Source of the DNA: Chloroflexota bacterium
Lineage (GTDB): Bacteria > Chloroflexota > UBA11872
Direction of reading: 5' to 3'
Length of the DNA: 64,000 nucleotides
Assembly: GCA_022824495.1 (NCBI GenBank)
Contig: JAJDZU010000023.1
Coordinates: 62,001-126,000 of the forward strand
Made by a program: the position numbers and the translations under genes. The notes below the pieces were generated by a model that made no database searches, had not been told where the DNA came from, and worked only from the letters and a program-made list of their open reading frames with translations. Shown here one piece after another: positions 1 to 64,000 of the stretch (its first letter is position 1; every line of letters starts with the position of its first letter).

Positions 1-420
1 CTGCGCGCCGAGTCGTACCTGCACAGCGGCCAACTCGTTCCGGACCAGGTCGTTCTGCAGGTAATCGAGGAGTATTTGGGCGTCGCTCGCGGACGAGATA
101 CGTGCTTTGACGGCTTTCCCCGTACGCGCAATCAGGCGGAAAAGCTGGACGATCTCCTCAGGCAGTTCAATCTCGCAGTCACGGCTGTTGTCTATATCAA
201 CGTGCCCGATGACGTGGCCCTTGCACGTCTGCTGAGCCGCGGCCGGGCGGATGACACCGAAGAAACGGCGCGTTATCGATTGCAGGTGTATCACGAGGAC
301 ACGGCGCCGTTGATCGACTACTACCGTGACGCAGGCGTGCTCATCGAGGTGGACGGGTCCGGCGGCGTGGAGCCGGTCGCGCAGCGCGTGTGGACGTCGC
401 TACAAGAAGCTATTCGATGA
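1..420 (+). CDS. adk: Adenylate kinase, 3' part (start lies outside the window)
   Basis: The reading frame is open from base 1 and ends at TGA 418-420, giving the last 139 residues of adenylate kinase, which interconverts ATP+AMP and 2 ADP in the cytoplasm. The DGFPRT motif of the AMP-binding/core region is visible near residue 37, followed by a short LID region with no zinc cysteines (the segment around LLSRGRADDTEETARYR) and an Arg-rich catalytic segment. The P-loop lies before the window. The stop overlaps the map start in ATGATGA, the usual spc-operon arrangement. An ATG-only gene call would start too late; the protein continues upstream. Confidence 0.95.
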   Translation: MRAESYLHSGQLVPDQVVLQVIEEYLGVARGRDTCFDGFPRTRNQAEKLDDLLRQFNLAVTAVVYINVPDDVALARLLSRGRADDTEETARYRLQVYHEDTAPLIDYYRDAGVLIEVDGSGGVEPVAQRVWTSLQEAIR

Positions 421-1199
421 TGTCCGGATCAATCAGACCGAAGACGGCCGAACAGATTGAGGCCATGGGGGCCTCGGGGCGCGTGTTGGCAGGTGCGCTC
501 AACGAGATTGAGGCGGCCGTGGAGCCCGGCGTGACGACGGGAGAGCTCAACGAGATTGCCGAGACCTATATCCGCGATTACGGCGGCATTCCATCATTCC
601 TTGGCGTGCCAGCGGCCGACCCGGGCATCGAGCCGTTTCCCGGGGCGATCTGTGCGTCGATCAATGACGCCATCGTGCATGGGATTCCGGGTAGCGCCGT
701 CTTGCGGAAAGGCGATATCATAGGGCTGGACTGTGGAGTGATTCTTGACGGCTGGCATTCCGATTCAGCGCGTACGCTCGCGGTAGGCGAGATTAGCCCT
801 GACGCGAGCCGCCTGCTTGAGGTAACTCGCGCCGCTCTCGCCGAAGCCATTGGTGCATCTGTCGCGGGCGGTCACATTGGCGATATAGGGGTAGCCGTGC
901 AAAAGCTGGTAGAGAAGGCCGGGCTCACGATCGTGAGGCGTTTCGTAGGACACGGAATTGGAAGGACCATGCACGAGTCGCCGCAGGTGCCGAACTTCGG
1001 TCGGCCTGGCGGCGGTCCCGAGCTGCTTCCGGGGACGACGCTGGCTATCGAGCCGATGGTCAACATCGGTTCCGCTGGTGTGGTGTTCGACGACGATGGC
1101 TGGACGGCGCGAACCGCTGATGGCTCCCTGTCGGCTCACTTCGAACACACCGTGGCCATCACGGAATCCGGTCCGCGGATTCTGACGGAAGCTGCCTGA
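417..1199 (+). CDS. map: Methionine aminopeptidase, type I
   Basis: A 260-residue metallo-aminopeptidase that removes the initiator methionine from nascent proteins. The five metal ligands of the family are all present: about D105 and D116 (GLDCGV, HSDSART), H179 (VGHGIG), E212 (IEPMVN) and E243 (HFEHTVAI); substrate His about H88 (VHGIPG). No N-terminal zinc-finger extension, so it is the short type I form. The start is taken at ATG 417, overlapping the adk stop; ATG 420 is equally possible. It lies between adk and infA, the canonical order. Confidence 0.95.
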   Translation: MMSGSIRPKTAEQIEAMGASGRVLAGALNEIEAAVEPGVTTGELNEIAETYIRDYGGIPSFLGVPAADPGIEPFPGAICASINDAIVHGIPGSAVLRKGDIIGLDCGVILDGWHSDSARTLAVGEISPDASRLLEVTRAALAEAIGASVAGGHIGDIGVAVQKLVEKAGLTIVRRFVGHGIGRTMHESPQVPNFGRPGGGPELLPGTTLAIEPMVNIGSAGVVFDDDGWTARTADGSLSAHFEHTVAITESGPRILTEAA

Positions 1200-1207
1200 G
1201 GCTATTG

Positions 1208-1552
1208 ATGGCGTCGCCAAGAAACCGAAGAACCGAAACGCCGGCCCCAACCGATGAGTCGTCGAGCAAGACGCCGGTCATCGAGATTGAAGGCGAGGTT
1301 GTTGACTCGCTTCCAAACACGATGTTCCTGGTCAAACCTATTGGGCCAAATGGGCAGCCGCTGCGAATTCAGACCGGTGACGACAGTGACGAAGAGCCAA
1401 AGGCTATCCTGGCTCACTTGGCCGGCAAGATGAGGCTGCGCTTCATTCGCGTCGGCGTGGGCGACCGCGTGCGGATGCAACTCTCGCCCTACGATCTTTC
1501 GCGCGGACGAATCACGTGGCGGCTCCGCGCTGACCAGCGAGTGGAGCGGTAG
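1208..1552 (+). CDS. infA: Translation initiation factor IF-1, with N-terminal extension and internal insertion
   Basis: The IF-1 OB-fold signature is clear: [16 protein letters not shown] at the start of the fold, then AHLAGKMR and [14 protein letters not shown] at the end. IF-1 binds the 30S A site and helps place the initiator tRNA. The usual length is about 72 residues; here there are 114. There is a polar N-terminal tail of about 22 residues and an insertion of about 17 residues ([16 protein letters not shown] region) between the second and third strands, where other IF-1 proteins have a short turn. Start ATG 1208; an alternative TTG at 1205 adds one residue. Flanked by map and rpmJ. Confidence 0.92.
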
Positions 1553-1557
1553 GGATC

Positions 1558-1671
1558 GTGCGAGTTTCGGCATCCGTCAAACCACGGTGCGACCGCTGTC
1601 GCGTGATTCGGCGACGTGGACGCGTGATGGTCATTTGCTCCAACCCGAAACACAAGCAGCGGCAAGGCTGA
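1558..1671 (+). CDS. rpmJ: 50S ribosomal protein L36 (bL36)
   Basis: A 37-codon gene starting with GTG 1558 and ending at TGA 1669-1671. The product begins [11 protein letters not shown] and carries the zinc-binding CDRC pair, a later Cys in VMVICSNP, and the His of KHKQRQG, which is the CXXC-X(n)-C-X(n)-H ribbon of L36. The length matches the family exactly. It sits in the invariant position between infA and rpsM. Confidence 0.95.
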
Positions 1672-1684
1672 GGACGGGGGATCC

Positions 1685-2065
1685 ATGGCTCGAATTGCCG
1701 GCGTAGACATTCCGCGACATAAGCCGGTCGTAATCGCGCTGACCCACATCTACGGAATAGGGCGCACGACCAGCGCCGAGATTGTGCGTCAGGCCGAGAT
1801 TAATCCACAGACACGCGTCAACGACCTGACGGAGGCCGAATTGGGTCGAGTCCGGGCATTGATCGGTCGTGAGCGAGTTGAAGGCGACCTACGACGCGTT
1901 GTGCAGACCAGTATTGCTCGCTTGCGCGAGATAGGTTCCTACCGGGGTCTACGGCATCGGATCGGACTTCCAACGCGTGGACAACGGACACGAACGAATG
2001 CCCGAACGCGCAAGGGGCCGCGTCGGACCGTGGGCATTCGTAAGCGCGTGATCAAGCGAGGCTAG
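1685..2065 (+). CDS. rpsM: 30S ribosomal protein S13 (uS13)
   Basis: 126 residues starting [13 protein letters not shown], with the helix-two-turn-helix region (YGIG) and the basic tail with [15 protein letters not shown] and ending in Lys/Arg-rich residues. It binds the head of 16S rRNA and contacts P-site tRNA. A GGGGG-rich ribosome-binding site (ggacggggg) lies just upstream of ATG 1685. First gene of the alpha operon core. Confidence 0.96.
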
Positions 2066-2069
2066 ATTA

Positions 2070-2459
2070 ATGGCGGAACGTTCAAGTCGGTCCCGACGAC
2101 GAAACCGCGCGCCCGTACCGCGCGGGGCCGCGCATATCCACGCGTCGTTTAACAACACCATCATCACAATCACCGACCCAATGGGCGACACCGTAGCCTC
2201 GGCGAGCGGAGGCACGATCGGCGCCCGCGGATCCCGCAAGAGCACGCCGTTCGCGGCGCAGCAGGCGGCCGAGCAGGCCGCCCAGCGCGCCATGGATGCC
2301 GGAATGCGCGATATCAACGTATTCGTGAAGGGTCCGGGATCTGGCCGTGATGCAGCCGTGCGCGCGCTTCAGGCTGTGGGACTCAACGTATCAAGCATCT
2401 CTGACGTCACACCAATTCCTCACAACGGCCCGCGACCGCCGAAGCGTCGGCGCGTTTAG
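2070..2459 (+). CDS. rpsK: 30S ribosomal protein S11 (uS11)
   Basis: 129 residues with the S11 core: [16 protein letters not shown], then [21 protein letters not shown] and the C-terminal [18 protein letters not shown], which is nearly invariant. The platform protein of the small subunit that contacts mRNA at the Shine-Dalgarno helix. It starts four bases after the rpsM stop. Confidence 0.97.
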
Positions 2460-2489
2460 GCCGGAACTAGACGAGGGAGTCAATCTCGG

Positions 2490-3122
2490 ATGGCCCGATA
2501 CACCGGACCTGTGTGCCGCCTCTGCCGGAGGGAGGGGGAGAAGCTCTTTCTCAAGGGCGACCGCTGTCACACGCCGAAGTGCGCGATTGAGCGCCGCGGA
2601 GACCGTGGCGGGCCGGGTGCCCGCGGCTTCAGTCGGCGCCGGCCGACGGAGTACGCCATTCAACTCCGAGAGAAGCAAAAGGCTCGACGGATCTACGGGG
2701 TGCTCGAACGCCAATTCCGTCGGCACTATCGCATGGCCGGCAAGCAGAGCGGACCTCGCGGCGAGCGACTGCTGCAAATCCTGGAACTTCGAGCGGACAG
2801 CGTTGTCTACCGGATGGGATTTGGACTCAGCCGTGCACATGCGCGTCAGCTGATCCAGCACGGCCACATTGAGTTGAACAATCGCAAACACGACATTCCA
2901 TCAGCCGTTCTGCGTGTCGGCGACCGGGTTCGGCTGCGCCAAAAGAGCCGGGACATAGATTCTGTCAAGAATGCAATGGACCGCTCGGAGGCACTTGGCC
3001 GACCGGCGTGGCTTTCGGTGGATCTTGAGGCGTTCGAGGGCACCGTTAACGCAATCCCTGATCGCAATCAGATCGATGCGACACTCAACGAGCAACTGAT
3101 CGTGGAGTTCTACTCGCGCTAA
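2490..3122 (+). CDS. rpsD: 30S ribosomal protein S4 (uS4), zinc-binding type
   Basis: 210 residues beginning MARYTGPVCRLCRREG. Cysteines 9, 12, 26 and 31 make the C-X2-C-X13-C-X4-C zinc cluster of the C+ form of S4. The S4 RNA-binding domain follows at about 100-165 (SRAHARQLIQHGHIELNN). It is a primary 16S rRNA binder and in many bacteria the translational repressor of this operon. 30-base gap from rpsK. Confidence 0.96.
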   Translation: MARYTGPVCRLCRREGEKLFLKGDRCHTPKCAIERRGDRGGPGARGFSRRRPTEYAIQLREKQKARRIYGVLERQFRRHYRMAGKQSGPRGERLLQILELRADSVVYRMGFGLSRAHARQLIQHGHIELNNRKHDIPSAVLRVGDRVRLRQKSRDIDSVKNAMDRSEALGRPAWLSVDLEAFEGTVNAIPDRNQIDATLNEQLIVEFYSR

Positions 3123-3170
3123 TTGGTGCGCGGGAGTCCGAAGAACCGGACAGGAAGGTAAGGACCAGCG

Positions 3171-4148
3171 GTGTTTCTTGGACCTGTTGAATCAACTCAG
3201 GCTGAAGCCGACATCCAGCCGGCCGTGCAGGTGGTGGAGGTTGGCGATAACTACGCGCACTTTCACATCGAGCCCCTCCGGCGCGGTTTCGCGCACACGC
3301 TGGGCAATCCCCTGCGTCGCGTACTGCTCTCCGCGCTCCCCGGTGCGGCATTCGCCACGGCGCGCATTGACAGCGCACTACACGAATTCAGCACGCTGGA
3401 CTTCATGCGCGAAGATCTCGTTGAGTTTCTGCTCAATGTCAAGGGCGTTCGGATTCGATCGCTCGACGCCGAGTCCGCCGTTGTCTACCTGGAAGTCGAG
3501 GGTCCGTCCGAGGTCACTGCGGCGGACCTAGAGTTGCCGAGCGGAATCGAGGTTGTAAACCCCGCCCATCACCTAGCGTCCCTTACGGACGCAGGGTTCC
3601 TGCGCGCGGAGTTTTCAGTTGAATCTGGCGCGGGCTACATCGGAAGTGAGACCCGCGGCGACCTGCCCATCGGTGTCATTCCGATGGATATGGTGTTCAG
3701 CCCGGTAACCAAGGTTGAGTATCACGTGGAGTCGGCCCGTGTCGGTCGCGAGTCCGAGTACGACCGGCTCGTGCTAAAGGTCTGGACGGACGGCGTTATG
3801 AGCCCAGCGGATGCTCTGCGAGGCGCCGCCCAACAGCTCATCGAGTCCTTTCAGTTGATCGCCGGGGTCGACGAAACGGTAGATAGCGTGACCTCGGCAT
3901 TCATGCCGCCGATTCCGGAGGCCGAAGGCGACCCTCTTGAAGACCTCAAGCTCTCGAACCGAGCGTTAAACAGCCTCAAGCGCCACGAGCTGGAAACGGT
4001 GCAGGAGCTCATTCGCATGTCGGAGAACGATCTCTATGAGCTCCGAGGCATGGGCGAGCGTCTTGTGACCGAGATTCGCGAGGCGCTGGAGTTGCGCGGT
4101 CTCGCGCTGGCCGACAATTCGTCGGAACCGGATCAAGCCCAGGAGTAA
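3171..4148 (+). CDS. rpoA: DNA-directed RNA polymerase alpha subunit
   Basis: 325 residues. The N-terminal assembly domain contains EPLRRGFAHTLGNPLRRVLLSALPGAA, and the C-terminal domain (about 245-310) contains the helix-hairpin-helix segments that bind UP elements and activators (LSNRALNSLKRHELETVQELI, LRGMGERLVTEIREAL). Start is GTG 3171, preceded by ggaaggtaagg. Followed directly by rplQ, the standard order. Confidence 0.97.
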   Translation: MFLGPVESTQAEADIQPAVQVVEVGDNYAHFHIEPLRRGFAHTLGNPLRRVLLSALPGAAFATARIDSALHEFSTLDFMREDLVEFLLNVKGVRIRSLDAESAVVYLEVEGPSEVTAADLELPSGIEVVNPAHHLASLTDAGFLRAEFSVESGAGYIGSETRGDLPIGVIPMDMVFSPVTKVEYHVESARVGRESEYDRLVLKVWTDGVMSPADALRGAAQQLIESFQLIAGVDETVDSVTSAFMPPIPEAEGDPLEDLKLSNRALNSLKRHELETVQELIRMSENDLYELRGMGERLVTEIREALELRGLALADNSSEPDQAQE

Positions 4149-4153
4149 TTCAG

Positions 4154-4504
4154 GTGAGGCATCGTCGACGAGGACGTCATCTTGGGCGCAACCCCGCGCA
4201 GCGGCGCGCGTTGAAGCGCGGACTGGTGCGGTCGCTGATTCTGCACAGCCAGATTGAGACTACCCTGGCGCGTGCCAAGGAGATTCGACGCGATGTCGAC
4301 CGTCTGATCACTCTTGCCAAGCGGGGTGATCTCCACGCGCGCCGTCAGGCCATTGCCCGGATTCCAGACCCCGAGACAATCGAGCGGTTATTTGAGGATA
4401 TTGCCGATCAATACGCTGATCGTCCGGGCGGTTATACGCGGATTCGCCGTGTGGGGGTTCGCCTCGGAGATGGCTCCCCGTTGGTTCGCATGGAGCTGGT
4501 GTGA
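4154..4504 (+). CDS. rplQ: 50S ribosomal protein L17 (bL17)
   Basis: 116 residues beginning MRHRRRGRHLGRNPAQRRALKRGL with the family motif RSLILHSQIETTLARAKEIR. GTG start at 4154, five bases after the rpoA stop. The stop overlaps the truA start as GTGA (4501-4504). Confidence 0.95.
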   Translation: MRHRRRGRHLGRNPAQRRALKRGLVRSLILHSQIETTLARAKEIRRDVDRLITLAKRGDLHARRQAIARIPDPETIERLFEDIADQYADRPGGYTRIRRVGVRLGDGSPLVRMELV

Positions 4505-5292
4505 CGGCAGCACGCACCGTTCGTGCCACCGTCGAATATGACGGTACGGAATTCAGGGGCTTCCAGCGGCAGCGGGGTGTCCGTACGGTTCAGGGCGTTC
4601 TTGAGTCCGCCATTCAGGCCGCCACCGGTGAGGCCGCGGCCGTGGCCGGCGCAGGGCGTACCGATAGCGGCGTTCACGCGGTGGGGCAGGTGATTGCATT
4701 TCGAGGCGTCACGCGACTTGACGACGCAACGCTGCTGCGGGCGATCAATGCCCACTTGCCTCCCGATGTCGTGATTGGCGAGCTCACGACGACGGATCCC
4801 GCGTTCGATCCGCGACGCGACGCCACGTCGCGTGTCTACGAATACCGGATTGAACAGCGCCCGGTGCGCCCGGTGATTGACAGGCATCGCGCGTGGCACG
4901 TGGGACAGCCGCTCGACCTGGTCCGAATGCGAAGCGCGGCGGCTCAGTTCATTGGCTCGCATGACTTTGACGCATTTACGGCCGGACGCCAGGCGAGTAC
5001 GAGGCGCGAGATCTACGCGCTTGAAGTTTGGCGGGAGGGCGGCTCGATTTTCATTCGCATCGCCGCGAACGCCTTCCTGTTCCGGATGGTGCGGCGAATC
5101 GTCGCGACGCTCGTTCGAGTCGGCCGAGATGAGATTGATGTGGCCTCCGTTGCCGCACTCCTGCGACCGGCTTCCCGCTCACATGTTCGCGGCACGGCCC
5201 CGGCGCACGGACTGACATTGATGCGGGTGGAGTATCCGGCGCAATCGTCTCGATACAATCAGCAACGCATGAGACAGGCGGTGAGGTCGTGA
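4501..5292 (+). CDS. truA: tRNA pseudouridine(38-40) synthase TruA
   Basis: 263 residues. TruA converts U38-U40 of the anticodon stem-loop into pseudouridine. The catalytic Asp lies in [14 protein letters not shown] (about residue 58); other family segments are [14 protein letters not shown] at the N-terminus, the SHDFDAF motif, and [15 protein letters not shown] near the end. GTG start overlaps the rplQ stop and the stop overlaps rplM, so it is translationally coupled. Confidence 0.95.
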
Positions 5293-5705
5293 GCGCACAG
5301 AGCGGACGGCGATGGGTAGTGGTTGACGCTTCCGGGCAGACGCTTGGACGTTTGGCCACGCGCATCGCTCACATGCTGCGTGGGAAGGACCAGCCGACGT
5401 TCACGCCAAACGTGGACGATGGTGCTGGCGTTATTGTCATCAACGCCGCGCGCATTCGCGTTACGGGGCGCAAGCTGGAGCAGAAGTTCTATGCGCGTCA
5501 CAGCGGCTACCCAGGTGGTCTCCGGATGACGCGGCTAGACGAGATGCTCGACCGACGTCCCGACCGCGTGATTCGGCTCGCGGTGAAGGGCATGTTGCCC
5601 AAGAATTCGCTTGGTCGTCGCGCTCTGAAGCGCTTACGCGTGTACGAAGGCCCTGAACACCGTCACGAGGCGCAGCGGCCCCAGACTTATGAGGTAGGCG
5701 CATGA
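5289..5705 (+). CDS. rplM: 50S ribosomal protein L13 (uL13)
   Basis: 138 residues: [27 protein letters not shown] at the N-terminus, later [16 protein letters not shown] and [24 protein letters not shown], which are diagnostic for L13. It starts with GTG 5289 in a GTGA overlap with truA and ends in an ATGA overlap with rpsI, so the pair is coupled as usual. Confidence 0.96.
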
Positions 5706-6097
5706 CGCTGGAAGGCCACTACTACTACGGTCTTGGTCGACGAAAGGCCGCTGTCGCGCAGGTTCGCGTGTACGCCGGCCAGGGGCCATTTGTCGTCAAT
5801 GGTCGTCCAATCGAGGAATTCCTGGCGGTGCCGGATCACCGTTTCCACGCCCTTGAGCCATTGCGAATGCTTGATGAGATGTCCGTAGGGATTTCGGCTC
5901 GGGTGAATGGCGGCGGTACGCGCGGACAGGCTGGAGCAATTCGGCTAGGCCTGGCGCGAGCGTTGGTGGCCATGGACGCTGAAAACCGACCAAAGCTCAA
6001 GCAGGCCGGCATGTTGACTCGAGACCCGCGGGCCAAGGAGCGAAAGAAGCCTGGCCTCGTGCGGGCGCGCAAGGCCAAGCAATTCACCAAGCGCTAG
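5702..6097 (+). CDS. rpsI: 30S ribosomal protein S9 (uS9)
   Basis: 131 residues with [18 protein letters not shown] at the start, the GGG(T)[15 protein letters not shown] core and the invariant C-terminal [17 protein letters not shown] whose terminal Arg reaches P-site tRNA. Last gene of the plus-strand ribosomal block. Its TAG stop is part of a CTAG shared with the stop of scpB on the other strand. Confidence 0.97.
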
Positions 6098-6705
6098 ACC
6101 TTCGGCAGCCCCCAATTCTGATCCCCGGGGGCTAGACCCAGGTCAATTTCAGGAAGGTCGTCGAGCGACGTTAGGCCAAAGTAGGCCAGAAACGTATCGG
6201 TGGTTGTGAAGACAGCGGGTCGACCTGGGGCGTCCAATCGCCCCGCTTCGCGAATGAGGTTGCGTGAGAGCAGCGTGGCCAGCGCGCTGTCTGAGTCGAC
6301 GCCACGAACGCGCTCGATCTCGGCGCGTGTAGCCCGTCCCCGATAGGCCACGATTCCCAGCGTTTCCAAGGCTGCCCGTGACGGTTGCCGGCGCTGATCC
6401 AGACCAAGAAGGCGGCGGCAGTGGTCCGCGAGGTCAGGAGCGGAGACCAGCCGAAAGGCGTTGCGATGCTCCAGCAGGATGACGCCGCGGGTGCGATAGT
6501 GCTCGGTGAGTTCGCTGAGTGCCTTCCGCACTTCGGGTTCCGAGGCACCGGTGACGCTGCCGATTTCGGTCGCTGAGAGCGCACGATCGGCCACGAAGAG
6601 CAGAGCCTCAACTGTGCGAGCCAGCCCGAAATCGCCTTTCGGACATTCTGCGAGGGATTCGAAGTCCGGATTAGTGCCGGCCTCGTTATCCGTCGCCATG
6701 CCCAT
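6094..6705 (-). CDS. scpB: Segregation and condensation protein B
   Basis: About 203 residues with the two winged-helix domains of ScpB: VEALLFVADRALSATEIGSVTG near the N-terminus and the second domain QPSRAALETLGIVAYRGRATRAEIERVRGV with RNLIREAGRLDAPGRPAVF. ScpB binds ScpA in the SMC condensin and is needed for chromosome segregation. Start placed at ATG 6705 (6699 is also possible; a longer frame to 6732 has no homology-like sequence). It overlaps the end of scpA. Its stop shares CTAG with rpsI. Confidence 0.92.
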   Translation of the reverse strand: MGMATDNEAGTNPDFESLAECPKGDFGLARTVEALLFVADRALSATEIGSVTGASEPEVRKALSELTEHYRTRGVILLEHRNAFRLVSAPDLADHCRRLLGLDQRRQPSRAALETLGIVAYRGRATRAEIERVRGVDSDSALATLLSRNLIREAGRLDAPGRPAVFTTTDTFLAYFGLTSLDDLPEIDLGLAPGDQNWGLPKV

Positions 6706-7441
6706 TGGTGGATCTAAGCATGATCGAGCCAAAGGCTCCGGACTGCTCCACGGTTACCGCGCGTTGCCTGACGAGGTGAAGGACCGCGACGAAGGCCGCG
6801 ATAAGTTCGGCGCGGTCGGCGCAGTCGGACGCAATCGCGTCGAAGGCTACCGATCCGCAGGACTCGAGCAGGACTTTCAGATCGCGAACCTTGTCGGCCA
6901 CACGATAGCGTCGCGTTGGCGCTTCGACGATCGACTCGATAGGTGTATCGACCTGGGTCAGTCGCTCCAGGGCCTTCAGCAGTCGAGCTAGATCACCGAC
7001 GCCGGGTTCGGGCGACGGCTGGGATAGATTCGGTGGCGCGACCCGGATGAACGACGACTGACCGGCGCGCAGTCGCTCGTCGAGGTCCAACGCGACGGCC
7101 TTGAATGCCGCGTAGACGCGAAGACGCTCCGCGAGATCTTCTGCCGTTTCCTCTTCGTCGTCCGACTCAGGCTGCGGCAGCAACGCTCGGGATTTGAGCA
7201 ACGCCAGCCGCGAGGCGACCAGCAGGAACTCGGACGCGGCTTCGGCAAAGCGCTCATGCAGCTGGTGTGCGTATGCCACGAACTGGTCGGTTACGGCCAG
7301 CACCGATACGCCCGTGATATCGAGGCCTTGTTTCTCGATCAATCGAACCAGAAGGTCGAGCGGACCCTCGAAATCCCCGACGTCAATCTCGAATCCGGTT
7401 AGCGCACTGGCCTGACCGGCGGGCCCCCAGGTGGTGCTCAC
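6686..7441 (-). CDS. scpA: Segregation and condensation protein A (kleisin)
   Basis: 251 residues. The N-terminus has FEGPLDLLVRLIEKQGLDITGVSV, typical of ScpA, followed by LLVASRLALLKSRALLP and an acidic linker (ESDDEEETAEDL). ScpA is the kleisin that bridges SMC heads. The C-terminal winged helix binding ScpB is shorter in similarity. GTG start at 7441 overlaps the stop of the upstream HD gene as GTGA. Confidence 0.92.
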   Translation of the reverse strand: MSTTWGPAGQASALTGFEIDVGDFEGPLDLLVRLIEKQGLDITGVSVLAVTDQFVAYAHQLHERFAEAASEFLLVASRLALLKSRALLPQPESDDEEETAEDLAERLRVYAAFKAVALDLDERLRAGQSSFIRVAPPNLSQPSPEPGVGDLARLLKALERLTQVDTPIESIVEAPTRRYRVADKVRDLKVLLESCGSVAFDAIASDCADRAELIAAFVAVLHLVRQRAVTVEQSGAFGSIMLRSTNGHGDG

Positions 7442-7926
7442 TGCTGCCCATCCAGCTCCGCGAGCAGGCGGCCCCGGGCATGCTCGCGGAATCCGTACGC
7501 GCGCAGCGTCTCGACGACGTCCGTATGCGAACCGGCGAGTTCGGCCAGGCGTGCGCTCGCCTCCGTGTCGCCTACCAGGCGGGCGATGCGACCCCGTCGT
7601 GAGGTGGCCGGGAAGACTTGCCAGCGCAATAGCAGCCAGGGGGCCAAGGCTTTGGTTAGCGTCAGGCCTGTACGATCCGCCAATCCGGGCTGGCCCTTGC
7701 CGACGTCGTGAAGCAACGCGGCGATCGGCAACGCCTCGTCATCTGGCGAGACCATTCGCGCCGCGCGATACACGGCGAGCGCATGGCGCTGATCGGCCGG
7801 AGTGAGGCGCAGGAACAGCGCCCGCTCGTCAGCATTCAACCTTCGAATGGCCTGGTCTCGTTCGGTCGTAGGCACACGCGGATCAAGGAGCGAAAGCGCC
7901 TGTCGCAGCCGGTAATTAACCCCCAA
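7438..7926 (-). CDS. HD-domain protein (putative phosphohydrolase)
   Basis: About 162 residues with an HD signature, LPIAALLHDVGKGQPGLADRTG, preceded by HALAVYRAARM, which supplies the first His. Proteins of this type are usually metal-dependent phosphohydrolases; the substrate cannot be told. The start is uncertain: TTG 7926, with GAGG seven bases upstream and an 11-base overlap with the M50 gene, fits best; no ATG exists near the beginning of the conserved part. It may have a role with its neighbours scpA and the M50 peptidase, but that is only suggested by gene order. Confidence 0.7.
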   Translation of the reverse strand: MGVNYRLRQALSLLDPRVPTTERDQAIRRLNADERALFLRLTPADQRHALAVYRAARMVSPDDEALPIAALLHDVGKGQPGLADRTGLTLTKALAPWLLLRWQVFPATSRRGRIARLVGDTEASARLAELAGSHTDVVETLRAYGFREHARGRLLAELDGQQ

Positions 7927-8545
7927 GAAGCAGCCTCGTGGCCCAGAGGACCGGGCCGCTGATGATACCGGTGGCCCCGGGAACGATGGCGACCAGCAGA
8001 AAGAGACCAATCAGGAGCCCGGGCCCGTATCTGCGCAGGCCGTCCAACCGGTTCGCCGCTTCGCGGGGGACCAGGCCGATCAACACGCTGAATCCATCGA
8101 GCGGAGGAAGCGGAATGAGATTGAATACCGCAAGGAATAGGTTTAGCTGGATGATCAGCACCACGGCGACGCTGATCAGATCAGTTCCGGAGTTGGATGC
8201 AAGCTCCCGTGCGAATGGAGCGAGCACGAGCGCCAGCGCCACGTTGGACGCAGGTCCGGCCGCGGCTACCAGGGCCATGCCCCGATGCGAACCGAAGCGC
8301 AGGCGATAAGGATTGACCAATACCGGCCGCCCCCAGCCAAATGAGGCGATCAAAATCATGACCGTACCAAGGAAGTCGAGGTGCCGAAGGGGGTTCAACG
8401 TCACCCGGCCCTGAAGCCGGGGCAGATCATCGCCGAGCCAGGTAGCCACCAGCGCGTGGCTGGCCTCGTGCAGAGTAATCGCGATCACGAACGCAAGCGC
8501 GACGATGAGAAAGAGCTCAGGGTCTTGGGCAAGGCGAAGTAGCAT
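7916..8545 (-). CDS. Site-2 protease family membrane metallopeptidase (M50B-like)
   Basis: 209 residues with at least five hydrophobic segments. The zinc motif HEASH (HEXXH) lies in the first membrane helix (about residues 26-30), and the third ligand lies in NLIPLPPLDGF, the N/P-P-L-D-G motif of M50 peptidases. The short form lacking PDZ domains, like Bacillus YwhC/Chloroflexota Rip proteins. It presumably cleaves membrane protein substrates; the target is unknown. ATG start at 8545. Confidence 0.88.
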   Translation of the reverse strand: MLLRLAQDPELFLIVALAFVIAITLHEASHALVATWLGDDLPRLQGRVTLNPLRHLDFLGTVMILIASFGWGRPVLVNPYRLRFGSHRGMALVAAAGPASNVALALVLAPFARELASNSGTDLISVAVVLIIQLNLFLAVFNLIPLPPLDGFSVLIGLVPREAANRLDGLRRYGPGLLIGLFLLVAIVPGATGIISGPVLWATRLLLGG

Positions 8546-8657
8546 CCCGTTTCGCTGTGCCTTCTAGTCGTTCGACGCCGCGTGCGGTGCGGATGCAGTA
8601 GACATCAGGTATGCCGTCCAGGCGCCGGACGCGCAGCTCGTCGCTTGTGGCTGTACT

Positions 8658-9425
8658 TTAGTCATCGGCGTGCCGAACGAATACGGAGTCGCCGATGCGA
8701 CAGGCCAATCTCTCGGCGGCCGATTCGCCTGGCACGGCGACCTCCAGCAGGTTCCAACTGCCAATCAACGCCACTGGCTTAACGCCTGCGCCGTAAGTCT
8801 TAGCCAGGCCGTCGATACGGGTGGCGCCGACGCGGGTTTCCAGCATGGAACCAGTCTGCACGAATGCGGCCGGGATGTTTGTGATCAGGTTTCCGAAAAC
8901 GTCGATGTGTATGACCTCGCCCCTGGCAATGGGCGTGTCAGCGCACGCGGATGGTCGGTCCACGCGCACCGGATCCTGGACGGGTGTGCCAAGCCACTCC
9001 GGGCGCTCGTAGTTCGCTAGGCGTGCGGCCACGGGCGCAAAGATGTCGCGGGCGTGGAAAGTAGGCGTCACCTTGCTTCGCCAGGTTTCCGGACGGTTCA
9101 GGGTCCAGCACTGAATGTCGCCGTCAGTGGGCGTCAACAAGCCATTGTCGGGTCCGACCAGCCAGCGGCCATCGCGTCGAACGATCAGGCCGTGCCGCTC
9201 GGTGCCGACTCCGGGGTCGACCACGGCCAGAAGGACGGCTCCGCACGGCAAGTACTCAAGCGAGGCGTCCACGATGTGCGCGCCCAGGTGTATTTGATGA
9301 GGGGGGACGCCGTGGGTCAGGCTGACGACGCGCGCTTCCGACGCTGCGGCAATTGCCGCAGCCACTTGCCCAGCATAAGGATCGTCCGTGCCGAAGTCGG
9401 TCAGCAACGCTACAAGGCGGTTCAC
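8658..9425 (-). CDS. SAM hydrolase / SAM hydroxide adenosyltransferase (DUF62 family)
   Basis: 255 residues of the fluorinase/chlorinase-like fold. Family motifs: LLTDFGTDDPYAGQ at the N-terminus, VVDPGVGT, VGPDNGLLTP and HARDIFAPVAARLA. Most non-halogenating members hydrolyse S-adenosylmethionine to adenosine and methionine using an Asp-Arg-His triad. The halogenase-specific insertion of fluorinase is not seen, so hydrolysis is the best guess. GTG start overlaps the P1 peptidase stop as GTGA, suggesting coexpression. Confidence 0.88.
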   Translation of the reverse strand: MNRLVALLTDFGTDDPYAGQVAAAIAAASEARVVSLTHGVPPHQIHLGAHIVDASLEYLPCGAVLLAVVDPGVGTERHGLIVRRDGRWLVGPDNGLLTPTDGDIQCWTLNRPETWRSKVTPTFHARDIFAPVAARLANYERPEWLGTPVQDPVRVDRPSACADTPIARGEVIHIDVFGNLITNIPAAFVQTGSMLETRVGATRIDGLAKTYGAGVKPVALIGSWNLLEVAVPGESAAERLACRIGDSVFVRHADD

Positions 9426-10327
9426 GTCAGCGCCGCTGGTAGTCCATAGGCGGGTCGTGCCCGCAGCACGCCCTGAACGATGGCGGCCGAAAACGCCTCA
9501 GCGGCAGTGTGGCCCACGGCCGTGAGATCGAAATCCCTGGTGCGGGTGCCCAGTGCTACCGCAAAAATCGCGTCGCCGTCGTTCATGCCGTGGCTCGGAC
9601 GCACGGCTCGCGCCAGGCCGTCGTGCGACATTTCAGCGATTTTCTGAAGTTGCCAGCGTTCCAGCATGGAATTCACGGCCACGATGCCAATCGTGGTGTT
9701 CTGTCCGGGACTGCGAGGGGGCGTGGTTGAAGCCGCGGCCAACTGACACCCGCTGATCGGGTCATAGACGGCGCCCGCCGGGTTCACGACTGCCAGGGCG
9801 GCTGCTTCGACTTCCCCGTTGCGCGACATCGCACTTCCGAGGCCGCCTTTCATGCGACCAGCGCCGAAACCGATGGTGGCGCCGGTTCCCGCACCCACGT
9901 TGCCTTGCGGAACGGAGTGCACGGTTGCCGCGGTGGCGGCCTCCTCGCCCGAGACGGCGGTTGGCCGGACTGACGAATCTCCGACCGACAAGTCATAAAT
10001 GACGGCTGCCGGCACAATGGGCACGGGGCCGGCTGCGGTCGGAAACCCACGCTCCCGAGCTTCCAGGTATCTCATCACACCATCAGCCGCGGACAATCCA
10101 AAGGCGCTTCCTCCGGTCAGCAGAATGGCGTCGGCGTGGCCTACCAGGCCGCCCGGATGCAGCGCGTCCGTCTCGCGAGTCCCGGGAGCCGATCCGCGAA
10201 CATCGACTGCAGCCGGCACGGCGCGCTCGAAGAGCACTACCGTACAGCCGGTGCCGGCGTTGGCGTCCGTCCAATGTCCAACCCGCACGCCTGGCAGCGC
10301 CGTGAGCGTTGAGTTCGCGTCGACCAC
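9422..10327 (-). CDS. P1 family (S58, DmpA-like) peptidase
   Basis: 301 residues. GHWTDANAGTGCTVVLFE, then LTGGSAFGLSAADGVMRYLE and VGAGTGATIGFGAGRMKGGLG are typical of DmpA/P1 N-terminal nucleophile aminopeptidases, which self-cleave into two chains. The predicted nucleophile is a Thr in the segment NTTIGIVAVN. Substrates vary between D-amino acid peptides and beta-peptides. GTG start at 10327; transcribed with the SAM hydrolase downstream. Confidence 0.87.
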   Translation of the reverse strand: MVDANSTLTALPGVRVGHWTDANAGTGCTVVLFERAVPAAVDVRGSAPGTRETDALHPGGLVGHADAILLTGGSAFGLSAADGVMRYLEARERGFPTAAGPVPIVPAAVIYDLSVGDSSVRPTAVSGEEAATAATVHSVPQGNVGAGTGATIGFGAGRMKGGLGSAMSRNGEVEAAALAVVNPAGAVYDPISGCQLAAASTTPPRSPGQNTTIGIVAVNSMLERWQLQKIAEMSHDGLARAVRPSHGMNDGDAIFAVALGTRTRDFDLTAVGHTAAEAFSAAIVQGVLRARPAYGLPAALT

Positions 10328-10400
10328 CTGGTGCCTCGGACATCTCGAACATGTGGACTGATTGTCACAGACGCGCTGCCTCGCCCGAATAGAATCACGT

Positions 10401-11678
10401 ATGCCTCGACGTTTTTCGCGGCGAGTGTTCGTAACTGGGGCGGCTATCGCAACCGCCGCTTGCGGGGCCGCGGTTCAGTCAGCCGATGTACCGCAGGGGT
10501 TGGTGGTTGCGGCTGGCGACGAACCGAGTGTCGACCTTCCGACCACCATGGTCGACGATCGTCAGTTGCGAGCGAGTCTAATGGCCGACGCAACAAGACT
10601 GGCTCGAATGGATGCATCGCCTTCATTGCGAACGTCGGACCTTGGCGCGGCCCTGATTCGCTCTATCGGTGAGACTGGCCTGGATGCCGAACGGCGGGAA
10701 TTCCTGGCCGCTGGTCGTGGCCTCCCAGCCGTAAGCCTTCGAGTCGACGGTGACTTCTATCTCGCTGCAGGCATGATCTACTCGGCCATCGGAGTGGTCG
10801 AGGGACCGCTGCTGGAGGCCGAAGTCGACGACGAGGGAGCGCTTCGCGGATCAGGCTACGAAGACGCCGTGGTACTTGTGGCTCGGGGGGTCACGCCCTT
10901 TCGAGTAATTGGCCAGCTGCTTGAGGACGCCGGCGCCGCCGCCGTCATCATTTACAACAATCGCCCGGGTCTGCTCTACGGAACCCTCAGCCAGCCGTCG
11001 AAGATTCCTGTGATTTCCGTGACGGAGGAAGCCGGCGAGGACCTGGTTGAGCGCCTGGGACATGGTGAGGTCCGGGCCGTTGTGGATGTCTCGGCGCCGC
11101 CGCGGTCGTTTGAGGGCGCGAATGTCATCGGGCATCGGGCAGGGCCGTTGCGGCGTCAGATCATCGTCACCACGCCAGCGGACAGTCACCTGGGCGACTA
11201 CTCGGACGGCGGCAACGCCGATGGACTTGCGCTGCTGCTCGCGCTGGCACGCCACGCCGACGAAGTACGACCCACGCATTCAATGAGCTTTGTCGCGTTT
11301 GACGGCACGCATCGTGGATACGTCGGAAGCCGGTGGTACCTGGCGCACCTGTCGGACGACGAGCGCGAGTCAATCGGCGGCGTTCTCGCCTTCGATCGAC
11401 CGGGACGCTCGCAACCTCTGCAAGTAGGCGCCTCGGCCACACTGTCCCCGCTAGTCGACCAGCGACTCGAGGCCATGGGCGCCGACCTGCGAGTGATGCC
11501 TGACTTTGGCGTCGGGCGCGGCGACCACGACGTGTTTTCTGCCCGAGGGGTCCCGTATGTCTTTCTTACTCGCACCGGCCCTGGTGAAATCTCGGCGGAT
11601 CACCTTGTTCGTGCATTCGAGGTTGCCACCGCCGCACTCGACGTGATGGATGGCCTGGATTCGAGCGCCGCGCCCTAG
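10401..11678 (+). CDS. M28-peptidase-like lipoprotein with PA domain, catalytic motif degenerate
   Basis: 425 residues starting at ATG 10401 with an Arg-pair signal (MPRRFSRRVF) and lipobox ATAAC, Cys 21, so an exported lipoprotein. The middle (about 150-225) looks like a PA insert (AAAVIIYNNRPGLLYGTL). The second half resembles M28 aminopeptidases: DSHLGDYSDGGNADGLALLLALAR, SFVAFDGTHRGYVGSRWYL, and HDVFSARGVPYVFL. The Glu-Glu pair that normally follows FAFFDA/FV..GEE is replaced here (DGTHRG), so the enzyme may be inactive or changed. The stop shares CTAG with mazG. Confidence 0.75.
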   Translation: MPRRFSRRVFVTGAAIATAACGAAVQSADVPQGLVVAAGDEPSVDLPTTMVDDRQLRASLMADATRLARMDASPSLRTSDLGAALIRSIGETGLDAERREFLAAGRGLPAVSLRVDGDFYLAAGMIYSAIGVVEGPLLEAEVDDEGALRGSGYEDAVVLVARGVTPFRVIGQLLEDAGAAAVIIYNNRPGLLYGTLSQPSKIPVISVTEEAGEDLVERLGHGEVRAVVDVSAPPRSFEGANVIGHRAGPLRRQIIVTTPADSHLGDYSDGGNADGLALLLALARHADEVRPTHSMSFVAFDGTHRGYVGSRWYLAHLSDDERESIGGVLAFDRPGRSQPLQVGASATLSPLVDQRLEAMGADLRVMPDFGVGRGDHDVFSARGVPYVFLTRTGPGEISADHLVRAFEVATAALDVMDGLDSSAAP

Positions 11679-12952
11679 GCCCTCAAGCCTTCGGTTCGCG
11701 TCTCGCCTATAGGTTCGCGGGCGAATTGCCCCGCCTGACCGCGAGCATGGTTGCTCGACCATCGGTTTCGCAGCCGAGCGTTCGCATCTCGTAGCGCCAT
11801 GTCCAGGTTGATGTCCGCCACCTCGGCGCGTCCGGCCACCCACAAAAGCGCGTCGCCCAGTGACTCCGCGTCGTCGCCTGATATTAGCGCCGCGACGGTC
11901 TCTGCTTGTAGGTCCGCCGAGTCCTGTCGATCGCCGGCGCGGCGGAGGGCGCGGACGGCCGAGTGCGCAAACGCCAAGCTGGGCAGTGAATTCGGCAGAC
12001 CGTCCAGTGGTCCTGACTCGCCACCGTGCTCTGCCGCCTTGATCTGGGCCCACGACTTACCCAGGTCCTCCAGTTCTTCGAACGGTACGTCGCCGAAGAC
12101 GTGGGGATGTCGTCGAATCATCTTGGCGTTAATGGCTGCGATTACGTCCGGCCAATCAAAGCCGCCACGCTGCCGGGCGATTTCCGCGTGAAGCACAAGG
12201 TTCAGAAGCACGTCGCCGAACTCGTCGGTCATGGCGCGGTCATTCTTCTGCTCGATGGCGACCAGAGCTTCGTGTGCTTCCTCGACCAGGTACGGACGCA
12301 ACGACGCGTGCGTCTGGCTCTTGTCCCAGGGGCACCCGCCCGGACCACGCAGTCGGCGAGCGATGTCGAGGAGTGTGTTGGTATCGCGAAGTCTCGATTG
12401 TTCGGTCGGAAGAGCTCGCAGCGATGCTGGGAACGATTGAGATTCGGCTGTCTTGACCAAGCGCCACCGCGCGGAAGACCACGGTCTGATTTCGATGACC
12501 GCCTCCGACCCGTAGGCGGCGAGGAGGCGACGTCGCCAAGCGTGCAATTGGCGATCGTCGGCGATGCCGCGCACCAGGGACTGCATCCCGGGCGCGGGCC
12601 GCCAATCCATGGCGGCTGACCCGGTCACCGCGGGGCCCTCGATGGCTGGCGCGGATTCCGGTCCAACGGTCAGCGATATGGTCCCCTGGTCCGCCAACTT
12701 CCGGAGAACGGCAACGCCTGGATCATCGTCTGAACCGAGGCCCGGCGCCAGGTAGAGGATGTGCGTGGCTGCCAGGTCGGCAAGTGCGCGAGCCCAGGCG
12801 TTGACGTTCGATGGCGCTGGCATCCGCGCGGCACTTGAGACGCCGGGAATCGCGGTCCACGACGCAACCGTTTCAGACGGCGTTGGTGCCGCACCCGCTA
12901 GTGGATTGCCAGTCCCATCCCCGACAAACGCCACGCGCACGGCGACGCTCAT
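11675..12952 (-). CDS. mazG: MazG-family nucleoside triphosphate pyrophosphohydrolase with a long N-terminal region
   Basis: 425 residues. The MazG domain begins near residue 205 with LRGPGGCPWDKSQTHASLRPYLVEEAHEAL, followed by DEFGDVLLNLVLHAEIA with acidic metal-binding residues, and IRRHPHVFGDV. It hydrolyses NTPs to NMP and PPi, a house-cleaning role. The first 200 residues (VAFVGDGTGNPLAG..) are poorly conserved; they may be a degenerate tetrapyrrole-methylase domain as in YabN, but I cannot confirm that. The second MazG repeat of the long family is reduced. ATG 12952 chosen; ATG 12985 would add 11 residues. Confidence 0.85.
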   Translation of the reverse strand: MSVAVRVAFVGDGTGNPLAGAAPTPSETVASWTAIPGVSSAARMPAPSNVNAWARALADLAATHILYLAPGLGSDDDPGVAVLRKLADQGTISLTVGPESAPAIEGPAVTGSAAMDWRPAPGMQSLVRGIADDRQLHAWRRRLLAAYGSEAVIEIRPWSSARWRLVKTAESQSFPASLRALPTEQSRLRDTNTLLDIARRLRGPGGCPWDKSQTHASLRPYLVEEAHEALVAIEQKNDRAMTDEFGDVLLNLVLHAEIARQRGGFDWPDVIAAINAKMIRRHPHVFGDVPFEELEDLGKSWAQIKAAEHGGESGPLDGLPNSLPSLAFAHSAVRALRRAGDRQDSADLQAETVAALISGDDAESLGDALLWVAGRAEVADINLDMALRDANARLRNRWSSNHARGQAGQFAREPIGETRTEGLRA

Positions 12953-13036
12953 CCGTGAGTACTCAGTTTGACTGTGTGGCGCCATGCGCTGCGATATTCT
13001 AGTTCTTAGCCCTGACTGCTAATCCCCGGTGAGTTC

Positions 13037-13423
13037 ATGTACCCGGACGACCTAGGCTACACGCGCGAGCACGAGTGGGTTCGCGACGAAGGCGACCACC
13101 TGCTCGTTGGCATCACGGCGTATGCGCAGGAAGAGCTAGGGGATGTCGTTTACGTTGAACTGCCGACACCGGGGGAGAGCTTTGCCGCGGGCGATGAATT
13201 TGGGACCGTCGAGTCCGTTAAGGCCGTCTCGCCCCTCTACGTCCCAATGTCAGGCGAGATTGTCGAAGTGAACGAGGAACTCGAAGCTCAACCTGAACTC
13301 ATCAACGAAGAGCCGTACGCCGCCGGCTGGATGATCCGGATGGCCGCGAGCGATCCGAGCGAGCGCGACGCCCTGCTCGACGCTCAGGCTTACCAACAGT
13401 TCGTGAATGAGCTACGCGCCTAA
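13037..13423 (+). CDS. gcvH: Glycine cleavage system H protein
   Basis: 128 residues. The lipoyl domain has the lipoylation site K62 in TVESVKAVSPLY, with the conserved GDVVYVELP and INEEPYAAGWMIRM around it. It shuttles the aminomethyl group between the P and T proteins. ATG 13037 has a weak gtgag upstream. The stop lies 17 bases inside gcvPA, so the cluster is translationally coupled. Confidence 0.97.
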   Translation: MYPDDLGYTREHEWVRDEGDHLLVGITAYAQEELGDVVYVELPTPGESFAAGDEFGTVESVKAVSPLYVPMSGEIVEVNEELEAQPELINEEPYAAGWMIRMAASDPSERDALLDAQAYQQFVNELRA

Positions 13424-14762
13424 TACCGACGCCGACCGCGCGGCCATGCTGCGCACGGTCGGCGTCGAATCCATAGACGACCTCTTTGTAGACATCCCGG
13501 TCCAGCACCGCGATCCCGCGCTGGACTTGCCCCCGGCGCTTCCTGAGACCGATGTCATCCGCCATTTGGGACAGCTCGGCGGGCTGAATGCGACGTCGGG
13601 CGACCTGCCGTCGTTCCTGGGCGCCGGGTTCTATCGCCACTTCGTTCCGGCTCTCGTGGATCAGCAGTTGCTGCGGTCGGAGTGGTACACGGCCTACACG
13701 CCGTACCAGCCGGAGATGGCGCAGGGCACGTTGCAGGCCATGTACGAGTTCCAATCGCTTGTCTGCGATCTCACCGGCATGGATGTGTCGAACGCCTCGC
13801 TGTACGACGGCGCGTCGGCGTTGGCGGAGGCCATTCTCCTGTGTCGTGGTCTGACAAGGCGTCCGCGCGTCGTCATTGCCGAAACCGTGCATCCGGCGTA
13901 CCGGGACGTTGCGGCCACCTACACCAGTGCCCTGGATGTCGATCTCCAGGTCGTGCCGGCCGCCGCCCGCGACGGAATCAGTGTCCAACCCGACAACGAG
14001 CCCTTGGTCGAGGCAATCGACGATCAGACGAGCTGCGTCGTCATCCAGCGTCCGGATTTCCTGGGGATGGTGGTCGATCCCGATCCAGTCGTCCAGGCTG
14101 CTCGCCGCCACGGCGCTCGGGTCGTGGTCGTCGTCGGCGATCCGGTTTCTCTCGGCCTATTAGTTCCGCCCGGCGATCTGGGCGCGGACATCGTGGTGGG
14201 CGAGCTTCGCTCGCTGGCAGGTCCTCCGGCCTACGGAGGACCGGGCGCTGGAATGTTCGCCGTCAGGTCCCAGTTGATTCGCCGCGTCCCTGGACGAATC
14301 GCTGGACGTACGGTGGACTTGGACGGCAAGGATGCGTTCGTGCTTACCCTGCAGACCCGTGAACAACACATCCGCCGCGAACGAGCCACGTCCAATATCA
14401 CGACCAACCAGGCCCTGGTGACCCTGGGCGCAACGATTTCGCTCAGCGCCCTGGGCCGTCGCGGTCTCCGCGAAATCGCGGTGCAATCCCTGACCGCGGC
14501 TCACCACGCGGCCGAAGCTCTGGCCGGTGCCGGAGCCGTGATTGCCACCGATGCTCCGTATTTCAACGAATTTCCCGTGCATGCACCCGAGGGCGCCGCA
14601 GCCCGGCTTGACCGTCTCCGCAGGGATGGCAACGTTTTGGCGGGTGTGGATCTTGGCTGCGTGTCCCCCCGGTTCGACGATCTGATTCTCGTGGCCGCCA
14701 CGGAACTTACGACCGCTCGCGACGTCGAAGCGTTGGCCGCGGCCTGGGCTCGTACCCGATGA
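13407..14762 (+). CDS. gcvPA: Glycine dehydrogenase (decarboxylating) subunit 1
   Basis: 451 residues of the alpha (N-terminal) half of two-subunit P protein: FLGAGFYRHFVPALVDQ, YTAYTPYQPEMAQGTLQAMYEFQS, and later GPGAGMFAVR, all typical. With GcvPB it decarboxylates glycine with PLP. ATG 13407 lies inside gcvH; the stop overlaps gcvPB as ATGA. Confidence 0.97.
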   Translation: MSYAPNTDADRAAMLRTVGVESIDDLFVDIPVQHRDPALDLPPALPETDVIRHLGQLGGLNATSGDLPSFLGAGFYRHFVPALVDQQLLRSEWYTAYTPYQPEMAQGTLQAMYEFQSLVCDLTGMDVSNASLYDGASALAEAILLCRGLTRRPRVVIAETVHPAYRDVAATYTSALDVDLQVVPAAARDGISVQPDNEPLVEAIDDQTSCVVIQRPDFLGMVVDPDPVVQAARRHGARVVVVVGDPVSLGLLVPPGDLGADIVVGELRSLAGPPAYGGPGAGMFAVRSQLIRRVPGRIAGRTVDLDGKDAFVLTLQTREQHIRRERATSNITTNQALVTLGATISLSALGRRGLREIAVQSLTAAHHAAEALAGAGAVIATDAPYFNEFPVHAPEGAAARLDRLRRDGNVLAGVDLGCVSPRFDDLILVAATELTTARDVEALAAAWARTR

Positions 14763-16216
14763 CCGACGAACCCCTGATCTACGACCTTTCCAGCCCGGGC
14801 CGGCGGGGCGTGCGTTCACCGCTGCCGCAGTTTGATCCCGTCGATCCTGGCGACGTGTTGCCGTCTTCGGAACTTCGAACCGACCTGCCGTTGCCCGAGG
14901 CTTCCGAAATCGACGTCATGCGCCATTTCCTTCGTCTTTCGCACAAGAACCACAGCGTGGATACGGCCATGTATCCGCTCGGTTCCTGCACCATGAAGTA
15001 CAACCCCAAGGTCAACGAAGTCACGGCCCGTACCCCCGGACTGGCCGACATTCACCCCTACCAGCCGCCCGAAACAGCTCAGGGTGCCTTGGAGTTGATC
15101 TACGAGCTCGAAGCCTTGCTGGCCTCGATCACCGGCTTTCCGGCCGTCTCCACCCAGCCCGCCGCCGGTTCGCAGGGCGAGCTTTGCGGATTGCTCAGCA
15201 TCCTGGCCTGGCACGAGTCGCGCGGGGAGACCCGAACCCAGGTCTTGGTGCCCGACTCCGCGCATGGCACCAATCCCGCTACGGGAACGATGAGCGGCCT
15301 TGAGGTCATCAGCCTTCCGACTGCCGACGACGGTGGCATCGACCTGCAGAACCTCAAGGAGAGCCTGGGTTCGGGCGTGGCGGCCATCATGCTCACGCTG
15401 CCGAGCACCCTGGGCCTGTTCGAACGCCGGATCCTCGAGGTGGTCGAACTGGTCCACGCCGCGGGTGCGCAGGTCTACTGCGACGGCGCCAACATGAACG
15501 CCATGCTGGGCCGCGTGCGTCCCGCAGACCTGGGCATCGACGTGATGCATCTGAATTTACATAAGACTTTCAGCACGCCACATGGAGGTGGCGGTCCGGG
15601 GGCCGGAGCCCTCGCCGTGCAGGCTCACCTGGAACCGTTCCTGCCTGAACCGCGCGTGGTTCGAAACGGTGGCACCTTTGCGCTGGCGGAGCCGTCGCCC
15701 ACCAGCATCGGCCGCGTGCACAGCCACCTCGGCAACTTCGGCAACCTGGTTCGCGCCTACACCTACATCCGCTCGCTCGGAGCCGAAGGGCTGCGTGAGG
15801 CCGCCGACGATGCTGTCCTTAACGCCAACTACCTGCGCGCTTCGCTGTCTGACGACTACGACCTGCCCTACGGCCGCACCTGCATGCACGAAGTCGTCCT
15901 GGCCGGCACTCGCCAACGGCGTCTGGGTGTGCGAACCCTCGATATCGCCAAGCGGCTCATTGACTACGGCATCCACCCGCCAACGATCTACTTCCCGATC
16001 ATCGTGGATGAGGCCCTGATGATTGAGCCCACCGAGACCGAGTCTCGCGAGTCGCTCGATAACTTCATCGACGTCATGCGCCGCATCGCCCGCGAAGCCG
16101 AATCCGATCCCGACAAGCTCCACGATGCCCCCGTCAACGCCCCCGTCCGCCGCCTCGACGAAGTCACCGCCAACCGGCGACCGAATGTTCGGCGCGTCCA
16201 GGAAAGCGGCGATTAG
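14759..16216 (+). CDS. gcvPB: Glycine dehydrogenase (decarboxylating) subunit 2
   Basis: 485 residues of the PLP-binding half. The PLP Lys is about K269 in LNLHKTFSTPHGGGGPGAG. Also YPLGSCTMKYNPK, PAAGSQGELCGLL and DSAHGTNPAT. The three genes gcvH, gcvPA and gcvPB form a closed operon, but no gcvT (aminomethyltransferase) is in the window, so it must be encoded elsewhere. Confidence 0.97.
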   Translation: MTDEPLIYDLSSPGRRGVRSPLPQFDPVDPGDVLPSSELRTDLPLPEASEIDVMRHFLRLSHKNHSVDTAMYPLGSCTMKYNPKVNEVTARTPGLADIHPYQPPETAQGALELIYELEALLASITGFPAVSTQPAAGSQGELCGLLSILAWHESRGETRTQVLVPDSAHGTNPATGTMSGLEVISLPTADDGGIDLQNLKESLGSGVAAIMLTLPSTLGLFERRILEVVELVHAAGAQVYCDGANMNAMLGRVRPADLGIDVMHLNLHKTFSTPHGGGGPGAGALAVQAHLEPFLPEPRVVRNGGTFALAEPSPTSIGRVHSHLGNFGNLVRAYTYIRSLGAEGLREAADDAVLNANYLRASLSDDYDLPYGRTCMHEVVLAGTRQRRLGVRTLDIAKRLIDYGIHPPTIYFPIIVDEALMIEPTETESRESLDNFIDVMRRIAREAESDPDKLHDAPVNAPVRRLDEVTANRRPNVRRVQESGD

Positions 16217-16313
16217 GCTTCGACGCACTGTTTGCCTGCCGGTCCAATTGCTCTGGCAAGCCCTTGCGCCGGTCATTGATCCGCCGACCGACGCGTCGAC
16301 TAGCGTGCGCCAG

Positions 16314-17195
16314 CTAGCTCACGGACTGCCAGACGCGCTGTAACTCGCGGTAACCGATGATCTGGATGCCTTCTTCATCCACGATCCGCGCGGCTTCCGC
16401 GGACACAGCGACATCAAAGTCAGACTGCCGGCCCTCCGGCGTGCCGGTTACGCCCGGTACCCGCGGATCGGCCATCACCGCCCGCAACTCGTCGGTCGCT
16501 ATGCCGGGATGCAGTGCCCATTCACTCAGGCCGGCCGGTAACTCTCGCAGCTTCGTGGCCAACGCCGCGACTTTCTGTTCAGTTGGAATCCGTCCCGAGT
16601 CCAGCACACCGTGCTCGGCTGCGGGCAGCCCTTTCGTGAGCAAGGTCCTTACCAGGTGCGGCGACCCTGCGCGCATCGCCAGCCCATACTCGCGCGCCAG
16701 GCGAAACACCAGGTTGAAGATGTCCTGGCGAAATTCATGCGGACCGTAGTGCGTGTCCAGGTGGCTGGGTTGGAGCCCAAGTGACCTGACGGCCTCGATC
16801 TGAGCTCGAAACTCCGTCTCCAACTCAGCGATGTCGGCCGTCGCCAGGAGGTGCTCGAACCGGTCGTCGCCAAAGAAGTACCCGGACTCATCAAGCAGCG
16901 ACGGAACCTCCGCCGGCGGGGCCAGCGGACCCCAACGGTAGTGCCGGTACTCCGACACAACGGTCAGGTGAACCGCAAACGGAACCTCGGGATTCCTGCG
17001 CAGAAACTCCGCCGCATGCAGAAACCACGGCGTCGACGCCATCAGCGAACACGAACTCACAATGCCCTCGGTGATAGAGCGAATGGCGCCCAGGTTCTGC
17101 CCGTGGCACATGCCAATGTCGTCGGCATTGACAATCAAGAGCCGCGCATCGGGTGGATATCCCAGCAATTCGTTCACACGCGACACGCTCGACAT
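16314..17195 (-). CDS. YdjC/ChbG family carbohydrate deacetylase
   Basis: 293 residues. The metal motif LIVNADDIGMCHGQN at the N-terminus supplies the first Asp, with His residues in FAVHLTVVSEY and PSHLDTHYGPH. Family enzymes such as ChbG remove acetyl groups from chito-oligosaccharides. Start at ATG 17195 because GGAGG lies seven bases upstream. It is divergent from the iolD-like gene across a 202-base region. Confidence 0.85.
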   Translation of the reverse strand: MSSVSRVNELLGYPPDARLLIVNADDIGMCHGQNLGAIRSITEGIVSSCSLMASTPWFLHAAEFLRRNPEVPFAVHLTVVSEYRHYRWGPLAPPAEVPSLLDESGYFFGDDRFEHLLATADIAELETEFRAQIEAVRSLGLQPSHLDTHYGPHEFRQDIFNLVFRLAREYGLAMRAGSPHLVRTLLTKGLPAAEHGVLDSGRIPTEQKVAALATKLRELPAGLSEWALHPGIATDELRAVMADPRVPGVTGTPEGRQSDFDVAVSAEAARIVDEEGIQIIGYRELQRVWQSVS

Positions 17196-17397
17196 CTCAA
17201 ACCTCCTCATTCACGGCTTTGGAGCGGTCGTCGCTCGCGAGCGCGGGGTCCGGGTAAGTGGGCAGACTGGTCGATTCTCGTATGCTTCCCGCCAAGCTTG
17301 ATGGCTGCGTCCAGTCGCCAGACCTAATCCATGCCGGATATCGGCGGCTTGGTGATTGCCTGGAACGACCGCTGAATTTAACAGAGGGGCAATTCTG

Positions 17398-19251
17398 ATG
17401 AAGAAGACCATGGCGCAGGCGCTCGTTGAATTCCTCAAGGTTCAGCACGTGGCCCGCGACGGTCGCCAGCAGGCGTTTTTCGCCGGCTGTTTTGGCATCT
17501 TTGGCCACGGCAACGTGGCCGGCGTGGGCGAGGCCCTGCAGGAAAACCCCGACTTTCGCTACTACCAGGCCCGTAACGAGCAGTCGATGGTCCACAGCGC
17601 CATCGGCTACGCCAAGATGAGAAACCGTCTGGGCACCCTGGCTTGCACTTCGTCCATCGGCCCCGGCGCCACCAACATGGTCACGGGTGCAGCCACTGCC
17701 ACCATCAATCGCCTGCCTGTCCTGCTGCTGCCGGGCGACATCTTTTCCAACCGCAAGGTCGCGCCGGTGTTGCAGCAGCTGGAAGCGCCCTGGTCCCACG
17801 ACGTCTCGGTCAACGACTGCTTTCGTCCGGTGTCCACCTACTGGGACCGCATCAACCGGCCCGACCAGTTGGTACCGGCACTCATGGAAACAATGCGCGT
17901 CCTCACCTCGCCCGCCTCCACCGGCGCAGTCACACTGTGCCTGCCGCAGGACGTGCAGACCGAGGCCTACGACTACCCCGACGACTTGTTCGAGTCCCGC
18001 GTCTGGGACATTCCCCGCGCCCGCGCGGACGCCGGCCTTGTTCAGCGGGCGGCCTCGTGGATACGCAAAAGCCAACGCCCGCTGATCATCGCCGGCGGCG
18101 GCGTCCTCTACAGCGAGGCCTCAGCCACGCTACAAGCATTCGTCGAAGCCACCGGCATCCCGGTTTCCGAAACCAAGGCCGGCAAGGGCGCTTTGCCGCA
18201 CGACCACCCCCGGGTCCTGGGTGCCGTCGGGTTCTCCGGCGGCACCGCCGCCAACCTCGCGGCGAGCGATGCCGACCTGGTCATCGGCATCGGCACCCGC
18301 TATACCGACTTCACCACTGCCTCCAAGACCCAGTTCCAGAATCCGGATGTCCGCTTTATCAACATCAACGTGGCCGAACTCGATGCCTACAAGCACGCCG
18401 CTCTCCCGCTACAGGGCGACGCCAGAGTCGTGCTTGAGGAACTGGCTGCGGCCACCGCCGGCTACCGCGTTCCCTCGCCATTCAGTCAGCAATCCGACGA
18501 CTGGCGTGCCGCCTGGATCACCGAGACTGACAACCAGCGGGCCGCCACCGACGCGATTCCCTTGCGGCAAGGCCACGTCATTGGCGTCGTCAACGAGTTC
18601 ACCCGGCCTGAGGACGTCGTCGTCTGCGCCGCCGGCAGCCTGCCCGGCGATCTCCACAAGCTCTGGCGCACCGGGCAGCCGGGCGGCTTTCACCTGGAAT
18701 ACGGCTACTCCTGCATGGGCTACGAGATTGCCGGCGGCATCGGCGCCAAGCTGGCCGCGCCGGAGCGTGAGGTCTACGTCATGGTCGGCGACGGCTCCTA
18801 CCTGATGATGGCCCAGGAACTCGTCACCGCCCTGCAGGAGGGCATCAAGATCAACGTCGTCCTCCTCGACAACCACGGCTGGGGCAGCATCCGGGCGCTC
18901 TCCACCGACGTCGGCGCCGACGGCTGGGGCACCCAGTACCGTTACCGAAACGGAGCGTCAGGCCAACTGGATGGAGACACCATCCCGCTTGATCTGGCCG
19001 CCAACGCCGAGGGGCTCGGCATGAACGTCATCCGCGCCGATACGGCCGACGACCTGCAGGAGGCCCTCGAAGACGCCCGCGACTCGGACAGCTCTACGCT
19101 CATCGCCGTGGACGTCAGCGCCGATGACGGCGTCCCCACCTACGAGTCCTGGTGGGACGTTCCTGTCTCCGAGGTCTCGACCATCGCGGGCGTGCAAGCC
19201 TCGCGCGAACGCTACGCCGAAATGGTCAAGAACGAGCGCCCGCTTATCTAG
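17398..19251 (+). CDS. iolD: ThDP-dependent trihydroxycyclohexane-1,2-dione hydrolase (IolD-like)
   Basis: 617 residues, as in IolD. The catalytic Glu is about E61 (YYQARNEQSMVHSAIGYAKM) and the ThDP/Mg motif is GDGSYLMMAQELVTALQEG...NVVLLDNHGW. The N-terminus TMAQALVEFLKVQ with QQAFFAGCFGIFGHGNVAG is characteristic of IolD, which hydrolyses the ring dione in myo-inositol breakdown. ATG 17398 is preceded by agaggggc. The next genes (a TIM-barrel isomerase and Gfo/Idh) fit inositol-type metabolism, but iolB, iolC and iolG are not recognisable, so the substrate may be an inositol relative. Confidence 0.88.
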   Translation: MKKTMAQALVEFLKVQHVARDGRQQAFFAGCFGIFGHGNVAGVGEALQENPDFRYYQARNEQSMVHSAIGYAKMRNRLGTLACTSSIGPGATNMVTGAATATINRLPVLLLPGDIFSNRKVAPVLQQLEAPWSHDVSVNDCFRPVSTYWDRINRPDQLVPALMETMRVLTSPASTGAVTLCLPQDVQTEAYDYPDDLFESRVWDIPRARADAGLVQRAASWIRKSQRPLIIAGGGVLYSEASATLQAFVEATGIPVSETKAGKGALPHDHPRVLGAVGFSGGTAANLAASDADLVIGIGTRYTDFTTASKTQFQNPDVRFININVAELDAYKHAALPLQGDARVVLEELAAATAGYRVPSPFSQQSDDWRAAWITETDNQRAATDAIPLRQGHVIGVVNEFTRPEDVVVCAAGSLPGDLHKLWRTGQPGGFHLEYGYSCMGYEIAGGIGAKLAAPEREVYVMVGDGSYLMMAQELVTALQEGIKINVVLLDNHGWGSIRALSTDVGADGWGTQYRYRNGASGQLDGDTIPLDLAANAEGLGMNVIRADTADDLQEALEDARDSDSSTLIAVDVSADDGVPTYESWWDVPVSEVSTIAGVQASRERYAEMVKNERPLI

Positions 19252-19326
19252 CCGTCAATGAGCTCGCTCCACGACGCCGCCGCAACGTCATCACCGCGCC
19301 ACCCGGTCTAACGGGGGAGACTCGCC

Positions 19327-20292
19327 ATGAAACTCGGCCTGTACATGGACATCCTCAACGACATGTCCTTCACCGAAGCCCTCGACTACGCCGCCGGCCT
19401 CGGCCTTGACGCCGTGGAAATCGGCACCGGCAACTTTTCGACCGCGCCCCACTGTCAACTGGACGAACTGGTCCAAAGCCAGGCCGCACGCGACGACTTC
19501 ATGGGCGCGATAACCGACCGCGGCCTGGCACTCTCCGCTCTCAACTGCTCCGGCAACCTGCTCGACCCGCATCCCGAACGCCGCCAGCGCAGCCAGCAGG
19601 TCTACTACGACACCGTGCGAGTGGCCAGCGCCCTCGGGCTCGAAATCGTCATCACCCAGAGCGGCTGTCCGGGCGCTCCTGACGGCGGCACCTACCCGAA
19701 TTGGGTCACAGCCACCTGGCCGGCCGAGTACGTCGAATGCGGCCTCCGCCAGTGGGCCGAAGAAGTCACCCCGTTCTGGACCGAAGCCGGCCGCTTCGCC
19801 GCCGACCACGATATGAAGATCGCCATCGAAATGCACCACGGCATGGTCGCCTACAACCCGCGCTCCCTCCTGCAGCTACGCGAGATCGCCGGCGACCTGC
19901 TCGGGGCCAACCTGGACCCCAGCCACCTCTGGCCCCAGGGCATGGAGCCAACCGTCGTGGTCCAGGGTCTCGCCGGCTGCATCTGGCACGTCCACGCCAA
20001 GGACACCGGCATCGACCCCAACGAAGCCGCCCTCAACGGCCTGCTCGAAATCCGCCCCTGGGACCAGTCATTCGAACGCTCTTGGGCCTTCCGCACCGTC
20101 GGCTACGGCCACGGCGAACTCTGGTGGCGCCAGTTCTTCAGCGCCCTCCGCAAGGCCGGATTCGACGGTGTGGTGAGCATGGAACACGAAGACCGCTGGA
20201 TGGGCCGACTTGAAGGGCTGGAAAAAAGCGTCGACTTCCTGAAGCCACTACTGCTTCAGGACCAACAGGACGTAATCGCCCCGCGCGCCTAG
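19327..20292 (+). CDS. Sugar phosphate isomerase/epimerase-like TIM barrel protein (IolE/IolH-like)
   Basis: 321 residues of the xylose-isomerase-like superfamily. Metal ligands can be seen in order: AIEMHHG (Glu), NLDPSHLW (Asp/His), HVHAKDTG (His) and SMEHED (Glu). The N-terminus KLGLYMDILNDMSF.EALDYAAGLGLDAVEIG is typical. A GGGGGAG ribosome site precedes ATG 19327. Sits 75 bases after iolD on the same strand. It may be an inosose dehydratase or epimerase; the exact reaction is unknown. The TAG stop shares CTAG with the opposite-strand gene. Confidence 0.82.
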   Translation: MKLGLYMDILNDMSFTEALDYAAGLGLDAVEIGTGNFSTAPHCQLDELVQSQAARDDFMGAITDRGLALSALNCSGNLLDPHPERRQRSQQVYYDTVRVASALGLEIVITQSGCPGAPDGGTYPNWVTATWPAEYVECGLRQWAEEVTPFWTEAGRFAADHDMKIAIEMHHGMVAYNPRSLLQLREIAGDLLGANLDPSHLWPQGMEPTVVVQGLAGCIWHVHAKDTGIDPNEAALNGLLEIRPWDQSFERSWAFRTVGYGHGELWWRQFFSALRKAGFDGVVSMEHEDRWMGRLEGLEKSVDFLKPLLLQDQQDVIAPRA

Positions 20293-21452
20293 CCCCCGTC
20301 CGACTCCGCGGCCAGCGCCGTAACGCCCTCGCGGTACACCGGGTCGGCCGAGTCCAGCGGCAAGGCAACCGGATGCCGCCGCGCCGCCGAGGCATAGCAC
20401 GCCAGCACCGTGTCCACCGCTCGCGCCCCGTCCTCGCCCGTGCTCCGCGGCTGACGCTCCTCGGTCACCGCCGCAACGACATCGCTTACGAGGTTCAGGT
20501 ACGAGTTCTGCATGTTGTACCCGTCAAACGCCCAGGCCAGGCGCTCGTCCTCGCTCGCGTGCGCGGAATCGGCACTGGCGATGACGCCCTCGACCTCCAG
20601 CGGTTGCGTCGTCATCCCGTCGGAAGTGAACGCGGAGTGGAACCGGTCGAACGGCGTCGTGCCGTTGTTGATATAGCGGAGCCAAAGGCGTCCCTCGGTT
20701 CCGCCGACCCCTATCCCGCCGGGCCCCAGGCCCCAACCGAGATTCAGGCTGGCGTATACGTCGCCAAGTCGCAGGTGGCACATCGCCAGGTCGTCCACCG
20801 GCAGCGGCCCGTCGCCGGTTCGCCGGATCATCGTCGACACCTCAGAGACCGGTGCGCTCGCCAGCCAGCTCATCACGTATAGCGGGTGCAGCATGTCCAT
20901 CAGGATCCCGCCGCCCGCGCGCCCCAGGTCTCGCCGCCAGCCCGGCTGGAAGGTCGCCGCGCCCGGGTTATCCGGCACGCACAGCAGGTTGGCGCTGACG
21001 GTCTGGACCTCCCCGATCGTGCCCCGGTCGATCGCCGCCTTAGCCGCCTCGAACTCCGGAAAGAACAGGTAGTTGTGCATCATTGCCAGCACGCGCTCGG
21101 CGCGCTCGGCCGCGTCCACCATCTCCCAGGCGTCCTGCGGCACCGCCGCCAGCGGCTTCTCGGCCAATACGTGCTTTCCGGCATTGAGCGCCGTCAGGAC
21201 CGGCGCTTTCCGTAGCCAGGGCGGCGTGGCCACCACCACCAGGTCAAGATCCGGCAGCGCCGCCAGGTCCTCGGCCTCGGCGAACCGGCGCTCGGTTGGA
21301 ATGCCTTGCTCGTCGCCCACCCGCTCCAGATTCGGCGGGGTCACGTCGGCGATCGCGCTCAACTCGATCTGCGGATGACTCGCCAGCCCCGGCGCATGAA
21401 CGCCTCCGCCCATGCTCCCGCAGCCAATCAGGCCCGTGCGAAGCTTCGTCAT
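20289..21452 (-). CDS. Gfo/Idh/MocA family oxidoreductase
   Basis: 387 residues. The N-terminal Rossmann motif is TGLIGCGSMGG (GCGXMG), the conserved LAEKPLA (EKP with catalytic-domain Lys) is near residue 96, and a two-domain layout follows. It oxidises or reduces sugars or polyols with NAD(P). ATG 21452 is chosen because a longer frame to 21845 only runs through the ATPase gene and is not conserved. It belongs with the ABC sugar transporter downstream in gene order (upstream on the chromosome) and with the IolD-like gene. Confidence 0.87.
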   Translation of the reverse strand: MTKLRTGLIGCGSMGGGVHAPGLASHPQIELSAIADVTPPNLERVGDEQGIPTERRFAEAEDLAALPDLDLVVVATPPWLRKAPVLTALNAGKHVLAEKPLAAVPQDAWEMVDAAERAERVLAMMHNYLFFPEFEAAKAAIDRGTIGEVQTVSANLLCVPDNPGAATFQPGWRRDLGRAGGGILMDMLHPLYVMSWLASAPVSEVSTMIRRTGDGPLPVDDLAMCHLRLGDVYASLNLGWGLGPGGIGVGGTEGRLWLRYINNGTTPFDRFHSAFTSDGMTTQPLEVEGVIASADSAHASEDERLAWAFDGYNMQNSYLNLVSDVVAAVTEERQPRSTGEDGARAVDTVLACYASAARRHPVALPLDSADPVYREGVTALAAESDGG

Positions 21453-21495
21453 CACGAATGTCCTCTGAGCGAACGCCGCTGACGCACCCGCCCCG

Positions 21496-22620
21496 TTATC
21501 CGATAGCCTCCTGGCTATCCCCGTCGAACAGTCGGATCCGGTCCGGCTTTGGACGTATCCAGATGTCCTCGCCTGGCTGACCGGCGAACGTCGTTTCTGC
21601 CCGTGCCTTGACTCGCGTGTCCTCGTCAAGCAGCACGTCAACCAGCACTTCGCTGCCCATCGGCTCCACCGAGAATATCGTGGCCTTCGCGTAGTCCGTC
21701 TGCTCCATGAACGAAAGCTCCATCGCCTCCGGACGCGCGCCCGCAATGGCGGGCCTGTCGACCCGGGGCCGCCGCAGGACAGCCGTAGCGGCGTCGCCGG
21801 CGACTGGCCAGGAGAAACCGTCGCCTTTGAGGCGAACCCAACCATTGGTACTGGTCAACGTTCCAGAAACCAGGCTCATCCCCGGACTGCCCACGAAATG
21901 CCCGACGAACGCATTGGCGGGCCGGTCGTAAATGTCCATCGGCGAACCGACCTGCAGTACCTTGGCGTCCCTCATCACCGTAATCCGGTCGGCCATCGCC
22001 AGCGCTTCGGCCTGGTCGTGGGTTACGTAGATGGCCGTGGTTCCCAACTGGCGTTGCAGGTACTTCAACTCACCGCGCATCTCCATCCGCAGCTCGGCGT
22101 CCAGGTTTGAAAGCGGCTCGTCAAACAGAAAGACGTTCGGCTCGCGAATGATGGCGCGGGCCAGCGCCACCCGCTGCCGCTGGCCGCCGCTCAACTCTCG
22201 CGGCTTGCGCTCCATCAGTTCCGGGATCCGCAGCATTTCCGCAACTTCCTTCACGCGCTCGCCGATTCGCGCCTTGGGCGTCTTGCGAATCTTCAGCGGG
22301 TAGCCAATGTTGTCCGCCACCTTCATGTGCGGGTACAGCGCGTAGCTCTGGAACACCATCGCCACGTTCCGCGCACGCGGCGGCACCTTGTTTGCCACGG
22401 TGTTGCCGATCTTGATCGTCCCCGCCGTCGCCATCTCCAGACCAGCGATCATCCGCAGCGACGTCGTCTTCCCGCAGCCCGACGGCCCCAGCAGGACCAT
22501 GAACTCGCCTTCCTGCACGTGCAGGTCCACCTCGTCGACCGCGATTACGCTTCCGAAATGCTTCGATACGTTCTCGAAGGTGACGGGCAGCGAACGCGTT
22601 CGTGTTGTTGAGTCGCTCAT
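21496..22620 (-). CDS. ugpC: Sugar ABC transporter ATP-binding protein (UgpC/MalK type)
   Basis: 374 residues. Walker A GPSGCGKTT, Q-loop FQSYALYPHM, signature LSGGQRQRVALARA, Walker B VFLFDEPLSNLD and the H-loop VTHDQAEA are all intact, followed by a C-terminal TOBE region (HFVGSPGMSLVSG) found in carbohydrate importers. ATG 22620 overlaps the permease stop as ATGA. It energises the two permeases downstream of the binding protein. Confidence 0.95.
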   Translation of the reverse strand: MSDSTTRTRSLPVTFENVSKHFGSVIAVDEVDLHVQEGEFMVLLGPSGCGKTTSLRMIAGLEMATAGTIKIGNTVANKVPPRARNVAMVFQSYALYPHMKVADNIGYPLKIRKTPKARIGERVKEVAEMLRIPELMERKPRELSGGQRQRVALARAIIREPNVFLFDEPLSNLDAELRMEMRGELKYLQRQLGTTAIYVTHDQAEALAMADRITVMRDAKVLQVGSPMDIYDRPANAFVGHFVGSPGMSLVSGTLTSTNGWVRLKGDGFSWPVAGDAATAVLRRPRVDRPAIAGARPEAMELSFMEQTDYAKATIFSVEPMGSEVLVDVLLDEDTRVKARAETTFAGQPGEDIWIRPKPDRIRLFDGDSQEAIG

Positions 22621-23459
22621 GCTCCGGAGACTCCACCGAGGGTCAGGCCCCGGATCAGGTTGCGCTGGACCAGCAGCGTGAAGATCAATACCGGGATGAT
22701 CGAGATGGCCGAGGCCGCCATCATGCGGCCGTACAGGATGTCGAACTGCGTGACCTGATTTGCGACCGCGATCGGCAGCGTCTGCGCTTCCGTGCGCGTC
22801 AGAATCAACGAAAACAGGAACTCATTCCAGGACGCAATCAGAACCAGAATCGAAGTCGCCGCCAGTCCCGGCCGCACTAGTGGGACGATCACCTTGCGAA
22901 ACGCGCCCAGCCAGTGGTCGCCGTCCACCATGGCCGCTTCTTCCAGATCGCGCGGGATGTCGCGGAAGAATCCCAGCATCATCCACACCGCGAGCGGGAG
23001 CTCCAGCATTGAGTGGACCAGCCCCATGCCAATGTGGGTGTCGATCAGGCCGACCTGCGTGAAGAAAATGAACAGCGGAACCACCGTCACCGTCTGCGGA
23101 AACATGCGAACCGTCAGGATGAAAAACAAGATGTGGTAGTTCAGGCCCCACGGCAGCTGAAATCGAGAAAGTCCGTATGCCGCCAGGCTTCCCACGGTGA
23201 TCGCGATTGACGTCGCGATCACCGCAATGATGACGCTGTTCATGATCTGTTCGCCGAATCCGCGCTTGCCAAGCACCGCCTCAAACCACTCCAGCGTGAA
23301 CTCCTGCGGCCAGATCGTCGGCGGGATCTGCGAGAACTCCGACTCGGTCTTGAGCCCGATCATCAGCATCCAGTAGACCGGCGCCAGCACCATCAGCACC
23401 ACCCCGAGCATTAGCACGTGGCGGCTCAGGACGAGTGGCGCGCTGCGTTCACCAACCAT
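22617..23459 (-). CDS. Carbohydrate ABC transporter permease (MalG-like)
   Basis: 280 residues with six hydrophobic segments. The EAA loop that docks on the ATPase is visible: EEAAMVDGDHWLGAFRKVIVPLVRPGL. The N-terminal helix is followed by the MalG-like periplasmic region SEFSQIPPTIWP. 13 bases after the other permease gene, and overlapped by the ATPase gene. Confidence 0.93.
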   Translation of the reverse strand: MVGERSAPLVLSRHVLMLGVVLMVLAPVYWMLMIGLKTESEFSQIPPTIWPQEFTLEWFEAVLGKRGFGEQIMNSVIIAVIATSIAITVGSLAAYGLSRFQLPWGLNYHILFFILTVRMFPQTVTVVPLFIFFTQVGLIDTHIGMGLVHSMLELPLAVWMMLGFFRDIPRDLEEAAMVDGDHWLGAFRKVIVPLVRPGLAATSILVLIASWNEFLFSLILTRTEAQTLPIAVANQVTQFDILYGRMMAASAISIIPVLIFTLLVQRNLIRGLTLGGVSGA

Positions 23460-23472
23460 GGTTAGCTCACCC

Positions 23473-24414
23473 CTAAGATTGCAGGATGCGTCGGATGTAG
23501 AACGTCGCCAGGATAATCAATACGACCTGAAACATGACGGACAACGCCGAGGCATATCCGAAGTTAAAATGTGTGAATGCATATTTGTAAATCGATAGCG
23601 TCACGGTCTCGGTCGATGATCCGGGGCCGCCCCGCGTCATGACCAGCATCCGGTCGGCGATACGCGCCGCATCAAGCGTTCGCAGCAGCAGCACCACCAC
23701 GAACGTGGGCCGCAGCAGCGGAATCGTGACGTCCCTGAAGATCTGCCACGGCGACGCGCCGTCAATCGCGGCGGCCTCATACGGATCCTGCGGCAGCGAC
23801 AGAATCCCCGCGTACATCAGGATGAACACGAACATGCTCGACTGCCAGATGTCGATCAGCATGATCGACGGCAGCGCCGTGCGGTCGTCGGCCAGCCAGA
23901 GCTGTTGCTCAATGCCCACCAGGCTCAGCAGATAGTTCAGCACGCCGAAGTTCACGTCCATCATCACCAGCCAGCCCGCGCCCACGCTCACCGGCGGCAG
24001 TACCAACGGAATGATCAGCGCCGCGGTAAAGACCATCCGCGCGCGCGAATGCAGCTTGCTCATCAGGAACGCGATGATCAGGCCGACCACGATCTCCGCG
24101 GATACGACAACAAGCACCCAGACGCCCGTTCGTATCGTCGAGCCGATGATCAGGTTGTCGCTGAACACCTTCGTGAAATTCGCGAAGCCGATTGGCTCGA
24201 TCTCGAGCTCGCCAAGCTTGAAGGTCACCCGCGCAAAGGCCATGCGCCAACTCATGATGGCTGGGAAGACCGCCATTACGGCCAGCAGCGCCAGGGATGG
24301 CGCTATGAAGAAGTACTTGAGGTGCGCCTCCCACCAGGGAGTCTTGGCTATGGCCTGCAGGTCGTCGCCGCGGCGCCGGCGCAGGACGTTAAGCACGGCC
24401 GTCCCGCCTGCCAC
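23473..24414 (-). CDS. Carbohydrate ABC transporter permease (MalF-like)
   Basis: About 313 residues with the EAA loop YEAAAIDGASPWQIFRDVTIPLLRPTF and six or more membrane helices. The start is uncertain: the frame is open to a TTG at 24441, but this abuts a strong hairpin, so GTG 24414 (or 24396) is preferred. It is the second gene of a transporter operon: binding protein, this permease, MalG-like permease, ATPase. Confidence 0.88.
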   Translation of the reverse strand: MAGGTAVLNVLRRRRGDDLQAIAKTPWWEAHLKYFFIAPSLALLAVMAVFPAIMSWRMAFARVTFKLGELEIEPIGFANFTKVFSDNLIIGSTIRTGVWVLVVVSAEIVVGLIIAFLMSKLHSRARMVFTAALIIPLVLPPVSVGAGWLVMMDVNFGVLNYLLSLVGIEQQLWLADDRTALPSIMLIDIWQSSMFVFILMYAGILSLPQDPYEAAAIDGASPWQIFRDVTIPLLRPTFVVVLLLRTLDAARIADRMLVMTRGGPGSSTETVTLSIYKYAFTHFNFGYASALSVMFQVVLIILATFYIRRILQS

Positions 24415-24443
24415 CTGACCGCCTGTCCGAGTAGGACGCAAAA

Positions 24444-24481
24444 GGCCCGGCGACGCTCACCTGCGTGAGCGTCGCCAGGCC
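24444..24481 (-). terminator. Stem-loop between binding-protein gene and permease genes
   Basis: GGCGACGCTCAC, loop CTGC, GTGAGCGTCGCC is a perfect 12-bp hairpin at 24449-24476. It extends by GGCC pairs across one C-A mismatch. It lies directly after the binding-protein gene and before the permease start. There is no U-tract. In transport operons such a hairpin often limits read-through, or protects the upstream message, so the binding protein is made in excess; here that is an inference from position. Confidence 0.7.
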
Positions 24482-24572
24482 CGGGCCTGGTTGCGTAACC
24501 AGTTCCGCGATCACCGTGCGACCGGGCAGTGCTAGGCCAACGCGATCCCGGCGATCGAGGTTCTCAGCGTCC

Positions 24573-26051
24573 CTATGAGTAGGCGCCCTTCTCTTCCAGC
24601 GCCACTCGGACTTCCTCGTCGGCCAGTCGCGCGGCGTCGCCCACCGACTCCTGCTCGGCGATCACGGCCGACACGTGCCGACCAACGATCTCCTCGACGA
24701 TGGAGTAGTGCTCCGTCCGCGGGCGCGGCACGGCCACCGAAGCGGCGTTCTTGATGCCCGCCAGGAACGGGAAGTCCGCCAGCAGTCCGGGGTCGTCCAT
24801 CAGGCTGAACCGAACCGGCGGCCAGTTGTTGGCGTACATGTTCTCCTTCTGGTTCTCCGCCTGGGTGAGCCAGTGGATCGCTTCCGCCGCCGCCTCGTGG
24901 TTCTCGCTGCCCTGAGGAACGCCGAACAGCCATACGCCGGTCATGTTGGCGTGGTCCGCGCCGGGCTGCGCCGGCTCCGGCAGCACCTCAATCTTGCCGA
25001 CCACTGACGACAGGTCCGGCGTGTACATCTTCAGCAACTGGTCAGGCCATACGTCGCCCGACATGGCCGCCAGGCCGGTGTACATCAGCTTGCCGAGTTC
25101 GTGGTGGCCGATGTTCTCAACGCCCGGGGGCGCCAGGTTCTTCAGCGTCACCACCATGTCCAGCGCGGCCAGACCCTCTTCCGTGTTCACCTGCGGGTTC
25201 AGGTCGCCGTCGATCACGTCGCGCCCGAAGCCGCGCATGATCGGCAGGAAGCTGGTCATCGCCGGGTTCCCCGGCTGCCCGCGAATGGTGTACCCGTACA
25301 GGTCGGGGGCCATGTCGCCGGTGATCTTGGTGGAGTACTCGGCCACGTCGTCCCATGTCTTCGGCGGCTCGACGCCAAGATCCTCCATGACGTCAGACCG
25401 GTAGGCAAAGCTCTGGATATTGCCGATGTTCGGCACCGCGCGCGGGCCGTACTTGCCCGGCGGCCAGTCGCCCAGGTCCACGATCGCCGGGATCATGTCC
25501 GGGTCGGGCCACACCCAGCCGAATCCCTGGTACAGGGGCGTGATATCGGCCAGGAACTCCGTGAACTGCGGCATCCACGGGTCGTCCATCGAGGCGATGT
25601 CGTAGGCCGATCCGCCCTGGCTCAGGTTGATGAGCAGACTCTGGTAAGTGGCCGCGTACGGCTGCTCAACGTGGTCAAGCTCGATCTGCGTCTCGGACAG
25701 CAGCTTGTCGAAGATGCCGGTCTCCGGCGTGCCAAGCGGCCCCGTGCCACGCAAGCGCACGCGCGGCTTCCCGATTGGCTGCTCGATGACGACCGTCACG
25801 ACGCGCTCGACCTCCTGAGTCACGACCCTGTCGACCGGAACTTCCTTCACAACTGTCTTTTCGACCACCGTCTCGACCGGAACTTCCTGTCGGACAATCT
25901 TCTCGACCGGAACTTCCTTCTCGACAATCCTCTCGACCTCGACGACCTGCGTCTCACCGCAGGCGGCCAGGATCGCCGCGCCGCCGACGCCAAGGGCGAC
26001 GCCACCGCCGACGCGCAACAACTGCCGTCGGGTTACTGAGCGTGGAAGCAT
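24573..26051 (-). CDS. ABC transporter substrate-binding lipoprotein, sugar type
   Basis: 492 residues. The N-terminus has an R8-R9 twin-Arg signal (SVTRRQLLRVGGGVALG) and lipobox LAAC with Cys 31, so a Tat-exported, membrane-anchored lipoprotein. A linker of about 50 residues follows, with repeated EVPVE/VEK units predicted to be extended or coiled. The rest is a family-1-type binding protein (SAYDIASMDDPWMPQFTEFLADITPLYQ; ATWDDVAEYSTKI). GGGGAGGACTC lies just before ATG 26051. A longer frame to 26135 has no support. The repetitive linker is common in Chloroflexota. Confidence 0.93.
   Translation of the reverse strand: MLPRSVTRRQLLRVGGGVALGVGGAAILAACGETQVVEVERIVEKEVPVEKIVRQEVPVETVVEKTVVKEVPVDRVVTQEVERVVTVVIEQPIGKPRVRLRGTGPLGTPETGIFDKLLSETQIELDHVEQPYAATYQSLLINLSQGGSAYDIASMDDPWMPQFTEFLADITPLYQGFGWVWPDPDMIPAIVDLGDWPPGKYGPRAVPNIGNIQSFAYRSDVMEDLGVEPPKTWDDVAEYSTKITGDMAPDLYGYTIRGQPGNPAMTSFLPIMRGFGRDVIDGDLNPQVNTEEGLAALDMVVTLKNLAPPGVENIGHHELGKLMYTGLAAMSGDVWPDQLLKMYTPDLSSVVGKIEVLPEPAQPGADHANMTGVWLFGVPQGSENHEAAAEAIHWLTQAENQKENMYANNWPPVRFSLMDDPGLLADFPFLAGIKNAASVAVPRPRTEHYSIVEEIVGRHVSAVIAEQESVGDAARLADEEVRVALEEKGAYS
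25820..25965 (-). repeat. Short repeats encoding the EVPVE/VEK linker
   Basis: The phrase tcgaccggaacttcct recurs three times, with shorter related units between, and encodes repeated EVPVEK/EVPVET/EVPVDR blocks in the binding-protein linker. It lies inside the gene and is not a separate element. Confidence 0.75.
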
Positions 26052-26265
26052 GAGTCCTCCCCACTTCCTGCGCGTCAAAAGTGTCACGACCTTGTGCCTT
26101 GAGACGCGCCTGAGACGCATGAGGGCAACAGCCAACGTGCGCCGTTCTTACAGACGGCAGACTACTCAAGGCCCAAAGAAGCGTCAACGAGTCGCCGGAA
26201 CAGGGCCATGGTGCCGCTGCTTCACAAGAGCAGGATCTTCGAATCTGCCACCGTCGCTCGGCAAA

Positions 26266-27279
26266 CTAGCGTGGCAGCGTCAAATCGGCCGGCACTTCCC
26301 GCACCTGTCTTGATCCCTTCCGGCGAAGCGCTATGACGTGATTGACCTCCACCGGTTCATTCTCCGGCAGCGGCGACTCCCCGTTCGCGGCCCCGATCTC
26401 CGCCACGCTGGAAATCGCCCGCAGCTTGTCCGTGTCCGCAATCGCCGTCAGATCTCCACCGAAGTAATCGAACCACGGTAAGCCGGCCGACGCGTACTCG
26501 CGCGCCGTCGGCGCCTCCGTCGGCGGCCGCTCCCCGGTCAGTGTCATCCATTGCAGTGAGTTGGCAATCGTGATAAAGCAGCGACTCGCGTGCCGCTGAT
26601 CCCAGGCGTCCAGCCCGTAGTCATCCTCATAGATCTCCTGCCGCATCCGTCCGCCGGGGGCAAGACCCATTGACGCGCTATCAATTGGCGAGTAGGCGAC
26701 GAATTCGTCCGGCGGGGCGCCGGCCGACTGTTTGGCCATCATCTCCTGATACCGCTCCGCCTTCATCGGGTACGCAATCAGTTGCAGCCCGCCATGTGCC
26801 GCCTCGCCTGTCAGTTGCTCCTCCACCGTGTAGCCCTGGCCCAGCGGCATCGCCACGAACTGGCGAACGATCCCCTGCGCCACGCAATAGCCGTCCAGCC
26901 ACGGCTGATCCGGCAACACCGCATAGTCCTGCGGATCGGTGTTGAGGTGGTTCATCCAGGTCTCGCCCGTCAGGGCGCAGACCTTGCCCGTCGCGATCTT
27001 CACGGCAAACGGGTACTCCTCACTCTCAAAGCTGATCCACATCGCCTCCGCCTGGTGCATCGGCATCAGCACCCCGCCGCGCCGCAGCCAATCCGTCGGC
27101 ATGCGTCGGGCGTAGTCGTCTACGTGCCGCAGCGGAAACCTGCCCATCCCCGGCGGCAACGGATAGTCCAGGCCGTCGTCCGGAATCCGCAGCGTCCGCT
27201 GAAACTCGATGGCGCAGCGCGCGTCCTTGTGGACCTCTGGAAACCGGATTACCAGGCGGTCGTTCTCAAGCGTGATCAT
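26266..27279 (-). CDS. Conserved protein of unknown function
   Basis: 337 residues starting at ATG 27279, with GGAG and gaggga just upstream. No signal peptide or membrane helix. Recurrent-looking segments are PMHQAEAMWISFESEEYPFAVKIATGKVCALTGETW, a DQPWLDGYCV segment, GQGYTVEEQLTGE and LQLIAYPMK. I do not recognise a characterised family, only a widely seen but unnamed protein type. It is the first gene after the ABC operon upstream region and may belong to it, on position only. Confidence 0.75.
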   Translation of the reverse strand: MITLENDRLVIRFPEVHKDARCAIEFQRTLRIPDDGLDYPLPPGMGRFPLRHVDDYARRMPTDWLRRGGVLMPMHQAEAMWISFESEEYPFAVKIATGKVCALTGETWMNHLNTDPQDYAVLPDQPWLDGYCVAQGIVRQFVAMPLGQGYTVEEQLTGEAAHGGLQLIAYPMKAERYQEMMAKQSAGAPPDEFVAYSPIDSASMGLAPGGRMRQEIYEDDYGLDAWDQRHASRCFITIANSLQWMTLTGERPPTEAPTAREYASAGLPWFDYFGGDLTAIADTDKLRAISSVAEIGAANGESPLPENEPVEVNHVIALRRKGSRQVREVPADLTLPR

Positions 27280-27376
27280 TCCCTCGTGCTCTCCTTGCCT
27301 TGCAGCCACTCCAACTCATCTCGATGGAAGCGGCAGTGCTCTTGTTGACTCCGTTGTTTGCTGTGAGTGACGTGCG

Positions 27377-27730
27377 CTACCAATCCCCGTCCCGCACCTC
27401 GCGCACGATGCGCAGGATGGCGTGATCGGGCGCCTGTTTCAGTTCGCGGATCAACTGGGCGAACAGCCGCGGCCGCTTGCGGATGACGTCTTGCAGGTCG
27501 CTGGAGACCTTCCCGCCCAGCGCCAGCAGCACGTCCGCGTCCTGGTCGAGTTCCTTGGCAAGCCGCACGGTCGCGGCTTCGGATGGCGGCGCAACCTGGC
27601 CCCGCTCAATCTTGCTCAAATATCCCGGCTCAACCCCGATCCGCCTGGCCACCTGCCGCAGCGAATACCGGCGGTCGTGCTCTTGCAACCTCCGCCGAGC
27701 GGTGTTGACGTACGTGCCAAACTGCGTCAT
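27377..27730 (-). CDS. XRE-family transcriptional regulator
   Basis: 117 residues. The N-terminal helix-turn-helix is clear: YSLRQVARRIGVEPGYLSKIERGQVAPPSEAATVRLAKEL, followed by a short C-terminal helix-rich tail. ATG 27730 lies 9 bases after a good minus-strand promoter, so the message is probably leaderless. It is divergent from the ThDP enzyme operon and is its likely regulator. Confidence 0.9.
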   Translation of the reverse strand: MTQFGTYVNTARRRLQEHDRRYSLRQVARRIGVEPGYLSKIERGQVAPPSEAATVRLAKELDQDADVLLALGGKVSSDLQDVIRKRPRLFAQLIRELKQAPDHAILRIVREVRDGDW

Positions 27731-27739
27731 GTTTCCTAA

Positions 27740-27768
27740 ACACTACACATTCCCATGCCACTTGTCAA
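27740..27768 (-). promoter_or_regulatory. Sigma70-like promoter of the XRE gene, probably leaderless
   Basis: On the minus strand TTGACA (27768-27763) is followed by a 17-base spacer and TAGTGT (27745-27740), a consensus-like -35 and a fair -10. The XRE start codon follows after 9 bases, so transcription would begin about 0-3 bases before it. Confidence 0.65.
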
Positions 27769-27797
27769 GTCATCGTCGTTGGTCATGAACGCCCGCT

Positions 27798-27815
27798 CGA
27801 CGGGCGCGCCCGTCG
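27798..27815. promoter_or_regulatory. 18-bp palindrome, candidate operator
   Basis: CGACGGGCGCGCCCGTCG is a perfect palindrome lying between the divergent XRE gene and the ThDP operon, 65 bases before ATG 27880. It could bind the XRE repressor; this is not shown by sequence alone. Confidence 0.4.
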
Positions 27816-27879
27816 GGATTCGCCTAGGATCGTGCCGCACGCGGCTCACACCTGCGTTGATCCAGGGAAGGCGGATTCA

Positions 27880-29565
27880 ATGCCCACAATGACCGGCGCG
27901 CGCTTCCTCGCCGAGACCCTCCACGCCTACGGCGTGACCCACTACTTCTTTATGCCGGTCAGCGTCCCGGAGGCCATGCCCGAGCTCGAACGCGTCGGCG
28001 TCGAGCCCGTCATGGCTCACACCGAAAAGGGCGCGGCTTACATGGCCGACGGCTACGCCCGCATCAGCGGCGGCGCCGGCGTCTGCGGCGCCCAGTCGGT
28101 CGGAGCGCTCAACCTGGCGGCCGGCCTGCAGGACGCCTACCTGGCCTGTTCACCCGTGATCGCCCTGACCGGCCGCCTGCGCCAGATCATGCAAAACCGC
28201 CACGCCTACCAGGAGGTCGACCACTCCGCCCCCTTCGAAGCCGTCACAAAGTTCAGCACCCCGGTGACCTCGCTGGAGGAGTTCCCCATCGTCCTCCGCC
28301 AGGCCCTGCGCGAAGTCGTGTCGGGCACCCCGGGCCCCGCCCATCTCGACCTCTGGGGCATCACCGGCGGCGACATCATGACCGCTGAAGACGACCTCGA
28401 GGTCATCGTCGAGGAACCCTTCCGCCGCACGCCCCCGTTCCGTCCGGAGCCCGACTCGGCCAGCGTCCGCGCGTCCCTGGCCGAACTCGCGCAAGCCTCC
28501 CGGCCGGTGATCGTCGCCGGCGGCGGCGTGCGCGCCTCGGGTGCCCGCGACGAACTAATGGAACTGGCGGAATCCCTCAACATCCCCGTCATCACCTCCC
28601 TCAACGCCAAGGAGACGTTCCCGGCCGACCATCCGCTGGCCGTCGGCGTGTCCGGAACCTACTCGCGCGAGTGCGCCAATCGAGTCTTTGCCGAAGTCGA
28701 TCTCGCCTTCTTCGTCGGCAGCCACAAGGGCGAACAGGTCACCAACATCTGGAAGCTCCCGCGACCCGGCGCTCGCATCGTCCAACTTGACATAAACGCA
28801 GCCGAACTCGGGCGCTCCTTCCCCATCAACGTCGGCCTCCTCGCCGACGCCCGAGCCGGACTCCGCAAGCTCCTGGATCAGGTTAAAGCGGACTCGATTA
28901 CACCTCCGTCGTCACGAAATCCTTGGATCCAGCGCGTCCAGTCCCTCGTCCGCACCTGGAAAGCCCAGGTCGATCCCCTCGTCACCTCCGACCAGATCCC
29001 CATGCGACCCGAGCGCCTCTGCGGCGAACTCACCCGCTTGCTGCCGGCCGATGCCATCCTGGTCTCCGACACCGGCCACGCCGGCATCTGGACCGGAACC
29101 ATGATTGACCTGACATCGCCCGGCCAGAGCTTCATCCGCTGCGCCGGCTCGCTCGGCTGGGGCCTGCCGGCCGCGATTGGCGCCAAGTGCGCCGCGCCCG
29201 ACCGTCCCGTCGTCTGCTTCACCGGCGACGGCGGCATGTGGTACCACCTCACCGAGCTCGACACCGCCGCCCGTTACGGCATCAACTCCGTAACCGTCGT
29301 CAACAACAACGCCTCGCTCAACCAGGAACAGGCGCTCAACGAACGCATCTACGGCGGCGCCACTCCCGGCTCCGACCGTCTCTGGAAGCTCACCGACGCC
29401 GACTTCGCCGCAGTCGCCGCAACCATGGGGTGCGCAGGCATCACGGTCAGGGATCCCGCCGAAATGGACAGCGCGCTGGATCAGGCGCTCTCCGCCAATC
29501 GCCCCGCCGTCATCGACGTCAAGACCGACATCGCCGGCATCGCGCCCCGGGCGTGGGACGGTTGA
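27880..29565 (+). CDS. ThDP-dependent enzyme of the acetolactate synthase/decarboxylase family
   Basis: 561 residues with the three domains of the family. The catalytic Glu is about E49 (VMAHTEKGAAYMADGYAR), a central domain starts near residue 190 (VIVAGGGVRAS), and the ThDP motif is GDGGMWYHLTELDTAARYGINSVTVVNNN. It is not close to IlvB or IolD, so the substrate (a 2-oxo acid or sugar-acid derivative) is unknown. ATG 27880 has GGGAAGG upstream. It heads an operon with a Gfo/Idh enzyme and a flavoprotein. Confidence 0.85.
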   Translation: MPTMTGARFLAETLHAYGVTHYFFMPVSVPEAMPELERVGVEPVMAHTEKGAAYMADGYARISGGAGVCGAQSVGALNLAAGLQDAYLACSPVIALTGRLRQIMQNRHAYQEVDHSAPFEAVTKFSTPVTSLEEFPIVLRQALREVVSGTPGPAHLDLWGITGGDIMTAEDDLEVIVEEPFRRTPPFRPEPDSASVRASLAELAQASRPVIVAGGGVRASGARDELMELAESLNIPVITSLNAKETFPADHPLAVGVSGTYSRECANRVFAEVDLAFFVGSHKGEQVTNIWKLPRPGARIVQLDINAAELGRSFPINVGLLADARAGLRKLLDQVKADSITPPSSRNPWIQRVQSLVRTWKAQVDPLVTSDQIPMRPERLCGELTRLLPADAILVSDTGHAGIWTGTMIDLTSPGQSFIRCAGSLGWGLPAAIGAKCAAPDRPVVCFTGDGGMWYHLTELDTAARYGINSVTVVNNNASLNQEQALNERIYGGATPGSDRLWKLTDADFAAVAATMGCAGITVRDPAEMDSALDQALSANRPAVIDVKTDIAGIAPRAWDG

Positions 29566-29599
29566 GCCGCGCGTCTGGCTGACGTAGAGGAGCTTGGAC

Positions 29600-30706
29600 A
29601 TGCCTGAAGGCATTCACGTCGTCCTGGTAGTCAACGACGAAGCCGCCCATTGGCAGGGCTACCGCGACCGCCTGGCCGCAAATGATGGCGCCGCTTCGGT
29701 CTCTGTGGCCGTGCCACTGGGCGATCGCCGCGACTCAATCCTCGCCGTCCTCGGCGACAAGGTCCGCACGGTCGCTGTAGATCCCGCCGAACTCCTGGCC
29801 GCCGAGACGCCGCAGCTCGCCGTAATCACCGTCCCGCCCCTCGACTCACCGCCGATCATCGACGCGGCGCTCGACGCCGGCGCTCACGTCCTCACCGAGA
29901 AACCGGCCAGTGTCTCGGATGTCGTGCTCGAGCCACTCGCCCGCAAAGCGATTCAGTGCGACCGCCACCTCATGCTCGCCTTCGCCGGCAGCCAGCAACC
30001 CGCCGTGCGCGACGCCGCCCGCATCATTCGCGACGAGGGCCGCCTGGGCGCCCTTTACGGCGTCACCGCCCACTACATCGCCGACCAGGCCCGCATCCGC
30101 GACGTCGGACAACTCCAGCGCCGCACCGGCTCCTCCAACACCTGGTTCTTTGAGAAGCGGGTCGGCGGCGGCGGGCACCTGTCCTGGCTCGGCATTCATT
30201 TCGTCGACATGCTCCACGTCGTCACCGGGCACGACGTTGTGGAGGTCAGCGCCATGACCAACGTGGCCGGTGGTCAGCCCATCGACGTCGAGGACTCCGC
30301 CGTCCTCACCCTCCGCTACGACAACGGCATGCTGGCCTCGCTCACCTCGGCCTACTACCTGGACCAGCATGACGTGGCCGACGACAAGCAGTCGCTCTTC
30401 AAGGTCTGGGGCGAGAACGGCTGGCTCCAGATTGACCCGCACGAAGGCACCCCGCTCACCTGCTACAGCAACCTGCCCGCCTACGCCGAACAGCCCCGCG
30501 AACGCATCGACTACGACTCCGACTTCATCACCGGCTACGACACCCTCATGCACGAGGCGCTCCGCGCCGCCGCCGGCCTGGGCGACCCGCCCACCTCGAC
30601 GCTGGATGCCCTCCAGGCCCTCCGAGTCGTCCATGCCGCCTACCGTTCGGCCGCCAGCGGTCGCACTGAACCCGTACCCGCCCGCGGCGAATGGACGCTC
30701 CCATGA
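29600..30706 (+). CDS. Gfo/Idh-type oxidoreductase with a degenerate dinucleotide motif
   Basis: 368 residues. The conserved HVLTEKPASVSD, the HLSWLGIHFVDMLHVVTG helix and the C-terminal domain place it in the Gfo/Idh/MocA family. The N-terminal GxGxxG, normally near residue 10, reads VVLVVNDEAAHW, so cofactor binding may be altered. ATG 29600 is chosen over an upstream TTG; gagg lies 11 bases before it. The stop overlaps the next gene as ATGA. Confidence 0.8.
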   Translation: MPEGIHVVLVVNDEAAHWQGYRDRLAANDGAASVSVAVPLGDRRDSILAVLGDKVRTVAVDPAELLAAETPQLAVITVPPLDSPPIIDAALDAGAHVLTEKPASVSDVVLEPLARKAIQCDRHLMLAFAGSQQPAVRDAARIIRDEGRLGALYGVTAHYIADQARIRDVGQLQRRTGSSNTWFFEKRVGGGGHLSWLGIHFVDMLHVVTGHDVVEVSAMTNVAGGQPIDVEDSAVLTLRYDNGMLASLTSAYYLDQHDVADDKQSLFKVWGENGWLQIDPHEGTPLTCYSNLPAYAEQPRERIDYDSDFITGYDTLMHEALRAAAGLGDPPTSTLDALQALRVVHAAYRSAASGRTEPVPARGEWTLP

Positions 30707-32082
30707 CTGCAATCCCCACCCTGGAAACCGACGTCCTGGTCTGCGGCGCCGGAATCGCCGGCCTCACCGCCGCCCGAACCGCCCAGGAGGCAGGCGCACG
30801 CGTCGTGGTCTTGGAAAAGGGCCCCGAGACCGGCGGATCCTCCGCCGTTTCCGCCGGCATCGTCTGGACCGCCCGCGACCTTGCGGGCTGGCTCTCCGTC
30901 CAGCCCGGCGGCGACCCCACCCTCGGCAAGGCCCTGGTCACGACCTATCCGGAAGCAATCCAGTGGCTCCGCACCCAGGACGTTCGCCTGGATCCGTTTG
31001 AGTTCGGCGAAAGCGGCTGGAACCCGCCATTCCCCTATGTGGCCTTCCAGCTCGAGCGCCGCGATGACGGCCGTTCCAATCCGCGCGCCGCCATGGATCA
31101 ACTCACCGCCAACATCGCCGACGCCGGCGGCCGCATCTTCACCGAAACCGCCATCCGCGAGTTCCACCAGGACGCCGCCGGACGCGTCACCGGTGCCGAG
31201 GCCCGCGGACCCAACGGCCGCCTCCGCATAACCGCCAAAGCCACGGTCATGGCCACCGGCGGCTTCCAGGGCAACCCCGAGCTCCGTGCCCGCTACTTCG
31301 GCCCCAACAGCGATCGCATGATCCTGCGCGCCAACCCCTACAGCACCGGCGAGGCCTTCCAGGCCGCCCAGGCCGTCGGCGCCGGGACTGCGGGGCCCTT
31401 CGGCCGCTTCTACGGCCATCGGGTTGTTGCCCCGCCGGCCGTCGTCGACTTCCCCTCCTTCCCACGCGTCCACCTCGGCGGAGCGCTACCGGGCGCGATC
31501 TTGGTCAACCTGCGCGGCGAACGCTACGTTGACGAGTCCGAGAGCGACGAAGTCAGCGTCCACGCCCTCCCGCACCAACCCGAGGCGCTCGGCTTCATGA
31601 TCTACAGCGAATCGGACGCCGCCACAGAGGTCGGATCGGCCGCGCTCGAAACCGTCAGGTCCGTTGGGACTGAGATCCTGGAGGCGCCGTCTCTTGACTC
31701 GCTGGCGGAGCGAATGTCCGCGCAATGGGGCGTCGCCCGCGCCCCGCTGCTCGACACTCTTGCCTCCTATAACGCCGCGGCTGCCGCCGGAGATCCAACC
31801 ATGCTCGCCATTTCGCGCGCCGGCGATCTCCACCCCCTGACCCAACCGCCCTTCTACGCCATCCGCTTTCTACCCGGGATCACCGTTACCTACGGCGGCG
31901 TGCGCATCGACGCCCTTACTCAGGTTCTGGACTCCACCGGTCGCCCACTCGGCGGCCTTTACGCTGCCGGTGCCGACGCCGGCGGCATCTACACCCGCGG
32001 ATACACCGGCGGCCTCTCCATGGGCCTCGCCTTCGGCCGCATCGCCGGCCGCGAAGCCGCCGCCAGCGCCGTGTCGCCCTAG
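30703..32082 (+). CDS. FAD-dependent oxidoreductase, fumarate reductase/3-ketosteroid dehydrogenase type
   Basis: 459 residues. FAD-binding GXGXXG lies in VLVCGAGIAGLTAARTAQEAGARVVVLEKG; the C-terminal flavin segment is GGLYAAGADAGGIYTRGYTGGLSMGLAFGRIAGREAA. The KARSTGGFQGN segment closes the FAD domain. It probably acts on an alpha,beta-unsaturated or keto acid produced by this operon. ATG 30703 overlaps the previous stop. Its TAG is the left CTAG flank of the adjacent MITE-like element. Confidence 0.88.
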   Translation: MTAIPTLETDVLVCGAGIAGLTAARTAQEAGARVVVLEKGPETGGSSAVSAGIVWTARDLAGWLSVQPGGDPTLGKALVTTYPEAIQWLRTQDVRLDPFEFGESGWNPPFPYVAFQLERRDDGRSNPRAAMDQLTANIADAGGRIFTETAIREFHQDAAGRVTGAEARGPNGRLRITAKATVMATGGFQGNPELRARYFGPNSDRMILRANPYSTGEAFQAAQAVGAGTAGPFGRFYGHRVVAPPAVVDFPSFPRVHLGGALPGAILVNLRGERYVDESESDEVSVHALPHQPEALGFMIYSESDAATEVGSAALETVRSVGTEILEAPSLDSLAERMSAQWGVARAPLLDTLASYNAAAAAGDPTMLAISRAGDLHPLTQPPFYAIRFLPGITVTYGGVRIDALTQVLDSTGRPLGGLYAAGADAGGIYTRGYTGGLSMGLAFGRIAGREAAASAVSP

Positions 32083-32203
32083 TGAGACCTTTGCAAAAAA
32101 GCCCCGCGCCCTCAGATGCAGGGCGGCTCTTTCTCCCTCTCCCCGTGGGGAGGGTTGGGGTGAGGGTCTTCCGCGCAACCAACCCCCGGCTACGCAAAGG
32201 TCT
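32083..32203. mobile_element. MITE-like element with inverted ends, flanked by CTAG
   Basis: A 121-bp non-coding segment. The left end GAGACCTTTGC (32084-32094) matches the right end GCAAAGGTCTC (32194-32204) as an 11-bp inverted repeat. CTAG stands at both sides (32079-32082 and 32204-32207), so the last base of the right repeat lies in the flank. The interior carries CGCCCT...AGGGCG and a CTCCCC-GT-GGGGAG hairpin. It has no open reading frame, so it would need a transposase from elsewhere. Target duplication may be CTAG or TA. Confidence 0.75.
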
Positions 32204-33391
32204 CTAGTCGATCACCTCCGCCATCACCCGCATGAAATTCTCCCCGGCAATCGCATCCACCTCACGCCCGCTGTAACCCCGCGCCTCCAGCGCGCCCAGG
32301 AACTGCGGCGTCTCATGCGCGCCGGCAAAGCCTTCCACCACATCCTCCAGGAATTCGAAGTCCGTCCCGATCCCAACATGCTCATAACCCGCCAGGTTCA
32401 CCATGTGGTCCACCACTTCCACCAGCGCATCCAACCCCACTGTTGGGAATCTCTGGTAAAGCGGTTGCGCCACCCCCGTGCGAACGCCGGCCTCAGCCGC
32501 GAACGGGTCCAGCCGGCCAGACCTCACGTCATCCAGCAGCTTCATCCCCCGCTCTCGTTCCGAGGCGCTGATGCCCGGCCCCTCGCCGCGCCCGTGCTGG
32601 CACGCGATGTCCACGAACGCCGACGAGCAGTGAATCCCCACCACGCCCCCACCGTCCGCGATCCTGCGAATGTGCTCGTCCGTCAGGTTTCGCTGTATAG
32701 GACTGATCGCCTTCGGATTCGAGTGCGAGGCAACGATAGGGTCGCGGCTCTCCTCCAGCACATGATCGATCGCGCTCATCGACGCGTGCGACACGTCGAT
32801 CAGGATCCCCAGCCCGTTCAACTCGCGAATCACGTCCCGGCCAAACTCGGTCAGTCCGCTCGGCACGCGCTGCTCGCTATCACAGTCGATCCAGGTCTGC
32901 GGCGCCGCATGCACCAGCCCGGTCACCCGCAGACCCAGCTCGTGATAGGCCCGCAACATCGCCAGGTCCTCGCCCATCAGCAGGTTCTCGGTGTGCAGCA
33001 GCACCGCAGTCCTTCCCGCGTCCACCGCGCGTCGCACACCCTCGGTCGAAGTAACCAACTCCAGGTCCTCGGACTCCGTACACAGCCGCCGCACCGCGTC
33101 GAATCCCCGCAGAATCCGCTGCACCCCTGACGCGCCCTCGAAGAACGTTCGCCGGAACAGCGCCGTACTCGGATGCTGAACGGCCTGAAACGCTGGAATG
33201 GGATCCACCGTGAACTCCCCCGGCGCCCCCTCCGAAAGCCAGATGCAACTCACCCGGCCCCGCTTCAGCTTCGGAATGTCCACCTGCCGCCCCGCCACAT
33301 CCGCCATTGGCTCCCGATACTCGATCCGCTCCGCCGTAAAGTCCCTCTGCATGTGCAGATGCGCAAGCAAGGTCAAACGTTCGCTGGACAT
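32204..33391 (-). CDS. Membrane dipeptidase family (M19) amidohydrolase
   Basis: 395 residues. Late ligand segments are clear: ILIDVSHASMSAID, IVASHSNPKAI and HVGIGTDFEF. The bridging Glu lies in LLHTENLLMGEDLAM. The N-terminal ligand motif, usually DGHxD, is seen as LAHLHMQRDF. M19 enzymes hydrolyse dipeptides or are D-aminoacyl specific. ATG 33391. Its TAG is the right CTAG flank of the MITE-like element. Confidence 0.86.
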   Translation of the reverse strand: MSSERLTLLAHLHMQRDFTAERIEYREPMADVAGRQVDIPKLKRGRVSCIWLSEGAPGEFTVDPIPAFQAVQHPSTALFRRTFFEGASGVQRILRGFDAVRRLCTESEDLELVTSTEGVRRAVDAGRTAVLLHTENLLMGEDLAMLRAYHELGLRVTGLVHAAPQTWIDCDSEQRVPSGLTEFGRDVIRELNGLGILIDVSHASMSAIDHVLEESRDPIVASHSNPKAISPIQRNLTDEHIRRIADGGGVVGIHCSSAFVDIACQHGRGEGPGISASERERGMKLLDDVRSGRLDPFAAEAGVRTGVAQPLYQRFPTVGLDALVEVVDHMVNLAGYEHVGIGTDFEFLEDVVEGFAGAHETPQFLGALEARGYSGREVDAIAGENFMRVMAEVID

Positions 33392-33531
33392 GGGTTCCTG
33401 ACTTCAAATCGATTCCGCCGCAGACTGTAAAGACTACTTCGTCGTCAGATTCACGAACTCTGGCCCTCAGTGACTACTGTGCGCTTGCTCATTAGTCGAT
33501 AGCCGATTGATTCCGCAGCCCTTTGCCCTCC

Positions 33532-34896
33532 TCACGCGATGAGTTGGTCAAGATGCACACGGGCCAGCGTGATCTTTTCGAGGTCACGGACGTTGCCCAC
33601 GCTATACAGGCAGAGCACGGTGCCATCGGGGGTCACGGCAAGGTCGGAGTAGCGGCAGGGTCGGGGATCGATGGTTTTCGAGATTGGCCATGTGCTCCCG
33701 GCGTCCGTGCTTGCATAGATGGTCATTTCGGTACCGCCGGGGATGCGGTGGTTGACGCCGACCGGATGGGAGAACAGGAGAATCTCCGGTCGGTTATCGT
33801 CGCCCGAGCCATGGCGGGCGAGGCCCACGTTGACCGGCCGGCCGCTGAGTTCGGGATGCTCGCCGAGTTCGTAGAAGCTCCGTCCGCCGTCGCGGCTACG
33901 TGCGTAGGTTCTGCCGTCGCGGCGCTGGGTGTTTCGGCGATAGCTGACGTAGATCTCGCCGCCGCTGGTCTCCACCAGTGACGCCTCGTCGGATCCATCG
34001 GGTAGGACTGCGCCGACCGTCCACGTCGTTCCGTGGTCGTCGCTATAGAGCAGGCCGCCGCGCACGCCCGGCACCTGTCCGGGCTCGCCTTCCTTGTATA
34101 GGAAGCCAGGAATCACCAGCCGACCGCGGTGCGGCCCGGCCATGAGTTGAATCCCGTGCTCGTTGTTGTTGGGCCACCCGGTCCAGCCCTCGGCGTTTGG
34201 GCTCGGATCGACGCGCACGGCGTCCGACCAGGTCCGGCCGTCGTCGGTGCTTTTGACGAGCCCGAACCCGCCGCCCTGCGCGGCGTAGGTGCCGAAGTAA
34301 CCAAGGTCATCTCGGACATCGGCGGGGATGTTCCAGAAGGTCACGAGAATCGTTCGCGTCACCCGGTCTTCAACAATCGCCCCAAGGAACGTGTACTGGC
34401 CTTTTTCGGCGTGGATGACCTGCTGTCGCGACCAGGTCTTGCCGTCGTCCACGCTGCGCGCCGAAAGGAGGTCGTTTTCATGGCCGCCGTCGCTCATTGA
34501 ATCGTGGCGCCGGCAACACACGGCCACCACGTTCCCGGCGCCCGTGGCGATCAGCCCGGGCATGCCGACGCCGAAGCCGTCGTAGTTGTGATATTGCAGG
34601 TTTGTGAAATCGACGGTCACCTTGGCCTGGGCCATTCGCTTCCGCATCGGGCGGTCGGTGCTGATGACCGCAATCAGAAGCTCGTTCGGGTCCCGAGTAC
34701 TGGTATAGAAGTTCGCGGTCACCCCGAACGTGTGAATCGCATTCGAATCCGGCTCGTTCTGCTCCGAGAGGCCTTCCTTCGCCGAAACCTCCGCCGGCGC
34801 CTCCGTCCGCTCCCAGTGATAGGCGGGCGCCTGGGTCAGCGTGTCACCCTGACCCGGAAGAAACACGTCGACGAATTCGACCAACGGATCAGACAC
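33532..34896 (-). CDS. Sialidase/BNR-repeat glycoside hydrolase-like protein
   Basis: 454 residues. Five Asp-box (S-X-D-X-G-X-T-W) repeats can be read: SVDDGKTW, STDDGRTW, SDDHGTTW, SRDGGRSF and STDAGSTW, which define the six-bladed propeller of exo-sialidases and related hydrolases. No signal peptide is seen, so it may act inside the cell or the start is elsewhere. Substrate cannot be told; sialidase activity needs an Arg triad that I cannot assign with certainty. Confidence 0.8.
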   Translation of the reverse strand: MSDPLVEFVDVFLPGQGDTLTQAPAYHWERTEAPAEVSAKEGLSEQNEPDSNAIHTFGVTANFYTSTRDPNELLIAVISTDRPMRKRMAQAKVTVDFTNLQYHNYDGFGVGMPGLIATGAGNVVAVCCRRHDSMSDGGHENDLLSARSVDDGKTWSRQQVIHAEKGQYTFLGAIVEDRVTRTILVTFWNIPADVRDDLGYFGTYAAQGGGFGLVKSTDDGRTWSDAVRVDPSPNAEGWTGWPNNNEHGIQLMAGPHRGRLVIPGFLYKEGEPGQVPGVRGGLLYSDDHGTTWTVGAVLPDGSDEASLVETSGGEIYVSYRRNTQRRDGRTYARSRDGGRSFYELGEHPELSGRPVNVGLARHGSGDDNRPEILLFSHPVGVNHRIPGGTEMTIYASTDAGSTWPISKTIDPRPCRYSDLAVTPDGTVLCLYSVGNVRDLEKITLARVHLDQLIA

Positions 34897-34975
34897 GGTC
34901 GCCTCCTTGTTGCAGCCTCAGAACGCGCGGTGCTCTTAGCGTAAGGGTCTGTGCGGGCTGCCGTAGCTACGCGAG

Positions 34976-36415
34976 TCAGCTGCCGGCCGAACTTGCCTGC
35001 ATTGCCTGAATCGCTCTCTGCAACCCCTCGCCCGGGTCCGTGTCTCCGAGGAATACGTCGCGAACGATCGTGTCCCTGAGCAATTTCGACTCGGACCGGT
35101 AGGAGTCGTCGAACGCCGCGTTCTCAAGCATGTGCACGAGCACATTCTCGTCGTCGCCGTTCAGTTCGGGCATGAGCTTCCGAACCGCTGCCGCATCTAC
35201 GCGAAGTGGCGGCAGAATCGAGGCGGGCGCGACGGCTGAGTGCAGATGCCGCATCGCGTCGTAGGAAACCTGGGGATCCCTGGCCGACTTCACGATGCCG
35301 AGATGGAACGTATGGGTGGGGTTTCGCCCCGATCCGAACGAGGGAAAGGGGTACACGCGATTGTCGCCGCGGAATTCGCCGATGTCCGAGAAGGCGATGG
35401 TTCCGAATCCAATGCCCCACGTGCCGGCCTGTACATACGGGAAAATGTCATAGTCGCCAATCTTCAGCAAGCGGTGGCGGTGGATTAAGTCGCCGTAAAA
35501 CTCCAAGACCTCACGAGCCTTGTCGCTCTGAAGTGAAGTAAAGCCGCCGCTGGCATCGCGAAATCTCCCCAGCGCGGAGAGCAACGCAACCGTCACCGGC
35601 GGAAACACCAGGTAGTCGCCGCTCGGCGTCGGCTCGGCGAGGACTCCGCCCAGAATGCCTCGGGTACCGAGGCCACCGCCAGGAGGATCAGGGTCGTGGA
35701 ATGCTTGCGCGGTTCGCAGGAAGGCCTCGGCGGTGAAGGCCTGCAGGGTTGGCTCGGGCAGATCGATACTCCGCTCGGACGCCAGTTCGCCGTTGACCAG
35801 TGCGAAAGAGGGCGACACAGCAAACGGCAGCCCGAATTGCTCGCCGTCGTGGCGGCCGCTCTCCAGAACGCCGGGCCAGAATGCTCCGGGATCGAAGTCT
35901 GGATCGCCAGCCAGAAAGTCGCCCAGCGGCGTGAGTTGGTCGTGGGCGACCAGGTCTTCAAGATCGATGTCGAAATAGGCGACGAGTTCGGGGGCCGAAG
36001 CTTCAACTGCCGCAAGCGTGCGGCTCATGCTCCAATCCTCAGTAACAAAAAAATCGAGAGGCACGTCGCTGTACTTGTAGCGGCCCTCGGACTGGCGGCC
36101 GGCCTCCAGCAGCCCATTGGCGAATAACGCGAAAATCCTGGGGCCCGCGACTTCCAACGACATGACGGCGACCGGCACTTCGCGCCGCTCCCCGGGCTGG
36201 GGAAGCGACGGTCCCGGCGCCGGCGCGCGCTCGGTCACAGTGGCTGCGGCTGTCCGAGCACGCTGCAGGGCGGCATCCAGGTCGCGGCGGCCGGTGCTGG
36301 GAGGCGGGGTCTGTTGTGCAGTCTCTTCGCCGCAGGCGGCGGCGATGATCGCGGCGGCTCCGCTACCCAGCATTCGCAGCACATTGCGCCGCGCCACGCT
36401 TGGTCTGACTCTCAC
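34976..36415 (-). CDS. Extracellular solute-binding lipoprotein, orphan
   Basis: 479 residues. Twin-Arg (R9-R10) signal and lipobox AAAC with Cys 28 mark a Tat-exported lipoprotein. The family-1 binding-protein shape is visible (SAPELVAYFDIDLEDLVAHDQLTPLGDFLAGDPDFDPGAFW). There is no permease or ATPase beside it, so it must share a transporter or act alone. GTG or other start could be discussed; ATG 36415 fits. Confidence 0.85.
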   Translation of the reverse strand: MRVRPSVARRNVLRMLGSGAAAIIAAACGEETAQQTPPPSTGRRDLDAALQRARTAAATVTERAPAPGPSLPQPGERREVPVAVMSLEVAGPRIFALFANGLLEAGRQSEGRYKYSDVPLDFFVTEDWSMSRTLAAVEASAPELVAYFDIDLEDLVAHDQLTPLGDFLAGDPDFDPGAFWPGVLESGRHDGEQFGLPFAVSPSFALVNGELASERSIDLPEPTLQAFTAEAFLRTAQAFHDPDPPGGGLGTRGILGGVLAEPTPSGDYLVFPPVTVALLSALGRFRDASGGFTSLQSDKAREVLEFYGDLIHRHRLLKIGDYDIFPYVQAGTWGIGFGTIAFSDIGEFRGDNRVYPFPSFGSGRNPTHTFHLGIVKSARDPQVSYDAMRHLHSAVAPASILPPLRVDAAAVRKLMPELNGDDENVLVHMLENAAFDDSYRSESKLLRDTIVRDVFLGDTDPGEGLQRAIQAMQASSAGS

Positions 36416-36532
36416 CTGGACCCTCGCATCATCAGCACGAGCATCTCACTATGAAGCTGCAGCGCCCTTATACAAACCATACCGCCCACACGCTCTGCCG
36501 ACGCAGACGGCCGGCTTGATCGCTACGGTCGG

Positions 36533-37381
36533 CTACCCCCGCGAGGGCTCGCTCATCTCCTTGCGAGCCTTGCGCACCAGTTCCGGCAGGTGGCCATCGT
36601 TCGCCAAACGCTGTTCCAGGTGGCGCATGCGCTTCGGTCCGGCCGTGCGGATCATGGCGTCGCCGTAGGCGCGCTCGATCCAGAAACGGGCCGCGTGCCC
36701 GATGTCCTGGCGCAGTTCGTCCAGGTCCTCCTCGGCAAACCGTTCGGACACGTTGATGGTGAACATGCGCCGCCGGGTGCCGCCGCCAAAGGACGCGTGC
36801 TTGAGGTCCTGGTTGAACATCAGCAGGTCGCCGGGCCGGGTCTCCAAGGCCACGGCCGGCATCTCCTGACCGGTGACGCCCACGCGTTCCGCCATCGTCC
36901 AGGTCCGCTGGCTTGACATAATGTCCTGCAAGCCCTCCGCGTAGTCGTCGCCCCGATGGTGGCTGCCGGGAATGACCCGCAGGCAGCCCGTGTCGCGGTC
37001 GACCGGATCCAGGTAGAACGCGAACTTGACATTCCGGTACTTGCTGCGCGCGTAGCCGTCGGAGTGCCAGCGCGTGTCGCCCACGTAGAAATTGCCGTCG
37101 CTGCCGGTGTAGTTGTAGTCCTCGCCCAACAGGTCGCTGGCCACGTCGTCGATTCGCGGGTCGTCCAGCAGCGCGCTTAGGTACTCGCTCTGGTCGATAA
37201 AGGGGACCAACGCCGAACGCTGCTCATGATCGTGCGCTTGGCCGTGATGCCCGCCGCCATGCTCGGCCCAGAGGCGCTCGAACTCGGCGCTGATTGCCTC
37301 CGCTTCCTCCGCGAATCGCCCGGGAAAGCCCAGGTAGCCAAAGGTCTCAAAGAACGCGCGCTGCTGTGCGGTGAGCTTCAT
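36533..37381 (-). CDS. Phytanoyl-CoA dioxygenase (PhyH) family protein
   Basis: 282 residues. The Fe(II)/2-oxoglutarate motif His-X-Asp is WHSDGY (about residue 104), the distal His lies in LKHASFGGGTRRRMF, and the Arg that binds 2-oxoglutarate follows. The segment CLRVIPGSHHRGDDY is typical of PhyH proteins. It hydroxylates a small molecule; which one is not known. ATG 37381. Confidence 0.87.
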   Translation of the reverse strand: MKLTAQQRAFFETFGYLGFPGRFAEEAEAISAEFERLWAEHGGGHHGQAHDHEQRSALVPFIDQSEYLSALLDDPRIDDVASDLLGEDYNYTGSDGNFYVGDTRWHSDGYARSKYRNVKFAFYLDPVDRDTGCLRVIPGSHHRGDDYAEGLQDIMSSQRTWTMAERVGVTGQEMPAVALETRPGDLLMFNQDLKHASFGGGTRRRMFTINVSERFAEEDLDELRQDIGHAARFWIERAYGDAMIRTAGPKRMRHLEQRLANDGHLPELVRKARKEMSEPSRG

Positions 37382-37588
37382 GCCTAGGCTCCTGCAGAGT
37401 TTCGGCCACGTTCCGCAAGTCTATGTAAGCCGTTCGGTTGGGCCTGGACGGAAGTTCCTGTTCCGATACGCCGCGGGCGGCCTCGGCGACAGACGCCGCC
37501 GGATGCCGGCCTGCAGCCTGGCCGCCTTCACCGCGTCCAGGAATCGACCTCGCAGCGGCCGGACCGCCAGCAGCAGCTCATGAAGCTG

Positions 37589-37780
37589 TCACACGACGCC
37601 CGGCCTTTCGGGCACATTCCGGTCCGGGGAGGCGCCGACCCGCCACTCAACGTAGCCGCGCGGCTTGTCGGGCTCGTCGCACAGCGCTTTGGCGGCCAGC
37701 AACTCAGTCAGAATCGCCCATCTATGCGCATTGGCTGGCTCGGCCTGGCCGGCTTGTGGACTGCAGTCGATCGGTCGCAT
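37589..37780 (-). other. Short open frame, uncertain; otherwise no gene in 37382-37838
   Basis: The 457-base gap holds the hairpin noted at 37786-37824 and this 63-codon frame (ATG 37780) with segments WAILTELLAAKAL and GYVEWRVGASPDRNVPERP. Beyond its TGA the same frame stays open for about 54 codons to TAG, as in a decayed gene. I do not recognise it. Transcription would begin just after the hairpin. Low confidence. Confidence 0.2.
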
Positions 37781-37785
37781 AGGCG

Positions 37786-37824
37786 CTGCCCGTGGCGCCG
37801 GGGTTGTTGCGGCGCCACGGGCAG
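37786..37824 (-). terminator. Hairpin downstream of the DoxX gene
   Basis: CTGCCCGTGGCGCC and GGCGCCACGGGCAG form a perfect 14-bp stem with an 11-base loop, starting 14 bases after the DoxX stop on the minus strand. There is no U-tract. It probably ends the DoxX transcript. Confidence 0.6.
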
Positions 37825-37838
37825 GGGGGACGGGATTC

Positions 37839-38438
37839 TCAGTCCGCGGTGTGCAGTACCGTGGGGTACGCGGTCCGAGGGGAGCGGACGCGCTCTCTCG
37901 TCCAGGGCGTGCCGAGCGCCGGCAGCAGCCATCGGTCAAGCCCCCAGTAACCGGCGACCTTCCACGCCAGAATCAGCACCAGCGCCGCCAGCAGAAGCAC
38001 GGCATTTGTGCTGGCTGAGCCGGCGAGCACGAAGCTGACGTTCATGGTCAGCCCAAAGAACGCCGCGATGGCGGTGAATGCACCCACGATCAGGGCAATG
38101 CCGACGGCCATCTGTCCAACGGCGATGAGCTTGGCGAACCACGAATACCACTCGTTGACCAGCATGAAGTTGATGAACTCCCGGTACCAGTCGAACGCGA
38201 TGGCGGGTCGGCCCTCGTCTGGAATGCTGACCGCGCGCGTCCAGAACCCTTGAAGCGCCGCGCCGCCATCCATCCACGCTGGGCTCGTGATTTTGTGGGC
38301 CGAGGCGTTAATCCACTCGTATCCCAGCCAGAACCGAAGCGGGAGGAATAGCCACGACCACCTGGTGTTCTGTAGGAGCGCCTTGCATATGCCCGGATCG
38401 TCGACCACGTAGGCCTGACTCGGCGTGTTACCGGCCAT
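37839..38438 (-). CDS. DoxX family membrane protein
   Basis: 199 residues with four membrane helices, of which LIAVGQMAVGIALIVGAFTAIAAFFGL and VLLLAALVLILAWKVAGYW are the clearest, and the early FLPLRFWLGYEWINASAHKI typical of DoxX/TQO small-subunit-like proteins. ATG 38438 follows AAGGAAGG. A longer frame to 38534 is not conserved. Function in bacteria is often linked to thiosulfate:quinone or redox stress; not assignable here. Confidence 0.8.
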   Translation of the reverse strand: MAGNTPSQAYVVDDPGICKALLQNTRWSWLFLPLRFWLGYEWINASAHKITSPAWMDGGAALQGFWTRAVSIPDEGRPAIAFDWYREFINFMLVNEWYSWFAKLIAVGQMAVGIALIVGAFTAIAAFFGLTMNVSFVLAGSASTNAVLLLAALVLILAWKVAGYWGLDRWLLPALGTPWTRERVRSPRTAYPTVLHTAD

Positions 38439-38593
38439 CTTGCCTACCTTCCTTTCGACTGCGGAGACACCATCGCTTCCGCACCAATAGCGTCGCGCGA
38501 CGATGTCAACGCGGCGTCGCGTCCCTGTCCGCAAACGTCACAGTTCCGTAACAGCGATTCGGGCTACGCCCCCGTCGGCTAGCGCGGCGGCGA

Positions 38594-39859
38594 TTAGGCG
38601 TCGATAGCGCCTGACGGCCGCAGCGGCAGGGTGACGGAGATTGTCGTTCCGACAGTCGTCTGGGAGTCCAAGGTGATGCTGCCGCCGTGCGCCGACACGA
38701 TCTCGCGGACGATATAGAGCCCGAGTCCTGCGCCGCGCTGCGTTCCGTGACTCTGGGAACCCCTAACAAACGGCTGCCAGATTCGATCCTGGTCCGCCGC
38801 GTCGATACCCGGGCCACTGTCCCGGACTTGGATCGTCGCCCGCGCCTCGGCTGAGCGGGCGACGATCCAGACCGGCGTGTCAGCCGGGCTGTAACGCAGC
38901 GCGTTTTCTAGCAAGTTGGCCACCGCGCGCTCGAGTCGGCGGCGGTCCCACCGGCCCCAGATTGGTTCGCTGGGAAGCTTCGCGATAACCCGGTCGGTGG
39001 CGAGCGCCCACCGCATGCGATCGACCGCGGCCTGGCAGACCTGGCGCAGGTCAACGGTTGAACGTTGCACTCGGAGCGCGCCGCGGTCGAGTCGGGACGC
39101 ATCCAGGAGGTCATCCACTTCCAGCGAAAGCTCATCGACGCCGCGCTCGACTTCGCGCAGAAGCTCGCGGATGGCGGCCGGCGTGTCACTCTCCGCGGCT
39201 TGCTCGCTGGCGGACTCGATGGCCAGCCGCAGCGCGCCGACCGGGGAGCGCAGTTCATGCGCGGCCACAGAAAGAAACGCATCGCGCGCCGCGCTCAACG
39301 TCGCGCGCTCAATGGCCAGGGCGGCGTGATCGGCCAGAACCGTCGCCACCCATTCATCGACGGCGTCGAATCCATCCCCGGTCGTCTTGTCGGTGACATA
39401 GAGGTTGCCGAGCACTCGCGTCCCCCGGCGAATGGGCACGCCAAGAAAGCTGGTCATGGGCGGGTGGTTGGGCGGAAAGCCGACCGCGCGGGGATCGCCG
39501 GCAATATTTGCGGACCGCAGCGGCCGGCCGTCGGCTATCACGGCTCCAAGCAAGCCGTGCCCTTGTGGCGCCTGGCCGATCGCCTTGATTTCGTCTTCAC
39601 TTAATCCGGACGTCACGAATCGAGCGATGTCACCCTCAGGGCCCAGCACCCCTACCGCGCCGTAGCGAGCGCTGAGAACCGACCGGCCGAGCCGCGCCAG
39701 GTCGCGGAGCACCGACTCAAGTGACAGCGAAGTGTTGAGGATCTTTACGGCCTCGCTGAATGAGCGGATGAGCGCCCGCGCGCGAGGGTCGAAGGCGGCC
39801 TCTGGTGCGCGGGGCCCGTTTGCGGCGCGACCCTCCGGTTCAGGCGCTGGCTGGGGCAT
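38594..39859 (-). CDS. GAF-domain sensor histidine kinase
   Basis: 421 residues. A GAF domain lies at about 43-185, the phospho-acceptor His is H201 in SVAAHELRSP, and the ATPase boxes are NLLENALRYSP (N), DSGPGI (G1) and GAGLGLYI (G2). No membrane segment, so a cytoplasmic sensor. ATG 39859 overlaps the response regulator stop by 20 bases; the pair is coupled. Confidence 0.92.
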   Translation of the reverse strand: MPQPAPEPEGRAANGPRAPEAAFDPRARALIRSFSEAVKILNTSLSLESVLRDLARLGRSVLSARYGAVGVLGPEGDIARFVTSGLSEDEIKAIGQAPQGHGLLGAVIADGRPLRSANIAGDPRAVGFPPNHPPMTSFLGVPIRRGTRVLGNLYVTDKTTGDGFDAVDEWVATVLADHAALAIERATLSAARDAFLSVAAHELRSPVGALRLAIESASEQAAESDTPAAIRELLREVERGVDELSLEVDDLLDASRLDRGALRVQRSTVDLRQVCQAAVDRMRWALATDRVIAKLPSEPIWGRWDRRRLERAVANLLENALRYSPADTPVWIVARSAEARATIQVRDSGPGIDAADQDRIWQPFVRGSQSHGTQRGAGLGLYIVREIVSAHGGSITLDSQTTVGTTISVTLPLRPSGAIDA

Positions 39860-40568
39860 GCGGTGATTCGTGCCGGCGCAGCATGTATCCAACCCCGGGT
39901 CGGGTGATGAGATGGCGCGGATTGCGACGATCGCGCTCGATCTTCTGGCGAACTCGACTGACGTACACGCGCACCAGGTGCTCGTCCCCCACGTACTCGG
40001 GTCCCCACACGTTTTCGAGCAACTGGTCGGGTACGAGCACGCGGCCGGCGTTGCGAGCCAGGAACTGGAGAAGGCGGTACTCGGTGGCGGTCAGCCTGAC
40101 TGGTTCGCCGGCAACGCTGACTTCAGCCGCCGCAAAGTCGATTCGGAGATCTTTGGACTCGAAGGGCGGAATGATCTGAACCTGGGCCTGCGGCGTGCGC
40201 CGCATTACGGCCTGCAGTCGGGCCAGGAGCTCAGGAACGCCAAAGGGCTTGCCCAGGTAGTCGTCGGCGCCCGATTCCAGGCCCCGCACAATGTCCGCCT
40301 CGTCGCCGCGGGCGCTGATCACAATCACCGGAGCGTCGGAGAACTGGCGCATGCGCTCCAGCACGTCCAGACCGTCGACGTCCGGCAGTCCCAGGTCCAG
40401 CACAACAGCGTCCGGCGCTTCGGCCGCAATCAGGTCCAGCCCCCGAACGCCCGTCCCGGCGCTCAGCGTCCGAAAGCCCCGCTGCTTCAAAATAGTGCCC
40501 AGCAGGCGGACGTAACGCGCGTCGTCTTCGATGATCAGGACGCATGGACGGGCGGCTCGAGCCATCAT
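39840..40568 (-). CDS. OmpR/KdpE-family response regulator
   Basis: 242 residues. Receiver domain with acidic pocket E14-D15-D16 and phospho-acceptor D58 (VVLDLGLPDVDG), Lys in GKPFGVPELLARL. The C-terminal winged helix (about 140-235) has LTATEYRLLQFLARNAGRVL and LVRVYVSRVRQKIE. Starts ATG 40568 and precedes the kinase; it probably controls neighbouring genes such as the ABC exporter. Confidence 0.92.
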   Translation of the reverse strand: MMARAARPCVLIIEDDARYVRLLGTILKQRGFRTLSAGTGVRGLDLIAAEAPDAVVLDLGLPDVDGLDVLERMRQFSDAPVIVISARGDEADIVRGLESGADDYLGKPFGVPELLARLQAVMRRTPQAQVQIIPPFESKDLRIDFAAAEVSVAGEPVRLTATEYRLLQFLARNAGRVLVPDQLLENVWGPEYVGDEHLVRVYVSRVRQKIERDRRNPRHLITRPGVGYMLRRHESPHAPASA

Positions 40569-40763
40569 TGCCTTGGGCAGGGCGGCGTGGGCTTATCGAA
40601 CATACTCGCCGGCTGGCGGTTCTTCAGTGGCGAATGGTCCCGTCGCCGTCTCGACGGCTATCCTGCAACCGCCCTTCGCAGGTGGCGACGGCTACACGAG
40701 CGATGCGGACAGACGCCTTGACGACCAGAGACCTATCGAGTCTCTCCGTATGGACATGCTCCG

Positions 40764-41657
40764 CTGACCAGCGTTGAGCGACCTCCGCCCATCGAGGTCC
40801 GAAACCTCAACAAGCAATACAAAGACGGCCCGCACGCAAACCAGGACATCTCGCTGACCCTCAACTGGGGCGAAGCGCTGGGGGTGCTGGGCCCCAACGG
40901 CGCGGGAAAGACCACGCTGGTTCGCCAGATCACTACTGAACTGCTCCCAACCTCCGGCGAGGTGCGCGTGGTCGGAATCGACGCCGTGGCGAATCCGGAC
41001 GACGCCAAGGCACGGATTGGCGTGGTTCCGCAGGAGGCGCGCCTGTTCCAGGGGCTATCGGTCTACCGGCACCTGCGCATATTCGGCGTGCTGCGCGGGC
41101 TGTCGCGCCGGGATGCACGCGAGCGCGCGGACGAGTTGATCGAGGAACTCGACCTCACGGATCACCGTGACTTCACCAGCGAACGGCTGTCAGGTGGCCT
41201 CCGCCGCCGGCTGCTGGTCGGCATAGCCATGATGGCGCAGCCCGACGTTCTGATTCTTGACGAGCCCACGGTCGGCTTGGACGTGGAGTCCCGCCAGCGA
41301 CTCTGGGAGGTTCTTCAGAGCTACCGGCTACGCGACGCCGCCGTGCTCCTGACCACTCATTACATGGGGGAGGCGGAAACACTCTGCGACCGCATCGGCA
41401 TCATCCAGGACGGCCGCCTGATCTCGCTCGACACCATCGCAAACCTGCGGGCCTCCATCGGCCACGAGTACAAGCTGGTCTACGAATCTCCCGAGGGTCC
41501 CCAGACCATCTTCGGCGACGACCACCTGGACCTGGCAGCCCAGCTACGGTCCCAGGGCATCGACGAATACGCGGTCATGCGCACGAGCCTGGAGGACGTC
41601 TACCTGGCGCTCACGCAGCAATCGCGGAACGAGAGCGGAACCGATGGCGCCGACTGA
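40764..41657 (+). CDS. ABC-2 type transporter ATP-binding protein
   Basis: About 297 residues. Walker A LGPNGAGKTT, Q-loop VVPQEARLFQ, signature LSGGLRRRLLVGIAMM, Walker B VLILDEPTVGLD and H-loop TTHYMGEAE. The first conserved strand (IEVRNLNKQYKDG) is in frame from base 40791, but the only in-frame start before it is CTG 40764; there is no ATG, GTG or TTG after the stop at 40719. GTG 40884 would remove the first strand and so is too late. An ATG at 40749 is in the +1 frame and stops after five codons. Overlaps the permease start by 14 bases. Confidence 0.85.
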   Translation: MTSVERPPPIEVRNLNKQYKDGPHANQDISLTLNWGEALGVLGPNGAGKTTLVRQITTELLPTSGEVRVVGIDAVANPDDAKARIGVVPQEARLFQGLSVYRHLRIFGVLRGLSRRDARERADELIEELDLTDHRDFTSERLSGGLRRRLLVGIAMMAQPDVLILDEPTVGLDVESRQRLWEVLQSYRLRDAAVLLTTHYMGEAETLCDRIGIIQDGRLISLDTIANLRASIGHEYKLVYESPEGPQTIFGDDHLDLAAQLRSQGIDEYAVMRTSLEDVYLALTQQSRNESGTDGAD

Positions 41658-42408
41658 CCGCCTCAATCCACCCGGCCCGCGCAAATTCCTGAACGATTCG
41701 CTGGCGGTGCTGGAGATCCACGCACTGCCGATGATCCGCCAGTGGTATCTCATCGTTCTGGGGACCCTCGTGTTCCCCATCCCGATGTTCTACGTGTTCC
41801 AGTCCATCGCGCCCGACGACGCGGCCATCTGGCAGCGCCTGCTGGCGGGAACGTTGATCTTCGGCGTGTCCTTCAGTACCGCCATGCTGGTCGGACAGCA
41901 AATCGTCGCGCAGCGATTCATGGGCCATCTCAAGCTCGTCATCACCATGCCCGTGTCCAAGGCCGCCTACGTCGTCGGCACGTTGGCCTACACGGCGATC
42001 TCAGGAACACTCTCGGCCGTGTTTCTCCTGGGGTTTGCGTTCATCGCCGGCGTTGAGATCGAGCCCACGTGGACACTAGCTCCGGCCCTGCTGCTCACGG
42101 TCCTGGCGCTTGCCGGCATCGTCCTGTTCGTCATGAGCTTTGCGCCCTCGTTGCCGGTGGGCAACATCATCGCCAGCCTCATCGCCATCGTCCTCGTCAT
42201 CATTTCCCCGGTCTACTTCACCATGGAGTCGGCGCCGCTCCTCCTGCGATGGTTCGGCTACGTCTCGCCGCTCCGCTACGCCGCCGACGCTATCGCTGCC
42301 TCCCTCGGCGGACGCGTGGATGTGTGGCTGGAGCTGGGCGTCCTGGCGGCCTACGCGCTCATCGCAATGGGCCTGGGCCTGTGGCGGCTGCCCTGGCGGG
42401 AGAAGTAG
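41644..42408 (+). CDS. ABC-2 type transporter permease
   Basis: 254 residues with six hydrophobic segments (for example LIVLGTLVFPIPMFYVF, ISGTLSAVFLLGFAFIAGV, IIASLIAIVLVIISPVYF). The C-terminal YVSPLRYAADAI is typical of ABC-2 exporters. Pairs with the ATPase just upstream. Exports a drug, lipid or polysaccharide; undetermined. A weak hairpin (TGCTCC, GGTCCT loop, GGAGCA at 42485-42502) lies after the stop. Confidence 0.9.
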   Translation: MAPTDRLNPPGPRKFLNDSLAVLEIHALPMIRQWYLIVLGTLVFPIPMFYVFQSIAPDDAAIWQRLLAGTLIFGVSFSTAMLVGQQIVAQRFMGHLKLVITMPVSKAAYVVGTLAYTAISGTLSAVFLLGFAFIAGVEIEPTWTLAPALLLTVLALAGIVLFVMSFAPSLPVGNIIASLIAIVLVIISPVYFTMESAPLLLRWFGYVSPLRYAADAIAASLGGRVDVWLELGVLAAYALIAMGLGLWRLPWREK

Positions 42409-42536
42409 AACGCTTCGATTCCACTCCTGACACATCCGCGGGAATAAGAACCACGTAGCCTTCAGACAACCAACAACGCGCCGGTGCTCCGGTCCTGGAG
42501 CAAATCTGGATCCGCCTGCGTTCCAGTGTTCAACGG

Positions 42537-43475
42537 TCAGCGAAGAGACCGAATCCGAATCTCTTCAAGCTCATCTGCGGTAAACACACCGGCCCGGTAC
42601 AGATTCAGATACTCATCCGAGACGCTCTGCCCAAAGATCATCAGATCGTCCGTGTTGATCGTGACGTCGACCCCGTGGTCGTACAGCACGCGAATTGGAT
42701 GTGACGCCAGGTCGGCCGCGGCGCCCAGCATCACGTTGCTCGTGGGGCAGACGTTCAGCCGAATCTGGTTGTCGGCAAGCCAGTGCATCACGGCCGTGGA
42801 CTCCGCGGCGGCGATTCCATGTTGCACCTCGTCAAGCTGAAGGATCTCGACCGTTCGCTTCACCTCGTCGGCGCCCCCGAACTCCCCCACGTGCGCCTTG
42901 AGCTTCATGCCGTGCGAACGAGCCTTCTGGTAAATCCATCGCACTGCCTCCGGCTCGCAGTCCTGCTCGTAGGCGTACATGTCGATTGACCGAAAGACGC
43001 CAGTCTCGATCGCGTCGGAAAGCGCTGACATCAGGTCATCCTTTGACACGAACGACCGCGAAAACCCCACTTCCGGCCGAACGTCGACCTGGCCTCGAAA
43101 CTGCGATGCCAACGACGCGGCAAGTGCCGTAAGGCCGCGGAGCCCATCTGGGTGGTGCCGAACGGCCCAGATGTCGAAGCTCGTTTCAAGCAGGACCACG
43201 CCGTCAATGCGCGCGTGTCGCACGGCCGCGCCGGCCACGAATTCGAAGGCCGTCCAGTTGTCCAAGTAGGGGCCGATCGCCTGGCGCGAGTAAGCCCGCA
43301 TGCCGTCCAGTCCATCCATCCTGGGCGGCGGACGGTCAATCGCGCAGCCAAGCCATTGTTCGACGTCGGCAATGGGTGCGGCGAAGTAGGAGTGCGAGTG
43401 GAGGTCAGACTTGGGCGCTCGTCGGATGGCAGCGGTATCTCCTGCTGCCAGGGCCTCAGCGAATGCGGATGACAT
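42537..43475 (-). CDS. Adenosine deaminase family amidohydrolase
   Basis: 312 residues. Metal motif KSDLHSH near residue 24, then KAHVGEFG, VQHGIAAAE and TINTDDLMIFG, in the order of the adenosine/AMP deaminase family. It is shorter at the C-terminus than typical deaminases (about 330-340). Natural substrate may be adenosine or a related purine. Converges with the ABC permease gene. Confidence 0.82.
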   Translation of the reverse strand: MSSAFAEALAAGDTAAIRRAPKSDLHSHSYFAAPIADVEQWLGCAIDRPPPRMDGLDGMRAYSRQAIGPYLDNWTAFEFVAGAAVRHARIDGVVLLETSFDIWAVRHHPDGLRGLTALAASLASQFRGQVDVRPEVGFSRSFVSKDDLMSALSDAIETGVFRSIDMYAYEQDCEPEAVRWIYQKARSHGMKLKAHVGEFGGADEVKRTVEILQLDEVQHGIAAAESTAVMHWLADNQIRLNVCPTSNVMLGAAADLASHPIRVLYDHGVDVTINTDDLMIFGQSVSDEYLNLYRAGVFTADELEEIRIRSLR

Positions 43476-43676
43476 TCGTGCTACCGGCTGAACGACGGAT
43501 CAGTAGCCAAGGCAGGGGTCTCCGCATTTCGCACGACAATCCTCAGCTTCTGGATAGCGATGTAACGAGTGTAAGCGCCACTGCACTTGGCGAACTGACT
43601 CAAGGCAAGGAACTGTCCCCGCGCCAGGCGATAGACTGAGCCTGAAGCAATCATGGGCGGGAAAGGGTAAAACCGG

Positions 43677-43895
43677 ATGACGGTGGACTTGACCGCCATT
43701 GAGATCGAGCGGCGGCTAACCGCTATTGAGACTACGCTTCCGACGTTGGCAACCAAGGCCGACCTTCAGGCCGTGCGTGCCGAATGGAGATCCGATCTCC
43801 ACAGCTTGACCCGCTGGATGGCAGTCGCCGTGCTCGGTTCGGTAACAGCTGCGGCAACGATCACAGGGCTCATCGTTCGCTTCCTCGGCGCGTGA
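43677..43895 (+). CDS. Small coiled-coil, tail-anchored protein, copy 1
   Basis: 72 residues. A charged heptad region (IEIERRLTAIETTLPTLATKADLQAVRAEW) is followed by a C-terminal hydrophobic helix (WMAVAVLGSVTAAATITGLIVRF). The gene is duplicated at 43988 with its upstream region, and a third relative lies at 56277. Function unknown. The upstream frame atg ggc ggg aaa ggg ends in TAA just before ATG 43677. Confidence 0.75.
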   Translation: MTVDLTAIEIERRLTAIETTLPTLATKADLQAVRAEWRSDLHSLTRWMAVAVLGSVTAAATITGLIVRFLGA

Positions 43896-43987
43896 AGCGG
43901 TCATGACAGCGCCGGTTCATGGCGGCGTCGCCACACCAGACGCTAGACTGAGCTTGAAGCAATCATGGGCGGGAAAGGGAAAACCGT

Positions 43988-44248
43988 ATGACGGTGGACT
44001 TGACCGCCATTGAGATCGAGCGGCGGCTAACCGCCATTGAGACCATGCTTCCGACGTTCGCAACTAAGGCTGACATCCATTCGTTGAAGGCCGAAATGCA
44101 CTCGGTGAAGGCCGAAATCCACGCCGCGCGGGCCGAGTGGAAGTCTGACCTCCAAAGCTTGACCCGCTGGATGGTGATTGCCGTGCTTGGATCAATAACG
44201 GCTGCGACCACCATTACCGGGTTGATCGTCCGCTTCATCGGCAGTTGA
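43988..44248 (+). CDS. Small coiled-coil, tail-anchored protein, copy 2
   Basis: 86 residues, the same plan as copy 1 with an added coiled segment (HSLKAEMHSVKAEIHAARAEW) and the same C-terminal helix. The repeat of KAEMHSVKAEIH suggests internal heptad expansion. Convergent with a truncated glycosidase-like gene. Confidence 0.75.
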   Translation: MTVDLTAIEIERRLTAIETMLPTFATKADIHSLKAEMHSVKAEIHAARAEWKSDLQSLTRWMVIAVLGSITAATTITGLIVRFIGS

Positions 44249-44290
44249 AAAGCCCCTGGCCTCGGTATCCGTCGCCCGAGTTCGGACTGG

Positions 44291-44953
44291 CTACTGGTTG
44301 CTCGACCGCTTCACGGTGAAGGAATACAACTCCGCATTCCGCATCACGCACCGCAGCCGCCGGTCAGCAGAGGTCCACAGGACCCCGTCTGACGAGTAGG
44401 CCAGCCGGATGTGCGCGCCCGGCGTCGCGTCCTCTACCCGGAATCCGGGAGCGCCAAGCTCGTACAGCATCTTGCAGCGGCGCGCCGGATCCTGCTCCAG
44501 CGGGTCGTCCAGCACCGCTGGACCCCAGACGTTCCCGTACGTCTCGCTGCCAAGGACGATGTTGGTGTTGTGCCGGCCCTCGTGCACGGTGCCCATCGCC
44601 GGCTTCTCCCAGTCCAACCCATCCGCCGACCGTGCATACATGACCCGAAACCGGCTGATATGCCAGTCGATCAGCGTCCCGCCCTCACGCGCCAGCTTCT
44701 CCCGGTCCAGCGCCATGTCCGTGTACAGACAGTGAAATCCACCCCCGTCGTCCCGCCACAACGCCCAGTCGTCCGCGCCAAAGTTGGTGAAGTGCTCCCA
44801 CGGCCGATCCAGTTCCAGCACCGGGTTCCGCGCCAACTGGCGCGGCGTATGCAACGTCCGCCTGATGTTCTGAATCTCTTCGATCAGCCCGCTGTCAAAG
44901 AAATACTGCGGCTGCTCGCCGATGATCAGTTCGGTGAAGTCAAGTCCGAACAC
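44291..44953 (-). CDS. Glycosidase-like protein, N-terminal half only
   Basis: 220 residues matching the first half of the 475-residue proteins at 49631 and 60460: EPxxRPWEHFTNF, SRFRVMYARSADGLDWEKP, NIVLGSETYGNVWGPAVLDD, DPARRCKMLYELG, and AYSSDGVLWT. The second half and its C-terminal RLRF domain are missing, so this is likely a pseudogene or a truncated paralogue. Confidence 0.65.
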   Translation of the reverse strand: MFGLDFTELIIGEQPQYFFDSGLIEEIQNIRRTLHTPRQLARNPVLELDRPWEHFTNFGADDWALWRDDGGGFHCLYTDMALDREKLAREGGTLIDWHISRFRVMYARSADGLDWEKPAMGTVHEGRHNTNIVLGSETYGNVWGPAVLDDPLEQDPARRCKMLYELGAPGFRVEDATPGAHIRLAYSSDGVLWTSADRRLRCVMRNAELYSFTVKRSSNQ

Positions 44954-45039
44954 ACCTGCCGCTCCGTCTACTCCGATACCAACCTAAGAAGGAGTCTGGC
45001 CCTGGCGCTCGACGAGCCGGAATTGAACTGCCTAAAGTC

Positions 45040-45924
45040 CTACAAGAACCTCACGGCTTCCATCTCGGCAAACCGCCCGGCCATGACCGCAACGGCCTCC
45101 TCGTTATCGTCAATCAGCACGAATCGCCGACCAAGCTCGTAAGCGGCCTCTCCGAGCGTCCCGCTGCCAGCGAAGAAATCCAGCACCATGTCGCCAGGCC
45201 TGGATGACGCTTGGACGATGCGTCGCACAATTCCCAGCGGTTTCTGCGTGGGGTATCCCGTTCGTTCCTTCCCATTCGTCGGAACGATCGTGTGCCACCA
45301 GGTATCGGTGGGCAACTTTCCGCGCGCCGCCTTCTCGGGCCCGACTAATCCCGGCGCCATGTACGGAATGCGTTCGACTTCCTCCACGTTGAAAAAGTAA
45401 TGCTCGGGATCCCGTACATAAACCAATATGTTGTCGTGCTTGGCTGGCCATTTCCTCGTTGTACGCCCCCCGTAGTCGTAAGCCCAGATCACCTCGTTGA
45501 GAAAGCACTCGCGTCCAAAAATGCCATCCAGCAAGACCTTGGCGTAGTGAACCTCGCGATAGTCGAGATGAAGATACAGAGAACCTGAAATAGTAAGCAC
45601 GCGATGCGCCTCTTCAAGTCGAGGCTCCAGGAATGCTAGGTAGTCGTCAAAGTCGTCATCAAACGCACGCTCGGCAACCTTGGTCGAGCGATACCGCTGC
45701 CCCTTGAATCCAGTCCGGTCACCGTTGGGATCTCGGACTGTTCGAAGTTGCGTCCGCGCCTGCTTCTTTCCAGTGTTGAATGGAGGATCCGTATAGATCA
45801 GATTGACCGATTGCGTCGCCATCTTCCGTAGGATCGGAAGGTTGTCTCCGTAGTAGACGACGCCTCGCTCCCCATCGTTGCTTTGCTTCCCGCCTACAGG
45901 TGCCGTGCTGAGTTCGCTTGTCAT
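45040..45924 (-). CDS. DNA methyltransferase, D12/beta-class (N4/N6), orphan
   Basis: 294 residues. Catalytic TDPPFN at about 45-50 comes before the SAM motif DFFAGSGTLGEAA at about 249, an order of the beta class (adenine-N6 or cytosine-N4). There is no restriction gene nearby. ATG 45924 overlaps the esterase stop as ATGA. Target sequence is unknown; it may serve regulation or defence. Confidence 0.87.
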   Translation of the reverse strand: MTSELSTAPVGGKQSNDGERGVVYYGDNLPILRKMATQSVNLIYTDPPFNTGKKQARTQLRTVRDPNGDRTGFKGQRYRSTKVAERAFDDDFDDYLAFLEPRLEEAHRVLTISGSLYLHLDYREVHYAKVLLDGIFGRECFLNEVIWAYDYGGRTTRKWPAKHDNILVYVRDPEHYFFNVEEVERIPYMAPGLVGPEKAARGKLPTDTWWHTIVPTNGKERTGYPTQKPLGIVRRIVQASSRPGDMVLDFFAGSGTLGEAAYELGRRFVLIDDNEEAVAVMAGRFAEMEAVRFL

Positions 45925-47024
45925 GCGATTGAGTGGTCCGCGTTCAACCGCTCCACCAGCCACGGCTCAGCGACCACCCCGTACCACTGGTGCTCCCCCG
46001 GCTGCACGTCATGCACCAGGCAGTCGCCGGCGCCGTGCAACTCGTAGGCCTGGCGTGTAATCGCCACCTGTTCGTACACGTTGTCCAGCCCGCGCGCCCC
46101 GTTCAGCGGATCCTCGTCGCCGGTTTCCACCAGCAGCAGACGCGGCGCGATCAGCGCGCCCAGGTCGCCCATGTCCACGGCCTGCCAGAGGCCGGGGACG
46201 AAGTTGCAGCCGCAGTTGTCGTTGATGTCCAGCAGCGAGTCGCGGTTCCCATAGAAGTAGCCGCTCACAACCGCCGCGCAAATCCGGTCGTCCATCGCGG
46301 CCAGCCACAGCGTTTGCAGACCACCGCCGCTGAGTCCGGCGCACGCAATGCGCTCGGGATCGCAGTCGCCACGCGTCTGCACGTAGTCCACCAGCCGCAT
46401 CAGGTCCCAGGTCCACATGCCGGTCACCGTCTGGCCCAGCGAGATTGCGGCGTTGTTCAGCGGCGTGCACGTTGATCGCATGAACGAGTCTTCGTCGTTC
46501 GACTGCCCCACCGGCTCGCGCCGCTCCCCGAAGGCCCTGGCATCGGGCGCGAACACCACCAGCCCCGCCTGCGCAAAGCGCTCCGCGTACGCGCCGTTGT
46601 ACTGATCGATGGCGTCGGCCACGGCTGGAATATCGCGCCGGCCCGCCGTCATGTTCTTGCCCCCGCTGCCGTGCCCATGCGGCGCAATGACCACCGGCCG
46701 CCGCTCGCCCGCCTTCAGGTCGTCCGGCAGCAGCGCGTACAGCGGCATCACCACGTCCGGCTCCGTATGAATCTCCATCCGCTGCCGCACGTAGCCGTCA
46801 CACTGGACCGACTCGGTAACCACCGGTTGCGGATCGGCCGACCGCAGGCTGTCCATGCCCGTGATCGCGGACAAGTGCCGCCGCGTCGCCGTCCGCCACG
46901 CCTCGAATGCCGCCTGGCTGCTGACATCCGCCGGCATCCGCCGCGCCTCGCGGTCAAACCGCGCCTGCAACTCCGCATGCGCCGGAAAGAAGCGCGTGAC
47001 CGTGGGAACGCGAGGTGTTGCCAT
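45921..47024 (-). CDS. Alpha/beta-hydrolase, acetyl-xylan-esterase/dienelactone-hydrolase-like
   Basis: 367 residues. Nucleophile motif GLSGGGLQ (Ser), an Asp in VETGDEDPLNGARG and a His in GEHQWYG make a plausible triad. An early segment PVVIAPHGHGSGGKN is the oxyanion loop. Probably removes acyl groups from carbohydrate substrates. The stop is coupled with the methyltransferase start. Confidence 0.8.
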   Translation of the reverse strand: MATPRVPTVTRFFPAHAELQARFDREARRMPADVSSQAAFEAWRTATRRHLSAITGMDSLRSADPQPVVTESVQCDGYVRQRMEIHTEPDVVMPLYALLPDDLKAGERRPVVIAPHGHGSGGKNMTAGRRDIPAVADAIDQYNGAYAERFAQAGLVVFAPDARAFGERREPVGQSNDEDSFMRSTCTPLNNAAISLGQTVTGMWTWDLMRLVDYVQTRGDCDPERIACAGLSGGGLQTLWLAAMDDRICAAVVSGYFYGNRDSLLDINDNCGCNFVPGLWQAVDMGDLGALIAPRLLLVETGDEDPLNGARGLDNVYEQVAITRQAYELHGAGDCLVHDVQPGEHQWYGVVAEPWLVERLNADHSIA

Positions 47025-47111
47025 GGCTCCGTACTTTAGGGCTGACCGCGTCGCCGTGCGAACTCGAAACGGCGCACCAGACCCGGTCCGGACGCTGCAA
47101 TCGGACAGGAG

Positions 47112-48125
47112 CTACGCGAGCAGCACCTCGCTCCGCGCGCGATCTGCGTTCAACCGCGCCGTCACGACCTCCAGCAGCATGTCCGCCAATTCGTCCTGAT
47201 TCACCGGCGTCGCGGCCTGTACTTGCTCGGCCCATCGAGGCCGAATGCCACTGGCCCCTGCCATTGCCCCGGCCACCGGGCCACCCATGGCGCCGATGGA
47301 GTCGGCGTCCCGTCCAAAGTTCGCCGACATCAGCGCCACCTCGTTCGGGTCGCCGTCGGCTAGCAGCAGCAGCGCCAGCGCCACCGACGCCGACTCGCGC
47401 GGGTCCACCGCGTTGCTGTGACCCTCTTCGGGCTGCTGCGGCCAATCCCACAGGTGGTCGGCGTAGTAGGCAGCGCGGAACTCGGCAAAGTCGCCGGTCG
47501 ACCGCGCCAGGCTCACCGCCGTATTGATGGCTGCCGGCACGTCGCTTTCACTATCCAGGTTGCTGACCGCCGCCTCTATGACGGATTCGGCATCGGCGTT
47601 AGGATCGAAGGCTGCGGCGGTAGCAGCGGCCATGGCCAGGGCGCCATCCTGCGGCGAGCCGCGATGGATCAGGCTGGTCACCTCGTAGGCCTCCAGCGTG
47701 GCCCGGCGCGGGTCGCCCGCGTTGATGACTCCGATCGGCGAGATACACATCGCCGTGCTGTTGGAAATCATGTTGCCAATGCCGGCCTCTCGGGCCCGCA
47801 CCCCGCCGGTCGAGATCTTGTAAAACGAACTGGCCACCGGCGGGTAGAACTTGAACGGATTCATGCGCTCGCGCCACACCTGCGCCCAGTCCGACGCCAT
47901 TACGTTGCCGTTGGTCCGCGCAATCGCCTCGCACAGCATGTGCTTCAGCGCCGAGTCGTCGGTCCCGGCCCCCGGCTGCAATCCACGGTGCTCCTTCAGA
48001 TCCGTGATCTCGCCGTGACGCTGCTGGATGAACTCGTAGTGCAGCCCTTCCACCGGCCCGCCCATCGCATCGCCCAGCAGCCCGCCAACCAGGCAGCCCA
48101 GGATCTTGTCGCGCAAATCGTTCAT
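47112..48125 (-). CDS. ADP-ribosylglycohydrolase family protein
   Basis: 337 residues. GCLVGGLLGDAMGGPVEG near the start, GTDDSALKH at 54-60 (TDDS instead of TDDT), and GRDADSIGAMGGPVAGAMAG near the end give the two metal-binding motifs of the family. It removes ADP-ribose from proteins or acts on related glycosides. ATG 48125 chosen; a longer frame to 48260 is not conserved. Confidence 0.85.
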   Translation of the reverse strand: MNDLRDKILGCLVGGLLGDAMGGPVEGLHYEFIQQRHGEITDLKEHRGLQPGAGTDDSALKHMLCEAIARTNGNVMASDWAQVWRERMNPFKFYPPVASSFYKISTGGVRAREAGIGNMISNSTAMCISPIGVINAGDPRRATLEAYEVTSLIHRGSPQDGALAMAAATAAAFDPNADAESVIEAAVSNLDSESDVPAAINTAVSLARSTGDFAEFRAAYYADHLWDWPQQPEEGHSNAVDPRESASVALALLLLADGDPNEVALMSANFGRDADSIGAMGGPVAGAMAGASGIRPRWAEQVQAATPVNQDELADMLLEVVTARLNADRARSEVLLA

Positions 48126-48259
48126 GGTTTTGACCTCTCTGGTCCGACTGGTTGGCCCGGCCGCCCCGTCCCGAGCCATGACCGCCAATCCGCCGACGTT
48201 CGTCGAGTGTATTGTGAGCCACCGAAACGCCGCTGTGTCGCCCCACCAAGGCCGGTCCA

Positions 48260-49111
48260 ATGCTCGACTTCACCCGCTCCTTCATCACCTGGACCACCAA
48301 CCCCTGGAAACCCCATCCCTACTACCGCTGGGACGGCGGCTTCGTCGGCGAGTTCGGCGACGTCTACCGCGTGCGCATGCAGGTCGACTCCACAATGGAC
48401 ATCATCGATTCAAGCGGATCGTCGATCACCCACTACCTCAACTACCCCTGCCGCACCGAGCTCACGATCGCGACCGAGGAGTTTTTCATGCTGCCCAGCG
48501 GCGAATGGCGCGCGGTCTTTACGCCCGAGCACAGCGTGCCGATTGCTAAGGGCCCCTCGGACGCCACAGAGCCCGTCGCCCGCAGGCCGTGGCCCGAGCG
48601 CTACGCGGACATGGATTTTCGCCCCGTCACGCTCCCCGGCGCCGATCGTCTCCTCGACGGCCACGCCGTCAACGACGCCACCCAGTCCGGCGCGGTCATC
48701 AACGGCCAGACCACCTACCGCGACAAGACCACCGGACTCGATGTTCGCATCGAGTTCCCAGTCCGCCTCATGAACCTCCATCCCGACTCCGGCAAATTCC
48801 AGCTCTGCTGCGGACCGGTCATCCTTCCCGACATGGCCACCTGGGACGGCGAAGGCGTGGACCGCGTCTTCCTGGCCGAGGTCGCCTGGAGCGAATTCAA
48901 TTACGTCGAGTTCATCCTCCGCCGAGAAATCGAGCCGGCCGAGAGTGAAAAGGAGTGGTTCCACCAGGTCCGCGGCCGCGACCGCCTGGAACTCTGGGAC
49001 CCCGACAACCCACCGCCCACGCCGCTCAAGCTCCAGCGACCCCGCCCCCACGTCTACCACGAAACCTGGGCGCTGGAAGCGGAGAACGTAATCCTCCGAG
49101 CGCCCGCCTAA
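48260..49111 (+). CDS. Conserved protein of unknown function
   Basis: 283 residues, without signal peptide or membrane segment. Recognisable parts include FITWTTNPWKPHPYYRWDGGFVGEFGDVYRVR, YLNYPCRTELTIATEEFFMLPSGEWRAVFTP and an aromatic-rich C-terminus. The tyrosine/tryptophan richness and beta-like pattern suggest a carbohydrate-related beta-sandwich, but I do not recognise a family. Divergent from the ADP-ribosylglycohydrolase. Confidence 0.72.
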   Translation: MLDFTRSFITWTTNPWKPHPYYRWDGGFVGEFGDVYRVRMQVDSTMDIIDSSGSSITHYLNYPCRTELTIATEEFFMLPSGEWRAVFTPEHSVPIAKGPSDATEPVARRPWPERYADMDFRPVTLPGADRLLDGHAVNDATQSGAVINGQTTYRDKTTGLDVRIEFPVRLMNLHPDSGKFQLCCGPVILPDMATWDGEGVDRVFLAEVAWSEFNYVEFILRREIEPAESEKEWFHQVRGRDRLELWDPDNPPPTPLKLQRPRPHVYHETWALEAENVILRAPA

Positions 49112-49121
49112 GCGCTGGGAG

Positions 49122-49523
49122 CTAGCCCGCGCCGCTGCCCGCGTACGCCTCCGCCTCGATCTCCAACACCGACTCGCCGCCGACCAGGCTCGTGCATCCA
49201 ATGAAGGCCGACACCGGCATGGCCTTCCCGAACGACTCCAGGTGCGCCCGGCCCACCGCGTCCGCGTCGCGGTCGATGTCGGTCAGGAACACCCGTGTCC
49301 GCACCACGTCATCCAGCGTGGCGCCCGCCTCACCCAGCGCCTTTTCGATGATCCCGATCGCGTATTTCGCCTGCGCGTAGGCGTCCCCCGGCGCGTCGGG
49401 ATGCTCCGGCGGCAGCGGACCCGTCGTTCCGGCGATCCAGATGTGCGGGCCCACGCGCACGGCGCGGGAGTAGCCGATTACGGCCTCGGTCGGCTTGCCT
49501 GACGAGATGCGCTGACGCTCCAT
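49122..49523 (-). CDS. RidA family protein (YjgF/YER057c/UK114)
   Basis: 133 residues. AGTTGPLP near residue 35, VVRTRVFLTDIDRDADAVGRAH and FIGCTSLVGGESVLEIEAEAYA are RidA motifs; the conserved Arg of the imine pocket is in VVRTRVFL. It hydrolyses enamines/imines released by PLP enzymes. ATG 49523 follows AGGAGG. Confidence 0.88.
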   Translation of the reverse strand: MERQRISSGKPTEAVIGYSRAVRVGPHIWIAGTTGPLPPEHPDAPGDAYAQAKYAIGIIEKALGEAGATLDDVVRTRVFLTDIDRDADAVGRAHLESFGKAMPVSAFIGCTSLVGGESVLEIEAEAYAGSGAG

Positions 49524-49630
49524 GTTCGTCCTCCTGGTGAATCCGCGTTCGCGCATCGTGGCCCTCGAACCGGCCGACGCGCAATTCGCGTCACCCCGCG
49601 ATCCGCACGAATCCGAATCAGCCGACCCCG

Positions 49631-51058
49631 CTACGTCAGCGAATAGGCGTGCAGCCGCGCCGCCCCATGGATGTGGAATCGCAGTCGAACCTGCCGCCGA
49701 TCGCAGGCGCCCAGATCCGCGCCCTGCCAGGTAGCCGGCGCCCGCACGTTGTCGACCTCCAGCGGCACGCAGTCCTCGCGGCTGAATCCCGGAATCACCT
49801 CGCCGGTTTTCGCGTCCAGCACGTCCACGTCCACCCAGCTCCGCCGCGCGATTGCCTCGGCCACGTTCGCGGTCAGCCGTGTGTCCGCTTCTACTTCCAG
49901 TGGCGTCGTTTCCAGCGACCCCGAGATCTCACGGTCCACGGTCTGCATGCACGTAAACCCATCCAGCCGCAGGGTCGCCAGGCCCAGCTGCGTCAGCCGA
50001 ACGGACCCACTCTTCCCGCCCCCGAACTCTTTGGGATAGTTGCCCGGCGGCCAGAGGCTCCAGTCCTCGCCCTGTCCGCTGTAGTAGATGTAGATCGTGT
50101 CGTCCTTGACGATGATCCGGTCCCCTATCACCAGGAATCCGGCGTCCCACGCGCCCCGCTCGCCGCGTGGGACCACTTTGTCGGTCAGGCAGATGCGCGA
50201 GAAATGTTCGCCGTCCTTGCTGACGGCCAGCCGAAGGTCCGCCGCGTACTGTCCGAAGACCCCGAGCCCGTTAGGCACGTACCAGCCGAACTCGTACACC
50301 GAAATCCAGCCGTTGCCATATCGATCCAGCGTCAGGAAGTGGTTCTCCTGCTCCAGCCCGTCCTTGGGATCCAGAAATGGGTTGTCTGGACTGGACGTGA
50401 ACTTCTCGACACTTGGTCCGTAGGCGATGAACTTGCCCCGGACCGTTGCCGGACCTGGTTTGGCGGCCGGCACACGCTCTTGCCAGATCAAGATGTAGCG
50501 CCGATCCGGGTCCGTGGCCTGCTCGTCCAGCGCCAGCACCACAATGTCGGGACCGTGCGCCAACGCCGGGAGGTCGACGACCGCGCCCACGGTCCAGTGA
50601 ATGCCGTCGGGTGAGTACGCGGCACGGGCCGGCCCACTGCCTACAAGTTCTTTCGTGACCATCTTGAACCGGCGGGCCGGGTCGGGCTCCGTCGGATCGC
50701 GAATCACCGCGCCCAGCATGTCCAGACAGATGTTGTTGTCCTTGGATCCGTTGAACTCGAAGAGCCCCAGCTTCGGCTTGATCCAGCGGATGCCGTCCTC
50801 GCTGTAGGCGTAGCCCATGCGCCGCCAGCGCAGGCGCTCCTGGTCGGCCCCCGTGTACCAGCACTTGAACAAGCCGTCGTCCGGGTCGTACAGCACCGTC
50901 CGCACCGACCACACGCTCGCCCGCACGGCGTCCCACTCGTCCAACCGCCCCACCGGCAACACCGGATTCGCCGGGTGCTTCGTCGCCTCGCACACCCGCT
51001 GCTCCACGTTGTGCGTGGCCGCAACCTCGTCCAGGTCAAGAAACAGGTGCTTGTCCAT
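49631..51058 (-). CDS. Glycosidase-like five-bladed propeller protein
   Basis: 475 residues, the full-length form of the family with copies at 44291 and 60460. Starts MDKHLFLDLDEVAATHNVEQR; contains GLFKCWYTGADQERLRWRRMGYAYSEDGIRWIKPKLG and DPARRFKMVTKELVGSGPARAAYSPDGIHWT, and ends in a small beta-domain ACDRRQVRLRFHIHGAARLHAYSL. Resembles GH32/GH43 N-terminal propellers; catalytic residues cannot be assigned, so activity is uncertain. Confidence 0.75.
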   Translation of the reverse strand: MDKHLFLDLDEVAATHNVEQRVCEATKHPANPVLPVGRLDEWDAVRASVWSVRTVLYDPDDGLFKCWYTGADQERLRWRRMGYAYSEDGIRWIKPKLGLFEFNGSKDNNICLDMLGAVIRDPTEPDPARRFKMVTKELVGSGPARAAYSPDGIHWTVGAVVDLPALAHGPDIVVLALDEQATDPDRRYILIWQERVPAAKPGPATVRGKFIAYGPSVEKFTSSPDNPFLDPKDGLEQENHFLTLDRYGNGWISVYEFGWYVPNGLGVFGQYAADLRLAVSKDGEHFSRICLTDKVVPRGERGAWDAGFLVIGDRIIVKDDTIYIYYSGQGEDWSLWPPGNYPKEFGGGKSGSVRLTQLGLATLRLDGFTCMQTVDREISGSLETTPLEVEADTRLTANVAEAIARRSWVDVDVLDAKTGEVIPGFSREDCVPLEVDNVRAPATWQGADLGACDRRQVRLRFHIHGAARLHAYSLT

Positions 51059-51094
51059 CCGGCTTGACCTCCTACAGGCGATGCCGCCTGTCAG

Positions 51095-51304
51095 CTACCC
51101 GGTAGGCGTGGGCGTGGCCTGGTATCCGGCGCAACTCACGGAACTCACCCCGCCGCAGCGCTCGGGCGCGATGACCGAGTAATAGTCCTGGCGCACCAGC
51201 TTCTCGTCGCCCCCGCAGGCGGCAACCGTCAGGCCAACCAGCACCGCGGCAATCGCCACGCATACGCGCTGTCGGCTCCAGCGTGCTGGCCGATAAGCAG
51301 TCAT
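51095..51304 (-). CDS. Small predicted lipoprotein
   Basis: 69 residues with a hydrophobic signal (VCVAIAAVLVGLTVAAC) and lipobox VAAC at Cys 30; the mature part contains two Cys (CGGVSSVSC). No function can be assigned. ATG 51304 is the last start before the signal. Confidence 0.5.
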   Translation of the reverse strand: MTAYRPARWSRQRVCVAIAAVLVGLTVAACGGDEKLVRQDYYSVIAPERCGGVSSVSCAGYQATPTPTG

Positions 51305-51454
51305 TAGTAGTTCGTTCTGCGGCTGGCGCTGCTTCCGTGAACCTATCACGGCCCGCGCCGCGGACGGGTGCCGGCGTGAGAGCCGCACTCGCGCACGATT
51401 GATTCCAGGCTGAATTCGCTTGGCTCAGACGTGCGTCCGGCCGATCTGCTCCAG

Positions 51455-52816
51455 TTACGACAGCCCTGCAAAGAGGATTCGCCGACGCCGCTGGCTCTCG
51501 CGTACCTGTGCCTCGACTTCGTCCGGCGACCAATCCTCGAGAACCAGGGCGATGAGATCGTCTCGGACTCCCGCAAACGCCGGTGCCGAGGCCAGGTTCA
51601 TCGTCTCGTGCGGATCCGCCTCCAGGTCGAACAGCTCGGGCGGCTCTCCGTGGTAGTAGTTCAGCTTGAACTGACCCCGTCGCACCATTCGCCCCGGCCG
51701 GTCCGTGGCGTGCGCCTCGAATTCGGCAAACACCGCCCGGCCTTCATCCAGTTCCGGGTCCATCAGGTTGTCGCCCACGATGCCGTCGGAATCGGCGCCC
51801 CCTGCGTCAACGATGGTCTGGGTGAGGTCCAGCAGCGAAACCGGCGTGTCCACCCGCGAGCCGCCCGCGATCCGCCCCGGCCACGCCGCGATCAGCGGAA
51901 CGCGCACCGACGGCTCATGGAACGAGCTCTTCCACCACAACCCGTGCTCGCCAATCATCTCGCCGTGATCCGACGTGTAAACAACCAGCGTGTTTTCGCT
52001 TGCCCCACTGGCCTCCAGGGCTTTCAGGACCCGCCCCACCTGCGCGTCCGTGAACGAAACCATGCCGTAGTACGCCGCTCGTGCGCGTCCGATTTCGGCC
52101 TCTGAGAGTCCCTCCGCGCCCAGGAACTCCCGAATCCGTCGGCTCTGCGGATGCACCGCGTCCATCGGTTTCGCCGTCGCGTTCGGCTGATCGGCATGCG
52201 CCGGGTAGTACCGGTCAAAATACTCCGACCGCACCGTCAGCGGCGTGTGCGGCAGGAACCAGCCCACCACGGCCGCCCACGGACCGTCCCGGCGTGCCGG
52301 GTCCGAGAGATAGGCCACGGCGGCCTCGGTCACGTCGTCGTCATATCGCTGCTGAAACGTATCGCCGGCGCCCGCGGTTTCAAGCCGCTCACGCGTTCCC
52401 GGGCGTGCGCGAATCGGCGCGTCCCAATTGGGAAAACTGGATCCCATGGTGCCCGGGCGCATCTCGGGATGAACGCGCTGCGCGAATCCGTGCATCTGAT
52501 TCGGCCCGCCAATGCTCATCCGCCCGCACAGCGTCGTCTCGTAGCCCACCGCGTTGAGCCGGTGTGCCCACGTCGGCTCGCTGATCGGCAACGGACACGA
52601 GTTGTCCCAGGCGCCAATGACGTGGACCGGCAGCCCGGTGAGAAACGCGGATCGCGATGGCACGCAGAGCGGCGACGGACAGTACGCGTTCTCAAACGTC
52701 ACCCCGCGATCGGCCAGCGCTTGGATTGCGGGCGTCTGCACGAATGGATGACCGTACGGCGAACTCACCATTGGGTTGTGCTGGTCACTCATCAACACGA
52801 GCACGTTGGGTCGCAT
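51455..52816 (-). CDS. Sulfatase (formylglycine type)
   Basis: 453 residues. The active-site motif C-X-P-S-R is CVPSR, with Cys 51 to be converted to formylglycine. Metal ligands are Asp in MSDQHN near residue 11 and TSDHGEMIGEHG in the middle. Resembles choline- or carbohydrate-sulfatases. No sulfatase-maturing enzyme gene is in the window. No signal peptide visible, so probably cytoplasmic. ATG 52816. Confidence 0.93.
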   Translation of the reverse strand: MRPNVLVLMSDQHNPMVSSPYGHPFVQTPAIQALADRGVTFENAYCPSPLCVPSRSAFLTGLPVHVIGAWDNSCPLPISEPTWAHRLNAVGYETTLCGRMSIGGPNQMHGFAQRVHPEMRPGTMGSSFPNWDAPIRARPGTRERLETAGAGDTFQQRYDDDVTEAAVAYLSDPARRDGPWAAVVGWFLPHTPLTVRSEYFDRYYPAHADQPNATAKPMDAVHPQSRRIREFLGAEGLSEAEIGRARAAYYGMVSFTDAQVGRVLKALEASGASENTLVVYTSDHGEMIGEHGLWWKSSFHEPSVRVPLIAAWPGRIAGGSRVDTPVSLLDLTQTIVDAGGADSDGIVGDNLMDPELDEGRAVFAEFEAHATDRPGRMVRRGQFKLNYYHGEPPELFDLEADPHETMNLASAPAFAGVRDDLIALVLEDWSPDEVEAQVRESQRRRRILFAGLS

Positions 52817-53039
52817 GGCAAACCTCCCGTCGGTCAGGTCAGCGCCGGCAGTCTGCAGTCCGCTTTTCCATCTCGCTCGCCGCCAATTCAACTCTCGCGA
52901 CCCGGAATGCCAACGCATATCGAGACGCCACGCGCGAACCTAGCACGGGCTGTCTGTCGTCAATCGGTACCGGGCGACAAAGGGTTCGAATGGCTGCGTG
53001 CGAGAATTGGGCACGAAGCGCCGCCCGGATACCTCATGC

Positions 53040-55301
53040 ATGGCAGTCACCGCACCTGAACTGAACGTCGTCGGCACCAGCCCAATCCGCCACGACGGCG
53101 TCGACAAGGTCACTGGGCACGCGGTCTTTGGCGTGGACGTCAGCATTCCCGGCATGTTGCACGCCCAGGTCCTGCGCAGTCCCCACGCCCACGCGCGCAT
53201 CACCCGTATCGACACCTCGCGCGCCGCAGCTTTCCCCGGCGTCCTGGCGGTCATGACGTCGGCTGACATGCCGTTGGCGCCCGCCGAGGGCCCCCAGGCC
53301 TTCGGCAACGCCATCCGCCTCAAGGCCATGAACGTCATGGCGCGCGACAAGGCTCTCTACCACGGTCACGCCGTGGCGGCCGTGGCCGCGACCTCCTCTC
53401 ACATCGCCGCCGAGGCCCTCCGCCTGATCGACGTTGACTACGAGGTCCTCGACCCCGTCCTCGACGCCAAGTCCGCCATTGCCCCCGACGCCCCGATCCT
53501 GCACTCCGATCTGCGCATGGAAACCGCCGGTGCGTTTGCCGACACCCCCGGCAACATCGCCAAGCACATCGTCCTCGAAGAGGGCGACGTTGAGGCCGGC
53601 TTCGCCGCCGCCGACCTGGTCCTGGAACGCGACTTCAGCACCTCCACCATTCACCAGGGCTACATCGAACCCCATAACGCCACCGCCTTCTGGCGCGCCG
53701 ACGGCACCCTCGAAGTTCACTGCAGCACCCAGGGCCATTTCGGTGTCCGCAACGAGATCAGCCAGATGCTCGGCATCCCGATCTCGAACATCCGCGTCGT
53801 CCCCGCCGAAATCGGCGGCGGCTTCGGCGGCAAGCTCACCAACTACGTCGCGCCCATCGCCGTCGTCCTCGCCCGCAAGGCCGGTCGCCCCGTCAAGATC
53901 ACCATGGACCGCACCGAGACCCTGCTCGGCACCGGCCCCGCTCCTGCCGCCTTTATCCGCGCCAAAATCGGCGCCACCTCGGCCGGCGACCTCACCGCCG
54001 CCCAGCTCGAAATGCACTTCGAAGCCGGCGCCTTTCCCGGCTCCTCCGTCGGCGGCGCCGCCAACTGCGGCCTCGCCCCCTACAAGCTCCGGAACTTCCG
54101 CATCGACGGCTACGACGTCGTCGTCAACAAACCCAAGTCCCAGGCCTTCCGCGCCCCTGGCGCGCCCCAGGCGGCCTTTGCCGTCGAGGGCGTGATCGAC
54201 GAGCTTTGCGAAACCCTGGGCATGGACCCCCTCGAATTCCGCCTCCGCAACGCCTCCGGCGAAGGCGACCTGCGCCCCAACGGCACCCGCTTCAACGACA
54301 TCGGCAACAGCGAGCAGCTTCGCGTCGCCCGCACCACTAGCCACTACCAGTCGCCCGTCGCGCAACAGAACGGCCGTCTCTGCGGCCGCGGCGTGGCCTC
54401 CGGCTTCTGGGGCAACGGCGGCGGCACTTCATCCGCCACCGCCCGACTCAATGGCGACGGCTCCGTCACCCTCCTTGAATCTTCCCCCGATATCGGCGGA
54501 ACCCGAACCTCCATCGCCATGCAACTGGCCGAGACTCTTGGGATCGGCGTGGATCGGGTCCATCCCCGTATCCCCGACACCGACGCCATCGCCGAAGGTG
54601 GCAACGCTGCCGGCAGCCGCACAACCTTCGCCACCGGCTGGGCCGCCATCGAAGCCGGTCGCGATCTGCAAAGCAAGATGCGCGACGCCCTGGCCGACAT
54701 CTGGGACGTGGCCGAATCGACCATTGACGTATCGCTCGATGGCTTCGCCGCCAACGGCTATTCGGTCGATTTCGCCGAGGCCGCCCGCCTGATCGTCAGC
54801 GAGGGCGAGGCCCCCGTCGGCGTCGCCACCACCACCCCAACCCTTCCCGGCCCCTCCTTCGCCACGCACATCGTGGACGTTGCCGTTGACCCCGAAACCG
54901 GCAAGGTAGACGTGCTCCGCTATACGGCGGTTCAGGATGTGGGCAAGGCTGTATATCCCCCATACGCCAGCAGTCAGATTGAGGGAGGCATTGCCCAGGG
55001 CATCGGCTGGGGAATCACCGAGGGCTACACCTACGACGCCGCCGGCTGCATGACTAACACCTCGTTTCTCGACTACCGCATGCCCACCGCGCTCGACGTC
55101 CCCAACCTCGAAATCGTCATGGTCGAGTACCCGAATCCCGGCCATCCCTACGGCGTCCGCGGCGTCGGCGAACTCCCCATCGTTCCGCCCCTGGCCGCCC
55201 TCGCCAACGCCATCCACAACGCCACCGGCGGCCGCATCCGCCACCTCCCCGCCTCGCCTGTCCGAGTGCTCGATGCCGTCAACAGTTCAGGACGCGCCTA
55301 G
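53040..55301 (+). CDS. Xanthine dehydrogenase/CO dehydrogenase-type large subunit, orphan
   Basis: 753 residues. Mo-cofactor segments: QGHFGVRNEISQMLGIPISNIRVVPAEIGGGFGGK, RAPGAPQAAFAVEGVID, GGGTSSATARL, and GVRGVGELP with the catalytic Glu at about 711. It hydroxylates a substrate at a Mo centre. The medium (FAD) and small (2Fe-2S) subunits normally encoded next to it are absent in the window, so partners must be elsewhere or the protein works alone. ATG 53040. Confidence 0.9.
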   Translation: MAVTAPELNVVGTSPIRHDGVDKVTGHAVFGVDVSIPGMLHAQVLRSPHAHARITRIDTSRAAAFPGVLAVMTSADMPLAPAEGPQAFGNAIRLKAMNVMARDKALYHGHAVAAVAATSSHIAAEALRLIDVDYEVLDPVLDAKSAIAPDAPILHSDLRMETAGAFADTPGNIAKHIVLEEGDVEAGFAAADLVLERDFSTSTIHQGYIEPHNATAFWRADGTLEVHCSTQGHFGVRNEISQMLGIPISNIRVVPAEIGGGFGGKLTNYVAPIAVVLARKAGRPVKITMDRTETLLGTGPAPAAFIRAKIGATSAGDLTAAQLEMHFEAGAFPGSSVGGAANCGLAPYKLRNFRIDGYDVVVNKPKSQAFRAPGAPQAAFAVEGVIDELCETLGMDPLEFRLRNASGEGDLRPNGTRFNDIGNSEQLRVARTTSHYQSPVAQQNGRLCGRGVASGFWGNGGGTSSATARLNGDGSVTLLESSPDIGGTRTSIAMQLAETLGIGVDRVHPRIPDTDAIAEGGNAAGSRTTFATGWAAIEAGRDLQSKMRDALADIWDVAESTIDVSLDGFAANGYSVDFAEAARLIVSEGEAPVGVATTTPTLPGPSFATHIVDVAVDPETGKVDVLRYTAVQDVGKAVYPPYASSQIEGGIAQGIGWGITEGYTYDAAGCMTNTSFLDYRMPTALDVPNLEIVMVEYPNPGHPYGVRGVGELPIVPPLAALANAIHNATGGRIRHLPASPVRVLDAVNSSGRA

Positions 55302-55333
55302 CGCGCAAACCGTCCACCATGGAGGACCGCTCA

Positions 55334-56233
55334 ATGCCAACCGACCTGCCCACCGCAACTCTCGGCCGCACCGGACTTGACATAACCCGCCTCGGCCACG
55401 GTGCCATGGAAATCCGTGGCGCGCCCCGCGGCCGCGACATCAGCGACGACGACGCCCGCCGCATCCTCAACGCCGTCCTCGACTCCGGCATCACCTACAT
55501 CGATACGTCCAACGACTACGGCCGCAGCGAGGAACTGATGGGTCGCTACATCGGCTCGCGCCGCGACGAGTACATCCTCGCCACCAAGTGCGGCTGCATC
55601 CCCGGCGGCGGCGAACACGTCTGGACCCGCCGGAACATGTTCCGCGGCCTCGAAGAGAGCCTGCGGCGCCTGAATACCGACTACGTCGACGTCATGCAAC
55701 TCCACAACGCCACCGTCGAGCAGTGCGAGGCCGAAGGCGTCGTCGACACGCTGCAGGACATGCGCGCCCAGGGCAAGGTCCGCTGGATCGGCGCCTCAAC
55801 CACCCTCCCGCACCTGCCCACTTACATCGAGTGGGGCGTATTCGACGTTTTCCAGATCCCCTACGCCGCCGTCCTGCGCGAGCACGAGGAGTGGATCACG
55901 AAGTCCGCGCAAGCTGGTATCGGCACCGTCATCCGCGGCGGCGTCGGCAAAGGCGAACCGGGCGTCGGCCTCGCCTCCGCCGACCGCTGGGCTGCCTACG
56001 AGAAGGCCGGCCTCGACGACCTACGCGAAGAAGGCGAAAGCCCAACCGCCTTCATGCTCCGCTACACCCTCTCCCACCCCGACGTCCACACCATCATCGC
56101 CGGCACCCTCAACCCCAACCACCTCGCCGAAAACGTCACCACCGCCCAACGCGGCCCGCTTCCACCCGACACCTACGCCGAAGCCAAACGCCGCCTCGAC
56201 CAGGCCGGCGAGTCGCCTGCCCCGGCGAGCTAG
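55334..56233 (+). CDS. Aldo/keto reductase
   Basis: 299 residues. The catalytic tetrad is D57, Y62, K85 and H124 in DTSNDYGRSEE, ATKCG and MQLHNAT. The barrel pattern continues to LSHPDVHTIIAGTLNPNHLAENV, the NADP-binding end. ATG 55334 has GGAGG eight bases before it; an upstream ATG 55319 lacks this. 32 bases after the Mo-enzyme gene and probably cotranscribed. Confidence 0.93.
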   Translation: MPTDLPTATLGRTGLDITRLGHGAMEIRGAPRGRDISDDDARRILNAVLDSGITYIDTSNDYGRSEELMGRYIGSRRDEYILATKCGCIPGGGEHVWTRRNMFRGLEESLRRLNTDYVDVMQLHNATVEQCEAEGVVDTLQDMRAQGKVRWIGASTTLPHLPTYIEWGVFDVFQIPYAAVLREHEEWITKSAQAGIGTVIRGGVGKGEPGVGLASADRWAAYEKAGLDDLREEGESPTAFMLRYTLSHPDVHTIIAGTLNPNHLAENVTTAQRGPLPPDTYAEAKRRLDQAGESPAPAS

Positions 56234-56276
56234 CCGCCCCCGCCACCTCGGGGCTCGGGTCGGTTTACTCTCGCGC

Positions 56277-56483
56277 CTACGTCCAGAACCGGCTGATCAC
56301 CGACACGATCGCTCCGGTGGCCACTACCGCGGCCAAAACGGACCCAACCATCCATTTGATCAGACGCGTTTCCAGGGCGTGCAAATCGGCCTTGGTTGCA
56401 AACGTCGGCAGTTTCGCGTCGAGCGTGGCTTCAATCCTGGTCAGCCGACGCTCAATGTCGAGGGCATTTAGCTCGGCCGTCAT
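56277..56483 (-). CDS. Small coiled-coil, tail-anchored protein, third relative
   Basis: 68 residues. LNALDIERRLTRIEATL, KLPTFATKADLHALETRL and a C-terminal hydrophobic helix match copies 1 and 2 at 43677 and 43988 in sequence and architecture. Located 12 kb away on the other strand, so it is a dispersed family. ATG 56483. Confidence 0.72.
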   Translation of the reverse strand: MTAELNALDIERRLTRIEATLDAKLPTFATKADLHALETRLIKWMVGSVLAAVVATGAIVSVISRFWT

Positions 56484-56650
56484 CGGCTCCTCCGTGAAAC
56501 GGGATCCCGGATTCCTGTCGTCCGGACAATGGTGGCCCGCCGCACCGCCCAGCAAGAGAGCCTGCGAAATTTTAACTCACGGTATCCGTGCGAAGTGAAC
56601 CACCACCGCCGACCATGCTTGTCCGCGTTGGGTGATACGTTGGCGCTCCC

Positions 56651-57400
56651 ATGCGCTTCGGCGACCTCACCTACCTCGAAATCCGCCGCCTGGCCAAATC
56701 CGGCTGCCTCGCCGTCCTTCCCACCGGCTGCACCGAACAGCAGGGCCCCCACCTCCCCGTCGACTTCGACACCTGGTTCGCCGAGCGCCTCTGCCTGGCG
56801 GCGTCCCGCAGGGCTTCGGGCAAATTCAACGTTGAGTCGCTGGTGCTGCCCGCCATCCCCTTCGGTCCCACGCCGGAGCATCGGAACTATGGAGCGGGCT
56901 ACGTCGATATCCCTGGCAAGCTCCACGGCGATTTGATCACCGCAACCTTGACCTCGCTCGCCGAGCAGGGCTTTGAACGCATCGTCGTCTGGCGCGGCTG
57001 CGGCGGCCACGACCTGCGCGGCGCCGTCCGCGACTTCAATCAGGCAGCCCCACACAAGGCCCAGGCCTTCTTGCCCGAACTCCCCTTCCACGACATCTGG
57101 TGCCGTTTTGGCGATCCGAACGTGCCGGGCGGTCACGCCGACAGCTTTTCAACCTCGATATCGCTCCATCTGCGTCCCGCATCGGTGCGCATGAACCAAA
57201 TTGCTGATCCCGCGCACCGGCCTGTTGACTGGCAGGACCCGAATCTGGACTTCGCGCGCTACTCGCCCACCGGCGTCATTGGAGACCCAACCCGCGCCAG
57301 CGCCCCGCTTGGCGCCAAGCTCTGGGAGGCCTCCGTCGCAAGCGTCGCCCAAACCCTGCGGACAATCTCACGGACCGCTGCACCCGCCGAAGGCTCCTAA
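56651..57400 (+). CDS. Creatininase/creatinine amidohydrolase family protein
   Basis: 249 residues. Metal motif LPTGCTEQQGPHLPVDFDTWFAE gives Glu, His and Asp ligands, and GCGGHDLRG the third His. The C-terminal segment that reads HAGEXETS in other members reads HADSFSTS here, so the Glu is lost and activity may differ. Convergent with the SelW-like gene. Confidence 0.82.
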   Translation: MRFGDLTYLEIRRLAKSGCLAVLPTGCTEQQGPHLPVDFDTWFAERLCLAASRRASGKFNVESLVLPAIPFGPTPEHRNYGAGYVDIPGKLHGDLITATLTSLAEQGFERIVVWRGCGGHDLRGAVRDFNQAAPHKAQAFLPELPFHDIWCRFGDPNVPGGHADSFSTSISLHLRPASVRMNQIADPAHRPVDWQDPNLDFARYSPTGVIGDPTRASAPLGAKLWEASVASVAQTLRTISRTAAPAEGS

Positions 57401-57491
57401 CGATGCGTCAGGTGCAGTGTCGGCAAAACCCGCCGACAGCCTGAACGAGCCGCCCAGCCGGATCCGGCGCTCTTCTTGAGCCTCGCTCGGG

Positions 57492-57743
57492 CTACCCCGC
57501 CAGCGCCGCGCTCACCAGCGGCAGAACCTCGCCGTCCTCGGCGTGGCGTCCCAGCGCCTTCTTCGAGAACACCAGGTCCCCGTCGACGACCACCTCGAAC
57601 ACGCCGCCGCCCGAAGGCATCAGCGACATCTCGCCAACGTCGGTTCCATGCTCTCCCAGGATTTCTTCCGTCGCACGGACGGCTTTAGGGAGATAGTTTC
57701 ATTGGCTGCAGTATTCGATCGAAACTCGGGCGCCGCGTCCCAT
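57492..57743 (-). CDS. SelW-like (Rdx family) selenoprotein, UGA at CxxU
   Basis: An 83-residue gene hidden from ordinary gene callers. From ATG 57743 the frame reads MGRGARVSIEYCSQ, then TGA (57699-57701), then NYLPKAVRATEEILGEHG and LMPSGGGVFEVVVDG, DLVFSKKALGRHAEDGEVLPLV, and TAG. These are the conserved Rdx/SelW blocks and the redox motif is C12-S-Q-U15. AAGGGAG lies before the start. Its SECIS-like hairpin follows directly. Thiol/selenol redox protein of thioredoxin-like fold. It may be cotranscribed with the membrane protein gene 83 bases upstream. Alternative: a TGC-to-TGA mutation (pseudogene). Confidence 0.8.
57652..57693 (-). promoter_or_regulatory. Bacterial SECIS-like hairpin after the UGA
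   Basis: On the minus strand, five bases after TGA, TCTCCC (57693-57688) pairs with GGGAGA (57657-57652). Inside, CCGTC (57682-57678) pairs with GACGG (57672-57668) around loop CGTGC. The loop is 21 bases after the UGA and its second base is G, which fits the general shape of bacterial SECIS elements that bind SelB. Confidence 0.6.
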
Positions 57744-57826
57744 GGTGTGCTCCCTTGCGTGGCGGAGTCGTTGCGTAGACCAGCCTATTGTCGCATGTAC
57801 GCCACCGCCAACAACAGGCGCGGGCC

Positions 57827-60346
57827 TCAGCCGCAATCTTCCCGCACGTCGATTGGTAGCTTGATCTCCCCGAACCACGAATCCTCGACCACCCCCAGCG
57901 TCAGCAAGTAGGCGCCGGGTCCGGACGGTGCCTCAATGCCGCCCTCGAAAGCCATCCCGGATCCCGTCCCGATTCCCTGCCCTTGATAGGTCTGCACCTG
58001 CAGAAGCCGACCTTCCAGGTCTTCAAGGCGTTGCAGGACGAATCGGTCGTCCGCCGTCGACCAGTGAAACCCGACCAGGTGATCCTGGCTCCACGCCACG
58101 GCGCCAACATTCAGCGCCTGCGCCTGGGCCAGCGTGGTCGTTCCCGCGATCAGGCAGGACGGCAGATTCAGCACCCGCAGATCCGCGGCCAGCGGAGCAA
58201 TCGTGTCCACGTGGGCCGCGCGTACATCGATCTCCGCCGATGCCTGCGGCGCACCGTCAATCACCAACTCCAGGCGATATTGACCCGGAACCGAGGGCGA
58301 GCGAGTACCGATCAGCTCCAGAGCGGGAGCCGTCGCCCCGGCGGCAATAACCGGCGGCAGCCGCAGCCGCACATCCTCTCGAACCGCCTCGCCACCCCCA
58401 AGCCGCTTCCAGGTCAGGGCGCCAGACGCGATCCCCCGGTGTGATGCCGGAATCCACGGACGGTCGGCCGCGTTTGCAAGCGTGACGGACACGCCGACCG
58501 ACGCCTCCGGTGCTACGGAAGGCGCCAGCGCCAACTGCATCTCGACATTGGACAACGAACTGATCGGCGGCGTACTCGGCGGACCCACGGAGGTGACAAC
58601 GAATCGCCGGGTCTCGTGCGTCGCCGCCGACGGCTGTGCGGCCCGGATAGCGGCCAGCCAGGCTTCCGTCTCGTCTTGGGATAGGTACTCCCGGTCCAGG
58701 ACGACCGTTCGGACACCGAGAGTACGCAGCGCCTCCAGCACCTCGCCCCGGTTGCTGTCGTCTGCCCAATGCGCCATGCGCGCCAACTGCGACGTTCCAC
58801 GCGGCTCGTATCCGGAATACCCATCCACAATCGGCTGGCGTCCCCCGTTAAGCGTCCACAGGGCGCGCTCGACATTCCGAACTTGGTGCTCGTGAATCTG
58901 TTCGACGTCCAAACCAAGTCGCTCGCCGGCAATTGGGATAAAGGCCACGGGCCCCTCCGGCGCCTCGGCCAGCGCCGCCTGCAGATTCCGGTCGTAAGGG
59001 ATCGGTGCTCCCGACGTCGGCACGCGAGCGAATTCCAAAACGAGGAATCCAAATGCAGCCAATCCCACGGCCCCGGCTGTCCAACCCCCCAACCGCGGCC
59101 ATCGCATCAGCCGGTCCAGAGCAATGGCGCCGAGCAAGGCCATTGCCAGCACCACCCCAACAGCCAGGAACTGTGGATTCCGCATCGCGGCGAAACCCGG
59201 AAGAAGCCCGTACGCGGCGGCATATGGCAGTTGTATGCCGGTCGCTTCGCCATTCCACCAGAGTTCCGGACCCAGCGTCAGGACGAACATCAGCAAACCG
59301 CTGAGCCCCATGCCAAGCGTCACCCAGCGCAAGCGCGGCGTCGCGGTACCTGCGGCCAGCCCCAGGCAGGCCAGCACCGCCGCCGTCAGTGCGGGAAAGC
59401 TGACGTCAAACCCCTGCACGCGCTCGGCAGCCGCCCGGAACCAGTAATGCGACCGCGCGGCCGTCGGCAGGTAGTCCGGCAGTCGCGCGCTCAGCTGCCG
59501 GGCCTCGTCAATCGTTCGAACCTCCTGGTTGTCCATCCAGAAGCCGAGATAGCCGGCCAGCAGCGGAACGAACGGCAGGGCGCCAACCGCCGTGCCCGCG
59601 ACCGCCTGCACCGCCAGCCGTCGGTCCACCGCCGGCAGGCGTCTGGCAGCGACGGCCGCGCCGATCAGCACAAGCAACGTGACCAGCGCGATAAACCCCA
59701 GATACACGCCGGTAGCGAATTGGATGAACACGCAAACCCACGCCCCGCTGAACGTCCACCAGGTCGGCCGCCGCAGAAACGCGAACCAGAAGGCAAGGGC
59801 CAGCGGCGTCCACCAGGCCATCAGCAAGTGGTGGTATTGGATGAACTCCTGCGAGATCGGCGCAAAACCAAACACGAACCCGGACAAGACGGCTGGCGCC
59901 CACCGGCCCAGCAGAACCCAGCCCGCCGCCGCCGCCGCCGCCGCATTCAGTACCGGACTGGCGATGGTGAGCACGTTGATGCCCACCCCGGGCCCGAACA
60001 GCGTCGCCACCGGCGCGTACACCGGCAGTCCGCCCAGCAGCAGGTGCGTGAAGAACACCGAATCTCCCATGCCGTAGTACATGAGGCCCTCAAAGAACCG
60101 CTGCGGCTCGCTGAACAGCGCCACCCGCGCCCACTCCATCGAATAAAGGAACAGCACGTTGTCCTTGTGTCCCAGGTGAAACTGGTCGCCCGGCAACGGC
60201 GGCAAAGTGGCCAGGGCCGCCGCGATATACAGCGCCCCGGCAGCGGCCACTTGTACGAGCCACCTGGTCCGCCGCTCGGCGAATAAGCTCAGCCCCGGCA
60301 CTCGCTGCGTCGTGACTTGGCTGTTGGGCTCTGTGATGCGGTCCAT
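57827..60346 (-). CDS. Large polytopic membrane protein, GT-C/EPS-type unknown
   Basis: 839 residues. The first ~490 have about 11-13 membrane helices (for example QVAAAGALYIAAALATL, FIALVTLLVLIGAAVA, AVGLAAFGFLVLEF), the rest is soluble, with a beta-sandwich-like end (QYRLELVIDG). The start of the helical part (DNVLFLYSMEWARVALF; FFTHLLLGGLPVYAPVA) resembles integral-membrane mannosyl-/GT-C-like transferases. No catalytic motif is certain. ATG 60346 chosen; ATG 60460 would only add an unconserved tail. Confidence 0.72.
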   Translation of the reverse strand: MDRITEPNSQVTTQRVPGLSLFAERRTRWLVQVAAAGALYIAAALATLPPLPGDQFHLGHKDNVLFLYSMEWARVALFSEPQRFFEGLMYYGMGDSVFFTHLLLGGLPVYAPVATLFGPGVGINVLTIASPVLNAAAAAAAGWVLLGRWAPAVLSGFVFGFAPISQEFIQYHHLLMAWWTPLALAFWFAFLRRPTWWTFSGAWVCVFIQFATGVYLGFIALVTLLVLIGAAVAARRLPAVDRRLAVQAVAGTAVGALPFVPLLAGYLGFWMDNQEVRTIDEARQLSARLPDYLPTAARSHYWFRAAAERVQGFDVSFPALTAAVLACLGLAAGTATPRLRWVTLGMGLSGLLMFVLTLGPELWWNGEATGIQLPYAAAYGLLPGFAAMRNPQFLAVGVVLAMALLGAIALDRLMRWPRLGGWTAGAVGLAAFGFLVLEFARVPTSGAPIPYDRNLQAALAEAPEGPVAFIPIAGERLGLDVEQIHEHQVRNVERALWTLNGGRQPIVDGYSGYEPRGTSQLARMAHWADDSNRGEVLEALRTLGVRTVVLDREYLSQDETEAWLAAIRAAQPSAATHETRRFVVTSVGPPSTPPISSLSNVEMQLALAPSVAPEASVGVSVTLANAADRPWIPASHRGIASGALTWKRLGGGEAVREDVRLRLPPVIAAGATAPALELIGTRSPSVPGQYRLELVIDGAPQASAEIDVRAAHVDTIAPLAADLRVLNLPSCLIAGTTTLAQAQALNVGAVAWSQDHLVGFHWSTADDRFVLQRLEDLEGRLLQVQTYQGQGIGTGSGMAFEGGIEAPSGPGAYLLTLGVVEDSWFGEIKLPIDVREDCG

Positions 60347-60459
60347 GCCGCGCAGGTTATCCGCCAATGCCCGGCGACTCCCGCTGTTGCCACCGGCAAG
60401 GCACTGGCGCACAGTGAGGTTCAGTCCGCTTGGTTTCGTACGAATGTGAGGTTGAAGCA

Positions 60460-61884
60460 ATGAGCACTGATGTCACCCACCTCGGCTCGCGCAAGCACCT
60501 CTTCATCGATCTCTCGCTCGCCGACCACACCTCCGGCGTCTCACTCGGCGTCAACCCGCCCCGCCTGGGCGGCATCGCCATTGGCCGCGACCGCGCCTGG
60601 GAACACCACATCCACTTCCAGAACACCGTCCTCGACGACAACGGCCTGGGCCGCTGCTGGTATCTCGCGTCCGTTATCCGCAGGGGACTCGAGTCCGCGC
60701 GCTTTGGCTACGCCGAATCCGAGGACGGACGCCACTGGCGCAAACCCAACCTCCGCCTGGTCGAGCTCAACGGCCGCCGCGACATGAACATCATCCCGCC
60801 CAAGCCCAAGCGCTCCAACGTCTTCATCGACCCGACGGCCCCTTCCTCCGAGCGCTACAAGACCTTCGGCCTCAGCCTCGAGGACGATCCCGGCGGCGTG
60901 GGCTACGGCGTCTTCGCCTCGCCCGACGGCTACGTCTTCCGCGAGCTCGGCTGCAACGGCATTCGTCGCGCCGGCGACACCCAGAACATGGCTTTCTGGG
61001 ATGACCGAATCAGACGCTACGTCGCCTACTTCCGCGGCTTCTCCCACCACCCCGATGGACGTCGACGCCGCGCCGTGGCGCGCTGGGAGACAGACGATCT
61101 CACCAGCCGCGAGGGCTGGGACCTGTCGAATGAGGAAAGCGACCGCCACATCATCGAGCAGTTGCCCATCGTCATTGCCTGCGACGACGACGATCCGCCC
61201 GACATGGATATCTACACCCCGTCCGTCGTCAAGTACCCCGGCGCCGACGACGTCTACCTGGCCACCATGTCCATGTACCACCACTTCACCCCCGACGAGA
61301 TGGACGATGTCGACCCGCCCCGCAACGACGGCCTCATGGACATTCAACTGGCTGTCAGTCGCGACGGTATCTCCTGGGACCGCCCCGACCGCCGGCCCTA
61401 CGTCGGCATTGATGCCGAAGGTCCCGGCCAGCGCATGTGCTACGCGGTCCAGGGTCTCCTGGTCCGCGGCGACACCGTGCTCCAGTACCACACCGCCTAC
61501 GACCAGTCCCACGGCCACAAGCGCCAGAACAACCCCGGCGGCGTCATTCGCTGGACCGAGCAGCGCCTTGATGGCTTCGTCAGCGCCAACTTCCCCTACA
61601 CCGGCGGCGAACTCGTCACCCGCCCGCTCACCCTCGATGGCTCAACCCTGGAACTCAACGTCGACGCCTCTGCCTCCGGCGAAGGTCGAGTCGAAATCCA
61701 GGACGCCGAAGGTCGGCCCCTGCCGGGACGCACCCTCGCCGACTGCGATCGTATCCTCGGCAACTACCTCCGCCACCCGGTCTCCTGGCACGGCGACACC
61801 AACCTCGGCATCCCACCCGGCACCCCCATCCGCCTCCGCTTCTCCCTCCGCAGCGCCCGCCTCTTCGCGTTGCAGGTCGCCTGA
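60460..61884 (+). CDS. Glycosidase-like five-bladed propeller protein
   Basis: 474 residues, the third member of the family at 44291 and 49631. Shared parts: RKHLFIDLSLADHTSGVS at the start, ARFGYAESEDGRHWRKPNLRLVE, SERYKTFGLSLEDD, LMDIQLAVSRDGISWDRPDRRP, and the C-terminal GTPIRLRFSLRSARLFALQV. Divergent from the membrane protein. It probably binds or hydrolyses carbohydrates, but no catalytic residues are certain. Confidence 0.75.
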   Translation: MSTDVTHLGSRKHLFIDLSLADHTSGVSLGVNPPRLGGIAIGRDRAWEHHIHFQNTVLDDNGLGRCWYLASVIRRGLESARFGYAESEDGRHWRKPNLRLVELNGRRDMNIIPPKPKRSNVFIDPTAPSSERYKTFGLSLEDDPGGVGYGVFASPDGYVFRELGCNGIRRAGDTQNMAFWDDRIRRYVAYFRGFSHHPDGRRRRAVARWETDDLTSREGWDLSNEESDRHIIEQLPIVIACDDDDPPDMDIYTPSVVKYPGADDVYLATMSMYHHFTPDEMDDVDPPRNDGLMDIQLAVSRDGISWDRPDRRPYVGIDAEGPGQRMCYAVQGLLVRGDTVLQYHTAYDQSHGHKRQNNPGGVIRWTEQRLDGFVSANFPYTGGELVTRPLTLDGSTLELNVDASASGEGRVEIQDAEGRPLPGRTLADCDRILGNYLRHPVSWHGDTNLGIPPGTPIRLRFSLRSARLFALQVA

Positions 61885-62068
61885 CCAGGCGTGTAGCTGG
61901 TTGGTCTTGCTCCGGTGCGAATAGCCCCATGCTGTCGCGCCCGGACGATCAGATCGGAGGCTCCGCGGACTCAGCGAATTCAGGTCTGTACGTCGTCAGC
62001 GTGAGTCGCGAGAGATCGTCACTACGGTCTACGGCCGGAGGGGACAGCCGACATTTGCTGTCTGGGCA

Positions 62069-62488
62069 CTAAGGGCATTCGAACGGCGTAAGAATGAGCT
62101 CCATGAGGGAGTTGTCCGCCAGCACTCCGGCAAGTCGTTCCCGGCCCTCGTCGGTGCGGTAATCGGGCGCGGGAGAAGTCCGAACTGAACCGTCCCTATT
62201 CAGGTACAGGTGCGACCCGGAATCCAGGTCGGTCAGTATCACGGAGGCGACAAATTCGGCGGGCGGAACCGGCCGGCAATGCGGCGCGTGCCACACGTGA
62301 ATGTCGCCATTGACGACTCGCGTGTTGTAACCGAAATCCGTCGGGGTCTGGACTCGTCGCTCGTCCAGGGTCGGTGTCGGTGGCGGAGGCGGACGAGGAG
62401 GTGGTGTCTCGCCACACCCACTGACCGTCAGCGGCAACAGACTGGCGGCCAGCACGACAACAATCCACATGCGACGGCGCGACTTCAT
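62069..62488 (-). CDS. Predicted lipoprotein
   Basis: 139 residues with a signal (MKSRRRMWIVVVLAASLLPLTVSGC) and lipobox VSGC at Cys 25, then a proline-rich stretch (PPPRPPPPPTPT). The rest has no recognised domain. The 184 bases between 61884 and 62069 show no gene or hairpin that I can support. Confidence 0.6.
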   Translation of the reverse strand: MKSRRRMWIVVVLAASLLPLTVSGCGETPPPRPPPPPTPTLDERRVQTPTDFGYNTRVVNGDIHVWHAPHCRPVPPAEFVASVILTDLDSGSHLYLNRDGSVRTSPAPDYRTDEGRERLAGVLADNSLMELILTPFECP

Positions 62489-62564
62489 GACCGTCCTGCG
62501 CGGCTCCACCCCGGTCTCGGGTTCCTCGTCGCGGCGTGCCTCAGTAGTCCGCAGACCAGTCCGT

Positions 62565-64000
62565 TCACGCGCCCGGACCCGGCCCACGCCCCCGCAGCGG
62601 CACCTCCCGCAGAAAAATCGTCACCACAAAGGCAATCCCCAGCGCCACCGACACCACAACAAACACCGAACCAATCGCCGACGCCAACGTCTCCTGCAGC
62701 GCGCCAAGCAACTCATCCAAAACTGCCGCACCCTGCGGTCCCCGCTCCGCAAACCCGGCTCGCAACGCCTCCAGGGCCTGCGGATTCACCAGCGCCTGCG
62801 GGTTCTCCTCCATCTGCGCCAGCTGCTCTGCCGGCACCGCCTGCCGGATCGCTGGTGGCAGCGCCTCTTGCAGCCCCGCCGCAAACCGGTTAGCCATGAA
62901 CGACCCCAGCACCGCCAGCCCCAGCGCCCCGCCGATCGACCTGTAGAACTGCGTCGCCGACGTCACCGCCCCCAACTGGCCCATCGGCGCGGCGTTCTGC
63001 ACGGCGATCGTAAAGCTCGGAAACGTCATCCCCAGCCCAAGCCCCGTCACCATGATGCTGGCCACCGCCTGCCCGAACGACGTGTCGGGCGTCATTCGCG
63101 AGATCAGCACCATGCCCCCGGTCATGACGCCGATCCCCATCAGCCCTTGCAGCCGGTAATGCCCGCCCAACCGCGACAGCGCCTGCCCCGACAGCGTGGC
63201 GGCCACCACCATGCTCATCATCATCGGCGTCATGAACGAGCCGCTGCTCGTGGCCGAAGCCCCCAGCACACCCTGGAAAAAGAGCGGGATGAAGATGATC
63301 GACCCAAACATCGCGAATCCCGTGATGAACACGGCCACCAGCGAGATGCTGACCACCCGGTTCGCGTAGATCCCCAGCGGCATGATCGGATCCGCCGCCC
63401 GCTGCTCCACCAGGACGAAGACCACCGTCATCACCGCCGCGAACACCAGGGTCCCCACGATCTGCAGCGACACCCAGTCGTACTGCACCCCGCCCAGCGA
63501 CAGCCCGACCAGCAGTGGCACCACCACCAGCACCAGCAGCGCCATCCCGGCGTAGTCCAGCCGATAGCTGCGCTTCTCGGGCCGCGTGTTCGGGAAGAAC
63601 CGGATAAACAGGGCGATCACCGGCAGCCCCAGCGGCACATTCACGTAGAACACCCAGTTCCACGACAGCGTGTCGGTGATGAACCCGCCCAGCGTCGGCC
63701 CGATCACCGACGACAGCCCGAACACCGACGCCACAATCCCCTGGTACTTGCCGCGCTCCGCCGGCGGAAACAGGTCGCCAACCGTCGTGAACGACAGCGC
63801 CATCATGCTCCCGCCGCCGATGCCCTGGATGGCCCGGAAGGCAATCAGCTGGTCCATCGTCTGACTCACCCCCGCCAGCACCGACCCCAGCAGGAACACC
63901 ACGATTCCGCCCAGGAAAAACGCCTTCCGGCCATACAGGTCCGACAGCCGACCCACGATCGGCACCGTCGTGGTCGAAGCCACCAGGTACGCCGTCGTCA
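62565..64000 (-). CDS. MFS drug exporter of the DHA2 (14-TM) family, start outside window
   Basis: 478 codons visible, reading in from beyond base 64000 (TTAYLVASTTTVPIVGRLSDLYGRKAFFLGGI, the first cytoplasmic loop motif A). About 11-12 hydrophobic segments are visible, and LSFTTVGDLFPPAERGKYQGI and GGALGLAVLGSFMANRF are typical EmrB/QacA. It exports small toxic compounds by proton antiport. The true N-terminus and 1-2 helices are missing. Confidence 0.93.
   Translation of the reverse strand, partial: TTAYLVASTTTVPIVGRLSDLYGRKAFFLGGIVVFLLGSVLAGVSQTMDQLIAFRAIQGIGGGSMMALSFTTVGDLFPPAERGKYQGIVASVFGLSSVIGPTLGGFITDTLSWNWVFYVNVPLGLPVIALFIRFFPNTRPEKRSYRLDYAGMALLVLVVVPLLVGLSLGGVQYDWVSLQIVGTLVFAAVMTVVFVLVEQRAADPIMPLGIYANRVVSISLVAVFITGFAMFGSIIFIPLFFQGVLGASATSSGSFMTPMMMSMVVAATLSGQALSRLGGHYRLQGLMGIGVMTGGMVLISRMTPDTSFGQAVASIMVTGLGLGMTFPSFTIAVQNAAPMGQLGAVTSATQFYRSIGGALGLAVLGSFMANRFAAGLQEALPPAIRQAVPAEQLAQMEENPQALVNPQALEALRAGFAERGPQGAAVLDELLGALQETLASAIGSVFVVVSVALGIAFVVTIFLREVPLRGRGPGPGA

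Follow-up and report, generated by a model that had tools for sequence, protein, structure and literature searches.

SelW-like proteins have already been described as the selenoprotein family most common in marine bacteria. Few Cys homologues of the family occur among organisms that use selenocysteine (Sec), and only three selenoproteins were listed for Chloroflexi at the time of that publication (PMC1794560). The bacterial SECIS element is a hairpin located just 3' of the UGA codon, with a G in its small apical loop (PMC1088965). Among the papers searched, none ties selenoproteins to SAR202 or sponge-symbiont Chloroflexi.

The window, that is, the whole 64,000-nucleotide stretch of Chloroflexota DNA analysed here, contains a short minus-strand frame that is predicted to encode a further member of this family. 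The features of the locus are as follows.

57492–57743, minus strand: predicted gene of 83 codons and a TAG stop, encoding a SelW-like selenoprotein of the Rdx family.
57699–57701, minus strand: in-frame TGA, predicted to be read as selenocysteine, which closes the CSQU (CxxU) motif.
57668–57682, minus strand: SECIS-like hairpin CCGUC-CGUGC-GACGG, 5 bp with a 5-nt loop, identified by covariation and folding.
57750–57754, minus strand: ribosome binding site GGGAG, assigned from the sequence and present in relatives too.

The frame starts with ATG at 57743, ends with TAG at 57494–57492 and contains a single in-frame TGA, at 57701–57699; six bases separate the GGGAG from the ATG. Its translation is MGRGARVSIEYCSQ-U-NYLPKAVRATEEILGEHGTDVGEMSLMPSGGGVFEVVVDGDLVFSKKALGRHAEDGEVLPLVSAALAG, in which the CSQU redox motif occupies residues 12–15 near the N-terminus and U is residue 15. 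An earlier note, made from the letters of the window, had described this start codon, the TGA, a normal stop and a ribosome site, all of which are present. It had also placed the UGA at the last position of CxxU, where the family carries Cys or Sec, and Cys is indeed seen there in some homologues. Its statement that the gene is invisible to normal gene callers holds for a caller that takes each TGA as a stop and fails for curated protein and selenoprotein family models, which cover the family. The gene converges with a plus-strand gene at 56651–57400, creatininase-like by eye, and lies downstream of a large membrane protein gene (57827–60460) on its own minus strand. Because these flanking genes vary among same-genus loci, the selW gene does not belong to a fixed operon. 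Searches of the plasmid collection and with PADLOC gave no match.

When the TGA was read as an amino acid, the product matched the Pfam Rdx profile (PF10262) with 70.5 bits (cut-off 22.6; E 1.4e-19). Its NCBIfam matches (SelTWH_Campy and CXXU_selWTH) likewise exceed curated cut-offs, with 90.4 bits for NF041051 (cut-off 88) and 51.8 bits for TIGR02174 (cut-off 34.2). These profile scores place the predicted product in the Rdx family far above chance. The Pfam and NCBIfam matches span the TGA, in agreement with the conserved Rdx/SelW blocks that had been noticed on either side of it.

The minimum-energy fold of 55 bases contains an outer stem that starts five bases past the UGA, plus an inner hairpin. 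The outer stem was rejected as the SECIS element, being absent from relatives; the inner stem alone is conserved. A SECIS-like hairpin with G in its loop, as the earlier note had proposed, is thus retained, whereas its proposed start, five bases past that codon, is corrected. The inner hairpin begins after 16 nt past the UGA and pairs 57682–57678 with 57672–57668 around the loop 57677–57673. It was examined across 63 UGA homologues, a set thinned to less than 85% identity. These homologues form a mean of 4.19 of the 5 pairs, compared with 1.25 in the small set of four Cys homologues, and slid partners gave 1.1–3.0 pairs. Paired cells numbered 264, against a mean of 234.7 and a maximum of 250 in 2000 shuffles, which leave the relatedness of the homologues in place. 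The second base of the loop is G in all 63. Some UGA homologues form just 1–3 of the 5 pairs, and a minority of the GUGAGCC type has a different or weaker stem. The hairpin is short, and Rfam searches, which covered this region together with eleven loci that mostly carry UGA genes, returned no match to a SECIS family. As judged by this comparison of sequences, the hairpin accompanies the UGA, with compensatory changes among the UGA homologues and absence from the four Cys homologues checked.

The stem lies within the coding region. At their third positions, codons 21 and 25 show C-G, T-A, G-C and A-T pairs. Base 2 of codon 22 pairs with base 1 of codon 25, mostly as C-G, U-G or U-A; the corresponding residues 22/25 are mostly A/A, V/A or V/T, and A/T is found in none of the 63 homologues. 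This is as expected if the SECIS hairpin constrains the protein by the need of codons 22 and 25 to pair in the RNA. The covarying hairpin would then offer a clean case of a coding-region RNA signal that limits the amino-acid pairs a protein can carry.

An in-frame TGA could also represent a Cys gene with a nonsense change, either in a pseudogene or through sequencing or assembly error, and only a single base separates TGA from TGC or TGT. The gene was present in 60 of the 101 Chloroflexota genomes searched, with a TGA in 52 of the 60 and none in the other 8. Each of the 12 further same-genus genomes and six same-family genomes searched retains the TGA, as do nearly all homologues fetched from other phyla (Neomarinimicrobiota, Actinomycetota, Bacillota and others). 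Cys occupies the UGA position at two loci from other phyla (L116 and L117) and two from Chloroflexota (L148 and L153); the search that yielded loci L048–L127 included the CxxC region as a pattern, so that the share of UGA to Cys there is a biased estimate. Because the same TGA recurs in genomes that were assembled independently, within the genus, the family and beyond, it is not a sequencing error. Pseudogene-like decay in relatives, which the earlier note had set against its own reading, was looked for as well. Downstream of the TGA, the window gene differs from ten near-identical same-genus copies by 7–12 synonymous and 2–3 replacing codon changes, and these differences fall mostly on third codon positions. 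This pattern indicates purifying selection on the downstream region instead of decay. Since the TGA is conserved and change beyond it is mainly synonymous, error and decay are ruled out together, and we regard a nonsense change as scarcely credible.

The existence of an open frame leaves the identity of the inserted residue unspecified, and the UGA might be reassigned to Trp or some other selenium-free residue, or be read as one by ordinary suppression. The genome, however, carries the complete Sec machinery that the earlier note had proposed to look for: a tRNA-Sec (71 bits; named SeC by ARAGORN, anticodon tca), selA (516.6 bits), selB (342.1 bits, with SelB winged-helix and beta-barrel domains) and selD (371.2 bits). 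Across the Chloroflexota genomes, selA was matched in 51 of 52 with a UGA-containing selW compared with 35 of 49 others (counted by hand; Fisher p 1.4e-4, indicative only, as the genomes are related). The sole exception, G040, is an assembly that is 77% complete, and the 4 of 52 genomes lacking a strong selB match are each less than 90% complete. UGA is not globally reassigned, because 14 of the 39 coding-like open frames within the window end in TGA. The four aligned non-UGA homologues all have Cys and not Trp at the position, and the hairpin accompanies the UGA, so decoding without selenium appears highly improbable. Release factor competes with SelB at Sec UGA codons in general, which leaves room for a selenium-dependent switch, in which the main product would be a 14-residue peptide and the UGA would be passed only when selenium is plentiful. 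Purifying selection downstream implies that the full product matters, and such a switch would add to Sec decoding rather than replace it; we give it next to no credence as the main explanation.

Taken together, the family match, the conserved TGA and the Sec machinery support the overall reading of the earlier note, a SelW-like selenoprotein gene. The locus is almost certainly a functional selW-like gene with UGA 57701 decoded as selenocysteine, and Sec insertion at 57701–57699 is, on comparative grounds, very likely. In the proposed mechanism, the ribosome would initiate at ATG 57743, and the mRNA hairpin at 57682–57668 would recruit the SelB-GTP-Sec-tRNA(UCA) complex. Sec would be inserted at UGA 57701 and translation would continue to TAG 57492. 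The expected product is an 83-residue Rdx protein with the thioredoxin-like fold of its family and a CSQU redox motif. It is probably a thiol/selenol oxidoreductase, a role that, like Sec insertion itself, is assigned from the family.

The window gene appears to be one of several selenoprotein genes in its genome. The selD gene (L012:1501-2427, minus strand; C13:14559-15485 of the same genome) contains one in-frame TGA, at the GAGUACK active site, and selenophosphate synthetase (SelD) is predicted to be a selenoprotein itself. A search of the genome for AhpC-TSA proteins gave 14 matches, 7 of which contain a single TGA.

C4:106-477, C3:286168-286548, C16:283888-284268, C3:352049-352423, C7:239514-239891, C16:402879-403196 and C7:179781-180092 (L156–L162): seven AhpC-TSA (peroxiredoxin/thioredoxin-like) genes with one TGA each.

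In all seven the TGA lies at the active site (HTWULSC, HTWUPNC, GHWUSHC, AFWUGTC, AHWUPHC, FCUINC and TPGU), and single-sequence folding predicts hairpins after these UGAs. The genome is thus predicted to encode at least nine selenoproteins, namely SelW, SelD and seven peroxiredoxin/thioredoxin-like proteins. Searches of the same genome gave no match to the CMD/AhpD family and no TGA-bearing match to Thioredoxin (PF00085) or DsbA (PF01323). The UGSC family was likewise unmatched, but its controls were unmatched too, so absence of that family is not shown. A crude scan of the window for other read-through frames gave no further convincing candidate. We consider it probable, with some reserve, that the genome encodes at least nine selenoproteins, so that this uncultured lineage would rely on selenium for much of its peroxide and thiol chemistry, and that the SelW hairpin constrains residues 22 and 25. 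The genome, from a little-studied Chloroflexota group, is apparently selenoprotein-rich, and most such genes would be truncated or lost in ordinary annotation. The selW gene illustrates that a gene which standard callers would cut at the UGA can be retrieved, with comparison then serving to confirm it.

Among proteins of known structure, Atu0228 (PDB 2fa8) and SAV_2001 (PDB 3dex) are homologous to residues 5–65 (E 9e-15 and 1e-11, respectively), and both have Cys (CTQC) at the position where the window gene has UGA. The match to mammalian selenoprotein W (PDB 2npb) is weak and covers residues 7–68 (E 0.0086). Eukaryotic SECIS elements reside in the 3' UTR (PMC1088965), whereas the hairpin of the window gene lies within the coding region. 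The closest counterparts are the bacterial SelW-like selenoproteins (PMC1088965, PMC2398784, PMC1794560), which share with it the Rdx domain, the CxxU motif, a hairpin that follows the UGA and bears G in its apical loop, and the scarcity of Cys homologues in Sec users. This Chloroflexota lineage was not found in those three publications, and no essential difference from the proteins they describe was seen. The window gene adds a member to a known family and is ordinary in kind.
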